64,000 nt of DNA from an uncultured Burkholderiales bacterium (lineage in GTDB: Bacteria > Pseudomonadota > Gammaproteobacteria > Burkholderiales > Burkholderiaceae_A): assembly GCA_937864175.1 (NCBI GenBank), contig CALMJH010000012.1, positions 1 to 64,000 of the forward strand, in the 5' to 3' direction. The translations under genes were made by a program, and so were the position numbers. The notes beneath the pieces were generated by a model that worked only from the letters and a program-made list of their open reading frames with translations, was not told where the DNA came from and made no database searches. Positions 1 to 64,000 of this stretch are shown here, in pieces (position 1 is the first letter of the stretch; every line of letters starts with the position of its first letter).

Positions 1-717
1 GGTGGGCGGTGGTCCAATGAGCCGCTGCCAGGCACCGGTCTCGGAGAGCAGATGGAGCATCGCCGAGGGCCGGCGACCCTGCAGACCTTTAATGAACTCC
101 TGCCAGACCCGTTCGGGCACGAGGCTGTCGACCTCCTGGCCCTCGACCATGGCCTTACACAGACCAAGGGTCTCTGGCGCCACCCGAAAGTCTGGCCAGC
201 GGGCCGAAAATCGTGCAAGCCGAATGAGCCGCACAGGGTCTTCTGAAAAAGCGGGACTGACGTGCCGCAGAAGGCCCGCTCGAAGGTCCGAGAGACCACC
301 GTAGGGATCCTGAAGCCGGCCATCTTCGCCGACGGCCATCGCGTTAACCGTCAGGTCGCGTCGGGCCAGGTCTTCCTCTAGGCTGACAGTCGAACTGGCC
401 TGAAAGACAAAGCCCCGATAGCCCTGGCCGGTCTTGCGCTCGGTCCGCGCCAAGGCAAATTCCGCATGGGTGGTTGGATGCAGAAAGACTGGAAAGTCCC
501 GGCCCACGGGTCGAAAGCCTGCTGCCAAGAGGTCCTCGGGCTCGCAGCCCACGACCAAGGTGTCGCGGTCCACATCGGGTTCGCCCAAGAGATGGTCGCG
601 AACGGCGCCGCCAACGCAGTAGAGGCGGGCCTGCTGGGGCAGCCGCTGCAAGACCGGGTCCGCACTCCGGTCGGGGGCCAGGGCAGACAGGCCCTGTTCA
701 GCGGCGTCTGAGATCAT
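1..717 (-). CDS. cca: CCA tRNA nucleotidyltransferase / poly(A) polymerase family (3' part outside window)
   Basis: Minus-strand translation from ATG at 717: MISDAAEQGLSALAPDRSADPVLQRLPQQARLYCVGGAVRDHLLGEPDVDRDTLVVG..., with VGGAVRD and the DxD region typical of nucleotidyltransferases; runs off the left edge. Confidence 0.9.
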   Translation of the reverse strand, partial: MISDAAEQGLSALAPDRSADPVLQRLPQQARLYCVGGAVRDHLLGEPDVDRDTLVVGCEPEDLLAAGFRPVGRDFPVFLHPTTHAEFALARTERKTGQGYRGFVFQASSTVSLEEDLARRDLTVNAMAVGEDGRLQDPYGGLSDLRAGLLRHVSPAFSEDPVRLIRLARFSARWPDFRVAPETLGLCKAMVEGQEVDSLVPERVWQEFIKGLQGRRPSAMLHLLSETGAWQRLIGPPPT

Positions 718-1715
718 CGCCGTGGGGCGACGGGCGCATCGTGTCGGCTTCGCCGGCTCAGGATTCGCTTGGCCTGAGCCTCACCAAGAAACACAGGCGC
801 AACCGTGTGGAGGCTGGTGAGGTGGTCGAGCCCCAGAATGGGGTCCATGGGACCGCTGGCCACATTGGGCAGGCTGGCCGAGGCCAGGTTGTCTCGGCTC
901 AGCAGCGGCCGTCCGGGTAGCTTCTCCATAACAACCGCCTGCAGCCAGGCAAGGCTGTCGGGCAGGGCCAAGATGGGACGACGACAGCCGGCATAGTGGC
1001 CCGCCCAATAGGCAATCTCATACAGGGTCAGGACTTCGGGCCCGGCGCATTCGTAAATCTTTCCGATGGTCTGCGGCGACTGGATACACCGGCAGATGGC
1101 GGTGGTCAGGTCGCCCACATAAATCGGCTGGAACCGCGCATGCGGGGTTACCAGGGGCAACACCGGCGCAAAGGACTGCATCCGGGCAAAGAGGTTGAGA
1201 AAGGCGTCACCAGGACCAAAGACGACGGAGGGCCGCAGGATGGTCAGGTCGAGATGGCCAGCCCGACGCAGGGCCAACTCGCCGGCCGCCTTCGATCGCA
1301 GGTACATCGACGGGGCAGTCTCGGAGGCGCCGATGGCGCTCACGTGAACGAGCCGGGAGATCCCGCTGCGTTGCATGACGCGGGCAATGCGGGCCGGAAG
1401 CTTGACATGGGCCTCGTCAAAGTCTGGGCCCCAGGGCTTGCCCACTCGGGATTGCAAGAGGCCGACCAGGTTGATCACCACTTCGCTGCCGGAGAGCGCG
1501 TCGTAGAGGTCCCCTTCTTGGTTCAGACGGGTCTGGACAATTTCAAGGCCCGGTAGAACTCGAAGTGGATGCGACTTGGACAGGCCGCGGGTGAGCACCC
1601 GAATACCCCGCCCAGAGCCCCCCCGAAGCCGAACCAGCCGGGCGGCCAGGGCCTGTCCAATAAATCCGGAGCCACCAATCAGGCTGATGGTGGGTTTGAG
1701 GTTGTCTGCATGCAT
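714..1715 (-). CDS. NAD(P)-dependent epimerase/dehydratase, complex I NDUFA9-like subunit family
   Basis: ISLIGGSGFIGQALAARLVRLRG Rossmann motif; ATGA overlap with cca. Confidence 0.85.
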   Translation of the reverse strand: MHADNLKPTISLIGGSGFIGQALAARLVRLRGGSGRGIRVLTRGLSKSHPLRVLPGLEIVQTRLNQEGDLYDALSGSEVVINLVGLLQSRVGKPWGPDFDEAHVKLPARIARVMQRSGISRLVHVSAIGASETAPSMYLRSKAAGELALRRAGHLDLTILRPSVVFGPGDAFLNLFARMQSFAPVLPLVTPHARFQPIYVGDLTTAICRCIQSPQTIGKIYECAGPEVLTLYEIAYWAGHYAGCRRPILALPDSLAWLQAVVMEKLPGRPLLSRDNLASASLPNVASGPMDPILGLDHLTSLHTVAPVFLGEAQAKRILSRRSRHDAPVAPRR

Positions 1716-1732
1716 GGTCTTGTCCGAAAGGC

Positions 1733-3640
1733 TTAAGGCGTGATGGTACCGAGCAGGTCCGTTAGCCGCTGAGGCGGCGTCTGCAGAGAGACCTTGATGA
1801 GGCTAGGCTGCAAGAGGCGCTGGTAGACCGCCATGTTGGCGGTGACAGCCTTGACATAGTCTCGGGTCTCGGTAAAGGGAATGGATTCTGCGAAGGCGGC
1901 CCCATCGATGCTTCGGCTAAGGCTCGCTCGCCAGAGCTTGCTGCGGGAAGGGCCTGCGTTGTAGGCGGCCGTTGCCAGAACAATTGAGCCGTCGAATTGT
2001 GTCTGGAGCTGGGCCATGTAGTGGGTTCCCAGCCGAATGTTGGTCGAGGGCTCGGCCAGCTGCCCCTGCTTGAATCGGCTCTGGCCGGTCTCTTTAGCCA
2101 ACATGCTGGCGGTCCTCGGCATGATCTGCATCAGACCGGTCGCTCCAACGGGTGATTTGATGTCAGTAATGAACCGTGACTCTTGTCGAATAAGCCCCAT
2201 GACCCATGGCGGTTGCAGGGTCTTGGAGCGGCTGCTCTGAAGGACGTCCTCTAGAAAGAGGCTGGGGTAACGAAAGTCGAGCGCATGGAGCTGCTTGGTC
2301 TGGATGGCGGCGGCAATTGCACGGTCGGGTAGCTTCGCACCGTAAGCGATCTCGGACAGGGCAATGAGCTCCTCGTCTTTGAGGCCATTGATCAGGTGAT
2401 TCCACTCCATCACAGCCTCAGCCCGAAGCCCGGCCTTGGCCAGGCCAATCGTGCGATTTACACCGGGATGCTGACGAAGACGGTTGCGATGGGCGACTAC
2501 CTGCTCTCGCTTCGGCACCTCGGTGTAGGCAGCAAACCAGTCTTGCTCAAGGGCCTCGGCGGCCAGCAGGCTGTAGAAACCCAGTCCAGGACTAATCTGA
2601 CGCAAGAGGTTTTTTGCAGTGTCTGGATGACCAAGCACCTCCAGGGCCCGAGCCCGCCAGAAGAGCCAGATGTCTTTCTGCCGGACGGCATCCGGCATGT
2701 CTCCAGTGGCCGCCAAGACTGCGGGCCAGTCGGACTGCCGAAGGGCCTGACGGGCCACCAATTCTTGGATCTGGGCGGGCTGTTGGCTCACAGACGGAAG
2801 ACCCGCCTTGGTCATCGACCAGGCCTTCTCTTCTGAGCGGACCCAGAGCCAGGCCCCGATGCTCAGCCGCGCGAAGTCTTTCTGCTCCGAAGAGAACTGG
2901 CCGGCCAGCTTGTTGAACTGCTCAAGGGCACGGCTGGGATGAACACGAGTAGCGGCCAGCAGGCCCAGCAGAGCCGGCTCATGGGCGGGGGGTTTGTAGC
3001 CCATCTTGGTGGCCGACTGCCAGAGCTGGTCGGCATGGCCTTTCTCTCCGGCCAAGGCCGCCCATCGCGCCCGTTGAACCACGTCGGAGGGCTTGATGAT
3101 GCCGCCCTCGATGAGCGACTGGGCCAGGCGGATGCAGGTTCTGCTGTCCTCCTGCCCCACCACCAGAGACTGCAGTACAGCGGTCTTGTCGACCACCAGA
3201 CGTCCTCGGGCACAGGCGATGGCGGGGTGTTGAACCTGCAGGGGGAGGTCTTGCACGACCGCGGCGGCCTGCTCCCAAGGGGCATGCTCGAGTGTGGCCA
3301 GGGCCCAGTCTTTTTGGATGGCCTGGGCCAGAACATGTTGACCATTGCGTTGAACAAAGGCCTGCATGGCCGCGAGCCAGTTCTTGTCCGTAGCCTTCTG
3401 CGGCAGGCCCAGCCTTAGCAGCCAATAATCCGGCCAGACTGCCAGGGGGTCATTGGCCAGGCGGTCTGCAGCCCGGCGAAGACCTGGCACATCCCGGGAT
3501 TCAAAGGCTTTTTTGGCCGCGAGAATGGGCGGGCTGGGTTGGGGCTTTGCCTGAGCCTCAAAGTGCATGCCAGCCATCACAATGAGGGCTAATAAGCCTA
3601 ACAGTGCGGGCGGTTTTATCGGGTGTTTCATCGGTGACAT
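1733..3640 (-). CDS. slt: Soluble lytic murein transglycosylase
   Basis: C-terminal GLIRQESRFITDIKSPVGATGLMQIMP...ATAAYNAGPSR; signal peptide follows MSPMKHPIKPP. Confidence 0.9.
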   Translation of the reverse strand: MSPMKHPIKPPALLGLLALIVMAGMHFEAQAKPQPSPPILAAKKAFESRDVPGLRRAADRLANDPLAVWPDYWLLRLGLPQKATDKNWLAAMQAFVQRNGQHVLAQAIQKDWALATLEHAPWEQAAAVVQDLPLQVQHPAIACARGRLVVDKTAVLQSLVVGQEDSRTCIRLAQSLIEGGIIKPSDVVQRARWAALAGEKGHADQLWQSATKMGYKPPAHEPALLGLLAATRVHPSRALEQFNKLAGQFSSEQKDFARLSIGAWLWVRSEEKAWSMTKAGLPSVSQQPAQIQELVARQALRQSDWPAVLAATGDMPDAVRQKDIWLFWRARALEVLGHPDTAKNLLRQISPGLGFYSLLAAEALEQDWFAAYTEVPKREQVVAHRNRLRQHPGVNRTIGLAKAGLRAEAVMEWNHLINGLKDEELIALSEIAYGAKLPDRAIAAAIQTKQLHALDFRYPSLFLEDVLQSSRSKTLQPPWVMGLIRQESRFITDIKSPVGATGLMQIMPRTASMLAKETGQSRFKQGQLAEPSTNIRLGTHYMAQLQTQFDGSIVLATAAYNAGPSRSKLWRASLSRSIDGAAFAESIPFTETRDYVKAVTANMAVYQRLLQPSLIKVSLQTPPQRLTDLLGTITP

Positions 3641-3669
3641 AGCCCTACGATATAACGGAGAGACGACAA

Positions 3670-4314
3670 ATGAGCAACGAACCACTGACGGCCGAGCCGC
3701 CGCCGGACCAGCCGGACAAATCGTTGTGGCGTCGTTGGCTGCTTCGAAGCCGTCTGTCCTTGCTGACGGAGGAGCGCCAGCGATTCGAAAAGCAGATGGC
3801 CGATGCCCTGTCGGCCAGAGCCGTGACCGAGGGCTGGCAGCGTGTCTTGGTCTTTCTGCCGTGGAAGGGTGAGCCCGATCTGGTCATGGTCTGGCGGGCC
3901 TGGCACAAGCGTGGCATTGCCCTTGGACTGCCCGTCGTCGAGGCCCATGATGCTCCGCTGCGGCTGGTGGACTGGGCACCCGGCAGCCCGATGCTCAAGG
4001 ACCTGATGGGCCTGCCGGCCCCACAGTCCCCACAGTCGCCACAGTCGCCACAGGCGGTTGCCACGGCTGAGACAGCCTCTCAATTCGACACCTGGGTTGT
4101 GCCCTGCGTTGGGGTGGACCAGCAGGGCTCTCGACTGGGTGCTGGCAAGGGCTTTTACGATCGAACCATTGCCGCCCGAACCGAGCAGGGACTGCCCAAG
4201 CCCCGGCTCTACGGCGTGACGTTCTCGAGCTGCCTGATTCCCATGACCCTCTCCGAGCCCCACGACCTGCGGCTCGATGCGGTACTGACAGAAAGAGGCT
4301 GGCGAGATTTTTAG
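3670..4314 (+). CDS. 5-formyltetrahydrofolate cyclo-ligase
   Basis: VPCVGVDQQGSRLGAGKGFYDRTI motif. Confidence 0.88.
   Translation: MSNEPLTAEPPPDQPDKSLWRRWLLRSRLSLLTEERQRFEKQMADALSARAVTEGWQRVLVFLPWKGEPDLVMVWRAWHKRGIALGLPVVEAHDAPLRLVDWAPGSPMLKDLMGLPAPQSPQSPQSPQAVATAETASQFDTWVVPCVGVDQQGSRLGAGKGFYDRTIAARTEQGLPKPRLYGVTFSSCLIPMTLSEPHDLRLDAVLTERGWRDF
4021..4053 (+). repeat. 9-bp in-frame tandem repeat (CCACAGTCC/G, about 3.5 copies)
   Basis: ccacagtccccacagtcgccacagtcgccacagg encodes PQSPQSPQSPQ. Confidence 0.9.
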
Positions 4315-5150
4315 GCCGGCAGGGCGCCACGAATGCCCAGGGCCTCGACGATGGCCAGGGTGGGTTCTGCCCGGTTCATGGTGTAGAAGTGAAGGCCCGG
4401 CACGCCAGCCGTCACCAGCTGGTCGACCAGATCGGTCACGACGTCTTGGCCGAAGGCGCGAATCGAGGCCGCATCATCCCCGAAGCTCGCCAGTCGCTGA
4501 CGAATCCACCGAGGAATCTCAGCCCCGCAGGCATCGGAGAAACGGGCCAGCTGGTTGTAGTTGGTGATGGGCATGATGCCCGGTGTGATCGGCACCTCAA
4601 TGCCTTGCTGGTAGGCGTCGTCAACGAATCGGAAGTACGCATCGGTGTTGAAGAAGTACTGGGTGATAGCCCCATTGGCCCCCGCTCGAACTTTTTCAAC
4701 AAAATGCCGCAGATCGTCTTGGGCTGATCGGGCCTGGGGATGGACCTCTGGATAGGCGGCCACCTCAATCTCAAAGGCATCGCCAAATCGCTGGCGAATA
4801 AAGTGCACCAGGTCTTTTGCATGGGAGAAGGCCCCGCCCTGGCCATAACCACTGGGCAGGTCACCCCGCAGGGCCACTAGCCGGCGGATGCCGCGGGACT
4901 GGTAGTCCGTGAGCAGAGAGGCCATGTCGTCCTCTGAGGCCCCAATGCAGGAGACGTGGGGCGCCACCTGAGGAAAGAGGGCCTGCATCTGGGCCACGGT
5001 GGCCAGCGTCCCCTCGCGGGTGGACCCGCCAGCCCCGTAGGTGACCGACACATACTGAGGCTGAATGCGCGCAAGCGTCTTGGCCGTCTCAGCCAAGGAC
5101 GCCTGGGCGCTTTCCGTCTTGGGCGGAAAGAACTCCAGGCTGATCTGCAT
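4311..5150 (-). CDS. metF: Methylenetetrahydrofolate reductase
   Basis: MQISLEFFPPKTESAQ...VSVTYGAGGSTREGTL...ALRGDLPSG. Confidence 0.96.
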   Translation of the reverse strand: MQISLEFFPPKTESAQASLAETAKTLARIQPQYVSVTYGAGGSTREGTLATVAQMQALFPQVAPHVSCIGASEDDMASLLTDYQSRGIRRLVALRGDLPSGYGQGGAFSHAKDLVHFIRQRFGDAFEIEVAAYPEVHPQARSAQDDLRHFVEKVRAGANGAITQYFFNTDAYFRFVDDAYQQGIEVPITPGIMPITNYNQLARFSDACGAEIPRWIRQRLASFGDDAASIRAFGQDVVTDLVDQLVTAGVPGLHFYTMNRAEPTLAIVEALGIRGALPA

Positions 5151-5158
5151 GCGGTCCC

Positions 5159-6580
<1,422 letters not shown>

Positions 6581-6609
6581 CTCGCGGTCCTTTCTGGTCT
6601 GAAGTGGAG

Positions 6610-6690
6610 TCGCGAGCGCCGTTGCGGTTGCCCGCAGACTTGCGGGCCACTCGAGCCTGGGAGGACAAGCCTCTCGCAACGCTCCTCGAG
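6610..6690 (-). promoter_or_regulatory. SAH riboswitch (S-adenosylhomocysteine aptamer) in the ahcY 5' leader
   Basis: Minus strand CTCGAGGAGCGTTGCGAGAGGCTTGTCCTCCCAGGCTCGAGTGGCCCGCAAGTCTGCGGGCAACCGCAACGGCGCTCGCGAC: GAGCG/CGCTC P1, conserved CCAGGCTCG and GCAACGGCGCTC blocks, CTCGAG/CTCGAG pseudoknot potential, 7-bp hairpin GCCCGCA-agtc-TGCGGGC. Confidence 0.93.
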
Positions 6691-6755
6691 TGAGTTCCCA
6701 TTTTCGCCCACAGACGGAGAGTGGTCAAGGCCACCCCCCCATCCGGGGTCTTGGC

Positions 6756-7919
6756 CTACCGGCAGTGGGCTTTGAGGGCCTCGGCCTTGTCCGTGGCCTC
6801 CCAGGTAAATTCAGGCTCTTCCCGGCCGAAGTGGCCGTAGGCTGCGGTCTTTCGGTAGATGGGCCGCAGCAGGTCGAGCATCTGGACAATGCCTTTTGGC
6901 CGCAGGTCAAAGACCTCCTGGACTGCCGCCGCGATGGTCTCGTCAGGCACCAGGCCTGTGCCTTGTGTGGTGACCCAGACCGAGGTGGGCCGGGCCACGC
7001 CAATGGCGTAGCTCACCTGAACCAGGGCCTTCTTGGCAAGGCCTGCAGCCACGATGTTTTTGGCCACATAGCGGCCCGCGTAGGCGGCCGACCGGTCGAC
7101 CTTCGAGGGGTCTTTGCCAGAGAAGGCGCCGCCGCCGTGTGGGGCCGCACCACCGTAGGTGTCGACCACAATCTTGCGACCCGTCAGGCCGCAGTCGCCC
7201 TGAGGGCCGCCAATTACAAACCGACCGGTGGGATTCACCAGATACTGGATCGAACCCTTGACCAGGTGCTTGGGAAGAATGGGCTTGATGATTTCTTCAA
7301 TCACCGCCTCGCGCAGCTGCTCCAGGGAGACCTCGGGTGCATGCTGGGTCGACAAGACCACCGTGTCAATGCTGTCGGGCCGACCGTCGACATACCGAAG
7401 CGTCACCTGCGACTTGGCATCGGGTCTGAGCCAAGGCAGCCGGCCATCACGGCGGACCAGCGACTGGCGCTCGACGAGCCGGTGGGAGAGGTGAATCGCG
7501 GCGGGCATGAGCTCTGGTGTCTCATCACAGGCGTAGCCAAACATCAGGCCCTGGTCACCAGCACCCTGGTCCAGGTCGTTGTCAAAGGCCTTGTTGACGC
7601 CTTGGGCGATGTCAGGACTCTGCTTGTCATAGGCCACCAGCACCGCACAGCCTTTGTAGTCAATGCCGAATTCCGTGTTGTCGTAGCCGATGCCTTTGAT
7701 GGTCTCCCGAGCGACCTGGATGTAGTCGACGTTTGCCTGGGTTGTGATTTCGCCGGCCAGCACCACCAGACCGGTGTTGCAGAGGGTCTCGGCAGCAACG
7801 CGCGAGGTGGGGTCCTGGGCCAGGATGGCGTCCAAGATGGCATCAGAGATTTGATCGGCGACCTTGTCGGGATGGCCTTCGGAGACGGATTCCGAGGTGA
7901 AAAAATAGTCTTGCGACAT
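6756..7919 (-). CDS. metK: S-adenosylmethionine synthetase
   Basis: [67 protein letters not shown]. Confidence 0.98.
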
Positions 7920-8012
7920 CTGTAGTCCTTTTCGAGGCAGACACCTTGCGGCTTGTCTCTAAAGGATTACTCTAAAGGTCGCAGGACTCTCTCGAGCCCC
8001 CTGCGGGCGCTT
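7920..8012 (-). promoter_or_regulatory. Candidate structured cis-regulatory leader of metK with SD-sequestering alternative pairings
   Basis: Manual folding: GCAGG(8004-8000)/CCTGC(7985-7981) hairpin with GAGA loop versus AGTCCT(7988-7983)/AGGACT(7929-7924) that covers the SD; internal hairpin AGACA-ag-CC-GCAA-GG-TGTCT (7958-7939). Confidence 0.4.
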
Positions 8013-8083
8013 TAGCGGTATTTAGAAGACAATCGCCCCGCAAGTTGTCGATTAAATCGGCGATAAGAATCACTATAGACCCT

Positions 8084-8944
8084 ATGACCGCCTTCTTTCA
8101 ACTTGGCGCCCATCTGCCGCTCTGGCTGCTCAGGCGCCTGGGCAGCCTCCTCGGCCATGCCATCTGGTGGCTCTCACCCGCCTATCGACGAATGTTCCGG
8201 GCCAACTGGGCGCTCGCCATGGCTGGCGACCAGGCAAGCCCCTCGCAGCGGGCCCGCCAGCACCGGGCTATTGGGCAGGCCGGCCAGATGGTCTTGGAGT
8301 TGCCAAAGATCTGGTGCGATGACCAGGCCTGGCAGGCCATGGCCCTGGTTGGGCTCGAGGCCTTGACGGCGGCACAGGCACGAGGCCGCGGGGTGATTGT
8401 GCTTACGCCCCACCTGGGAGCCTTCGAGCTGGCCCCCCGGGTTCTGGGGCGCCATCACCCGATGACGGTGCTCTACCGACCGGCGCGTCAGCCAGCAGTC
8501 GAGCGACTGCTTCAACGGCTGCGTCCAACCGCCCAGGTGGCCACAGCGCCCGCCAACGCGGCGGGCGTGCGACAGCTGCTCAGAGCCCTTCGGTCTGGCC
8601 AAGTCATTGGCATGCTGCCCGACCAGGTGCCCTCCAAGGGCGATGGCCTCTGGGCCCCCTTTTTCGGCCGACCCGCCTACACCATGGTGCTGCCTCTGCG
8701 GCTAGCCCAGACGACCGGGGCCAGCCTGATCTGGGCCCTGGCCCAGAGGGTGCCAGGGGGCTGGCAGCTTAGCCTGGAGGACTGGCGGCCCGAGGGACTC
8801 GACCAGCCCGACACGCCGCTACAGACCCTTGTGGAGGCGCTCAACCGCAAGACCGAAGAGGTCATTCTTCGCGCACCCGACCAATACCTCTGGGCCTATA
8901 ACCGATACAAGAATCCGCAGGCCGGTGGGGCACCGACCGCATGA
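8084..8944 (+). CDS. Lipid A biosynthesis acyltransferase (LpxL/HtrB family)
   Basis: IVLTPHLGAFELAPRVLG (H-x4-E context), MTVLYRPARQP. Confidence 0.88.
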   Translation: MTAFFQLGAHLPLWLLRRLGSLLGHAIWWLSPAYRRMFRANWALAMAGDQASPSQRARQHRAIGQAGQMVLELPKIWCDDQAWQAMALVGLEALTAAQARGRGVIVLTPHLGAFELAPRVLGRHHPMTVLYRPARQPAVERLLQRLRPTAQVATAPANAAGVRQLLRALRSGQVIGMLPDQVPSKGDGLWAPFFGRPAYTMVLPLRLAQTTGASLIWALAQRVPGGWQLSLEDWRPEGLDQPDTPLQTLVEALNRKTEEVILRAPDQYLWAYNRYKNPQAGGAPTA

Positions 8945-9825
8945 TGTCTCTTTCTGAGGGGCTCATCGCCCTTGGGCTCTGGCTTGGTCAGGCCGCCTCT
9001 CGACTGCCACCGACCATGCGCCGTGCCCTTGCCTGGTCTCTGGGCCGGCTGCTCTATGGCCTGGCTGTGCCTCGACGGCGTGTCGCCAGGACCAACCTGC
9101 GGCTCTGTTTTCCCCACTGGTCAGAGCACAAGCGTCGCCAGGTGATCAAGCAGCATTTTGACTTCTATGCCCGTGCCTTTTTTGATCGCTTCGAGGTCTG
9201 GCGAGCCTCCGAGAGGCGCATCTCACAGTGGGTCAGCCTGCAAGAGGTCCATCACTTCGAGAAACTTCGCGGCCAGCCGACCATCGTGCTGGCGCCTCAT
9301 TTCCTGGGCCTGGATGCGGGGGGCATTCGTCTACAACTCGCCTGCCGAATGGTCTCCATGTATTCCAATCAGTCCAGCGAGGTCCTCAACGATTTCGTCC
9401 TTCGGGGGCGGTCTCGGTTCAACGACCCGGTGCTCTTGTCTCGGCAGGACGGCATCGGACGGCTGGCCCGCTTGTTGAAGAAAGACCATGTCGCCTACTT
9501 CCTGCCTGACATGGATTTTGGTCAGCGCGACGCAGTCTTCGCTGACTTCTTTGGCCAGAAGGCCGCCACGGTTACCAGCGTCGTCCGGCTGGCCCAACTC
9601 ACCGGCGCAGCCGTCTGCCCGCTAGTGACGACCATGACTGACCAGGGCTACGAGGCCCGCTTCTACGAGCCTTGGTTTCACCGGCCAGACGAGGATCTCC
9701 AGGCGGCTGTACAGCGGATGAATGACTTTATCGAGGCCAGGGTCTGCGAGCAGCCGGCCCAGTACCTCTGGACCCACCGACGATTTAAGACCCGACCTGA
9801 CGGCCAGCCTTCGGTCTATGCATAA
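8941..9825 (+). CDS. Lipid A biosynthesis acyltransferase, second paralogue (LpxL/LpxM family)
   Basis: Same family as upstream gene; IVLAPHFLGLDAGGIRLQ, PAQYLWTHRRFKTRP. Confidence 0.85.
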   Translation: MMSLSEGLIALGLWLGQAASRLPPTMRRALAWSLGRLLYGLAVPRRRVARTNLRLCFPHWSEHKRRQVIKQHFDFYARAFFDRFEVWRASERRISQWVSLQEVHHFEKLRGQPTIVLAPHFLGLDAGGIRLQLACRMVSMYSNQSSEVLNDFVLRGRSRFNDPVLLSRQDGIGRLARLLKKDHVAYFLPDMDFGQRDAVFADFFGQKAATVTSVVRLAQLTGAAVCPLVTTMTDQGYEARFYEPWFHRPDEDLQAAVQRMNDFIEARVCEQPAQYLWTHRRFKTRPDGQPSVYA

Positions 9826-9832
9826 TCCCGTC

Positions 9833-10708
9833 ATGACTCTCCCAATCGTTTTTACCAAGATGCACGGCGCCGGCAACGACTTCGTGGTCTTGGATGGACG
9901 TGCGGGGCTTGCAGACCATGTCCTGCAGCCGACGACTCTTCAACGCCTGGCCGATCGCCGATTTGGCGTGGGGGCAGACCAGATTCTGGTGGTTGAATCC
10001 AGCCCAGACCCCAGGGCAGATTTTGTCTACCGCATCTTCAATGCGGACGGTCAGGAGGTTGAGCAGTGTGGCAATGGCGCACGCTGTTTCGCCCGCTACG
10101 TCATCGACCATCAATTGGCACCGGGCCCTTCCATTCGAGTCCTGACCAAGGCTGGCCTTATCACCCCCACCGTCGAGCCCTCGGGAGACGTCACCGTGGA
10201 CATGGGCCGTCCAGACCTGCGGGCCCAGAGCCTGCCTTTCTTGGTTCAGGGCCTGGCCACCGAGGTTGTCGGGGGGCAGAGCCGCTATGCCCTCGAGCCG
10301 CCCGGGTCAACGCAGATCTGGTTTGCCCCCGTCAGCATGGGCAACCCGCACCTGGTCACCTGGGTCTCCGATCTCGACCAGGCCGCAGTGGCCGCAATAG
10401 GCAGCTGGCTGCAGTCCCACGAGCGCCTGCCGCAGAGGGTGAATGTGGGTTTTGGGCAGGTCCTCAGTCGCAACAGCCTTCGCCTGAGAGTCTTTGAGCG
10501 AGGCGCCGGAGAGACGCTCGCCTGCGGCACCGGGGCCTGCGCAGCCGTGGTCAGCGGAGTCGCCCAGGGGCTCCTTCAGGCTGACGAGTCAATTGAAGTC
10601 CAGACCCGCGGAGGCCTGCTTCACATTCGATGGCCCGGGACCCCAACAGAGGCGGTCAGCATGACCGGACCCGCCGTGACTGTCTTTACCGGAGAGATCC
10701 ACCTATGA
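9833..10708 (+). CDS. dapF: Diaminopimelate epimerase
   Basis: IVFTKMHGAGNDFVVLDGR; EQCGNGARCFARYV; ETLACGTGACAAVV. Confidence 0.97.
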   Translation: MTLPIVFTKMHGAGNDFVVLDGRAGLADHVLQPTTLQRLADRRFGVGADQILVVESSPDPRADFVYRIFNADGQEVEQCGNGARCFARYVIDHQLAPGPSIRVLTKAGLITPTVEPSGDVTVDMGRPDLRAQSLPFLVQGLATEVVGGQSRYALEPPGSTQIWFAPVSMGNPHLVTWVSDLDQAAVAAIGSWLQSHERLPQRVNVGFGQVLSRNSLRLRVFERGAGETLACGTGACAAVVSGVAQGLLQADESIEVQTRGGLLHIRWPGTPTEAVSMTGPAVTVFTGEIHL

Positions 10709-11460
10709 CCACACCACAAGAGCCGCGGCTGGGCCAGCTCCCCGCCCCCGAACTCAACGACCAGTCGGTGGCCCAGTATCTCCGAGCCCACCCAGACTTT
10801 CTGATTCGGCACCCCGCGGTCCTGGCCGAATTACAAGTGCCTCATCTCCAGGCCGGGGCGGCTAGCTCCCTGCTCGAGCGGCAGCTGTTGGTCCTGCGCG
10901 AGAAGATCAAGGCCCTGGAGCACCGCACAGTCGAGATGGTCCGGCATGCCCAAGAAAACGACGCCATCTCTGACAAGCTCATGACTTGGCTGCGCAGCCT
11001 GCTGCTGCAGGCCTCCCCGGTGGCCCGAGCAGACGAGCTGCCGCTTGGTCTGGCCAGGGCCTTCAACATCCCTGTGGTCGGCCTGGGCCTCTGGCGTGGC
11101 CCCGCCGTGAAAGACCTGGACCAGACGACTGACCTGGCCAGGCCCAGCTGGTCTCTGGCCGCCACCGACGAGCTGGCCCAGATGACCGAGGCCCTAAGTC
11201 GGCCGCTCTGCCTGCCTGTGAAGACCCATCAGGCCGGCATGGCCCTGCGGCTTCTCCATGACCAGGAGGTCCAGTCCCTTGCCCTGCTGCCCCTTCGTCA
11301 GGGTGCCTCACCGCAGGCTTTTGGGCTTCTCGTTCTGGCCTCTTCTGACCCGGGCCGCTTCACGCCCGACCATGGGACAGCCTTTCTGGAGCGTATTGCA
11401 GAACTCTCCAGCGCCGCCCTGCTGGGACTCTCGGCGCAGCAGTCTGACCCCACCGCCTAG
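10705..11460 (+). CDS. DUF484 family protein
   Basis: VAQYLRAHPDFLIRHPAVLAELQVPHLQAGAASSLLERQLLVLREK; located between dapF and xerC. Confidence 0.85.
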   Translation: MTTPQEPRLGQLPAPELNDQSVAQYLRAHPDFLIRHPAVLAELQVPHLQAGAASSLLERQLLVLREKIKALEHRTVEMVRHAQENDAISDKLMTWLRSLLLQASPVARADELPLGLARAFNIPVVGLGLWRGPAVKDLDQTTDLARPSWSLAATDELAQMTEALSRPLCLPVKTHQAGMALRLLHDQEVQSLALLPLRQGASPQAFGLLVLASSDPGRFTPDHGTAFLERIAELSSAALLGLSAQQSDPTA

Positions 11461-11474
11461 CCAAAGGCCAGGCC

Positions 11475-12458
11475 ATGTCCGCGGTCGAGGCCTTTATTGA
11501 GACGCTGAGGCAACAGCGTTACTCAGCCCAGACCCTGGCAGCCTATCGACGAGACCTGCAGGCCCTGACCCAGGGCCTCGGCGAGAAAACCTGGGACCAG
11601 GTCATGCCAGCAGACCTGCGGGCCTTGATGGCGAGCGACCACCAAGGCGGCCTCTCCGCGCGGTCGATTCGCAGGCGGCTGTCTGCCTGGCGAGGCTTTT
11701 TTGATTGGCTGCTTGTACAGGCCCACGGCCCCCGGCCGCCCGCCAATCCGGCCCAGGCCCTCAAGGCGCCCAAAGCGGGGCGGCCACTGCCCAAGGCCCT
11801 GTCGGTCGATGCGGCCTGCGCCTTTGTGGCCAGCCCAACTGACCACCGAGACCATGCCATGCTCGAGCTGCTCTATTCCTGCGGTCTGCGGCTCTCAGAA
11901 TTGGTCAACCTGAACTGCTCTGCCCGACAGTCCCAGGACCACGAGGGCTATGTCGATCTTGAGGCCGGCGAGTTGGTGGTGGTGGGCAAGGGCCGCAAGA
12001 CGAGAAAGCTGCCGGTCGGCCAGCCTGCCTTGGCCGCGCTGGCGGCCTGGCTACCCCAACGGGCCGCGATTCTTCAGGCCCATCCCGACCAGGCCGACCA
12101 GGCGGCGCTCTTTGTCAACCGCCGTGGGCAGCGGCTCTCTGGCCGGACGGTACAACGACAATTTGCCAAGCATGCGCAGGCAGCCGGCCTGGGGCTGCAT
12201 GTCCATCCGCACATGCTTCGACACTCTTTTGCCAGCCATGTCTTGCAGAGTTCAGGCGACCTAAGGGCCGTCCAAGAACTCCTTGGCCATGCCCAGATTG
12301 CGACTACGCAGGTCTACACCCACCTGGACTTCCAGCGACTGGCAGCGGTCTACGACCAGACCCATCCTCGGGCCAAGCGTCAGCCTGGGCACCCTGAAGA
12401 TCCCAGCCAGACTCCAGGCAGCGGCCCGGACTCAGATCCGGGCAAAATAGAACCATGA
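11475..12458 (+). CDS. xerC: Site-specific tyrosine recombinase XerC
   Basis: [54 protein letters not shown]. Confidence 0.95.
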
Positions 12459-13426
12459 TTCCTGTCACCATCCTGACCGGCTTTTTGGGCGCCGGAAAAA
12501 CCACCCTCCTCAAACGCATCCTCTCGGAGCAGCATGGCCAGCGCATTGCGGTCATTGAGAACGAATTCGGCGAGGAGAGCATTGACAACGAGCTGCTCTT
12601 TGAAGACCAGCAAGAGCGCATCATCGAGATGAACAACGGCTGTCTCTGCTGCACGGTCCGCGGTGACCTGGTGGACATGCTGGCCAAATTGCACCAGCGT
12701 CGAACCGCGGGCGAAATCGCCTTCGACCGCGTCATCATCGAGACCACCGGACTGGCCGAACCCGGCCCGGTTGCCCAGACATTTTTTGTTGACGACCAGA
12801 TTGCCGAGCAATACCTGCTCGACGCCATCATCACCCTGGTCGACGCCTGCCACGGCCAGCAGCAACTCGATGCCAATCCAGAGGCCCAGTCCCAGGTCGG
12901 GTTTGCCGACCGCCTCCTTCTCTCAAAGTCAGACCTGGTGACGCCCCAACAACGCGACGACCTGGTCGCCCGGATTCGTCGCATGAATCCAAGGGCCCCC
13001 ATCGAGTTCGTGCATTTTGGTCAGGCCGATCTGCAGTCCATCTTGGACATTCGAGGCTTTAATCTGAATGCCGTCTTGGAGGTGGACCCCGACTTCCTGG
13101 ATGCGGACCGGCACGACCATCACCATGCCGATGACGTCTCGTCATTTCTTTTCAAGGCCGACCGTCCTTTCGATGCAGACCGGTTCGAGGGCTTTATGGG
13201 CGCGGTCTCTCAGGCCTATGGCCCCCAGCTGCTGCGCTACAAGGGCGTCCTCTGGGTGAAGGGCAGCGACCACCAGATGGTCTTCCAGGGGGTTCACATG
13301 CTGATGGGAGGCGACAAGGGAAGACCCTGGGCTGCTGGCGAGAAACGGGAGACCAAGATGGTCTTCATCGGCCGTAAACTCCCCCGCGATACAATCCTAA
13401 AAGGCCTCCACCAGTGCCTGGTGTAA
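12455..13426 (+). CDS. COG0523 (CobW/YjiA/ZNG1-type) GTPase, putative metallochaperone
   Basis: [18 protein letters not shown] Walker [15 protein letters not shown] CxCC motif, His-rich [12 protein letters not shown]. Confidence 0.92.
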
Positions 13427-13472
13427 GCAGGCCCAGCCGATCGATTAGCAGGACCAGTGGTTCAGAAGGGCA

Positions 13473-14809
<1,337 letters not shown>

Positions 14810-14839
14810 ACTGCCCAGGCGTTTGGGACGGGCCTGAGC

Positions 14840-15550
14840 ATGACCCAGCGGCTTCGCAGCCGGGCCAGACCCCTCTGGCTCATCGACCTGGACAACACCC
14901 TTCACGATGCAAGCCACCGCATCATGGCGGAAATTAACCAGCGCATGACGCACTACGTGGCCCAGTCTCTGGACCTCGACTTAGCAGCCGCTAGCGCCCT
15001 GCGAGAGCAGTACTGGCACCGCTACGGCGCTACCCTGCTGGGGCTCGTTCGTCACCATGGCATTGCGGCGGCAGACTTTCTGTCCAAGACCCATCCCCAG
15101 CCCGAAGAGCTGCCGGGCATGATTTCGCATGTGCCGGGACTGGCCCCCAAGCTTCGTCGCCTTGGAGGAGAGCGTTGGCTGCTGACAAACGCACCACGGG
15201 GCTACACCATGGCTTTGCTGCGGCAGCTCGGCATCCAACGAAGCTTCCACCGGGTGGTCTGCATTGAAGACATGTGGGCCCTGGGCCGTCTGCAGCCCAA
15301 GCCCGCCAACTGGCTCTGGCGTTCACTCATCCGTCAGTCCGGCCGCCCGGCCCATTGGCTCACCCTGGTGGACGACAGCCCCGAGAATCTCCAGGCGGCC
15401 CATCGCAGCGGCCTGCGGACTGTCCGGCTCTGGGCCTCGCCCAGCCTGATTGCCCGGACGAGACGCCAGGGCAGGCCTGCAGTTGTGCGCCGCCCCAGTT
15501 ATGTTCGGCATCAAGTAAACTCACTGGCATCGTTGGCCCGTTGGGCCTAA
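14840..15550 (+). CDS. HAD-family hydrolase, pyrimidine 5'-nucleotidase type
   Basis: LWLIDLDNTLHDASHRI motif I; TLVDDSPENLQAAHRSGLRTV. Confidence 0.85.
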   Translation: MTQRLRSRARPLWLIDLDNTLHDASHRIMAEINQRMTHYVAQSLDLDLAAASALREQYWHRYGATLLGLVRHHGIAAADFLSKTHPQPEELPGMISHVPGLAPKLRRLGGERWLLTNAPRGYTMALLRQLGIQRSFHRVVCIEDMWALGRLQPKPANWLWRSLIRQSGRPAHWLTLVDDSPENLQAAHRSGLRTVRLWASPSLIARTRRQGRPAVVRRPSYVRHQVNSLASLARWA

Positions 15551-15565
15551 CTTTTCGGAGAGGTC

Positions 15566-16186
15566 ATGACCGAGGCCACCCAGCCAGACCAGGACTCAGC
15601 GGGACCCACGCGCAAGCGTCCCAAGCCTGGCGAGCGACGCCTGCAGATTCTGCAGACCATGGCGGGCATGCTCGAAGAGGGCTCTGCCGAGCGCATCACC
15701 ACCGCAGCCCTGGCTGGACGCCTGGGCGTCTCCGAGGCGGCCCTCTATCGACACTTTGCCAGCAAGGCCCAGATGTTTGAAGGTCTGCTGGAGTTCATTG
15801 AGCAGACTATTTTTGGCCTCATCAACCAGATCGAGGCCGGCCAAGACCAGCCGGGTACCAAGGCCAGGGCCATGGTCATGATGCTGCTGAATTTTGCCGA
15901 GAAGAACCCTGGTATGACCAGAGTACTGGTTGGTGACGCCATTGTTTTTGAGCATGGCCGGCTTCAACAACGGGTTAATCAACTCGTGGACCGGGCCCAG
16001 GCCTCTATCCGACAGTCGTTAAAACTCGCCCAGGCCTCTGGCCAGCAGACCATTGACGCCAGCCGCCTGGCAAGTCTGGCCATGGGTTTTGTCCTGGGTC
16101 GTTGGCTGCAGTTTGCAAAGACCAACTTCTCTGCCAAGCCCACCGACGCTGCCGCCGAGATTGTCTCGGCCATGCTGCCAGCCTAG
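15566..16186 (+). CDS. slmA: TetR-family nucleoid occlusion factor SlmA
   Basis: RITTAALAGRLGVSEAALYRHFASKAQMFEGLLEFIE. Confidence 0.9.
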   Translation: MTEATQPDQDSAGPTRKRPKPGERRLQILQTMAGMLEEGSAERITTAALAGRLGVSEAALYRHFASKAQMFEGLLEFIEQTIFGLINQIEAGQDQPGTKARAMVMMLLNFAEKNPGMTRVLVGDAIVFEHGRLQQRVNQLVDRAQASIRQSLKLAQASGQQTIDASRLASLAMGFVLGRWLQFAKTNFSAKPTDAAAEIVSAMLPA

Positions 16187-16200
16187 ACTGCCAGCTTAGA
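16175..16200. repeat. 13-bp tandem duplication CTGCCAGCCTAGA / CTGCCAGCTTAGA at convergent gene ends
   Basis: Two adjacent 13-mers differing at one base. Confidence 0.9.
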
Positions 16201-16966
16201 GGCCCGCGGGTCGCCCAGCGCAGACCGAGCAGCCGGAGTGACGCAAGACCCTTACCGCCTGAATCTCCAACGACCTGCTGTCGACCAGACGAAGCAGACC
16301 CGTCTGCACCGGCAGCCCGGCCAACCACTTCAGTGCCTCATGGGCCTGCATCAGACCCACCAGGCCAGCCGCAGTAGAGAAGACCCCAAAGGCGCCGCAG
16401 GCCGCATCGGCCTGCTGGGTGGTCGGATCAAAGAGGCAGGCATAGCAGCCGGCTGTAGGGTCCAGTGGGTCTAGCAACAGCAACTGACCGGACCACTGGA
16501 TGACCGAGGCCATGACCAGCCGCCGGCCGAGGCGGTGGCAGAGTCGGTTGATGAGTTGCCGGGTCTCGAACTGATCGGTGCAGTCGACGACCAGGTCGGC
16601 CTCTGCGATCCAGTCGGGTAGGTTGTGGGCATCGGCCTGCACGGCCGAGGCCTGGACCTGACACTGCGGCGCGAGACGACCCAGTGCCGCCGCACCGACC
16701 AAGACTTTGGGCTGTCCCTCATCGGCTGGCCCGAACAGCACCTGACGTGGCAGGTTGGAGAGATTGACCAGGTCGCCGTCCACCCAGTGCAGATGGCCGA
16801 CCCCTCCAGCCGCCAGGTAGAGGGCAACCGGACAGCCCAGGCCACCAGCACCGATCACCAGGACCCGGGACTGTCGCAGTCGCGACAGGGCGGCCTCATC
16901 GAGGTCCTCAAGCAGCAGGGTCCTGCTAAAGAGCAGTTCTTCTTGGGCTGAGGAGAGGGCAGTCAA
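16196..16966 (-). CDS. HesA/MoeB/ThiF family E1-like adenylyltransferase
   Basis: RVLVIGAGGLGCPVALYLAAGGVGHLHWVDGDLVNLSNLPRQVLF; DLVVDCTDQFETRQLIN. Confidence 0.9.
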   Translation of the reverse strand: MTALSSAQEELLFSRTLLLEDLDEAALSRLRQSRVLVIGAGGLGCPVALYLAAGGVGHLHWVDGDLVNLSNLPRQVLFGPADEGQPKVLVGAAALGRLAPQCQVQASAVQADAHNLPDWIAEADLVVDCTDQFETRQLINRLCHRLGRRLVMASVIQWSGQLLLLDPLDPTAGCYACLFDPTTQQADAACGAFGVFSTAAGLVGLMQAHEALKWLAGLPVQTGLLRLVDSRSLEIQAVRVLRHSGCSVCAGRPAGL

Positions 16967-16991
16967 GGTCCGAGCCAGCGGTGGAACAGGA

Positions 16992-18410
16992 CTACTTCTT
17001 GGCTGCAGTGGGCTCCGGCGCAGGGCTGGTCTTCACCGGCTGGCCCTGCAGCAGTGCCAAGGCCTGGCTTAGCTGGTAGTCCTCTTTGGACCCAAAAACA
17101 ATGGGCTTTCGGTCGCTGGCAGGTGCTTGGCCCGCGGCACGCTGGTCTTGCCCGGCCGACCCGGTCTCGGCCTTGTTCTCGAGGTGCCGATTGAGGTCTG
17201 CCTCACGAAGCCGGAATCGATCCGTGATGTCCCCCTCGGGGGTCTCCTCCACCCAGAGATCGGGACGAATGCCGGTGGCCTGAATGGACCGGCCTTTGGG
17301 CGTGAAGTACCGGGCCGTGGTGAGCTTGATGGCCGTGCTGCTGGTGAGCGGCAGAATGGTCTGGACCGATCCCTTCCCGAAGGTCTGGGTGCCCAGGACT
17401 TTGGCACGGCCATGGTCCTGAAGAGCGCCCGCCACAATCTCGGAGGCCGAGGCAGAGCCAGCATTGACCAGGACCACCATGGGCAGCTGTCGAACCTTGG
17501 GATGCAGGCCTGCCAGGGGATCTGCACCGCCCCGGACATAGTCCTCGGGCAGGGCCCGGTAGATGCGTTTGGCGTCTTCTTGCCGGCCATCGGTACTCAC
17601 CACCGTCAGGCCTTCTTTCACAAAGGCCGCGGTGACACCGACCGCCGCGTGCAGAAGGCCGCCGGGGTCGTTGCGCAGGTCTAGGACCAGCCCCTTGATG
17701 GGCTTGCTGGGGTCTTTGCTGGACTGCTCAATGAGTTTGTTGAGATGCGTCGTCATGTTGGCGACGGTGTGCTCCTGAAACTGGGTAATGCGCACAAAGC
17801 CATAGCCGGGCTCTAGCCAGCTGGACTTCACGCTCTGAACCCGAATGACATCGCGAACAATGCCAATCACGATGGGCTGGGCGGCACCCTTGCGAGAGAT
17901 GGTGAGTTCAATCTTGGTCTTGGGCTTGCCGCGCATGAGTTTGACCGCATCTTGCAGGGCCATGCCTTTGGTGGCCTTGTCGTCAATCTTGATGATGAGG
18001 TCACCGGCCTGAACGCCGGCTCGGGCGGCGGGGGTGTCTTCGATGGGCGAGACCACCTTCACGAAACCGTCTTCGGTCCCGACCTCAATGCCCAGGCCAC
18101 CGAATTCGCCCTGGGTGCCGACCTGCAGTTCCTTGAACGCCTCTGCATCCAGGTAGGCCGAGTGGGGATCGAGCCCCGCGAGCATGCCGCTGATGGCTTC
18201 GGTGATGAGCTTTTTGTCTTCAACGGTCTCGACGTAGTTGCCCTTGATGGCCCCATAGACCTCGGCAAACTGCCGCAGCTCGTCGATGGGCAGTGCAATG
18301 CGGCCCTCCCGCTGCGCGAGGGCTGAGAGCCCCGTGCTGATCAGCAGCCCGCTGATAAGACCCGTACCGATCCAGCCTGCGATTTTCCAGCGTGAGGTTG
18401 TAGAGCGCAT
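16992..18410 (-). CDS. S41 carboxy-terminal processing peptidase with PDZ domain
   Basis: GLVLDLRNDPGGLL, VVLVNAGSASASEIVAGALQDHGRAKVLGTQTFGKGSVQTI. Confidence 0.95.
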   Translation of the reverse strand: MRSTTSRWKIAGWIGTGLISGLLISTGLSALAQREGRIALPIDELRQFAEVYGAIKGNYVETVEDKKLITEAISGMLAGLDPHSAYLDAEAFKELQVGTQGEFGGLGIEVGTEDGFVKVVSPIEDTPAARAGVQAGDLIIKIDDKATKGMALQDAVKLMRGKPKTKIELTISRKGAAQPIVIGIVRDVIRVQSVKSSWLEPGYGFVRITQFQEHTVANMTTHLNKLIEQSSKDPSKPIKGLVLDLRNDPGGLLHAAVGVTAAFVKEGLTVVSTDGRQEDAKRIYRALPEDYVRGGADPLAGLHPKVRQLPMVVLVNAGSASASEIVAGALQDHGRAKVLGTQTFGKGSVQTILPLTSSTAIKLTTARYFTPKGRSIQATGIRPDLWVEETPEGDITDRFRLREADLNRHLENKAETGSAGQDQRAAGQAPASDRKPIVFGSKEDYQLSQALALLQGQPVKTSPAPEPTAAKK

Positions 18411-19175
18411 CTAGGCCGCCTTGCCTTGGTTGGCAACAGCCGCCATGGCGGCCTCGATCACTGCGGGGTCTGCCAGGTATTGGCGCGACGTGAGCGAGAG
18501 GCTCTGATCGAAGGTCAGGACCATGGGCTGGGCCGTTGGGATGTTGAGGTTGAGAACGTCGGTTTCTGACATGTTTTCTAAAATCTTGATCAGGGCCCGC
18601 AGGGAGTTGCCGTGGGCCGCAATCAGGATACGCTCGCCGTTGGCCAGCCGGGGAACAATCTGATCTTCCCAAAAGGGCTTTACCCGTTCAACCGTGTCGG
18701 CCAGGCATTCGGTCAGGGGTAGCAGGCTGGGGTCGACGCCCTGATAACGGGGGTCATGGCCCGCCCAGTTGGGGTCTTGTCGGGTTATGGCATTGGGCCG
18801 CACATCGTAGGCTCGACGCCAGAGCAAGACCTGCTCCTCGCCATACTTGGCGGCGGTTTCTGACTTGTTCAGACCCGCCAAGGCCCCATAGTGCCGCTCG
18901 TTCAGGCGCCAGTCGCGAACCACGGGGACCCAGAGCTGGTCCAGGGTATCGAGGGTGATCCAGCAGGTCCGAATGGCCCGCTTCAGCACAGAGGTGTAGG
19001 CCACATCAAACTGATAGCCCTGGGACTTCAGCAGCTCTCCCGCCCGAACAGCCTCCTGCCGACCCGCCTCGGTCAGGTCGATGTCGACCCAGCCCGTAAA
19101 ACGATTCTCGAGGTTCCACTGGCTCTGACCGTGGCGCAGCAGGACAACACAGGGGGATTGGGGGGACGTCGACAT
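18411..19175 (-). CDS. gpmA: 2,3-bisphosphoglycerate-dependent phosphoglycerate mutase
   Basis: [29 protein letters not shown]; start MSTSPQSP at 19175. Confidence 0.95.
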
Positions 19176-19257
19176 AGCGCAAACTCTCTTAGACCAGGCT
19201 TCTAAAGCCTCCATTCTATAATCCGGCTTTTCACCCGTTGCGCCAAAGGAGTCCGGC

Positions 19258-19683
19258 TTGCAGTTTCTTCTCGACAATATCTTTCTGGTGCTGGCCGCCC
19301 TAATCAGTGGGGGCATGCTGCTCGCACCGGCCCTCACCCGCGGTGGGGCTGTGAAATCCATCAACACCCTGACCGCCACCCAGCTGCTCAATGGTCGTCA
19401 GGCCATCTTGGTCGACCTTCGTGAGACCAGCGAGCTCAACAAAGGCACGGTTCCGCAGGCCCGTCACATGCCCAACTCAGGCTTCTCGGCCGCGGCCGAT
19501 GCCCTGGCCAAAGAGGCCCTGGCCGGCAAAGAGCCCAAGCCCGTCATCCTGATGTGTGCAGCCGGCTGGCGCAGCCTGCAGTCGGGCAAGCGCCTTCGCA
19601 AGGCTGGCCTCCAAGAGGTCTACAGCCTCGATGGTGGCTTTGATGCCTGGAAGCAGGCTGGCCTGCCGATCAAAAAAGCCTAA
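19258..19683 (+). CDS. Membrane-anchored rhodanese-like domain protein
   Basis: TTG start; N-terminal [20 protein letters not shown] active-site region. Confidence 0.85.
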
Positions 19684-19703
19684 GACTCACACCGGAGAAC
19701 CCC

Positions 19704-19964
19704 ATGCAAAAAGTCACCATGTACAGCACTGCGGTCTGCCCCTACTGCCAGCGGGCCGAGATGCTGCTCAAGCAGCGAGGCGTCACCGAGATTGAAAAAA
19801 TTCGTATCGACCTCGACCCGGCCCAGCGCGATGAGATGATGGCCAAGACCGGCCGCCGAACCGTGCCGCAGATCTACATCGGTGAGACCCACGTTGGCGG
19901 CTTTGATGACCTAGCGGCCCTCGACAAAGAGGGCGGCCTGCTGCCCCTGCTGCAAAAGGCCTAA
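19704..19964 (+). CDS. grxC: Glutaredoxin 3
   Basis: MYSTAVCPYCQRAEMLLKQRGV; VPQIYIGETHVGGFDDL. Confidence 0.95.
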   Translation: MQKVTMYSTAVCPYCQRAEMLLKQRGVTEIEKIRIDLDPAQRDEMMAKTGRRTVPQIYIGETHVGGFDDLAALDKEGGLLPLLQKA

Positions 19965-19996
19965 GCGGCCCCCCTCCACCCACCCGAAAGCCACCC

Positions 19997-20509
19997 ATGT
20001 CCGAGTCCACCACCGCCATCAGCCCAGACCAGTCTGAGCAGCAGGCCATCTTCAATCTCCAGCGCGTCTACCTCAAGGACTGCTCACTCGAGATCCCCGA
20101 GGCACCCACCATCTTCATCGAAGGTGCAGAGCCCAAGCTTCAGTTTGAGTTGGACACCAGCGACCTTGACCTGGGCCAAGACCTCTGTGAGGTCAGCATC
20201 CGCTGCACCGTCACCTGCCAGATGGGCGAGAAGGTGGGCTTTCTCATCGAGGCGACCCAGGCCGCCATCTTTGAAATCAAGGGAGTCTCAGAGGAGCAGC
20301 GTGTGCTGCTCAAGGGCATCTCCTGCCCCAACATCGTCTATCCCTATCTGCGGGCCAATATGGCCGATGTCGTCCAGCGCTCGAGCTTTCCCCCGGTGCA
20401 CCTGGCGGAAATTAATTGGGAGGCCTTCTTCCAGCAGAAGATGGCAAGGCTGGCTGCCCAGTCGGCTGCATCGGGCACGACCGACAGCGGCATCATTCTT
20501 CCCCATTAG
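19997..20509 (+). CDS. secB: Protein-export chaperone SecB
   Basis: FNLQRVYLKDCSLEIPEAP; CPNIVYPYLRANMADVVQRSSFPPVHLAEINWEAFF. Confidence 0.96.
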   Translation: MSESTTAISPDQSEQQAIFNLQRVYLKDCSLEIPEAPTIFIEGAEPKLQFELDTSDLDLGQDLCEVSIRCTVTCQMGEKVGFLIEATQAAIFEIKGVSEEQRVLLKGISCPNIVYPYLRANMADVVQRSSFPPVHLAEINWEAFFQQKMARLAAQSAASGTTDSGIILPH

Positions 20510-20523
20510 ATTCACGCGCCAGC

Positions 20524-21657
20524 GTGTCCAGCCCAAACCCCCTGGCCGATCGGCGCAGCCTGCAGTCCGTTGACCAGGACTTTCCGGTCACCCTTGTCCT
20601 GGGGGCAGGGGCCTGGGGCACCGCCCTGGCCATCCACCTGGCCCGTCGGGCTCCGGTCGGACGGATTCGGCTCTGGGCCCGAGAGGCCGAGCGCATCGAG
20701 GCCCTGGCCCGAGACCAAGAAAACCACCGCTACCTGCCCGGCCAACGCCTTCCTCAGGGCTTGGCACTGGTGGCCGACCTTCGGACTGCCCTGCTGGACT
20801 GGCGTCAAGACGCAGCCCAAGTCCTTGCCGAGTCCCACGGCCGATCCCGAGCCCTGCTGGTCTTGGCCTGCCCGGTCGCAGGCCTGTCTGCGCTCAGCGC
20901 CAATCTCCACCAGACCCTGGGCCCCGCCCAGGCCGGCGAGGGGCTGATTTGGCTCTCAAAGGGACTGGTCATGCAGCCTGGCCAGACGGCTGCTTTTGCC
21001 TGGCCCGCGGACCAGGTCGACGAGGCGTGCAGCCATTGGCCCTCGGGTGCCCTCTCGGGCCCCAGTTTTGCGCTTGAGGTTGCCCGGGGACTACCGGTCG
21101 CCTTGACGCTGGCCAGCCACCAGATGGACTGGGCCAGGGCCGTTGCGAGCCAGCTCCACGGCGGTGGCATGCGGGTCTACACCAGCCCTGACCTCATCGG
21201 GGTCCAGCTTGGCGGAGCCATCAAAAACGTGTTGGCCATTGCCGCTGGCGTAGCCGGTGCCATGGCCCTGGGTGCCAATGCGCGTGCTGCCCTCATCACC
21301 AGAGGGCTGGCCGAGGCCGCCCGCCTGGGTCAAGCACTCGGGGCCCAGCCCGAGACTTTCATGGGACTGGCGACCTTGGGTGACCTGGTCCTCACGGCCA
21401 CTGGCGACCTCTCTCGAAATCGGCGTGTGGGCATGGGACTGGCGGCTGGCCGCCCGCTCGATCAAGTCCTCTCAGAGCTGGGCCACGTGGCCGAGGGGGT
21501 CTTGACGGCCCCAGCCATTGCGGCCTTGGGCCAAGCCCGCGGTGTCGAACTACCCATCACGCAGGCGGTCTGCCGACTCTTGTCGGGTGACTGGTCGGCC
21601 CAGCGGGCCATGCAAGAGCTGCTCACCCGCGACCCAACCGACGAGTCCCACGCCTAG
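20524..21657 (+). CDS. gpsA: NAD(P)H-dependent glycerol-3-phosphate dehydrogenase
   Basis: VLGAGAWGTALAIHLA; SGPSFALEVARGLP; GAIKNVLAIAAGVAGAM; in-frame GTG at 20524. Confidence 0.94.
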   Translation: MSSPNPLADRRSLQSVDQDFPVTLVLGAGAWGTALAIHLARRAPVGRIRLWAREAERIEALARDQENHRYLPGQRLPQGLALVADLRTALLDWRQDAAQVLAESHGRSRALLVLACPVAGLSALSANLHQTLGPAQAGEGLIWLSKGLVMQPGQTAAFAWPADQVDEACSHWPSGALSGPSFALEVARGLPVALTLASHQMDWARAVASQLHGGGMRVYTSPDLIGVQLGGAIKNVLAIAAGVAGAMALGANARAALITRGLAEAARLGQALGAQPETFMGLATLGDLVLTATGDLSRNRRVGMGLAAGRPLDQVLSELGHVAEGVLTAPAIAALGQARGVELPITQAVCRLLSGDWSAQRAMQELLTRDPTDESHA

Positions 21658-22115
21658 ACCGCAAAGCCTTGTTGTCGCCAGGCTTCGTAGACCGTGATGG
21701 CCACGGTGTTTGATAGGTTCAGTGAACGGTTGTCAGGCCGCATGGGCAGCCGCAGCAGCCGATCTGACCCAAACCAGGCCCGATGGACCTCAGACAAGCC
21801 GCGGGTCTCAGAACCGTAAAACAGCCAATCGCCCGCCTGAAAAGCCAGGCTGAAAAAATCTTGCTGGCCGCGGGTGCTCAGACCAAAACTTCGCAGCGGT
21901 TCGGGCCGGGCCTTGGCCAGAAAGTCGGACCAGTCAGAGTAGGCCTTGACCAGGCTGATCTCGTGATAGTCCAGGCCAGCCCGACGCATCTTGGCATCGT
22001 CCAATGGAAACCCCATGGGCCCCACCAGGTGCAGCGCCACGCCAGTATTGGCGGCCAGCCGAATCACGTTGCCGGTGTTGGGCGGGATCTCGGGCTCCAC
22101 CAAGACCACATTCAA
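21654..22115 (-). CDS. trmL: tRNA (cytidine(34)-2'-O)-methyltransferase (SPOUT)
   Basis: LNVVLVEPEIPPNTGNVIRLAANTG...LPMRPDNRSLNLSNTVAITVYEAWRQ; proposed TTG start at 22115 in a TTGA overlap with the comF stop, preceded by GGGGAG. Confidence 0.88.
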   Translation of the reverse strand: MNVVLVEPEIPPNTGNVIRLAANTGVALHLVGPMGFPLDDAKMRRAGLDYHEISLVKAYSDWSDFLAKARPEPLRSFGLSTRGQQDFFSLAFQAGDWLFYGSETRGLSEVHRAWFGSDRLLRLPMRPDNRSLNLSNTVAITVYEAWRQQGFAV

Positions 22116-22873
22116 CCAGGCTCCCCTGGCTGGCTGGTGGTCTGTCTGGGCCGAGGCCTGGGGCTGCTGGGTCGGTGTCTGGGATGCCGGCATCCCCCGA
22201 TCTTAGAGGACCTGGGTCCCGCATCGGCCAAGACCACCGCCCCGAGTACCTCGGCCCCCACCGCCTCCAAAGCCTGTCGGGCAGCGGCCAGACTGGCCCC
22301 GGTGGTCACCACATCGTCGACGACCACGACCCGACGCCCCCGCAGACGAGGACTGGCCCGAAGGGTGTTCGTCAGATTGGCCAGCCGGGCCACGCGTCCG
22401 AGGCTGGCCTGCTCCGGGGTATGGTCCCGCTTGACCAGGCCGGTTCGGTCCATTGGGCAGCCCGTCAATGCACTGAGGCCTTTGGCCAACTCAACCGGCA
22501 GGTGAAAGCCTCGTTGGCCGAGCCGATGGGGGTCAGCGGGCATGGGCACCAGGATGGGTTTGAGCGGCCAGAGGCCGGACCTGAGGGCTCCGCGCAGGCG
22601 CTGTCGCAGCGTATTCACGCTCGGCCAGTGTCCCGCGTACTTCGCCCGACGGATTTGCTCGGAGAGCTGGTCTGCGTAGTGGCCGGCCGCATAGAGCCAG
22701 AGTGCATCCTCGCTGGGACCCACCAGCGGGCGGTTCCGCCAGCCACTGGCCGCCTGCTGGCCGACGGCCGAGAGACGCTCCGGCCTGAGCAGCCAGCCAC
22801 GGACCCGCTGCCAGAGCCGGGCCAAGGGGATGTGGAGTCCAAAGGGTTGGTCAGGTCTAGGGGGCCAGCGCAT
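22112..22873 (-). CDS. ComF-family phosphoribosyltransferase
   Basis: VVVVDDVVTTGASLAAARQALEAVGA PRPP motif. Confidence 0.88.
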   Translation of the reverse strand: MRWPPRPDQPFGLHIPLARLWQRVRGWLLRPERLSAVGQQAASGWRNRPLVGPSEDALWLYAAGHYADQLSEQIRRAKYAGHWPSVNTLRQRLRGALRSGLWPLKPILVPMPADPHRLGQRGFHLPVELAKGLSALTGCPMDRTGLVKRDHTPEQASLGRVARLANLTNTLRASPRLRGRRVVVVDDVVTTGASLAAARQALEAVGAEVLGAVVLADAGPRSSKIGGCRHPRHRPSSPRPRPRQTTSQPGEPG

Positions 22874-22960
22874 CGGCCCACTATAATTTTTGGGCAGTAC
22901 CGGCCTCTACCCGCCAGTCGGCGGTCTGTTGCCGGGCCAGCAAAAGACCGGCTCAGCTCC

Positions 22961-23662
22961 GTGGGCCTGGATAAAAAAGGGGCATTGGCAGTGGACGAGA
23001 CGCGGCTCTCTGGCAACCATCCCGCCTGGGTCTGGATGCGGGGGCAATTGGCCGACCGCAGGGCCTTGATGCGCCCTCCGAGTGGCCGTCTGGTCTGTCA
23101 CTTGGCCGGACTTGATCTGGCCCCTGCCACTGTGGGGGCACCCATCAGCATTTTGGAATGGCTCGGGGGCCTGTCTGAGGCGGGCTGGCGCCAGACCCTG
23201 GCCCAACAGGCCAGCCGCCTGGCCGAGGGAGGCCTCTTGATGCTGGCCGACTGGGGCCCCACAAGCCTGCAGGCACTGGCCGCCCGGCTGGGCCCCGAGC
23301 TCAGCCGGCAGTCTGGTCTGGCCAACTGGCGAGCCCAGCGGGTGGATATGCACGACCTGGGGGATGGCCTAGTAGCGGCCGGTCTGGCCGAGCCCGTAAT
23401 GGAATCCGAGACCCTGGTGCTGACCTACAAGGCTCCAGATCGCCTGGTCGATGACCTGCTGGCCCTTGGGGTTTTGGGGGCGACCGGGGCGGGGCCTGGG
23501 GGCCCCGAACTGCGCCAGGCCCTTCGGGCGGCCCTGACAGACCAGTCGGGCCTGAGCCTCAGTTTCGAGGCGGTTTTTGGCCATGCCTGGCGGGTGCCGG
23601 GACGAAAGCCCAAGCGGGACCCCGGCGACCCCATGCCCCTTGAGTTCCGCCGGAGAACCTGA
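22961..23662 (+). CDS. BioC-like methyltransferase, apparently lacking the N-terminal SAM-binding half
   Basis: ISILEWLGGLSEAGWRQTLAQQASRLAEGGLLMLADWGPTSLQAL resembles the BioC central region; start uncertain (in-frame GTG 22961); no GxGxG motif I. Confidence 0.55.
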   Translation: MGLDKKGALAVDETRLSGNHPAWVWMRGQLADRRALMRPPSGRLVCHLAGLDLAPATVGAPISILEWLGGLSEAGWRQTLAQQASRLAEGGLLMLADWGPTSLQALAARLGPELSRQSGLANWRAQRVDMHDLGDGLVAAGLAEPVMESETLVLTYKAPDRLVDDLLALGVLGATGAGPGGPELRQALRAALTDQSGLSLSFEAVFGHAWRVPGRKPKRDPGDPMPLEFRRRT

Positions 23663-23688
23663 CATTTATCTGCCGAACGACATATAAT
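23659..23688 (+). promoter_or_regulatory. Putative sigma70-type promoter upstream of DUF2244/cox genes
   Basis: CTGACA (23659-23664) - 18 bp - TATAAT (23683-23688). Confidence 0.55.
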
Positions 23689-23732
23689 CCCGTGACTTTC
23701 GTCAACAACAGGTCGGAACAAGGCGGGTTGTC

Positions 23733-24215
23733 GTGCAAGTGCAAAACAACGCCGAAGGGGCGCAGTCGCTGGGCCAGCCGGATGCAGTCTGGCTGCTAAA
23801 GAAGAACTGCAGCCTCTCGCCCTACCAGTTGCTGGCCATTTTTGGGTCGCTCGCAGTCGTGTCTTTGGCTGTCGCAGCCTACTGGGCCTCTCAGGGGGCC
23901 TGGGTTGTGGTGCCGTTTGCGGTGGTCGAATGTCTTGCGCTGGGCTGTGCGTTTCTGGTCTATGCCCGCCACGTCAACGACCACGAGAGAATCGACCTGG
24001 TCACGGACCAGGTGGTGGTGCAGTGCAGGCAGGGGTCCCGGCAGTCGCGGCTGGCCCTTCCCAGGCATCGGGTTCGGGTCGAACTTGACCCAGACCACGG
24101 TCTGGTGGTCTTGCGGGCGGGCTCGCAGCAGACTGCCGTCGGTCGGTATATCGACCACGAAGCCCGGGCGCAGTTTTTGAAAGAATTTCGGGGCGCGCTG
24201 ACCCCGGCAATCTAG
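23733..24215 (+). CDS. DUF2244 domain-containing membrane protein
   Basis: WLLKKNCSLSPYQLLAIFGSLAVVSL...VYARHVNDHERIDL; directly upstream of coxB. Confidence 0.8.
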   Translation: MQVQNNAEGAQSLGQPDAVWLLKKNCSLSPYQLLAIFGSLAVVSLAVAAYWASQGAWVVVPFAVVECLALGCAFLVYARHVNDHERIDLVTDQVVVQCRQGSRQSRLALPRHRVRVELDPDHGLVVLRAGSQQTAVGRYIDHEARAQFLKEFRGALTPAI

Positions 24216-24320
24216 GCTCAGGCCCGGTTGCCCTCAGCAAGAGCACCACCAGCAGGTCAAGCAAGCAGAACGAGCAGTAAGAGTCAGTTAAAAGAAATGG
24301 ATCACACGGGGAATTCCACC

Positions 24321-25166
24321 ATGCGTATGAGTAAAGCCTTGCAGATGCTGTCCATGTCGATCGTCGGTCTCACCACGCCGGCCGTCCTGTTGGCCAACGA
24401 CATGACCACCAAGTACAACCTGCGTACTCCGGCCAGCGGCATGGCCGAGAGCCTCTACAGCCTGCACAACTTCTTGTTGCTCCTCTGCCTGGTCATCTTC
24501 GTAGTGGTCTTTGGAGTCATGTTTTACTCCATCTACGCCCACCGAAAGTCAAAGGGCCACAAGCCCGCCCATTTCCACGAGAGCACCACCATGGAGATCG
24601 CCTGGACGGTCGTGCCTTTCCTGATCGTCGTGGTCATCGGCGTCTATGCCACCCCCATCGTGATGGCCCAGAAAGACACCACCAACGCAGACATCACCAT
24701 CAAGGCCACTGGCTATCAGTGGAAGTGGGGCTACGACTACCTCAAGGGCGAGGGCCAAGGCATTGCCTTCCTCTCCACCCTGTCCACGCCTTATGAGCAG
24801 CGGGTCAACCAGCAGCCCAAGACCAACAACTACCTCTCGGAGGTTGACAATCCCCTGGTCGTGCCCGTCGGCAAGAAGATCCGTGTGGTCACCACGGCCA
24901 ATGACGTCATCCATGCTTGGATGGTGCCGGCCTTTGGAGTTAAGCAAGACGCCATCCCTGGCTTTGTTCGCGATACCTGGTTCAAGGCAGATCGCGTTGG
25001 CACCTACAACGGTCACTGTGCAGAGCTCTGCGGCAAGGACCATGCCTTCATGCCCATCGTGGTCAAGGTGGTCAGCCCAGAGGACTACACCAAGTGGGTC
25101 TCTGAGCAAAAGAAGAAAGTCGCCTCTGCTGGTTCGGGCCCTGCCCAACTGGCCCAGGCCAAGTAA
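24321..25166 (+). CDS. coxB: Cytochrome c oxidase subunit II
   Basis: HIAWTVVPF-like ESTTMEIAWTVVPFLIVV; CuA site GHCAELCGKDHAFM; alternative start 24297. Confidence 0.95.
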   Translation: MRMSKALQMLSMSIVGLTTPAVLLANDMTTKYNLRTPASGMAESLYSLHNFLLLLCLVIFVVVFGVMFYSIYAHRKSKGHKPAHFHESTTMEIAWTVVPFLIVVVIGVYATPIVMAQKDTTNADITIKATGYQWKWGYDYLKGEGQGIAFLSTLSTPYEQRVNQQPKTNNYLSEVDNPLVVPVGKKIRVVTTANDVIHAWMVPAFGVKQDAIPGFVRDTWFKADRVGTYNGHCAELCGKDHAFMPIVVKVVSPEDYTKWVSEQKKKVASAGSGPAQLAQAK

Positions 25167-25221
25167 CCGTTTAGCAAGCTGTGGCAGTCAACAACCCCGA
25201 CTCATCGTTTAGGAGAGCAGC

Positions 25222-26814
25222 ATGAGTGCAGTACTCGAACCTACCGGTCACGGCCACGCCGACGACCACGCCCACGACCATCCACACGGCTGGCGTCGTT
25301 GGCTCTACGCGACCAACCACAAAGACATCGGCACGCTCTACCTCTGGTTCAGCTTCTCGATGCTCATGGTGGGTGGCGTCCTGGCTCTGGGTATTCGGGC
25401 TGAGCTCTTCCGTCCAGGCCTCCAGCTTATTCAGCCTGAGCTCTTTAACCAGCTCACCACCATGCATGGCCTCATCATGGTCTTCGGCGCCATCATGCCG
25501 GCCTTCGTAGGCTTCGCAAACTGGATGATCCCGCTGCAGATCGGCGCATCCGACATGGCCTTCGCGCGCATGAACAACTTCAGCTTCTGGCTCATGGTGC
25601 CGGCCGCCTTTTTGCTCGTGGCCTCCTTCTTTGTGCCTGGTGGAGCAGTTGCTGCAGGCTGGACGCTCTACGCGCCGCTCACCCTGCAGATGGGCATCGG
25701 CATGGACATGGGCATCTTCGCCATGCACATCATGGGCGCCTCCTCCATCATGGGCTCGATCAACATCATCACCACCATTCTGAACATGCGGGCCCCTGGC
25801 ATGACGCTCATGAAGATGCCCATGTTCGTCTGGACCTGGCTGATCACCGCCTACCTGCTGATTGCCGTCATGCCGGTTCTGGCTGGCGCCATCACCATGA
25901 CCCTCACCGACCGTCATTTCGGCACCAACTTCTTCAACGCGGCCGCTGGCGGCGACCCGGTCATGTACCAGCACATCTTCTGGTTCTTCGGGCACCCCGA
26001 GGTCTACATCATGATCCTGCCGGCCTTCGGCATCGTCTCCGAGATCATCCCGACCTTCTCCCGTAAGCGTCTGTTCGGCTACAGCTCCATGGTCTATGCG
26101 ACCGCCTCGATTGCGATCCTCTCCTTCGTTGTCTGGGCGCACCACATGTTCACCACGGGCATGCCTCTGACGGGCCAGCTCTTCTTCATGTACGCCACCA
26201 TGCTCATCGCAGTACCCACCGGCGTGAAGATCTTCAACTGGCTGGCCACCATGTGGCGCGGCTCCATGACCTTCGAGACGCCCATGCTCTTTGCCATCGG
26301 CTTTATCGTGGTCTTCACCATCGGCGGCCTGACCGGCATCATCCTGTCAGTTGCGCCCATCGACATCCAGCTGCACGACACCTACTACGTCGTGGCCCAC
26401 TTCCACTACGTCTTGGTGGCGGGCTCGCTCTTTGCCCTGTTTGCTGGGGTCTACTACTGGCTGCCCAAATGGACGGGCCATATGTACGACGAGAAGCTGG
26501 GCAAGCTGCACTTCTGGCTGTCCATGATCACGTTCAACATCACCTTCTTCCCCATGCACTTCTTGGGCCTGGCCGGCATGCCCCGTCGTTACTCCGACTA
26601 TCCCATGCAGTTCGCTGACTTCAATGCGCTGGCCTCGGTTGGTGCCTTCGGCTTCGGCCTCACCCAGTTGCTGCTGCTTTATGTCGTCATCAAGTGCATC
26701 AAAGGTGGCCCAAAAGCAGCCGACAACCCCTGGGAGGCTCCCGGGGGCCTGGAGTGGAGCGTGCCTTCTCCCGCACCTTTCCACACCTTTGAGACCCCTC
26801 CGGTTGTGAAGTAA
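25222..26814 (+). CDS. coxA: Cytochrome c oxidase subunit I
   Basis: [52 protein letters not shown]. Confidence 0.98.
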
Positions 26815-26827
26815 TCGCGCTGGCTGC

Positions 26828-26941
26828 ATGAGCGACCAACGCAAACCAACCAACCTGCGGCTCGCCCTGATCCTTGCATCAGTGGCGGCCGCCTTCTTTA
26901 TTGGGGTGATCGTCAACCACCTCATGGTTCGCGCGGTCTAA
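26828..26941 (+). CDS. Cytochrome oxidase small assembly protein-like, 37 aa single-TM
   Basis: ATG AGC GAC CAA...TAA = MSDQRKPTNLRLALILASVAAAFFIGVIVNHLMVRAV; absent from the supplied ORF track (too short); lies between coxA and ctaG. Confidence 0.75.
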   Translation: MSDQRKPTNLRLALILASVAAAFFIGVIVNHLMVRAV

Positions 26942-26949
26942 CCCACCCC

Positions 26950-27519
26950 ATGAGCGAAGCAGTCCAAACCTCCGGTCAAAACAAGACCTTGTTCGGCAAG
27001 CTGCTGATGATTGCCGTGCTCATGTTCAGCTTTGGCTATGCGTTGGTGCCCCTCTACAACGCCATCTGCGAGGCCACGGGCATCAACGTCCTGACGTCCC
27101 GAGAAAAACTCGACTACGCCGAGGCCAAGCGGTTTGCCCAGAACACCCAGGTTGACGTTAGTCGCAACCTCTCCATCGAGTTTGACGCCAACTCCCACGG
27201 GCCATGGTCTTTCAAGCCCAAGAACAATGTCATCGAGGGTCATCCTGGTGAGATCATGACCATCGTCTACCAGATCACCAATAACCTGGACCGAGAAGTC
27301 CAGGGCCAGGCTATTCCTAGCTATGCACCGAAGCAGTCGGCCAGTTATTTCAAAAAGCTCGAGTGCTTCTGCTTTGAGCAGCAGACCCTCAAGCCCGGTG
27401 AGACCAAAGAGTTTCCGGTGGTCTTCGTCATCGACCCCAAGCTGCCAGACGGCATTCGCAACATCACGCTTAGCTACACCTTCTTTGAGGTTGGCACCAA
27501 CACTGCCCTAGCTCGCTGA
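26950..27519 (+). CDS. ctaG: Cytochrome c oxidase assembly protein CtaG/Cox11
   Basis: FGYALVPLYNAICEATGIN; KKLECFCFEQQTLKPGE. Confidence 0.95.
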   Translation: MSEAVQTSGQNKTLFGKLLMIAVLMFSFGYALVPLYNAICEATGINVLTSREKLDYAEAKRFAQNTQVDVSRNLSIEFDANSHGPWSFKPKNNVIEGHPGEIMTIVYQITNNLDREVQGQAIPSYAPKQSASYFKKLECFCFEQQTLKPGETKEFPVVFVIDPKLPDGIRNITLSYTFFEVGTNTALAR

Positions 27520-27533
27520 ACATCCAACGCACC

Positions 27534-27755
27534 ATGGCCTCCATCGACGAACTCAAACAAGCGACCCAGAGAAAAGGCAGCCTCCGTCAGACGATTGGCG
27601 CGGTGCTCTGGTCGTTCTTTGGTGTTCGCCGCGGGGCCGCCCACGACCAGGACATGGCCAAGCTCAACCCGGTCCATGTGGTCTTGGTGGGCGTTGCGGC
27701 CGGTGTCATGTTTGTTGCAGGTCTGGTGGTTCTGGTGAGAACCATCGTCGCCTAA
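27534..27755 (+). CDS. DUF2970 domain-containing small membrane protein
   Basis: GAVLWSFFGVRRGAAHDQDMAKLNPVHVVLVGV. Confidence 0.82.
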   Translation: MASIDELKQATQRKGSLRQTIGAVLWSFFGVRRGAAHDQDMAKLNPVHVVLVGVAAGVMFVAGLVVLVRTIVA

Positions 27756-27813
27756 AGCGGCCAACCACTAAGATGGCCAAGAGATTCAAGCACTGTTAAA
27801 GAGGGAGACCAGT

Positions 27814-28680
27814 ATGAGTTCAGCAACCCACGGCAGCACGCCTTATTACTACGTGCCCGCCCCCAGCAAGTGGCCCATGGTTGGCGCCATTGCCATGTTC
27901 TTTTTTATGATCGGCATGGCCGGAATGGTCAACGAGGCCAGCTATGGCGTCTACGCCTTTGGCCTGAGCATGGCCATCTTGGTCTACATGTTCTTCGGCT
28001 GGTTCGGCACGGTCATCGGAGAGTCCGAGGGCGGTGTCTACAACGGCCGGGTCGATGCCAGCTTCCGCTGGAGCATGGGCTGGTTCATCTTCTCCGAAGT
28101 CATGTTCTTCGCAGCCTTCTTTGGAGCCCTCTTCTACGCCCGTGTCATCACCATGCCCTGGCTAGGCGACTTGGACCACAAGGCAGTCCTCTGGCCTGAC
28201 TTCCAGGCCAACTGGCCCAATATGGGCCCAGGCGGCGTGGTGGAGTCCTTTCAGACCATGGGACCCTTCTGGATTCCCACCATCAACACGGCCTTGCTGC
28301 TGACCTCGGGCGTTACCCTCACGCTCTCGCACCATGCCCTTCGCGAAGACCATCGCGACAAGGCTGTCCTCTGGCTGGGTATTACGGTTCTACTGGGCAT
28401 TGTCTTCTTGGGCTGCCAGGTCTACGAGTACATGCATGCCTACAAAGACCTGAACCTCAAACTCACCTCAGGCATTTTCGGCTCCACCTTTTATATGCTC
28501 ACGGGCTTTCACGGTTTTCACGTCTGTGTGGGCGCCATCATGCTGGCCGTCATCTGGTTCCGCCTGCGTGCCGGCCATTTCAAGCCCGACAGCCACTTTG
28601 GTTTTGAGGCGGCAGCCTGGTATTGGCACTTTGTGGACGTGGTCTGGCTCGGCCTCTACGTTGTGGTCTACTGGCTCTAA
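27814..28680 (+). CDS. coxC: Cytochrome c oxidase subunit III
   Basis: FHGFHVCVGAIMLAVIWFRLRAGHF...AAAWYWHFVDVVWLGLYVVVYWL. Confidence 0.97.
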   Translation: MSSATHGSTPYYYVPAPSKWPMVGAIAMFFFMIGMAGMVNEASYGVYAFGLSMAILVYMFFGWFGTVIGESEGGVYNGRVDASFRWSMGWFIFSEVMFFAAFFGALFYARVITMPWLGDLDHKAVLWPDFQANWPNMGPGGVVESFQTMGPFWIPTINTALLLTSGVTLTLSHHALREDHRDKAVLWLGITVLLGIVFLGCQVYEYMHAYKDLNLKLTSGIFGSTFYMLTGFHGFHVCVGAIMLAVIWFRLRAGHFKPDSHFGFEAAAWYWHFVDVVWLGLYVVVYWL

Positions 28681-28694
28681 GACCCCAGGGCGTT

Positions 28695-28726
28695 AAAAAA
28701 AGGGCCGCACGATGCGGCCCTTTTTT
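28695..28726. terminator. Bidirectional rho-independent terminator between coxC and the DUF2909 gene
   Basis: aaaaaaAGGGCCGCAcgaTGCGGCCCTtttttt. Confidence 0.93.
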
Positions 28727-28729
28727 CTG

Positions 28730-28936
28730 TCAGTATCGGATGCCGCCTGACTCAATCAAGCCGTAGCGGTGGGCCACCAGCAGGGACAGAAACAGCAAGA
28801 TCGACAGACCGACTCGGATGGCCAGGGCCTTCACCGTCTTGTTGCTGCGGCCTTTGTCTCGCATCAGATAGAAAAATGCTGAGCCCAGGCTTACAAGAAT
28901 GCCCAGAAACGCCAGGCCGATGAAGATTTTTGACAA
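28730..28936 (-). CDS. Twin-transmembrane (DUF2909-type) small protein
   Basis: LSKIFIGLAFLGILVSLGSAFFYLMRDKGRSNKTVKALAIRVGLSILLF; probable TTG start at 28936, upstream ATG 28972 possible. Confidence 0.75.
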   Translation of the reverse strand: MSKIFIGLAFLGILVSLGSAFFYLMRDKGRSNKTVKALAIRVGLSILLFLSLLVAHRYGLIESGGIRY

Positions 28937-28992
28937 ACCGCTCTCCGAATGTTGATGACCACTACAGACCACGACACGACTGCGCAGCCCCC

Positions 28993-29796
28993 ATGTTAAC
29001 GCCGATCAAGCCAGCCTCCGCCGGCCGACGCCTCAATGCCGGTAGCCTGATTGCACTGGGCCTGGCGGCCCTGACCATGGGCCTGGGCTTTTGGCAGTGG
29101 CAGCGTGGCCTCGAGAAGCAGGCCATCTTGCAGGCCGTCGAGGCCCAGAACCGTCAAGCCCAAATCCTGTCGTTGGGCCAAGACCTGCCCTGGCAGTTGG
29201 GGAGACCCGCTACCGATCTCGACCGCAAGGTCTTTGACCTCAAGGGACAGTGGCTGCCAGAGTCCACTGTCTACCTCGACAACCGCCTGCTCAATGGCCG
29301 GCCAGGCGTCCACATCCTCACGGCACTGCTGCTACCGGACCAGAGCCTGGTCTGGGTGAACCGCGGTTGGGCCCCCAAGCCCCCAGGCCTCGAACACGAC
29401 CGGGCCCGCGAACTCATCAAGGGCGGACCTCACCGGCCAACCAACCAGCCGGTCCTCATCCGGGCGGTGGGACTGGCCACTGACCTCCAACGGCTCCAAC
29501 TGAGCCGTCAGGCCGACGACCTTCGACAGGGCGCCCTCTGGCAGAACTTTGATTGGTCGGCAGCGGCCGGGCTGGTGGCCTCCTCCTCGCAAGCCAAAAC
29601 CATTCAGCCGGAACGGGTCTGGCCAGCGATCTTCTGGCAGACTTCCGACTCGTCTGATGGGCTTGTTCGACAGGTGCCAAAACCCCCTGACGATGCGGTC
29701 GACAAGCACCGTGGCTATGCCTTGCAGTGGTGGCTCATGGCGGTCGCCGCCCTGGTCTTTGCCTGGCGCCTGGCTCGTCCCCACTCCAAAGCCTAG
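28993..29796 (+). CDS. SURF1 family cytochrome oxidase biogenesis protein
   Basis: GFWQWQRGLEKQAILQAVEAQ; GRPGVHILTALLLPDQSLVWVNRGW; C-terminal TM. Confidence 0.88.
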   Translation: MLTPIKPASAGRRLNAGSLIALGLAALTMGLGFWQWQRGLEKQAILQAVEAQNRQAQILSLGQDLPWQLGRPATDLDRKVFDLKGQWLPESTVYLDNRLLNGRPGVHILTALLLPDQSLVWVNRGWAPKPPGLEHDRARELIKGGPHRPTNQPVLIRAVGLATDLQRLQLSRQADDLRQGALWQNFDWSAAAGLVASSSQAKTIQPERVWPAIFWQTSDSSDGLVRQVPKPPDDAVDKHRGYALQWWLMAVAALVFAWRLARPHSKA

Positions 29797-29851
29797 ACCT
29801 TCAGACGCTGACCTCTCGATTTCTAGAACACTCGACTGCTACTCCGACAAA

Positions 29852-30484
29852 ATGACCGCAAGCCCTCCTAAAACTTCCAAGAGTGCCCTCTACCTGGTGA
29901 TCGCGGTCTGCTTGGCTCCCGTGGTCATCTCCTACGTCATGTACTACGGCGTTCGTCCCGAGGGCCGAACCAATTACGGCGAGCTGCTCTCGCCTCAGCA
30001 GGCTGTTCAGACCGTACCAACCCAGCCGCTGGTTCAGCCCCAGGCAGAGTCGGCCCTGCTCGAGGCGATTCAGGCCTGGCCTGTGGATGACCCACGTCGT
30101 CGCCTCGATATGCTTGGCCATCTGCGTGGCCGGTGGCTCCTGGTGAAGGTTGGGCCCTCGGCCTGCGACCAGACCTGCCGAGACCAGCTCTGGCAGATGC
30201 GGCAGGTTCGGCTCACTACCGGCCGAGAGCGTGACCGAGTCGAGCGGGTCTGGCTGGTGACGGACCAGGGTCAGCCTGGCCTGACCACCGATGACCAGGG
30301 CACCTGGGTCTTGCGTGTCGATCCCAAGCAGCTGGCCAGTTGGCCTGCCGATCAGCAACTCGCAGACCATGTCTACCTCATTGATCCACTGGGCAACCTC
30401 ATGATGCGGTTTCCGGCCAAGGCCGATCCGGTGGGCATGAAAAAAGACCTCAACAAACTTCTGAAGGCTTCTCGAATTGGCTAG
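29852..30484 (+). CDS. SCO-like membrane-anchored protein with CxxxC
   Basis: N-terminal [45 protein letters not shown]. Confidence 0.7.
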
Positions 30485-30537
30485 ACAGTCCACCGGTTCT
30501 GCAGGGGCTCTGGCCGGTTTGCGCAGATAATAGCGAC

Positions 30538-31428
30538 ATGTCCTCCATCGCCCTTCCCGCCGGCAGCAGCCTTGCTCGTCAATACCTGGCGCTGACCAAG
30601 CCAAGGGTCAATCTGCTGATCGTCTTCTGCGCGGTGATCGGCATGTTCATGTCGGTGCCTGGCCTGGTGCCGCTGCAGCCCTTTCTGGCCGGCACTGTGG
30701 GCATCACTCTGGTGGCCGGGGCCGCCGCCGCCATCAATTGCCTGGTCGAGAGCCACATCGATGCCAAGATGGCCCGGACGGCCTGGCGTCCTCTGCCATC
30801 CGGCACCCTCACCGTTCGTCAGACCATCGTCTTCTCGGTGCTCTTGGGCGGCCTGGGCATGTTCATTTTGTTTGCCTTCGTCAATGCCCTGACCGCCTGG
30901 CTCACCTTCGCCACCTTCGTGGGCTATGCCGTGATCTACACCCTGGTCTTGAAGCCCCTTACACCCCAAAACATTGTCATTGGTGGCGCCTCTGGTGCCA
31001 TGCCGCCCGTCTTGGGCTGGGCGGCCGTTACCAACTCAGCGCCCCCCGAGGCCTGGGTCTTGTTCCTCATCATCTTTGTCTGGACGCCCCCGCACTTCTG
31101 GGCCCTGGCTCTCTATCGGGCCGACGACTATGCCCGGTCAGGCCTGCCCATGCTGCCGGTCACCCATGGCCAGCAATTCACCCAGCTCCACATCCTGCTC
31201 TACACACTCTTGCTAGTGGCCACCAGCCTGCTGCCGACCGCAGTGGGCTTGAGCGGGCTCTGGTACATGGCAGCAGCCTTGGTTTTGGGTGGGCGGTTTG
31301 TTCAGCTGGCCTGGCGCCTGCAGCGCGCCTACAGCGAGCCCCTGGCACGGCAGACCTTCAAGTACTCCATCTGGTACCTGGCCGCTCTGTTTGCGGCCCT
31401 GCTCATCGACCACTACCTGCCGCAGTAA
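30538..31428 (+). CDS. ctaB: Protoheme IX farnesyltransferase (heme O synthase)
   Basis: [72 protein letters not shown]. Confidence 0.96.
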
Positions 31429-31439
31429 TCCCGCAGCCG

Positions 31440-32315
31440 CTAGCAGGTCGCCTGGGTAAGACAGGCCCGAAGTTTTTTCAGGGCGTTGGCCTCAATCTGC
31501 CGGACCCGTTCTGCAGAGACCCCATACTCGGCCGCCAGCTCGTGGAGGGTGGGGGCCTTGTCTTCTTCGTCGTGAAGCCAGCGGGCCACCAAGATGGCCC
31601 GGCTGCGGTCATCGAGCTGGCCCAGGGCCTGGGCCATGCGGGCCTTGGCCTGCGCAGACTCCTGCAGGCGTCCCACAATCTCTGCGGGATCCGCGTCTTC
31701 GGCCTGAAGGCTCGCAATGGGACCGGCCAGCTCGTCGCCGTCTTCGTTGGTGACCTGCAGGGGCGTGTCGCCGCCCGAGAGTCGCCGGTCCATCTCCAGG
31801 ACCTCGTCGGTGCTGACCTTGAGCTCTCTGGCAATGGACTGCGCCTGGCTGGGGCTGACTCCGCGGTCGGCGCCCAGAGCCCGCTTGAGGCTTCTCAGGT
31901 TAAAAAAGAGTTTTCGCTGGGCCTTGGTGGTGGCCACCTTCACCATCTGCCAGTTGCGCAGGATGTACTCGTGGATCTCAGCCTTGATCCAGTGCAGGGC
32001 ATAGGAGACCAGCCGGACACCCTGGGTGGGGTCGTAGCGTTTGACGGCCTTCATCAGGCCCACATTGCCCTCTTGAATTAGGTCGGCCTGCGGCAGTCCA
32101 TAGCCCAAGTACTGACGAGAAACCGCCACCACAAGACGCAAGTGAGAGAGCACTAACTCTCTAGCTGCATCAAGGTCTTCAAGGGTTCGGAAGCGCAAAG
32201 CCAGGGTCTGCTCCCGTTCGGCCGAGAGCAGGGGGTACTGCTGAACGGCACGCAGGTAGCCCTCCAGGTTTGCGCCTGGCGACAGGTGGTTTAGGGTCAA
32301 GGCAGTGTTGGTCAT
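31440..32315 (-). CDS. rpoH: RNA polymerase sigma factor RpoH (sigma32)
   Basis: YGLPQADLIQEGNVGLMKAVKRYDPTQGVRLVSYALHWIKAEIHEYILRNW; start MTNTALTLNHL at 32315 with SD GGAGGG upstream. Confidence 0.96.
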   Translation of the reverse strand: MTNTALTLNHLSPGANLEGYLRAVQQYPLLSAEREQTLALRFRTLEDLDAARELVLSHLRLVVAVSRQYLGYGLPQADLIQEGNVGLMKAVKRYDPTQGVRLVSYALHWIKAEIHEYILRNWQMVKVATTKAQRKLFFNLRSLKRALGADRGVSPSQAQSIARELKVSTDEVLEMDRRLSGGDTPLQVTNEDGDELAGPIASLQAEDADPAEIVGRLQESAQAKARMAQALGQLDDRSRAILVARWLHDEEDKAPTLHELAAEYGVSAERVRQIEANALKKLRACLTQATC

Positions 32316-32339
32316 CAGACGGCCCTCCATGGCTTTATT

Positions 32340-32366
32340 TTAGCACTCAGGACATTAGAGTGCTAA
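32340..32366. promoter_or_regulatory. CIRCE operator (HrcA binding site)
   Basis: Perfect TTAGCACTC-N9(aggacatta)-GAGTGCTAA. Confidence 0.95.
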
Positions 32367-32425
32367 GTTCCAAAAAGTGCCACGAATATGGCCTAACATG
32401 GCGCCCACCAACCCCCAGATGCAGT

Positions 32426-32440
32426 GCCGGGGCCCCCGGC
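32426..32440. repeat. 15-bp GC-rich palindrome in the decarboxylase leader
   Basis: GCCGGGG-c-CCCCGGC. Confidence 0.8.
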
Positions 32441-32468
32441 TCGAAAGTCCTCCTGAAAGGCCAGTCAC

Positions 32469-34769
32469 ATGAAGTTTCGATTTCCAATTGTCATCATCGA
32501 CGAGGATTTTCGGTCCGAGAATACGTCGGGCCTGGGCATTCGGGCCCTGGCCGAAGCTCTTGAAAAAGAGGGCATGGAGGTCTTGGGGGTTACAAGCTAT
32601 GGTGACCTCTCTCAGTTCGCCCAGCAGCAGTCCCGGGCCTCTGCCTTCATTCTCTCTATCGATGACGAAGAGTTTGGGGCCGGTAGCAAAGAAGAGGTGA
32701 CCCATGCCCTGCGCAACCTGCGGGCCTTTGTCACCGAGATTCGTTTCAGAAACGCTGAGATTCCCATCTACCTCTACGGCGAGACCCGGACCTCGCGTCA
32801 CATCCCCAACGATGTCCTGCGTGAGCTGCACGGCTTTATTCACATGTTCGAAGACACGCCGGACTTCGTGGCCCGTCACATTATTCGCGAGGCCAAGTCC
32901 TACCTCGACTCTCTTGCCCCGCCTTTTTTCCGAGCCATGCTGCACTACGCCCAAGACGGCTCCTACTCCTGGCACTGCCCGGGCCACTCGGGCGGTGTGG
33001 CCTTTCTAAAGTCACCAGTGGGCCAGATGTTTCACCAGTTTTTTGGCGAGAACATGCTGCGGGCCGATGTCTGCAATGCCGTCGATGAGCTGGGGCAGCT
33101 GCTGGACCACACCGGTCCAGTTGCAGACTCCGAGCGCAATGCCGCCCGCATCTTCAATGCAGACCACTGCTTCTTCGTGACCAACGGCACCTCAACCAGC
33201 AACAAGGTCGTCTGGCATGCCTCGGTCGCGCCGGGTGACATCGTGGTGGTAGACCGCAACTGCCACAAGAGTGTCCTGCATGCCATCACCATGACTGGCG
33301 CAATTCCCGTCTTTCTCATGCCCACCCGCAACCACCTGGGCATCATTGGTCCCATTCCATTAAGCGAGTTCGACCCCAAGACCATCGAGGCCAAGATTCA
33401 GGCCAATCCCTTTGCCAAGGCCGCCTGGGAAGAGGCCCGCAAGTCTGGTCAGGTCACCAAGCCGCGCATCCTCACCATCACCCAGAGCACCTACGATGGC
33501 GTGCTCTACAACGTCGAGATGATTAAAGAAAAGCTGGGGGCCTACATCGACACCCTGCACTTCGATGAGGCCTGGCTGCCGCATGCGGCCTTTCACGACT
33601 TCTACAAAAACATGCATGCCATCGGCAAGGACCGGCCGCGTCCCACCGACCCCATCGTCTTTTCCACCCAATCAACCCACAAGCTGCTGGCGGGGCTCTC
33701 GCAGGCCTCTCAGATTCTTGTGCAGGAGAGCCAGAGCCGCACGCTCGATCGAGACCTCTTCAACGAGGCCTACCTGATGCACACCTCCACCAGCCCGCAG
33801 TACGCCATCATCGCCTCGCTGGATGTGGCGGCGGCCATGATGGAGCCCCCGGGGGGCACTGCACTGGTCGAGGAGAGCATTGTCGAGGCACTGGATTTCC
33901 GTCGGGCCATGCGCAAGGTGGACCAGGAGTTTGGGGACGACGACTGGTGGTTCCAGGTCTGGGGCCCCGAAGACGTCCAGGCCGACTCCGACGGGATGGC
34001 CCAGCGCGAGCAGTGGGAGCTTGACCCCAACGATGAGTGGCATGGCTTTGACCAGCTGGTGCCCGGCTTCAACATGCTGGACCCCATCAAGTCCACTGTG
34101 GTCACACCAGGCCTCAACATCAAAGGCGAGTTCGCGGACCAAGGCATTCCGGCCTCGGTGGTGGCCAAGTACCTGGCCGAGCATGGAGTCATCATCGAGA
34201 AGACGGGCCTCTATTCCTTCTTCATCATGTTCACCATCGGCATTACCAAGGGTCGCTGGAATACGCTGCTCACGGCGCTTCAGCAGTTCAAAGACGACTA
34301 TGACAAGAACCAGCCCATGTGGCGTGTCATTCCAGAGTTCTGTGCCAAGCAGCCCCGCTACGAGCGCGTGGGCCTGCGAGACCTCTGCCAGCAGCTCCAC
34401 GACACCTACAAGGCCTTTGACATTGCCCGGCTCACCACCGAGATGTACACCTCGAACATGGAGCCAGCGATGAAGCCTGCCGAGGCCTTTGCCTGCGTGG
34501 CCCACCGCAAGACCGAGCGGGTGCCCATTGATGCCCTCGAGGGCCGCATCACGACCAGCCTGCTCACGCCCTACCCACCGGGTATTCCATTGCTCATTCC
34601 CGGTGAGCGGTTTAACAAAACCATCGTGGGCTATCTGAAGTTTGCGCGGGAGTTCAATGCCAAGTTTCCTGGCTTCGAGGCAGACATCCACGGCCTGGTC
34701 GAGCAGGAGGTGGACGGCCGCATGGACTACTTCGTGGACTGCGTTGCGGCCGGCGCAAAGGCCCCTTAG
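32469..34769 (+). CDS. Orn/Lys/Arg decarboxylase class I (PLP-dependent, wing-domain type)
   Basis: HFDEAWLPHAAFHDFY...FSTQSTHKLLAGLSQASQI PLP-lysine motif; 766 aa. Confidence 0.92.
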   Translation: MKFRFPIVIIDEDFRSENTSGLGIRALAEALEKEGMEVLGVTSYGDLSQFAQQQSRASAFILSIDDEEFGAGSKEEVTHALRNLRAFVTEIRFRNAEIPIYLYGETRTSRHIPNDVLRELHGFIHMFEDTPDFVARHIIREAKSYLDSLAPPFFRAMLHYAQDGSYSWHCPGHSGGVAFLKSPVGQMFHQFFGENMLRADVCNAVDELGQLLDHTGPVADSERNAARIFNADHCFFVTNGTSTSNKVVWHASVAPGDIVVVDRNCHKSVLHAITMTGAIPVFLMPTRNHLGIIGPIPLSEFDPKTIEAKIQANPFAKAAWEEARKSGQVTKPRILTITQSTYDGVLYNVEMIKEKLGAYIDTLHFDEAWLPHAAFHDFYKNMHAIGKDRPRPTDPIVFSTQSTHKLLAGLSQASQILVQESQSRTLDRDLFNEAYLMHTSTSPQYAIIASLDVAAAMMEPPGGTALVEESIVEALDFRRAMRKVDQEFGDDDWWFQVWGPEDVQADSDGMAQREQWELDPNDEWHGFDQLVPGFNMLDPIKSTVVTPGLNIKGEFADQGIPASVVAKYLAEHGVIIEKTGLYSFFIMFTIGITKGRWNTLLTALQQFKDDYDKNQPMWRVIPEFCAKQPRYERVGLRDLCQQLHDTYKAFDIARLTTEMYTSNMEPAMKPAEAFACVAHRKTERVPIDALEGRITTSLLTPYPPGIPLLIPGERFNKTIVGYLKFAREFNAKFPGFEADIHGLVEQEVDGRMDYFVDCVAAGAKAP

Positions 34770-34770
34770 G

Positions 34771-35712
34771 TCAGTCGACGAGTGCGCTGGCGAAGGCCTG
34801 CGGATCAAAAGTCTGCAGGTCCTCCAGGCCCTCGCCCACCCCGATAAACTGAACGGGAATGGGCCTCTGGGCCGCCAAGGCCAGCAAGACTCCACCCTTG
34901 GCGGTGCCATCGAGCTTGGTCACCACCAGACCCGTGAGACCCAGGGCCTCATCAAAGGCCCTGGTCTGCACCAGGGCATTCTGTCCTGTGCCTCCATCGA
35001 CCACCAGCCAGACCTCGTGGGGGGCATCGGCCTGGGCCTTGGCCACAACCCGCTTCACTTTTTTCAGCTCTTCCATCAAGTGGAGCTGGGTCGGCAGACG
35101 GCCTGCCGTGTCCACCATGACGACGTCGGCCCCGCGGGCCTGACCAGCCTTCACGGCATCGAAGGCCACCGCCGCCGGGTCGCCTTCGGCCTGTGCAATC
35201 ACATCGACTCCGTTGCGCTCGCCCCAGGTCATCAGCTGTTCACGGGCAGCCGCCCGGAAGGTGTCGCCAGCTGCCAAGACCACACGCTGGCCTTGCCGCT
35301 GAAAATGATGAGCCAGCTTGCCGATGCTGGTGGTCTTGCCGGCCCCATTGACGCCCACCAGCATGATCACCCGCGGCCCAGCCCGATCTGAATGGGCCAA
35401 AGACCCCTCCTGGGCTGGGGGCGGGGCAATCGTGGCCAGCCGACTCGCCAGCAGACTGGCGAGCCTCTCCCGCAGGCCCTGCGGATGGGTGGTCGTGTCG
35501 ACCGGCTGGGCCTTCAACGACCGCCGCAGGTCCGCCACAATCTGGGCGCTGTTCTGGGCCCCGACATCTGCGGTAATGAGGGCTGACTCCACCTCCTCGT
35601 ACCAGTCTTCATCGACGACTGGGCGACCCATGAGGCGACTGATCTGGTCGCGGGTCTTCGACAGCCCGGCCTTTAGTCGGGAGAGTCCGGGTAGGTTCAG
35701 GAAACCAATCAT
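34771..35712 (-). CDS. ftsY: Signal recognition particle receptor FtsY
   Basis: VIMLVGVNGAGKTTSIGKLAHHFQ; VVMVDTAGRLPTQLHLMEELKK; TKLDGTAKGG. Confidence 0.95.
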   Translation of the reverse strand: MIGFLNLPGLSRLKAGLSKTRDQISRLMGRPVVDEDWYEEVESALITADVGAQNSAQIVADLRRSLKAQPVDTTTHPQGLRERLASLLASRLATIAPPPAQEGSLAHSDRAGPRVIMLVGVNGAGKTTSIGKLAHHFQRQGQRVVLAAGDTFRAAAREQLMTWGERNGVDVIAQAEGDPAAVAFDAVKAGQARGADVVMVDTAGRLPTQLHLMEELKKVKRVVAKAQADAPHEVWLVVDGGTGQNALVQTRAFDEALGLTGLVVTKLDGTAKGGVLLALAAQRPIPVQFIGVGEGLEDLQTFDPQAFASALVD

Positions 35713-35733
35713 GAGAGACTCGGTCTTCTAGGT

Positions 35734-37167
35734 ATGAAAAAGTACTCCATGCGAATGCTCACCATTCTAGGCGTTGTTCTGGCCGGACTTCTTGGTCTGA
35801 CACAACCTGCCCAGTCGGCCTCCACCACGGCGACCCCTACCCTGGACAAGACCCTGCCCAACGGTCTGCGGGTCTTGGTCTACGAGGACCGCCGTGCCCC
35901 GACCGCCCTGCACATGGTCTGGCTCAAGGCAGGCTCCATGGACGAGGTCACGGGCAAGACGGGACTGGCCCACGTCCTTGAGCACATGATGTTCAAGGGC
36001 ACCAAGACCCTCGGGCCTGGGGAGTTTAGTCGTCGAGTGGCTGCACTCGGTGGCCGCGAGAATGCGTTCACCTCTAAGGAATACACCGCCTACTTCCAGC
36101 AGGTCCACCGAGACGCCCTCTTCGAGGTCATGGCCCTCGAGGCCGACCGCATGCAAAACCTGGTCATCAGCGACGAGGAGTTTGCAAAAGAAATCAAAGT
36201 CGTCATGGAAGAGCGCCGTCTGCGCACCGACGACAGCCCCTCGGGCCTGGCCTACGAGGCCCTCATGGCCCAGGCCTTTCTGGCCTCACCGGTTCGGGCC
36301 CCCATCATCGGCTGGATGAGCGACCTCGAGTCGCTGACGGCCCAGGACGCCCGAGACTGGTATGCCCAGTGGTATGCGCCCAACAATGCCACCGTCATTG
36401 TGGCTGGAGACGTGCAGGCCCAGGCGGTCTTCGACAAGGTCGTGGCCCTCTATGGGGCTTGGCCGACCAAGGCCCTGCCCATCGCACGCCCTCAGCGTGA
36501 GCCTGAGCAGACGGGTGCTCGCCATGTTCGGGTCTCGGCCCCGGCCGAGAATCCCTTCTTTATCAAAGCCTGGAAGGCGCCAACCTGGACGGCAGCCGAT
36601 GGCCCGATGACGCCGTCAAACGAAAAGGCCCGCGACATCGTGGCCCTGTCGGTCCTCTCCACCCTCTTTGACAACCAAGATTTTGGGCGCCTGACCAAGC
36701 GACTGGTCCGCGACTCACGAAGAGCCCTCAGCGTGGGACTCGATGCCGATGGCATTTCTCGTGGGCCCGGCCTGATCACGCTGCAGGTCACGCCAGCACC
36801 CCAGGTGCCGATGGCCGACATCGAGCGTGAGTTTGTGGCGGAACTGGCGATGCTGGTCTCCCAGGGTCTCCCAGCTCAGGAGCTCGACATCATTCGACGC
36901 CAGGCCAAAGCCACCGAGGTCTATCGACTCGATTCACTTTTTTCGCGGGCCATGGAGGCGGGCCGCCTGGTCACTGCGGGCCGTCCTCTGCAAGACTCTG
37001 CCGACTGGCTGGTCATGCTCGAAGCCATTCAGGCTGAAGACCTAAAGCGGGTGGCCCTGAAGTATTTCAACGACAGCCAGTCCACCATGGTGGAGCTCGT
37101 GCCGCTCTCGTTAGACCAGGCCAGTCGGCCTCGCCGGGGCTTTGGCAGCAACTCCCTTCGACACTAG
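35734..37167 (+). CDS. M16 family zinc peptidase (catalytic type)
   Basis: GLAHVLEHMMFKGTKTLGPGEF carries HxxEH. Confidence 0.92.
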   Translation: MKKYSMRMLTILGVVLAGLLGLTQPAQSASTTATPTLDKTLPNGLRVLVYEDRRAPTALHMVWLKAGSMDEVTGKTGLAHVLEHMMFKGTKTLGPGEFSRRVAALGGRENAFTSKEYTAYFQQVHRDALFEVMALEADRMQNLVISDEEFAKEIKVVMEERRLRTDDSPSGLAYEALMAQAFLASPVRAPIIGWMSDLESLTAQDARDWYAQWYAPNNATVIVAGDVQAQAVFDKVVALYGAWPTKALPIARPQREPEQTGARHVRVSAPAENPFFIKAWKAPTWTAADGPMTPSNEKARDIVALSVLSTLFDNQDFGRLTKRLVRDSRRALSVGLDADGISRGPGLITLQVTPAPQVPMADIEREFVAELAMLVSQGLPAQELDIIRRQAKATEVYRLDSLFSRAMEAGRLVTAGRPLQDSADWLVMLEAIQAEDLKRVALKYFNDSQSTMVELVPLSLDQASRPRRGFGSNSLRH

Positions 37168-37180
37168 GACCTCCTTCACC

Positions 37181-38560
37181 ATGACATCGCTCCTCAACAC
37201 CTGGCGCACTGGGCTCGTGGCTGGGCTCATGGCTGCTACCTGGTTCTTGCCGGCCGCCCAGGCTGGCCAGTCTATCCAGCAGTTCACCACCAGCCACGGC
37301 GTTCCGGTCTGGTTTGCCCAGGCCAACGACATCCCCATAGTCGACCTCTCCATTGACATCGATGCCGGCAGTCGATGGGACCCTTCTGGCCTCGAAGGGC
37401 TGGCCTCCCTGACAGCCGACCTGGCCAGCCGCGGCGTCTCTGCCCTGACCAACCGTCCTGCCCTCGACGAGGAGGCCCTGGGCAAGGCCATGGCCAGCCT
37501 GGCCATTCAGCGCTCGGAGTCAGTGGGCTCAGACCGAGTTAGCCTGCGGTTTCGTTTTTTGTCGGATCCCGCTGTGGTGGGGTCGGCGGCTGCTCTGGTG
37601 GCCCAGCAGCTGGTGGCTCCGGCCTTTGATAGCCAGGTCTTTGCTCGCGAGCGAGACCGTTCTCTGGCGGGCCTAAAAGACGAACTCACCCAGCCACAGA
37701 CCCTGGCCACTCGGGCCCTCTGGCACTCCATGTACCGAGGGCATCCCTACGGACGCAACCTCACCCTAGCCTCTCTCAAGGCTATCGAGCGTGCAGACCT
37801 GGTCCAATTTCATGCTCGCTACTGGCTGCCCAGCCGAATGAAATTGTCGATGGTCGGCAACCTCACCCTCGACCAGGCCAAGCAACTGGCCGAGCAGCTC
37901 TTCGGCCCCCTAGCCCAAGCCCAACGTCCGCAGCCCGCTGGGCCTGAGACCCGCTGGACGAAGTCGTTGCCCTCGGTCCTCCTCTCAGAGGGCCGTCGTC
38001 TCAACATTCAGCACCCGGCCAGCCAGGCCCACATCTGGCTGGGCCTGCCCTTCATGGCCCGTGGTGAGCATGCCGATTACTTCCCTATGCTGGTGGCCAA
38101 CCATATTCTGGGTGGCGGGGGGTTTACTGCCCGCCTCACGCACGAGGTCCGTGAAAAGCGCGGCCTCTCCTACAGCGTGTTCTCAGCCTTCCAGCCGCAG
38201 GCCCAGACCGGCCCCTTCTTCATTGGCCTTCAGACCTCCCGTGAGAATGCCGACCAGGCCCTGGAGGTGGTTCGCAAGACGCTGGAGGATTTCATTGAAA
38301 AAGGCCCCAGCCCCGAAGAGCTCGAGGCCGCCAAGAAAAACCTCGCGGGTGGCTTTGCACTTCGGCTTGACACCAACCGCAAGCTGCTCGACAACCTCTC
38401 TCAGATCGCCTTCTACAAGCTGCCCGCCAACTACCTCGATACCTGGACCAGCCAGGTCCAGGCGGTGACAGCCAATCAAATCAAAGAAGTCCTCAAGCGT
38501 CGGCTTCGACTCGACCGCCTCAACACCGTGGTGGTCGCTGGGGGAGCGGCGCCTCAGTAG
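37181..38560 (+). CDS. M16 family peptidase-like protein, HxxEH lost
   Basis: DLSIDIDAGSRWDPSGLEGLASLTADLASRG, IQHPASQAHIWLGLPFMARG. Confidence 0.9.
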   Translation: MTSLLNTWRTGLVAGLMAATWFLPAAQAGQSIQQFTTSHGVPVWFAQANDIPIVDLSIDIDAGSRWDPSGLEGLASLTADLASRGVSALTNRPALDEEALGKAMASLAIQRSESVGSDRVSLRFRFLSDPAVVGSAAALVAQQLVAPAFDSQVFARERDRSLAGLKDELTQPQTLATRALWHSMYRGHPYGRNLTLASLKAIERADLVQFHARYWLPSRMKLSMVGNLTLDQAKQLAEQLFGPLAQAQRPQPAGPETRWTKSLPSVLLSEGRRLNIQHPASQAHIWLGLPFMARGEHADYFPMLVANHILGGGGFTARLTHEVREKRGLSYSVFSAFQPQAQTGPFFIGLQTSRENADQALEVVRKTLEDFIEKGPSPEELEAAKKNLAGGFALRLDTNRKLLDNLSQIAFYKLPANYLDTWTSQVQAVTANQIKEVLKRRLRLDRLNTVVVAGGAAPQ

Positions 38561-38568
38561 GCCAGGCC

Positions 38569-41005
<2,437 letters not shown>

Positions 41006-41035
41006 ATCAGTTCCTTTGGGAGGTTTGGAAAGACA

Positions 41036-41629
41036 TCAGGAGGCAGGCCTCGCATGCAAGACCTGCTGGGCCCCGGCGAAATCGCCACGGACCAGGGGCC
41101 CTAGCTGACTCAGGCAGCGGTCGATGGCCCGGTCGATCTCAATGGCCTGGTCCGCGCTGGGTCGGTGTAAAACGAAGTCAGCCACCTCTTGTCGAAGGTT
41201 CAGGCTTCGTGGATGGCCAATGCCCAGACGAAGCCGCCAGAAGTCGGGACTGCCCAGGCTGCTGGCGATGTCGCGAACGCCGTTGTGACCGCCATGGCCA
41301 CCACCTTGTTTCAGGCGAACCTCACCAGCTGCCAGGTCTAGCTCATCGTGAATGACCAAGAGCTCCTCGGGGGCCAGTCGGTAAAACTGGGCCAGGGCCG
41401 ATACGCTCAGTCCCGAGCGATTCATAAAGGTCTGGGGCTTGACCAGCCAGCAGCCCGAAGCCTCGCCGCTGCTGGCCCGAAGGACCTCTGCCTGAAATTT
41501 TGGCTCGCGCTGCCAGCCGCCGGCCTGCTGACGGCCAATGGCATCCACCAGCCAGAAGCCCACGTTGTGACGTGTTGCTTCGTACTGGGGACCAGGGTTA
41601 CCAAGACCAACAAGGGCTCGTATCGGCAT
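41036..41629 (-). CDS. pth: Peptidyl-tRNA hydrolase
   Basis: LVGLGNPGPQYEATRHNVGFWLVD; KPQTFMNRSG; GGGHGGHNGVRD. Confidence 0.96.
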   Translation of the reverse strand: MPIRALVGLGNPGPQYEATRHNVGFWLVDAIGRQQAGGWQREPKFQAEVLRASSGEASGCWLVKPQTFMNRSGLSVSALAQFYRLAPEELLVIHDELDLAAGEVRLKQGGGHGGHNGVRDIASSLGSPDFWRLRLGIGHPRSLNLRQEVADFVLHRPSADQAIEIDRAIDRCLSQLGPLVRGDFAGAQQVLHARPAS

Positions 41630-41707
41630 GGTGGTGAGACCCCAAGATCCGCTGCTGGCCTGGCATCGCTCGCATGAACAAACGCCAGGCCGGTTCGGAT
41701 GACCTGC

Positions 41708-42343
41708 TTAGGCTGCGGGTGCGGCCGGTGCTGCTGCTGGCGCTGCCGGTGCGTCGTCCGCTGCAGAACCCCCCACCTTGGCCGCAGTGGCCACAACGGG
41801 GTTGTCCTGGCCATGCAGGATGATGGTGACACCGGCAGGCAGCTTGAGGTCTTTGATGTGAATCGAGTGACCGATGGTGAGGCTCGAGAGGTCGACCTCG
41901 ATGAAGCTGGGCAGGTCTTTGGGCAGACAGCTCACCTCGACTTCGTTGAGGACGTGGTTGATCACGGCTCCGTCGAGTTTCACGGCTGGGCAGTTCTCCT
42001 GGCCCACAAAGTGCAGGGGCACCTTGGTGTGCAGGGCGGTGTTGGCATCGACACGCTGAAAGTCGATGTGCAGCACCTGGGGCTTGTAGGCATGCATCTG
42101 GAAGTCACGCAGCAGGACCTGCTCGGACTGACCATCGATCTCAAGCTCTAGGATTGACGAGTGAAAGGCCTCAACCTTCAGAGCCAACAAAACAGGGTTA
42201 TGGTCCATTTGAATGGACACGGCCTCACCCTTGCCGCCATAGACGATGCCAGGCACTTTGCCGCTACGACGCAGGAAGCGGCTCGCACTCGAACCCTGGG
42301 TCGAACGGCGGGTGGCGACCACTTTAGTGGTGGAAAACTTCAT
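41708..42343 (-). CDS. rplY: 50S ribosomal protein L25/Ctc
   Basis: [42 protein letters not shown]; low-complexity Ala/Pro C-terminus. Confidence 0.94.
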
Positions 42344-42445
42344 AGCGCACTCCGCGAAAAATTATCTGAAAGAAAAGCCTGAGGGCCGCGACCAGCTCCC
42401 AGGGAAAGCCCTCTAGTCTAGCACAGGGGCCTGGATTGGTCCGGC

Positions 42446-43423
42446 TTACTCCAGAAATAGCGAGCTAACAGAGTCGGACTTGGCGATGCGAATAATGGTC
42501 TCGCCAATGAGCCCTGCGCAGGTGATGGCCCGAATACGGCCGCAGGAGGCGGCCTGCTGCGACAGCGGAATGGTGTCGGTCACCACCAGCTCGTCGAGGT
42601 CGCTGTTCATGACCCGGTGGACGGCATCGCCCGACAAGACTGGGTGAGTACAGTAGGCGATAACCTTCTCGGCCCCATGGGCCTTCAGGGCGCCAGCTGC
42701 CTTGGTCAGGGTGCCGGCGGTGTCCACCATGTCGTCCATGATCAGGCAGGTCCGGCCCGAGACGTCACCGATGATGTTCATGACCTCGGAGACATTGGCC
42801 TTGGGCCGACGCTTGTCAATAATGGCCAATTCGGCATCGAGTTCTTTTGCAAAGGCCCTGGCCCGAACCACGCCACCCACATCGGGTGAGACCACCATCA
42901 GGTTTTTGTAATCGTGCTTCCAGACATCGCCCAGGATGATGGGGGCTGCATAGATGTTGTCCACCGGAATATCAAAAAAGCCCTGAATCTGGTCCGAGTG
43001 CAGGTCCATGGTCAGGACCCGGTCGACCCCGACGGCCTGCAGCATGTTGGCAATGACCTTGGCACTGATGGGCACCCGAGCCGAGCGCACGCGACGGTCT
43101 TGGCGGGCATAGCCGAAATAGGGAATGGCCGCGGTGATACGGGCCGCCGAAGCTCGACGCAGGGCGTCGGCCATGAGCATGACTTCCATCAGGTGGTCAT
43201 TGGCGGGGGCACAGGTGGACTGCAGAATAAAGACGTCACGGCCCCGCACATGCTCCAAGATCTCGACAGTGGCCTCACCGTCACTAAACCGGGCCACCTT
43301 GGCACGACCAATGTGAATCGAGAGGTTGCGGGCGACGTCGGCAGCGAGTTTGGGGTTAGCGTTTCCCGTAAACAGCATGATGCTGTCGGTTGATCCATTT
43401 CCAACGGGAAGACGTTCTGCCAT
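42446..43423 (-). CDS. prs: Ribose-phosphate pyrophosphokinase
   Basis: [54 protein letters not shown]; start may be MLFTGN about 45 nt downstream. Confidence 0.96.
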
Positions 43424-43471
43424 GGTGTTTAGGAGTCTGCGAGAAGGTGGGGATTGGGCCGGAAAGGAGGG

Positions 43472-43545
43472 CTGGGGAGGAAGGATTCGAACCCTCGTAT
43501 GCCGGAATCAAAATCCGGTGCCTTAACCAACTTGGCGACTCCCCA
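43472..43545 (-). tRNA. tRNA-Gln (anticodon UUG)
   Basis: TGGGGAGTCGCCAAGTTGGTTAAGGCACCGGATTTTGATTCCGGCATACGAGGGTTCGAATCCTTCCTCCCCAG; cloverleaf arms fold by eye; CCA not encoded. Confidence 0.96.
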
Positions 43546-43576
43546 ACGGACAAATGACAGGTGCTAATGGTAACCG

Positions 43577-44515
43577 CTAAAGCGCCGGATGCCGAATCAG
43601 TCGTTGACAGATCCTGACCTGCGGCGTTTCAGAGGACGTCTGCCCGGGCCCTGCGGCCTGCAGCTGGCGGGCCACCACCTCGGCCTGAGGGCCGCTGACG
43701 CAGCTCACAAACACCGCGCCACCACTGCCACTCATTCGGGCGGCCTCGGACGGGAGCCCCACCGAGACCGCAGCGGCCTTGGCGTGGTCTAGTGCAGTTG
43801 CCACCTGGGCATGCAGACGACTCGCAACGGCTTGCAGATCGTTGTGGCCAAACGTCCAGCAGGATGCCTGCACGGCCTCTGAAAGATCCGAGATTCTCAA
43901 GGCTTTGGGGGTGTGTGTCAATGCGGGGTCTCTGAAGATGCTGGCGGTGGGCACCTCCACCGCAGGCACCATCACCACAAACCATTGGGCATTGGGCTCA
44001 AGGGGCCTCAGGTCCTCGCCAACGCCCTCTACAAAGGCCGCCCTACCTCCCAAAAAGAATGGCACGTCGGCCCCGAGTTGCAGGCCCACTTCGGCCAAGA
44101 AGGGGGTTGGCCGGTTCAGGCCCCAGAGTCGGTTCAGGGCCATGAGCACGGTGGCAGCGTCAGAGCTTCCGCCCCCCAGGCCGGCGCCGCTCGGCAGGTG
44201 TTTGTGGACCAGCAGACTTGCTCCCAACTGCTCTGCACCCGGCACCCGTTCGTCGATCGCTGCCGCTTGCAAGGCCTGGGCAGCCCGAAGGGCCAGGTCG
44301 GTCTGCACCGGCCAGGCCAGGTCACCCTGGCGGACCAGCCGCCCGTCCTGTCGCAGCCCAATCTCAATTTCATCAGCCCAATTGAGAAGGCAGAAGAGGC
44401 TCTGCAACAGGTGATAGCCATCGGCCCGGCGGCCCACTACATGCAAAAAAAGGTTGAGTTTGGCTGGGGCCAGAAACCGTTGGGCTGCGACGGGTCGGGT
44501 GGTCTTGGGGTCCAT
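43577..44515 (-). CDS. ispE: 4-diphosphocytidyl-2-C-methyl-D-erythritol kinase
   Basis: APAKLNLFLHVVGRRADGYHLLQSLF; LPSGAGLGGGSSDAATVL. Confidence 0.95.
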   Translation of the reverse strand: MDPKTTRPVAAQRFLAPAKLNLFLHVVGRRADGYHLLQSLFCLLNWADEIEIGLRQDGRLVRQGDLAWPVQTDLALRAAQALQAAAIDERVPGAEQLGASLLVHKHLPSGAGLGGGSSDAATVLMALNRLWGLNRPTPFLAEVGLQLGADVPFFLGGRAAFVEGVGEDLRPLEPNAQWFVVMVPAVEVPTASIFRDPALTHTPKALRISDLSEAVQASCWTFGHNDLQAVASRLHAQVATALDHAKAAAVSVGLPSEAARMSGSGGAVFVSCVSGPQAEVVARQLQAAGPGQTSSETPQVRICQRLIRHPAL

Positions 44516-44518
44516 GGC

Positions 44519-45103
44519 CTAAGAGCCTTCGGCCATCACCACCAGGCGCAGCGACAGCCAGCCCGAGCCCGTGGCCACCCGCCGCTCCAGCCGGGCAGCC
44601 CCGGCCTGCTGACCAATTTCCTGCCCCAAGGCCGTCAGCAGTTGACCCAGCGGTACCAGGGCCGACTGGCTGAGGCCCAGGCTGCGTTGGGCCCACTGCA
44701 GGGCCCGGTCGGCCTCGATGGGTGTCTCGTCGGGCAAGAAGGGCTGCCAGCCTGCCCAGGGGCCGGACTGGTCAGTCATTAGCATCAGGCTGCCTTGTGG
44801 TCGGGACCAGGGGTCGCTAATCCACCAGCGTTGAAGACCAGCACCGCGGGCCGACCGCCACTCAAACTGGCCCACCAGTGGGGCTGACAACTCATCTCCA
44901 GAGAGCGAGAACCGGCCCAGTCGGGCCGGCCCATAGACGACTGGGACACCAGGCTCAGCTGTTCGAGGGAGTGGGCTCGCGCAACCAGTGAGCAAGAGCC
45001 CGGCCAGGCCTCCTGGACCGGCCAGGCTGGCGAGACCGGCCAAGCCGGAGCGAAGAAGTCTGGTCTGAACCACCCGCCGCGCTGGGCAGGCTGGACTACT
45101 CAA
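44519..45103 (-). CDS. lolB: Outer membrane lipoprotein LolB
   Basis: Lipobox LLTGC; GRFSLSGDELSAPLVGQFEWR; between ispE and TPR gene. Confidence 0.82.
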   Translation of the reverse strand: MSSPACPARRVVQTRLLRSGLAGLASLAGPGGLAGLLLTGCASPLPRTAEPGVPVVYGPARLGRFSLSGDELSAPLVGQFEWRSARGAGLQRWWISDPWSRPQGSLMLMTDQSGPWAGWQPFLPDETPIEADRALQWAQRSLGLSQSALVPLGQLLTALGQEIGQQAGAARLERRVATGSGWLSLRLVVMAEGS

Positions 45104-46121
45104 TGCTCACCCCAAACCGCCGCATGGTCTCTAGCAGCAGAGGGTTCTGGGGGTTGGCTGCACGTCCATGTCGCCAGATGATCAGGGCCTCGTTGGCCTG
45201 GTTGGAGGTCCAGAGGACCTCGCCCAGGTGGGCCGCCACCTCTGCATCCGGCATGCGCATGAAGGCCTTCTGCAGAAAGTCGCGGGCCTTGTCCAGGTGG
45301 CCAAGCCGGTAGTAGACCCAGCCCATGCTGTCCAGAATATGGCCGTCTTCAGGCTTGAGCCGATGGGCCTTCTCCAGCAAGGTTAGGGCCTCGGGCAGTT
45401 GCCGGTTCTGGTCGGCCAGGCTATAGCCCAGCGCATTCAGGGCATCAGCATCTTCTGGCGTTCGCGAGACCAGCAGACGCAGCGCTGCCTCGGCCGGGCC
45501 ATGTTCTTTCAGCTTCTCGTGGAGCATGGCCTTGGCATAGAGCAGCCTGGTGTGTTGGGGTTCTCGCTCGGAGACACGGGTCAGAATTGCCAAGGCCTTC
45601 TTGGGGTCAGAGGCCCGCATCACCAGTCCCGAGAGCCGCTCGTAAAAGGCCTCGAGCTCTTGCGGCGTGGTCAGGCCTTGGCGTCTTTTGAGCAGGCGGT
45701 CGGTCAGGTCGTGCTCATAGCCCAGCAGCAGCGACAAGACATCGACACTCTCTTGGGCATTGGCATCCTGGGGCTTACCGGCCAGCCAGATGCGGGCTGC
45801 GGCAAGCGCCTGCTTCGGGGCCCGAATCACCAGGGCAAGCTGGGTGGCACGCTCGGCCACCACGGGGTCTTGGGTCTGCTCGGCCAGGGCCAGATAGGTC
45901 GAGGCAGCCAGGCCGATTTCTCCTTGTTGAAGGGCGAGCTCGCTGGCCAGAATCTGAAAGATGACCTTGGGGTCGGTCTGCTGGGCTGTGGAGGCCTGGC
46001 CCGCCACCGGCGCGAACAGCCAGAGGCCACAGGCCATGAGGGCCGCGGGCCAGACGGCACGCAACCGTGACCAGACAACGCTGTGCTGGAGACCTGGTTT
46101 TAAGGGCATCATCACGTTCAA
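45096..46121 (-). CDS. Tetratricopeptide repeat protein
   Basis: DALNALGYSLADQNRQLPEALTLLEKAHRLKPEDGHILDSMGWVYYRLGHLDKA. Confidence 0.9.
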   Translation of the reverse strand: MNVMMPLKPGLQHSVVWSRLRAVWPAALMACGLWLFAPVAGQASTAQQTDPKVIFQILASELALQQGEIGLAASTYLALAEQTQDPVVAERATQLALVIRAPKQALAAARIWLAGKPQDANAQESVDVLSLLLGYEHDLTDRLLKRRQGLTTPQELEAFYERLSGLVMRASDPKKALAILTRVSEREPQHTRLLYAKAMLHEKLKEHGPAEAALRLLVSRTPEDADALNALGYSLADQNRQLPEALTLLEKAHRLKPEDGHILDSMGWVYYRLGHLDKARDFLQKAFMRMPDAEVAAHLGEVLWTSNQANEALIIWRHGRAANPQNPLLLETMRRFGVSIE

Positions 46122-46153
46122 CAGTAACTCAGATTTGCGCTTCCATCCCGCCC

Positions 46154-47017
46154 ATGCCCGAACTGCCAGAGGTTGAAGTGACCCGACAGGGTCTCCTGCG
46201 GGACCTGCCCGACCAACAACTCCAGTCTGTTCGCACCAGCGGCAAGGCCCTGCGCTCTTTTTCAGGCCAGGCCAAGGTCCTCAGGCCACTAACAGGCCAG
46301 CGACTGCTCACCATCGCTCGACGGGCCAAGCAACTCATCTTCGTCTTCGACCGGCATCTGATGTCGGTCCACCTGGGCATGTCAGGACGCCTGGGCTGGC
46401 AGACCTCGGCACCGTCTCGTCTGGCCCTTCACGACCATGTCTGCTGGGCCTTTGAAGCGGGCAGTCTGGTCCTTCACGACCCCCGGCGGTTTGGAGACGT
46501 TCGTCTGCTGCCCAAGCCCCAGGGCTTTGACCCGAGCAGCGCCGAGCACCTCATGGACCTACCGGCCGACTGGTTGGGCCAGGCCGCTAGCGGCCTGGAG
46601 CCTCTCTCGCCGGGCTTTACTGCCCAGGCTCTCTACGCCGCGGCCCGTGGCGTTCGTCAGGCCCTGAAGGTCTGGTTGATGCGGGGAGATGTGGTGGTGG
46701 GTGTGGGCAACATCTATGCCAGTGAGGCCCTCTTTCGGGCGGGGCTCTCGCCTCGCCGGGCGGCTGGTCGGCTTAGCCGCGCGCAAGCCGAGCGGCTGGT
46801 CCAGACCATTCGTCAGGTCTTGCAAGAGGCCATTGACCATGGCGGCAGCACGCTGCGGGACTTTCTGGCCAGCGACGGCGAGCCCGGCCGTTACGGCGGA
46901 CAGCACCTGGTCTACGACCGGCAGGGCCAGCCCTGCCTGCAGTGTGGTGCAGCCATTCGACGGCTGGTCCAGGCCCAGCGGGCCACCTACTACTGCCCGG
47001 GCTGCCAGCGTGGCTAA
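46154..47017 (+). CDS. mutM: Formamidopyrimidine-DNA glycosylase
   Basis: MPELPEVEVTRQGL; VGVGNIYASEALFRAGLSP; CLQCGAAIRRLVQAQRATYYCPGCQ. Confidence 0.97.
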   Translation: MPELPEVEVTRQGLLRDLPDQQLQSVRTSGKALRSFSGQAKVLRPLTGQRLLTIARRAKQLIFVFDRHLMSVHLGMSGRLGWQTSAPSRLALHDHVCWAFEAGSLVLHDPRRFGDVRLLPKPQGFDPSSAEHLMDLPADWLGQAASGLEPLSPGFTAQALYAAARGVRQALKVWLMRGDVVVGVGNIYASEALFRAGLSPRRAAGRLSRAQAERLVQTIRQVLQEAIDHGGSTLRDFLASDGEPGRYGGQHLVYDRQGQPCLQCGAAIRRLVQAQRATYYCPGCQRG

Positions 47018-48059
47018 GCCGCCTGCGGCCTTTGCCGATCGACTGCTGGCGTGGGCTCGCCGCCATGGCCGGTCTGACCTGCCTTGGCACCCGCAGGCCG
47101 GGCAGCAGGCCGACCCCTACAAAGTCTGGCTCTCCGAGATCATGTTGCAACAGACCCAGCTGGCCAATGCAACGGCCTACTTCCAGAGGTTTCTTCGCCG
47201 GTTTCCCACCCTCGAGCACCTGGCCCAAGCGCCCGTTGATGAGGTCCTGGCCCTTTGGAGTGGTCTGGGCTACTACGCAAGAGCCCGCAACCTGCATGCC
47301 TGTGCCCAACAACTCTGGGCCCTGGGCGGCTTTCCGCGGACAGCCCAAGACTGGGCCCGGCTGCCCGGGGTGGGCCCCTCGACGGCGGCTGCGATTGCCT
47401 CGGTGGTCTACGGTGAGCGTGCGGCCATTCTTGATGGCAATGTCAGACGCGTCCTGGCCCGCCATGGCTGCCGGCCCGAGCCTTGGAACAGCCCCGCCTT
47501 GGCCAAGGCCCTCTGGCCCGTTGCCCAGCAGCTGTTGCCCAAGGCCTCCGCCGATATGCCCGCCTATACCCAGGCCATCATGGACCTTGGAGCCCTGGTC
47601 TGTCGGCCTCGGCACCCCGACTGCCCGGCCTGTCCGGTGCAGGCGGATTGTCAGGCCCATCTGACGCAGACAGTTGACCAGCATCCCCGTCCAGCCATTC
47701 GCCGAGCCCGACCGGTTCGTGCCGCCCGCTGGGATCTGGTGCTCCACGAGCAGGCGCTGGCCTTGGTTCAGCAGCCCCCCACGGGCCTCTGGGGGGGTCT
47801 CTGGACGCTGCCCGCCCGCCCACTCACGCCACAGGAATTTCACCAGCGGCAGGACGAGTTTGACGACCAGCTCACGCACGACTTCACCCATTACCGACTG
47901 CTAATCGGCCTTCGACGACGACGCATCGCCACAGAACAGGCCCGCCCGCGGACGGTTCAGGGACAGCAGGTCACCTGGTGGAGTCTGCGGCAGGCCCTGG
48001 AGTTGGGACTGCCCGCACCGGTCCGAAGGGTTCTAGCCCAGACCCCGCTGGATGAGTGA
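47010..48059 (+). CDS. mutY: A/G-specific adenine glycosylase
   Basis: WLSEIMLQQTQLANATAYFQRFLRRFP; LPGVGPSTAAAIASVVYGE; FeS cluster CRPRHPDCPACPVQADC; GTG start overlapping mutM stop. Confidence 0.95.
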   Translation: MAKPPAAFADRLLAWARRHGRSDLPWHPQAGQQADPYKVWLSEIMLQQTQLANATAYFQRFLRRFPTLEHLAQAPVDEVLALWSGLGYYARARNLHACAQQLWALGGFPRTAQDWARLPGVGPSTAAAIASVVYGERAAILDGNVRRVLARHGCRPEPWNSPALAKALWPVAQQLLPKASADMPAYTQAIMDLGALVCRPRHPDCPACPVQADCQAHLTQTVDQHPRPAIRRARPVRAARWDLVLHEQALALVQQPPTGLWGGLWTLPARPLTPQEFHQRQDEFDDQLTHDFTHYRLLIGLRRRRIATEQARPRTVQGQQVTWWSLRQALELGLPAPVRRVLAQTPLDE

Positions 48060-48950
48060 GCGGTGGCGAACCATCACAGGCCAGCTGCCTTCAAACCGGC
48101 GGGCCAGTTGCTCAGCGCCGTAGACCGACCGGTGTTGTCCGCCGGTGCAGCCCAGGGCCACCGTCAGGTAACTGCGTTGCTCGTTGACGTAGCAGGGCAG
48201 CCAGCGGTCCAGGTAGTCACCAATGTCCTGGATCATGGCCCCCACTCGCTCGTGGCCTGCCAAGAAGGCGATCACCTCGGGGTCGCGGCCGGTGAGCGAC
48301 TTGAGAGCCGGCTCGTAATGGGGGTTGGGCAGGCAGCGTAGGTCAAAGACCAGGTCTGCATCCAAGGGGATGCCCGCCTTGAAGGCAAACGACTGAAAGA
48401 GCAAGACCAGACGGCTGGTCTGCAGTTTTAAAAAACTCCTCAGCCAGGTTCGCAGGGCCGAGGCCCGCAGGTCGCTGGTGTCGACCGGAATACCCAGGTG
48501 CTGCAGGGGAGCTAGAATCTCTCGCTCATGCTCAATGCATTCCATCAGCGTCATCGATTCGCCAGCATCGTCGCGGTTGGCCTCGGCGATCAAGGACAAG
48601 GGATGACGGCGGCGGGTCTCGGAGTAACGCTGCAGCAAGACATCTGAGCGGGCATTCAGAAACAAGACCGTCAAGGCCAGGCCCTCGGCCCGCAACTCGG
48701 CAAGCGCTTTTTCAAGGTGCACCAGGTCGGCACCAGCCCGCACATCGGCGGCCAGAGCCATCTGTCGTGTGCCACGGGCCTGTTGACTCTTGACCAGCGG
48801 ACCAATGAGCGCCACCGGCAGGTTGTCGACGCAGTAAAACCCTTCGTCCTCCAGGACCGCGAGGGCAATCGACTTGCCAGACCCCGACATGCCAGTCACC
48901 AGGACTAGCGAAAGCGCATCGGATGGGGCGGGGTCGGCCGGCTCGGTCAC
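48033..48950 (-). CDS. rapZ: RNase adapter protein RapZ
   Basis: [55 protein letters not shown]. Confidence 0.96.
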
Positions 48951-49876
48951 AAGAAATCCTCGTTGTTCATGGCGCGTTGTTGACGTTCCGTGAACTCACG
49001 CATGGTATCAATGCCGCGCAGCTGCAAGACCGTGTTGCGAACGGCCGCCTCCACCAGGACGGCCAGGTTTCGTCCTGCGGCCACCGGGATCACCACCTTG
49101 CGAATCGGCAGGCCCAAGACTTCTTCGGACAGGGCCTCCAGGGGCAGCCGCTCGTATTCATCAATGGCCGAGCGTCGTACCAGCTGAACAATGAGTCGCA
49201 GCCGCATCTTGCGGCGGACACTGGTCTCGCCAAAGATGGATTTAATGTCGAGAAGCCCCAGCCCCCGCACCTCCAGCAGGTCTTTGAGCAGGGGAGGACA
49301 ACGGCCTTCAATGGCATCGGGCGCAATGCGCGAAAACTCCACCACGTCGTCGGCCACCAGCCCATGGCCGCGGGTAATCAGTTCCAGGGCGAGCTCACTC
49401 TTGCCCAGTCCGGACTCTCCAGAGATCAAGACACCCAGGCCCAAGACGTCCATAAAGACGCCATGCAGTGAGGCCATGGGGGCCAGCCGTTTGGCCAGCT
49501 GAATGCGCATGAGGTCAATGGCGCGTGGTGCGGTGTGGCTGGTTCGCAGAAGCGGCAGGCTGTCTCGGTCACAGGCCTCGAAGAGCTGGGCAGGGGGAAC
49601 CAGGCCGTCGGCCAGAATGATGGCGGGGGGCTTGCCGGCCACCAGCTCTGCAGTGAGATAGGTCCTGCGTTGGGGGTCGAGTCGGTTGTAGTAGTCCACC
49701 TCTGCCTGGCCAAAGACCTGAATGCGGTTGAGGTGAATCAGGTTGAAGTGGCCCACGAGGTCGGCGCTCTCAAACGAGGGCCCGGAGATGTGACGCTCGC
49801 CGCCGGCCTGGCCAGTTACCCAGCTCAGCTTGAGCTGGTCCTGGTAGGCCTCAAAAAACTGCTGGACGTTGAGCAT
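48947..49876 (-). CDS. hprK: HPr kinase/phosphorylase
   Basis: [51 protein letters not shown]. Confidence 0.96.
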
Positions 49877-49921
49877 CGGGTCTGGTCCAGGCGTCCGGTG
49901 GTCTTCGTCCGGGGTCTGGCG

Positions 49922-50386
49922 CTAGGCCCCGGCTGGCTGCCATTCACAGATGGCCTGAAAGAGTGACTGGGGGTCTGCGGCGCTGGCCAGCGAGGCCCGC
50001 AGGCCTTTGTCTGACAGCATCTCGGCAACCTCCGAGAGAATCTCCAGGTGTTGCTGGGTGGCCTGCTCGGGCACCAACAAAAAGATCATGACCGAGACGG
50101 GCTTGCCATCGGGGGCATCAAAGGCCACGGGCTCGGTAAGACGAATGACGGCGGCCATGGCCTCTTTCAGGCCCTTGATTCGGCCGTGGGGGATGGCGAT
50201 GCCTTCTCCCAGACCGGTGGAGCCTAGCCGCTCCCTGGCAAACAGCGAGTCAAAGACCTTGCTGCGGGCAATGCCCTGAGACTCTTCGAACAACAGGCCG
50301 GCCATCTCAAAGGCCCGCTTTTTACTTGAGGCCTCAACGTCCAGAAGAACTTGGTTGGCCGACAACAGCTTGCAAATGCGGTTCAT
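49922..50386 (-). CDS. ptsN: PTS nitrogen regulatory EIIA
   Basis: RERLGSTGLGEGIAIPHGRIKGLKEAMAAVIRL. Confidence 0.93.
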   Translation of the reverse strand: MNRICKLLSANQVLLDVEASSKKRAFEMAGLLFEESQGIARSKVFDSLFARERLGSTGLGEGIAIPHGRIKGLKEAMAAVIRLTEPVAFDAPDGKPVSVMIFLLVPEQATQQHLEILSEVAEMLSDKGLRASLASAADPQSLFQAICEWQPAGA

Positions 50387-50490
50387 GGGGAACCCCGCTC
50401 TAGCATCAAAGTGGGGGGAGTATAGACCTTTTGAGGGATTTGTTGCACCGCGATAACCATGGGTTTTCTGGCCCCTAGGGCCCCCGCAGG

Positions 50491-50808
50491 CTAGGCCTCC
50501 AGGGCCCCGCGGCTGGAGTGAACGTTGGTCTGGTGCTGTTCCTTGTAACGCACCACCTGGCGGTCGAGCTTTTCGGCGAGCAGGTCAATGGCCGCATACA
50601 TGTCAGAGTGCTTGGCCTCTGCGTGGAGGTCTTTTCCTTGAAAGTGAACGGTTACTTCGGCTTTCTGATCTAGCTTTTCAACGGTCAGGACCACATGGGC
50701 CTCCAGGCCGCGGTCGAAATGCCGCCAGGCCTTCGAGAATTTCTGGTTGACGTAGTCACGAATGGCATCGGTAACGGTAAGGTGATGGCCGGTGATGGTG
50801 ACCTGCAT
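50491..50808 (-). CDS. hpf: Ribosome hibernation-promoting factor, short HPF/RaiA
   Basis: MQVTITGHHLTVTDAIRDYVNQKFSKAWRHFD; AEAKHSDMYAAIDLLAEKLDRQVVRYKEQ. Confidence 0.93.
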   Translation of the reverse strand: MQVTITGHHLTVTDAIRDYVNQKFSKAWRHFDRGLEAHVVLTVEKLDQKAEVTVHFQGKDLHAEAKHSDMYAAIDLLAEKLDRQVVRYKEQHQTNVHSSRGALEA

Positions 50809-50822
50809 AAAAGCCTCCTGTT

Positions 50823-52241
50823 TTATTGTCGTTTTCTTAGACTAGCACTCTGGATTCTGAGCGCTTCGCGATACTTTGCAACTGTGCGCCGGGCTACCAC
50901 CACGCCCTGCTCGGTAAAACGGTCTGACAGAGCCTGATCCGACAGCGGCCGTGCGGGGTCTTCGGCTTTCACCCAGGATTCAATCTGCGCCTTGATGGCC
51001 GTCGCCGAGGCGGCCCCGCCGTCGTCGGTGCCCACATGGCTGCTAAAAAAGAATTTCAGCTCAAAGCAGCCAAGCGGCGTGAGCATGTATTTCTGGTTGG
51101 TCACCCGAGAGACGGTGGACTCGTGCAGCTCACAGGCCTGGGCCACGTCCCTGAGGACCATGGGCCGCATGGCCGTTGCCCCTTGGCTAAAAAAGGCCTG
51201 CTGCGCAGTAACGATGGCCTGGGAGACTCGCAAAATAGTCTCGCTGCGCTGGGCGATATTCTTCAACATCCAGCGGGCCTCTTGCAGCTTCTGCGACATC
51301 AGCGAGTCCGACTCCCCATCCCGAATAAGCCGCGCATATTCCTGGTTAATGGACAGCCGCGGCAGGGACTGTCGGGTCAGACGGGCCACCCACTTTCCAG
51401 CCCGGGTCTGGGTCACCACGACATCCGGCGTCAGGCTGGTGTCTTGCTGGGCCTGAAAGCGAGCGGCTGGCCGTGGCTCCAGGCCACGAATGAGGACCAA
51501 GGCATCAGAGACCAGTTCTCTGCTCAGGCCAGTGGCTCGACACAGGCTGGCCAGAGGCACCTGGCCCAACTGACTCAGGTGCTCTTCCACCAGCAGCAGG
51601 GCGGCCTTCAGGGTCTCCGCAGGCGCACCGGCCTGGCCCATCAGTTGCCGCAGCTGCAGCCCCAGGCAGTCCTTCAGGCTCTGTGAGCCAATGCCCACCG
51701 GGTCCAGAGACTGCAGCAGACGCAGGCCCACCAGCTGCTCATCCTCCTCCAGGGCCCCGCCAAGCTCCGACTCAAACAGTGCCTCAAACCCAGCAGCGAG
51801 TTCCTCAAGCGGGTCTCGCAGGTAGCCATCGTCGTCCAGGGCCTCAATCAACACCTCTAGCCAGGCGCGGTCACGGGCACTGAGATGAAGGCCGGCCACC
51901 TGCTCTCGCAGGTGGTCCTGCAGGCGAATAAATCCCACCTCGCCATTGCCATCGCGGTCGCCGCGGTCCTCCCCGCTGCCATCGCCTCGCCAGTCCGTCA
52001 GGCCGTCGCCAAGCTCGGCCTCCCACTCCTCTGTAGCCCCCGCCTCAGTAGCCTCAGACGCCGCCTCCTCTGGGCCCGAGGCCCCAAGGTCCTCAATCTC
52101 CAGCAGCGGGTTGTCCGCGCTAAAGGCCTCGAGTTCTTGTCGCAATTCCAGGTTGGAGAGCTGCAGGAGACGAATCGCCTGCTGCAGCTGGGGCGTCAGG
52201 GTCAGCTGCTGACTGGTCTTGGTGGTCAGCGAGATCTTCAT
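50823..52241 (-). CDS. rpoN: RNA polymerase sigma54 factor
   Basis: QQLTLTPQLQQAIRLLQLSNLELRQEL; RpoN box ARRTVAKYREAL. Confidence 0.96.
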   Translation of the reverse strand: MKISLTTKTSQQLTLTPQLQQAIRLLQLSNLELRQELEAFSADNPLLEIEDLGASGPEEAASEATEAGATEEWEAELGDGLTDWRGDGSGEDRGDRDGNGEVGFIRLQDHLREQVAGLHLSARDRAWLEVLIEALDDDGYLRDPLEELAAGFEALFESELGGALEEDEQLVGLRLLQSLDPVGIGSQSLKDCLGLQLRQLMGQAGAPAETLKAALLLVEEHLSQLGQVPLASLCRATGLSRELVSDALVLIRGLEPRPAARFQAQQDTSLTPDVVVTQTRAGKWVARLTRQSLPRLSINQEYARLIRDGESDSLMSQKLQEARWMLKNIAQRSETILRVSQAIVTAQQAFFSQGATAMRPMVLRDVAQACELHESTVSRVTNQKYMLTPLGCFELKFFFSSHVGTDDGGAASATAIKAQIESWVKAEDPARPLSDQALSDRFTEQGVVVARRTVAKYREALRIQSASLRKRQ

Positions 52242-52243
52242 GG

Positions 52244-52984
52244 CTACATGCGGAAGTGTTCGCCTAGGTAGACCTTTCGCACGCCCGGATCGTCGACAAT
52301 CTGGGCGGGTTCACCACTGGCCAGCACCACCCCATCGTTCATGATGGTTGCGTGGTCACAGATGCCCAATGTCTCGCGCACATTGTGGTCGGTGATCAGC
52401 ACCCCAATGCCCCGGTCCTTCAGAAAACGGATGATGCGTTGAATTTCTATGACCGCAATGGGGTCCACACCGGCAAAGGGCTCATCGAGCAAAATGAACT
52501 CTGGTGAAGTGGCCAGGGCCCGCGCAATCTCAACACGGCGCCGCTCCCCACCCGAGAGGGACTGCCCCAGGTTGTCCCGAATGCCGCCAATCTGCAGGTC
52601 CTCCAGCAGAGCATCCAGCCGCTGCTCAAGCGTCTGGGCCGACAGACGGCGGCCCTCGGGGTCTCGCTGCAACTCCAAGACGGCCCGAATGTTGTCTGCG
52701 ACGGTAAGCCTGCGAAAGACCGAGGCCTCCTGTGGCAGGTAAGACAGACCCTGTTTAGCCCGTACATGAATGGGGGCTCGGGTCAGGTCTTGCCCATTGA
52801 GTCGAATCTCACCGCCATCTGCCGGCACCAGGCCCACGATCATATAAAAGCAGGTGGTCTTGCCCGCACCGTTCGGCCCGAGCAGGCCGGCCACCTCACC
52901 ACGTCTCACCGTTAGGGAGACATCCTTCACCACGATTCGACCCTGGTAGCCCTTTCGGAGGTTCTGAACCTGCAACTCACTCAT
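52244..52984 (-). CDS. lptB: LPS export ABC transporter ATP-binding protein
   Basis: [55 protein letters not shown]. Confidence 0.97.
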
Positions 52985-53508
52985 GGCTTGGCTTCGCGGG
53001 GCATTAGGGTCATGCGGGCCCGGGGCTGTCCCGGCTTAATCTCCACCTCATAAAACTCGGTGACGTTGTTGTAGACCAGGCGGTCACCCGCTACTCGGTC
53101 GAGCTCTCGGTCGGGTCCAACACGGCGCATGACGGCATTGCCTGTGAGCAACGCAATCTCGGTCTGGTTGTTGTAGTCGATCTGGACGGCCTCGCCCTCC
53201 ATCCATTCCTGCAGGGCCTCGCGCTTCTGGCGCAGTCGAGCGGGCTGCCCAGTCACGACGGCCTGGGTCTTGCCATCGGGCAGTTGCTGCAATTCCAGCC
53301 GATCCCCGCGCAGTATCAGGCTGCCTTTGGTGAGCACCACATTGCCAGTAAAGATCGTCCGCTGGGCCTTGTCGTCGTGGTCTAGACGGTCAGAGTCGAT
53401 GTTGGTGGGCGCCTGGCGATCGGCCTTCTCTGCAGCCACAGGCCCCGCCAGGCCTATCGACACGCCAAGGGCCAACAGGGACCAGAGCAGGGGGATTGTT
53501 CGACTCAA
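52981..53508 (-). CDS. lptA: LPS transport periplasmic protein LptA
   Basis: OstA-like: [45 protein letters not shown]. Confidence 0.9.
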
Positions 53509-54104
53509 GGTTTTTTCTCCTCTGGCTTGGACTTGGGCAGGACCATTCGGGTGTCGGCCAGAATCTGCAGCCGGTCGGTCTTCTCATCCAGGCGCAGACC
53601 GACCCCGTAGAGGGTCTGGACCCCGCGATAGACCATGACGGGCGCTGCGGTCTGGGCAATTTCTTGGTCCGACAAAAAGGTCAGGGTCTCGGTCTCCACC
53701 CGCAGGGCGGGGTCCTTCTCCGAGGCCTCGCGACGAATCACCACCGACCCTTCCAGCACCACCTCGTTCTGGTCTGCACTCACCAGGGCCTTGCGAGACT
53801 TGGCGGTAACGGGCGGGCCCTGGACACGAAACGAGACCAGGTCGGGGCTGGTCAGCTCCGCCCGGCCATCTTCAAACTGGGTGATCTGGGGGGAGTCCAC
53901 CACCTGCCGCGGACGGCCATCGGAGCCGGTCTTCACAATGTGGGCCTTGGCAATCACAGCAGTGGGACCCGACTGTGACCGGCTGGCCTTAATCCAGTCT
54001 GGTGCCTGAGTCACCGCCGACAGTAGCCATGAGCTCAGGCCCAGTCCCGCCAACAGGGCCAGCGACAGCCAGCCACCAATTCGATCAGACCAGGCCGCGC
54101 GCAT
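53505..54104 (-). CDS. lptC: LPS export protein LptC
   Basis: N-terminal TM plus OstA-like repeats; position between kdsC and lptA. Confidence 0.82.
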   Translation of the reverse strand: MRAAWSDRIGGWLSLALLAGLGLSSWLLSAVTQAPDWIKASRSQSGPTAVIAKAHIVKTGSDGRPRQVVDSPQITQFEDGRAELTSPDLVSFRVQGPPVTAKSRKALVSADQNEVVLEGSVVIRREASEKDPALRVETETLTFLSDQEIAQTAAPVMVYRGVQTLYGVGLRLDEKTDRLQILADTRMVLPKSKPEEKKP

Positions 54105-54673
54105 CAGACCCTCGTACCCGCAGCCTTGCAGGCCAGGATGAAGTCACAGACCTCGCGAACTGCTCCACCGCCGGCGGGCAGGCTCGAGACCCACATGGCC
54201 TCTTGTCGAACAGTCTCAATGGCGGTGGGCACACTGGCCGAGAACCCCACTGCTTGCAGGACCGGCAGGTCCGGCAGGTCATCGCCCATATGACCGCAGT
54301 CCAAGACCGCCAGTCCCCGTCGGCGACAGATGGCCTGCAGACAGTCGAGCTTGTCTGAAAGGCCCAGGTGCACCTCCTCAAGCCCCAATTCCTGGGCCCT
54401 GGCCATGACTGCGGGGTGGCTGCGACCGCTCAGCACGCCCACCAGCACACCGGCCTCGCTTAGCATCTTCAGGCCATGACCATCCAAGACATGAAACCGT
54501 TTCAAGGACTCGCCTTGGCCATCGTAAAAGAGTCCCCCGTCGGTCATCACGCCATCGACATCAAAAAACATGGCTGCCAGCCCAGCCGCCCGGCTTCGCA
54601 CCAGGGCGGTCTGCTGGAGGTCCGTCCAGTCAGTCCCGGGGGCCTGAAGGGAGGCTGCGCTGGGAGTGGTCAT
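54104..54673 (-). CDS. kdsC: 3-deoxy-D-manno-octulosonate 8-phosphate phosphatase
   Basis: AMFFDVDGVMTDGGLFYDGQGESLKRFHVLDGHGLKML. Confidence 0.94.
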   Translation of the reverse strand: MTTPSAASLQAPGTDWTDLQQTALVRSRAAGLAAMFFDVDGVMTDGGLFYDGQGESLKRFHVLDGHGLKMLSEAGVLVGVLSGRSHPAVMARAQELGLEEVHLGLSDKLDCLQAICRRRGLAVLDCGHMGDDLPDLPVLQAVGFSASVPTAIETVRQEAMWVSSLPAGGGAVREVCDFILACKAAGTRV

Positions 54674-55680
54674 CAGAGAATCTTGGCCTCTAGCAGGTCG
54701 TGCAGGCCAATGGCACCAATGAGCACCTGCTGGTCATCGACGATGAGCAGATGGTTGATGCGGGTGGAGTCCATCAGGTGGGCTGCCTCGGTCGCCAGGG
54801 CCTCTGCCGAGATGGTCTGGGCCGAACGGGTCATCACCGCATCCACGGTAAGGCTTGGAGTGAGACGGTTCTGGCCCAGCAGGCGCCGCAGGTCACCATC
54901 GGTGAAGATGCCCTGAGCCCGGCCCTGGGCATCGACCACGCAGGTCATGCCCATGCGCTTGGCGCCCATCTCGGCCAGTGCGTCGGTCAGCAGAGTACCC
55001 GCGCGAACCCGGGGAATCTGGTCACCTGTCCGCATCACGTCCGCCACGCGCACCAGGAGTCGTCGGCCAAGGCTGCCGCCGGGGTGAGACTTGGCAAAGT
55101 CCTCGGCCCGAAAGCCTCGCATCTCCAGAACAGCCACGGCCAGGGCATCGCCCAGGGCCAGCGCGGCTGTGGTGCTGGCGGTGGGCGCAAGGTTGAGTGG
55201 GCAGGCTTCTTCCAAGACGCTGGCACAGAGGTGAAGGTCGGCCAATTTGGCCAGAGTGGATTGGGCATGGCCGGTCACGGCAATGAGTCGGGCCCCCATG
55301 CGCTTAAGGTGCGGAGCAATCAGCCGCAACTCGTCGGTCTCACCGGAATAGGAAAAAGCCAATACCAGGTCGTCGGCCTGGACCATGCCCAGGTCGCCGT
55401 GTTGGGCCTCGGCGGGGTGAACAAAAAAGGCGGGCGTGCCGGTAGAGGCAAAGGTGGCGGCCACCTTGCGGGCCACATGCCCACTCTTGCCCATGCCCGT
55501 CACCACCAGACGCCCCTTTAGGCCGTAGATCGCCTCGACGGCGCGAGCCGTGTTGGCATCGAGCTGATCCACCAGACCACCGACGGCCTGGGCCTCAATC
55601 TGAAGGACGCGACGGCAGCGCGCCAGGATCTCGTCATGGGACCCAGAGGCAGGCTGGAGGCTGGATTTCGCTGATGTCAT
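54673..55680 (-). CDS. kdsD: D-arabinose-5-phosphate isomerase (KpsF/GutQ)
   Basis: GRLVVTGMGKSGHVARKVAATFASTGTPAFFVHPAEAQHGDLGM; tandem CBS domains. Confidence 0.95.
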   Translation of the reverse strand: MTSAKSSLQPASGSHDEILARCRRVLQIEAQAVGGLVDQLDANTARAVEAIYGLKGRLVVTGMGKSGHVARKVAATFASTGTPAFFVHPAEAQHGDLGMVQADDLVLAFSYSGETDELRLIAPHLKRMGARLIAVTGHAQSTLAKLADLHLCASVLEEACPLNLAPTASTTAALALGDALAVAVLEMRGFRAEDFAKSHPGGSLGRRLLVRVADVMRTGDQIPRVRAGTLLTDALAEMGAKRMGMTCVVDAQGRAQGIFTDGDLRRLLGQNRLTPSLTVDAVMTRSAQTISAEALATEAAHLMDSTRINHLLIVDDQQVLIGAIGLHDLLEAKIL

Positions 55681-55714
55681 GAGGGCAGTTTTGGTTGCTA
55701 CACTGGCCATAGTA

Positions 55715-57730
55715 ATGGAATCAATCCTGAGTCTCATCGTTGCGCTGTTGGCGGTCTCGGTCGGTGTGGTGATGGCGGCCCGGGCAGCCCGACTTCCACC
55801 ACTGATCGGCTACCTGGTTGTGGGGGTCGCCTTTGGGCCGCACGCACTGGGCGTTGCCCCGGACAGCGAGGTCACCCGCTGGCTGGCCGAGATTGGGGTG
55901 GTCTTTCTGATGTTCTCCATCGGCGTGGAGTTCAGCCTGCCCCGGCTAAGAGCCATGAAAAAGCTAGTGCTTGGACTCGGCTCGGCCCAAGTCTTGGCGA
56001 CCATCGCAGTGGTCACGGGACTGGCCTTGGCCCTTGGCCCCCTGCATGGCATGTCGTGGCAGGCCTGTCTGGTCTTGGGCTGTGCCCTGGCCATGTCCTC
56101 CACCGCCATGGTCATGCGCATGGCGGCAGACCGCGGTGAACTTGAGACCGCCCATGGCCGGCCGGTGGTCGGCATTCTCCTGTTCCAAGACCTGGCGGTC
56201 GTCCCCCTCATGATTGTGGTGCCAGCCCTCGCAGCCATTGCGGGGGCCTCCGAGGCTTCGGCGACTGCGGCCGGCCAGGCCACCGACATCGCCCAGACGC
56301 TGGCCCTGGCGCTGGCCAAGGCCGCCCTGGTCCTGGTGCTGTTGGTAGTGGTGGGTCAGCGGCTGGTGGGCCCCTGGCTTACCGTGGTGGCCCGTCGCAA
56401 GTCTCAGGAACTTTTCTCCCTGAACCTGCTGCTCATGACCCTTGGCCTGGCCTGGGTGACCGAGCATCTAGGCCTCTCGCTGGCCCTGGGGGCCTTCATG
56501 GCCGGCATGCTCATCTCCGAGACCGAGTTTCGCTATCAGGTGGAGGCTGACATTCGGCCTTACCGCGACGTCCTCATGGGCCTGTTTTTCATCACGGTGG
56601 GCATGCGCCTCAACCTGGCCGTCGTGGCCGACCAGGCCCCTATTCTGCTGGCGCTTCTGCTGGCCTACATCCTTGCAAAAGTCTTGGTCATTGCGGGCCT
56701 GGCCAGGCTCTTCGGGGTGGCCCCCGGCCCCTCGCTGCGGGCTGGTCTCTGGCTCTTTCAGGCTGGAGAGTTTGGCTTTGTCTTGCTCGACCCCTCGCTC
56801 ATTGGTGGGCTTTTGCCTGATGAGGTCCTTCAGCTGGTGCTGGCAGGCATGGTGGTCTCCATGCTGCTGACGCCCTTTGTGGTGGACCGCAGCGACGGCC
56901 TGGTCTTGCGTCTGGCCCGCTCCGAATTTCTGCGCCGATCGCTGGAGATCCACCGCATTGCCAGTCAGGCGGTAAGCGCTGACAAGCACCTCATCATCTG
57001 CGGCTTTGGCCGCTGCGGTCAGAACTTGGCGCAGCTGCTTGACCAAGAAAAGATTGACTACGTGGCCCTGGACCTCGACCCGCAGAGAACCCGCGAGGCT
57101 GCGGCGGCCGGTAACTCGGTGGTCTTTGGCGATGCCGCCCGCCGCGAGACGCTGCTGGCCGCAGGCATCCACCGAGCGACCTCCGTGGTCATCACTTATG
57201 CCGACCGGGCCTCGGCCATCCAGGTCATTCTTGCGGTCCGCCAGTTGGCGCCGCAGCTGCCAGTCATTGTCCGGGCCCGCGACGACGGCGACCTAGCCTC
57301 ACTGCGTGACGCTGGCGCCACCGAGGTCGTCCCCGAGGTGATCGAAGGCAGTCTCATGCTTGCCTCGCATGCCCTGGCCCTGGCTGGGGTACCACTGCAC
57401 CGCGTGGTCCGTCGGGTCCGCGAAGTGCGCGACAACCGCTATGGGCTGTTTCGGGGGGTCTTTCGCGGCAGCGATGACGACTATCTCGAGCGCACCGAGG
57501 ATGCCGTCATGCTGCGAACCCTGGTAGTGCCCAAGACCTCTGCCATGGCGGGCCGGCGAATTGCCGACCTGGGTCTGGCGGGGATGGGCGTAGACATTGC
57601 CACCCTCAAGCGTGCCGGGCGTCGGCAGACCCTTACCGACGACATGCTCCTGCTGGCTGAGGACGCCCTGGTCTTGCGAGGCACGGCCGAGGCGTTGGCC
57701 GAAGCCGAGACCCTGCTCAACGCTGGGTAG
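55715..57730 (+). CDS. Monovalent cation:proton antiporter-2 (KefB/YbaL type) with TrkA-N and TrkA-C domains
   Basis: LPPLIGYLVVGVAFGP, IGVVFLMFSIGVEFSLP; HLIICGFGRCGQNLAQLL. Confidence 0.92.
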   Translation: MESILSLIVALLAVSVGVVMAARAARLPPLIGYLVVGVAFGPHALGVAPDSEVTRWLAEIGVVFLMFSIGVEFSLPRLRAMKKLVLGLGSAQVLATIAVVTGLALALGPLHGMSWQACLVLGCALAMSSTAMVMRMAADRGELETAHGRPVVGILLFQDLAVVPLMIVVPALAAIAGASEASATAAGQATDIAQTLALALAKAALVLVLLVVVGQRLVGPWLTVVARRKSQELFSLNLLLMTLGLAWVTEHLGLSLALGAFMAGMLISETEFRYQVEADIRPYRDVLMGLFFITVGMRLNLAVVADQAPILLALLLAYILAKVLVIAGLARLFGVAPGPSLRAGLWLFQAGEFGFVLLDPSLIGGLLPDEVLQLVLAGMVVSMLLTPFVVDRSDGLVLRLARSEFLRRSLEIHRIASQAVSADKHLIICGFGRCGQNLAQLLDQEKIDYVALDLDPQRTREAAAAGNSVVFGDAARRETLLAAGIHRATSVVITYADRASAIQVILAVRQLAPQLPVIVRARDDGDLASLRDAGATEVVPEVIEGSLMLASHALALAGVPLHRVVRRVREVRDNRYGLFRGVFRGSDDDYLERTEDAVMLRTLVVPKTSAMAGRRIADLGLAGMGVDIATLKRAGRRQTLTDDMLLLAEDALVLRGTAEALAEAETLLNAG

Positions 57731-57739
57731 AATGCGGCC

Positions 57740-58591
57740 ATGCCCGCAACGTCCGCCATGTCCCTTAGCGACCCCGACTCGGCCTGCCTGAGCTTCGACC
57801 GGGTGCGGTTTGGCTACGGCCCCCGCACCATCATTCAAGACCTGAGCCTGACTGTTCAAAAGGGCGAGGTCATGGCCATCATGGGGGGCTCGGGGGTGGG
57901 CAAGACCACCCTGTTGCGACTCATCGCCGGACTGGTCCAGCCCGCCAGTGGAGAGCTGCGGGTCTTTGGCCAGCCACTGCTGGGCGACCAGATTCAAGAC
58001 CTCTATGCCATTCGTCGTCGCATGGGCCTACTCTTTCAGTTTGGCGCGCTCTTTACCGACCTCTCGTGTTTTGAAAACGTGGCCTTCCCCCTGCGCGAGC
58101 ATGCAAAACTGCCCGAGTCGCTTCTTCAAGACGTGGTGCTCTTAAAGCTCGAGGCCGTTGGCCTTCGGGGTGCGGCCCACCTGATGCCCAGCGAGATCTC
58201 CGGCGGCATGGCCCGCCGTGTGGCCCTGGCCAGGGCCATTGCTCTGGACCCCGAACTGATTCTCTATGACGAGCCCTTTGCCGGCCTAGACCCCATCTCC
58301 TTGGGGGTTACCGCCCGTCTCATTCGTCGGCTCAACGACGCCCTGGGCGCTGCCTCGGTCATCGTCACCCACGACGTGGAGGAGACCTTTGAGATTGCCG
58401 ACCGCGTGGCGGTCTTGGCGCCCTCGGAAGAGGGGGCTCGACTCGTGGCCCTGGGGACACCGCAGGAGTTGCTGGACTCCTCGGACCCCTATGTTCGGCA
58501 ATTTCTCGAAGGCCGCGAGGAGGGCCCCGTCCAGTTTCACTACCCTGCGGACTCGCTTGCCCGGGGCTTTCTGGGGGGCCAGCGCCGGTGA
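57740..58591 (+). CDS. mlaF: Phospholipid transport ABC ATPase MlaF
   Basis: VMAIMGGSGVGKTTLLRLIAGL; SGGMARRVALARAIALDPELILYDEPFAGLDPIS. Confidence 0.95.
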   Translation: MPATSAMSLSDPDSACLSFDRVRFGYGPRTIIQDLSLTVQKGEVMAIMGGSGVGKTTLLRLIAGLVQPASGELRVFGQPLLGDQIQDLYAIRRRMGLLFQFGALFTDLSCFENVAFPLREHAKLPESLLQDVVLLKLEAVGLRGAAHLMPSEISGGMARRVALARAIALDPELILYDEPFAGLDPISLGVTARLIRRLNDALGAASVIVTHDVEETFEIADRVAVLAPSEEGARLVALGTPQELLDSSDPYVRQFLEGREEGPVQFHYPADSLARGFLGGQRR

Positions 58592-59376
58592 ATCCCCTGC
58601 AGCGCATCTCGGGTCTGGGCGCCAACACCCTTGCCTTTGTCGAAAACCTTGGCGGCTTTGCACGGCTGACGGTGGGCCTTCTGGCCAGGCTGGCCAGCAT
58701 TCTTCGGCGCCCCAACCTCATTGCTGGCCAGATACATTTTCTTGGCAACCACTCCCTGGCCATCATCGTTGTCTCCGGACTCTTCGTGGGCCTGGTGCTG
58801 GGCCTGCAGGGCTACTACACCCTTCGCCGGTATGGCTCCGAAGAGGCTCTGGGCCTTCTGGTTGCACTCTCTCTGGTTCGCGAATTGGGCCCTGTCGTCT
58901 CTGCCTTGCTCTTTGCCGGCCGGGCCGGCACCGCGCTCACCGCCGAGATTGGCCTGATGAAGGCCGGCGAGCAGCTTGCCGCCCTTGAGGCCATGGCTGT
59001 GGACCCTGTGGCCAGAATCCTGGGCCCCCGGTTTGTGGGTGGCCTGGTCACCATGCCGCTGCTGGCCGCGCTTTTCTCGGCTGTTGGGGTCCTCGGAGGG
59101 TGGCTCATCGGAGTCGGGCTCATCGGGGTCGACGCCGGCGCCTTCTGGTCGCAGATGACCGAGGGCGTTGATTTTGTCGACGACATTGTCAACGGCATCA
59201 TCAAGAGCCTGGTCTTTGGCTTCACCGTCACCATGGTGGCGCTCTTCATGGGCTACCGGGCCCGCCCCACGCCAGAGGGAGTGGCCAGGGCTACGACCAT
59301 GACGGTGGTGGCCGGGTCCTTGGCTGTTCTTGGGCTTGATTTCATGCTCACCGCTTTTATGTTCGGTGCGCTCTGA
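58588..59376 (+). CDS. mlaE: Phospholipid transport permease MlaE
   Basis: VALSLVRELGPVVSALLFAGRAGTALTAEIGLMKAGEQLAALEAMAVDPVARI. Confidence 0.96.
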   Translation: MNPLQRISGLGANTLAFVENLGGFARLTVGLLARLASILRRPNLIAGQIHFLGNHSLAIIVVSGLFVGLVLGLQGYYTLRRYGSEEALGLLVALSLVRELGPVVSALLFAGRAGTALTAEIGLMKAGEQLAALEAMAVDPVARILGPRFVGGLVTMPLLAALFSAVGVLGGWLIGVGLIGVDAGAFWSQMTEGVDFVDDIVNGIIKSLVFGFTVTMVALFMGYRARPTPEGVARATTMTVVAGSLAVLGLDFMLTAFMFGAL

Positions 59377-59402
59377 CAGGCTCGCTCTGATAGGCTATTG
59401 GC

Positions 59403-59888
59403 ATGCAACGCACCATAAACCTGCTGGTTGGACTTTTCGTGCTGCTGGGCCTGCTGGCCTTGCTGTTTTTGTCGCTGAAAGTCAGCAACCTCACCACCAT
59501 GGGATCGGGTCCCACCTACACCGTCTTGGCCAACTTCGACGACATTGGTGGACTCAAACCCCGGGCGGCCGTTCGCAGTGCCGGGGTGGTGGTCGGTCGC
59601 GTTGGTCAGATTGGATTTGACGACCAGCGCTACCAGGCGGTGGTCACCCTTGAACTCAACCAAGGCGTTAAGTTTCCCAAGGACAGCTCGGCCCAGATTC
59701 TCACGGCGGGACTCCTGGGCGAAAAATACATCGGCATTCTGCCGGGCGCAGAATCCGAGCCCCTAAAAGACCAAGACCGCATCAAGCTGACTCAGTCGGC
59801 GGTGGTCCTCGAAAACATCATCTCCCAGTTCTTGTATAGCCGTGATTCCGGTGGCGCCAGTCAGGCGGCCGACGGGGGCATCAAGTGA
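59403..59888 (+). CDS. mlaD: MCE-domain phospholipid transport protein MlaD
   Basis: YTVLANFDDIGGLKPRAAVRSAGVVVGRVGQIGFD. Confidence 0.95.
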   Translation: MQRTINLLVGLFVLLGLLALLFLSLKVSNLTTMGSGPTYTVLANFDDIGGLKPRAAVRSAGVVVGRVGQIGFDDQRYQAVVTLELNQGVKFPKDSSAQILTAGLLGEKYIGILPGAESEPLKDQDRIKLTQSAVVLENIISQFLYSRDSGGASQAADGGIK

Positions 59889-60646
59889 CCACCCTCCTGG
59901 CGTGGACTCGTCGGCTCTCGGCCGGGCTGGGGCTGGCCTTGTTGGCCGGCTGCGCCAGCCTGCCGGCTGGACATCAGGGCGACCCCCGGGATCCCTGGGA
60001 GCGGTACAACCGGGCCGTCTTTGAGTTCAACACCCAGGTCGACGAGGCCGTGATTAAACCGGTGGCCCAAGGCTATAAAAACTACGTGCCCGAGCCGGTT
60101 CGCACCGCCTTTGGCAACTTTTTTAGCAACCTGGGCGACATCGTCAACACACTGCACCACCTGCTGCAGGGCGAACCCTCCAAGGCTGGCAACGCCGCCA
60201 CTCGAGTGGTTATCAACACCACCATCGGCGTCTTGGGCCTGGGCGACCCGGCTGGCAGCATGGGCTATGCCAAGACCAACGAAGATTTTGGTCAGACCTT
60301 TGGCCGTTGGGGATCAGAGCCTGGCCCCTACTTCGTCTTGCCGCTTCTTGGTCCCAGCACGGTTCGCGACACGGTGGGCCGGGTCGCGGACTTCACCACC
60401 GACCCCTTCCAGCAGATCTTCACGGTGGGGAGCACCACCGAGTGGTCTCTGCGTGCAACCCGAATTGTCGATGCCAGGGCCGGGCTGCTGGACATGGAGT
60501 CCACGCTCGATGCCCTCTCGTTCGACCGCTACCTGAGTGTCCGTGATGCCTACCTGGCCAGACGGGCCCAGCAGGTCAACGATGGACGTTTACCGGCCCC
60601 TCAGCAGTCCTCAGCAGCCCCGGCCCAGTTCACCCAACGGTGGTAA
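59885..60646 (+). CDS. mlaA: Phospholipid-binding lipoprotein MlaA/VacJ
   Basis: Lipobox LLAGC; DPWERYNRAVFEFNTQVDEAVIKPVAQGYKNYVPEPVR. Confidence 0.95.
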   Translation: MTTLLAWTRRLSAGLGLALLAGCASLPAGHQGDPRDPWERYNRAVFEFNTQVDEAVIKPVAQGYKNYVPEPVRTAFGNFFSNLGDIVNTLHHLLQGEPSKAGNAATRVVINTTIGVLGLGDPAGSMGYAKTNEDFGQTFGRWGSEPGPYFVLPLLGPSTVRDTVGRVADFTTDPFQQIFTVGSTTEWSLRATRIVDARAGLLDMESTLDALSFDRYLSVRDAYLARRAQQVNDGRLPAPQQSSAAPAQFTQRW

Positions 60647-60648
60647 CC

Positions 60649-61347
60649 ATGACCATGTACCAAGCCCCTCAGCCTAGCCAGTCGATGTCGGTCTCCAGCC
60701 GACTGCGACGGCAGCTGACCAGTCTTGGCCTGGTGATGGGCGCAGCCCTGTTCGTCCTGCCGGGACAGGTCCTGGCTCAGGCCGTCACCGATCCGGATGC
60801 CCTCATCAAGTCGGTTACCCAGGACATCCTGGACACCATTCGCAAAGACCGCAGCCTGCAGGCCGGCGACCTCACCAGGCTCAACACCCTGGTCGACCAG
60901 CGCGTCATGCCCGTGGTCAATTTCTCGCGCATGACGGCTCTAACAGTTGGGGTTCACTGGCGTCGCGCGACCCCTGAGCAACAAGACAAGCTGATGACCG
61001 CCTTCCGCGAACTGCTTCTGCTCACCTATGCGGACGCCCTCAAGCAAGTTCAGGACACCACCGTTCAGGTTCGGCCCGCCCGATACGCCCCAGAGGACAC
61101 CGATGTCATCGTGCGCACCTTTGTGGTCCGCACAGGCAAAGAGCCCATTCAACTCGACTACCGGCTTGAGAAGTCGGGCAGTGGTTGGAAGATCTACGAC
61201 TTCAACGTTCTTGGCCTCTGGCTGGTCGACCACTACCGCAGCCAGTTCGGTCAGCTGGCCAGTGCGCGGGGAATCGACGGCCTGATTGCAGCCCTCAACG
61301 CCAAGAACCAGTCCCTGCGCAAGCTCGCTGCGAAGTCGGGCTCCTAG
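60649..61347 (+). CDS. mlaC: Phospholipid-binding periplasmic protein MlaC
   Basis: VTQDILDTIRKDR...VMPVVNFSRMTALTVGVHWRRATPEQQDKLMTAFRELLLLTYADAL. Confidence 0.94.
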   Translation: MTMYQAPQPSQSMSVSSRLRRQLTSLGLVMGAALFVLPGQVLAQAVTDPDALIKSVTQDILDTIRKDRSLQAGDLTRLNTLVDQRVMPVVNFSRMTALTVGVHWRRATPEQQDKLMTAFRELLLLTYADALKQVQDTTVQVRPARYAPEDTDVIVRTFVVRTGKEPIQLDYRLEKSGSGWKIYDFNVLGLWLVDHYRSQFGQLASARGIDGLIAALNAKNQSLRKLAAKSGS

Positions 61348-61356
61348 TCCGCCGCC

Positions 61357-61647
61357 ATGACCCCTCTCCAGCTCTCGGGGCCGCTCACGCGAGACCAGGC
61401 ACCCAGCGTGCTGCAGACCCTTCGTCAAGCACTCCAAGAACAACTCGCCCAGGCAACCGGGCCCGACCCATTGGTGGTCCATCTGCAGGGCCTCAACGAG
61501 GTGGACACCTCGGCGCTGGCGGTCTTGTTAGACCTGCAGCGCATGGCCGCCGCCCGGGGCCGTTCACTGCGCTTTGCCCAGACGCCTTCGGCCCTGCTGG
61601 CCTTAGCCCGGCTCTCGTCGGTCGAGACCCTGCTCGATTTCCAATGA
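61357..61647 (+). CDS. mlaB: STAS-domain protein MlaB
   Basis: DPLVVHLQGLNEVDTSALAVLLDLQRMAAARGRSLRFAQTPSALLALARL. Confidence 0.88.
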   Translation: MTPLQLSGPLTRDQAPSVLQTLRQALQEQLAQATGPDPLVVHLQGLNEVDTSALAVLLDLQRMAAARGRSLRFAQTPSALLALARLSSVETLLDFQ

Positions 61648-62372
61648 CACCTGCGGTTCTCTTCCAGGGCGTAAGCAAGACCTACGGCTCTGGCGCCAAG
61701 TCTTTCACGGCGCTCACCGAGGTCAATCTCCAGATCCAACAAGGCGAGTTCTTTGCGTTGCTCGGCCCCAACGGCGCGGGCAAGACCACCCTAATCGGCA
61801 TACTCTCGGGCCTGGTTCGGCCCACTCAGGGCCTGGCAAAAGTCATGGGCTTTGATGTCCAGACCCAGGGCTCTGCAGCCCGACGGGCCCTGGGTGTCGT
61901 GCCTCAGGAATTGGTCTTTGACCCCTTTTTTACCGTCCGCGAGACCCTACGTATCCAGTCAGGCTTCTTTGGCCTTGCCCGCAACGACGACTGGATTGAC
62001 GAGTGCCTGACTGCACTGGGCCTTCTGGACAAGGCCAATGCCAACATGCGGGCGTTGTCTGGCGGAATGAAGCGACGGGTGCTGGTGGCCCAGGCCCTTG
62101 TCCACCGCCCGCCGGTCATTGTCTTGGATGAGCCCACGGCCGGTGTAGACATCGAACTCCGAGAAAGCCTCTGGCGGTTTATTCAAAAACTCAACACCCA
62201 GGGCCACACCATTGTGCTGACCACCCACTACCTAGAAGAGGCCGAGCAGCTCTGCAGCCAGGTGGGTTTTCTCAAAAAGGGCCGTCTGGTCTCGGTCGAG
62301 CAGACCCAGTCCTTACTGGCCAGTTCAAGCCTTGAGCAGGCCTTTCGGCGCATTCTGGCCGATGCCGCCTAA
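61644..62372 (+). CDS. ABC transporter ATP-binding protein (YadG/CcmA-like), no adjacent permease
   Basis: [63 protein letters not shown]. Confidence 0.92.
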   Translation: MTPAVLFQGVSKTYGSGAKSFTALTEVNLQIQQGEFFALLGPNGAGKTTLIGILSGLVRPTQGLAKVMGFDVQTQGSAARRALGVVPQELVFDPFFTVRETLRIQSGFFGLARNDDWIDECLTALGLLDKANANMRALSGGMKRRVLVAQALVHRPPVIVLDEPTAGVDIELRESLWRFIQKLNTQGHTIVLTTHYLEEAEQLCSQVGFLKKGRLVSVEQTQSLLASSSLEQAFRRILADAA

Positions 62373-62381
62373 AATAGCGGC

Positions 62382-64000
<1,619 letters not shown>

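Follow-up and report, generated by a model that had tools for sequence, protein, structure and literature searches.

A SAM-II-type aptamer missed by Rfam and a putative translational switch upstream of metK in an uncultured Burkholderiales bacterium

The metK leader and its conserved pseudoknot

The window analysed here, a 64,000-nt stretch of DNA from an uncultured Burkholderiales bacterium, carries metK on its minus strand (6756-7919, with the ATG at 7919), and the encoded protein of 387 aa is a methionine adenosyltransferase (TIGR01034, E=2.8e-179), as the preliminary description of the leader interval 7920-8012 had supposed. The Shine-Dalgarno (SD) sequence, AAAAGGA, occupies 7926-7932. 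Further upstream, a pattern search located a sigma-70-like promoter, TTGAAA-18-TATAGT (8072-8101, minus strand; one found against 0.1 expected in shuffles), the -35 element of which lies within the 5' end of a divergent acyltransferase gene, and a TATAGT-like box is retained upstream of the motif described below in the metK leaders of relatives. Because the aptamer block directly follows this promoter (8101-8072), transcription of metK probably starts at the base of helix P1 (about 8066), that is, upstream of 7990, so that the segment AGTCCT, part of the switch originally proposed, would be included in the transcript. No terminator-like site was found by sequence search in 7880-8160. The leader together with the first codons has a predicted folding energy of -39.7 kcal/mol (z=-2.70), lower than in 198 of 200 dinucleotide shuffles. 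A scan of the whole window against Rfam recovered one tRNA and one SAH riboswitch upstream of ahcY; the latter (RF01057, 54.8 bits) is located at 6607-6693 on the minus strand, between metK and ahcY. The Rfam check of the metK leader gave no match to any known class, the scans of the flagged interval and of the motif contained nothing relevant, and a plasmid similarity search returned coding metK matches only.

Comparison of metK upstream regions, with relatives collected by the MetK protein alone, revealed a near-invariant block at 8064-8008 of the minus strand, which reads ATCGCC GATTTAA TCG ACAACTTGC GG GGCGAT ... AAATACC GCTAAAG CG. The block starts about 50 nt 5' of the flagged 8012-7920, and the linker that makes up the flagged interval varies even within the genus, in contrast to the block. 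Thus, the elements noted in the interval are real, but the interval begins too late and missed the conserved aptamer; the conservation and covariation in relatives that had been proposed as a check are found in the aptamer.

The block folds as an H-type pseudoknot that consists of P1 and a helix between the loop and the 3' strand. P1 is formed by AUCGCC (8059-8064) and GGCGAU (8032-8037), and four of its five counted pairs have changed on both sides. GAUUUAA (8052-8058) aligns as the third strand of the predicted SAM-binding triplex; the role of its U's is taken from the SAM-V structure (PMC6061858), and GAUUU is present also in the metZ copies that Rfam recognises. The 5' strand of the pseudoknot, CUUGCGG (8038-8044), is separated by the 3' strand of P1 and a loop with a conserved AAAU (8019-8031) from its own 3' strand, CCGCUAAAG with a conserved CG (8008-8018), and the last two pairs of this helix covary, changing from G-C to A-U in 18 and 17 sequences of an alignment of 76. 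In these 76 sequences, 98.2% of the cells of the consensus structure are paired, compared to 35-45% when the partners are slid, and the covariation score is 0.221 vs 0.114 in shuffles, with changes on both sides in P1 as well as in the pseudoknot. Because the pattern scan fixed TTAA, ACAACTTGC and GCTAAAGCG, these stretches are invariant there by construction, and several core columns carry no weight in the structure test. The P2a helix, GAC/GUC, is broken in the window's own sequence.

Class assignment and distribution

The preliminary description judged the leader to be unlike SAM-II; the sensor just outside the flagged interval, however, is of the SAM-II type. All parts of the SAM-II core, namely, GAUUU[A/G]A, CUUGC, AAAU and GCUAAA, are found in the metK leader, and a gene of methionine/SAM metabolism, metK itself, lies downstream. 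A first model, R1, recovers four matches in relatives that exceed the cut-off of the Rfam SAM-II (SAM_alpha) model RF00521; R1 contains sequences from the window's own family, which introduces circularity, and R2 and R3 were therefore built without them. R2 comprises 22 copies of the non-metK type, mostly upstream of metZ, metH, metX and MATE transporter genes, with the window's metK excluded and at least four over-cut-off RF00521 matches included; it picks out 8002-8066 with 38.6 bits (E=4.8e-10), the next match in the window scoring 9.7 bits. R3, derived from metK leaders outside the own family, matches the own leader with E=6e-13. RF00521 itself (Rfam 15) yields no match at E<=10 in 81 bases, and the element is absent from the list of its matches. 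This failure is a limit of the model, because the SAM-II copy of Pelagibacter likewise reaches no more than 23 bits. Furthermore, many sub-threshold RF00521 matches in Burkholderiales coincide with R1 matches upstream of met genes, so the Rfam cut-off hides true members. It appears, from the sequence comparisons, that the aptamer before metK is SAM-II by descent, a riboswitch that Rfam overlooks. Among the other families, SAM-V (RF01826) and SAM/SAH (RF01727) gave no match in the scans of the window, the interval or the motif, and the SAM-II long-loop model (RF01726) gave only weak, scattered matches in 30 relatives.

The likeness to SAM-II extends to the H-type pseudoknot, the GAUUUAA/GAUUUGA third strand, CUUGC/GCUAAA, the AAAU loop, the methionine-cycle genes downstream and both couplings that were predicted for this class in 2007 (PMC2258182), namely, a homopurine G-G or A-A pair in the loop and an additional Watson-Crick pair where the P1 loop ends. 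The homopurine position is A-A in 25 copies, G-G in 16 and otherwise in 2; alignment columns 31-57, which fit the second coupling under a mapping of columns that we infer, hold GC in 56 sequences, AU in 18 and other combinations in 2. The differences from classical SAM-II are that a base unpaired or bulged next to GCUAAA is paired here, giving a 2-bp extension, that the homopurine pair is A-A and not G-G, that the gene is metK, that the platform looks translational and that RF00521 is silent. The SAM-II copies that Rfam calls in relatives, upstream of metZ, read GCGCCGATTTGATATCAGCTTGCGGGCGCGTTAAAAATACCGCTAAAGCG, and the own metK copy departs from them chiefly in having A-A where they have G-G, in one additional pseudoknot pair and in the sequence of P1. 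The tandem SAM-II/SAM-V arrangement contains a nearly identical core in two loci (L065 and L170), GCGCCGAGUUAAGACAACUUGCGGGCGC...AAAUCCAGCUAAAGCG, and its SAM-II half binds SAM when isolated (PMC11508383); it differs in that the window lacks a SAM-V partner and in the gene, metY there and metK here. SAM-V shares the kind of binding core, with U:A.U triples and a GCUAAA-like strand, but sequence and model do not match, and the SD that is in P2a there lies about 80 nt further on here. The betaproteobacterial metXZ element (PMC4239095), a pseudoknot built from two pairs of conserved regions and situated before metX or metZ, was described with terminators and not at metK; given that the present motif also precedes metX and metZ, the two are probably one RNA. 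Finally, SAM/SAH riboswitches are likewise small pseudoknots upstream of metK, but are confined to Rhodobacterales (PMC2864571, PMC4239095).

The pattern scan of GTDB genomes recovered at least 120 loci, at least 100 of which precede metK. Among the matches listed (at least 120), 107 are from Betaproteobacteria, two each from Hydrogenophilales and Pelagibacterales, and one each from Lysobacterales and Bacteroidota, the others being unplaced; 116 of 120 among the matches listed fall outside Alpha-/Gammaproteobacteria and Bacteroidota. With relatives added, 123 of the 144 copies among the matches listed have, by a strict motif, a MetK reading frame no more than 700 nt away, and at least three further copies of a variant motif precede MetK. 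In the unbiased set, that is, relatives gathered by MetK protein alone without the motif, the element precedes metK in the own genome and nine of its ten congeners (the metK of the tenth is cut by a contig end), in all seven genomes of a second genus and in about 9 of 35 genomes from other families; in a third, A+T-rich genus of the same family, it was found upstream of metK in none of eight genomes (L025 and L026; among G012-G024). Genes downstream of other copies are metZ, metH, metX and metY, and in Pelagibacteraceae the copies lie directly 5' of Rfam SAM-V elements, as in the known SAM-II/SAM-V tandem, RF00521 scoring only 23 bits there.

The open-access papers covered by our survey contain no description of a SAM-II element preceding betaproteobacterial metK; an earlier description elsewhere is possible. 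The switch had been put forward as undescribed: it is not a new class, and the term holds only in the sense of a metK-linked SAM-II group that is missed by Rfam 15 and is without an open-access report. The Rfam SAM-II model thus misses a common group, including copies before the central SAM-making enzyme, and the present motif offers a testable answer to the control of metK in betaproteobacteria, a gap left by a large survey (PMC4239095).

The expression platform and a proposed switch

Downstream of the aptamer, the flagged interval is most likely the expression platform (8007-7920), or output arm, of the SAM-II-type switch, able to bury the SD. The helices described there initially turned out to be only partly right. 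GCAGG (8004-8000) and CCTGC (7985-7981) are present and can be extended to CGCAGG/CCTGCG, as is CTC-GAGA-GAG. In the folding predictions, CGCAGG (8000-8005), immediately 3' of the aptamer, pairs with CCUGCG (7980-7985) with a probability of about 0.8 in prefixes that end before the SD, and this state fits an anti-aptamer hairpin. AGTCCT (7988-7983), AGGACT (7929-7924) and AGACA/TGTCT around GCAA also occur where they had been placed, but pairing of AGTCCT with AGGACT has a probability of about 0 in the full leader and is absent from the nearest relative (L003), and the AGACA/TGTCT hairpin reaches only about 0.05 in the full leader. AGTCCT/AGGACT is accordingly rejected as the main SD-burying helix, and UCCUUU/AAAGGA is predicted instead.

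The two direct repeats, CCTTTAGAG, begin at 7978 and 7965 as first described, and both had been assigned a CCTTT that could pair with AAAGG of the SD. Repeat 2 with a preceding U (CCUUUAGAG; 7957-7966) provides the predicted anti-SD strand: UCCUUU (7966-7961) pairs with AAAGGA (7931-7926) at 0.83-0.99 when the aptamer is locked. The nearest relative keeps one CCTTTAGAG together with UCCUUU/AAAGGA. Repeat 1 (CCUUUAGAG; 7970-7978) holds CUUUAG (7977-7972), a candidate anti-aptamer strand that is fully complementary to CUAAAG of the aptamer (8015-8010). The predicted probability of this pair is 0.90-0.97 in prefixes ending at 7945-7925, 0.15 at 7919 and 0.016 at 7900. Across 120 leaders, CTTTAG occurs at the linker position in the own genome and L003 only, with a prefix probability of 0.1 in L003. 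In addition, UGCGAC (7983-7978) is predicted to pair with GUCGCA of the first codons (7917-7912).

Complementarity of linkers to the SD exceeds that of shuffles in 120 metK leaders (p=2e-10, an optimistic value because the leaders are related). In a set of 67 non-redundant metK leaders, the aptamer tail that immediately follows GCUAAAG shows complementarity both to the linker (p=1.2e-9) and to the SD region (p=2.8e-7), that of control segments being much less or absent; in 87 of 120 leaders, locking the aptamer leaves the SD paired with this tail. In model terms, a translational OFF switch would be arranged in this way. The 120 leaders show no enrichment of complementarity to GCUAAAGCG alone (p=0.61), and general anti-aptamer pairing with this segment in all leaders was rejected; likewise rejected was an equilibrium change in SD exposure as the signature of switching, which does not exceed that with shuffled linkers in the 120 leaders (p=0.62). 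In the energy model, the SD exposure of L003 drops from 0.57 to 0.25 on locking the aptamer. In the own leader at equilibrium, the SD stays buried in either state of the aptamer (0.04 unpaired when locked, 0.05 when free), and switching here therefore would need kinetic, co-transcriptional control. The CUAAAG/CUUUAG pairing, strong before the start codon and then yielding to the SD-burying fold, suggests such a kinetic switch.

Taken together, SAM-II homology, covariation, the conserved place before metK, the capacity to bury the SD and the absence of a terminator make up the computed support, and it is probable that the metK mRNA opens with a SAM-II-type aptamer (8064-8008) followed by a translational platform (8007-7920). 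The general idea of competing structures in the leader, one of which buries the SD in the manner of a translational switch that responds to SAM, has gained computational support, and such a switch for metK is likely; its most likely role would be SAM-dependent repression of metK translation. In this scheme, the mRNA starting at about 8066 would present the aptamer first and the platform next. With SAM bound, GCUAAAG would be held in the pseudoknot, while UCCUUU and UGCGAC would pair with the SD and the first codons, shutting off MetK synthesis. In the hypothetical ON state, without SAM, the 3' strand of the aptamer and its tail would pair with the linker (CUAAAG/CUUUAG, CGCAGG/CCUGCG), so that the anti-SD strand would be occupied while the SD emerges and MetK would be made; this anti-aptamer hairpin, which could not form with SAM, would persist during ribosome loading until, with the coding region transcribed, the SD-burying fold took over. 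We infer that SAM is the ligand and that it turns expression off, and likewise the precise helix of the ON state. If this scheme holds, metK would be sensed by SAM through SAM-II and ahcY by SAH through its riboswitch, and both sides of the methyl cycle would thus be RNA-controlled in the window.

Alternative readings and related arrangements

The same aptamer could act on transcription, by termination, and not on translation. SAM-II in alpha- and betaproteobacteria is mostly tied to terminators (PMC2258182), as is the betaproteobacterial metXZ element (PMC4239095), but 7880-8160 contains no terminator-like site, although Rho-dependent termination is compatible with the sequence, and SD-complementary sequence is conserved in the linkers; we consider this mode unlikely. 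That the flagged hairpins act on their own, as a switch or regulatory leader that does not depend on the upstream aptamer, would accord with the low-energy fold (z=-2.70) and the conserved anti-SD pairing. Between congeneric species, however, the upstream aptamer is conserved and the linker sequence is not, and the interval has no Rfam match, which makes this extremely improbable.

The fold might also be SAM-II-like with another or a relaxed ligand, for instance, both SAM and SAH. In most betaproteobacterial metK copies, GAGUUAA replaces the GAUUUAA of the own sequence and of classical SAM-II, and a C stands where SAM-V has A18 (PMC6061858); SAM/SAH riboswitches, too, are found before metK, in Rhodobacterales (PMC2864571). 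Nevertheless, the own sequence retains GAUUUAA, the C is found also in Rfam-called SAM-II copies, and the neighbouring ahcY already has an SAH riboswitch of its own, so that a relaxed ligand seems very unlikely. A related and rather doubtful proposition is that the metK-linked copies constitute a SAM-II subclass of their own in betaproteobacteria, in which the pocket is altered (most species having G in place of the first U of the third strand), the pseudoknot is extended, the ligand preference differs from that of classical SAM-II and the RNA also serves as the second sensor in MATE tandems. We favour a SAM-II-type aptamer coupled to a translational platform.

Tandem SAM-II-type copies precede genes of MATE-family efflux transporters at L182:193-355, L183:203-442, L184:3332-3533 and L186:216-444, and further tandems before MATE transporter genes occur in L094, L116, L132, L141 and L166. 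The order is mostly a classical G-G copy and then a metK-like A-A copy, and the scanned transporters downstream belong to TIGR00797, making these tandems a candidate SAM logic gate on a transporter. At L185:205-406, tandem copies lie upstream of an open reading frame that by eye resembles an HD-domain protein (no NCBIfam match), and a second, divergent metK (G053:C22:47932-49068) is located 1.2 kb beyond it. L152 carries, about 1 kb apart, a SAM-I/IV riboswitch (RF01725, 51.2 bits) together with a copy of the SAM-II type (523-625 and 1554-1614).
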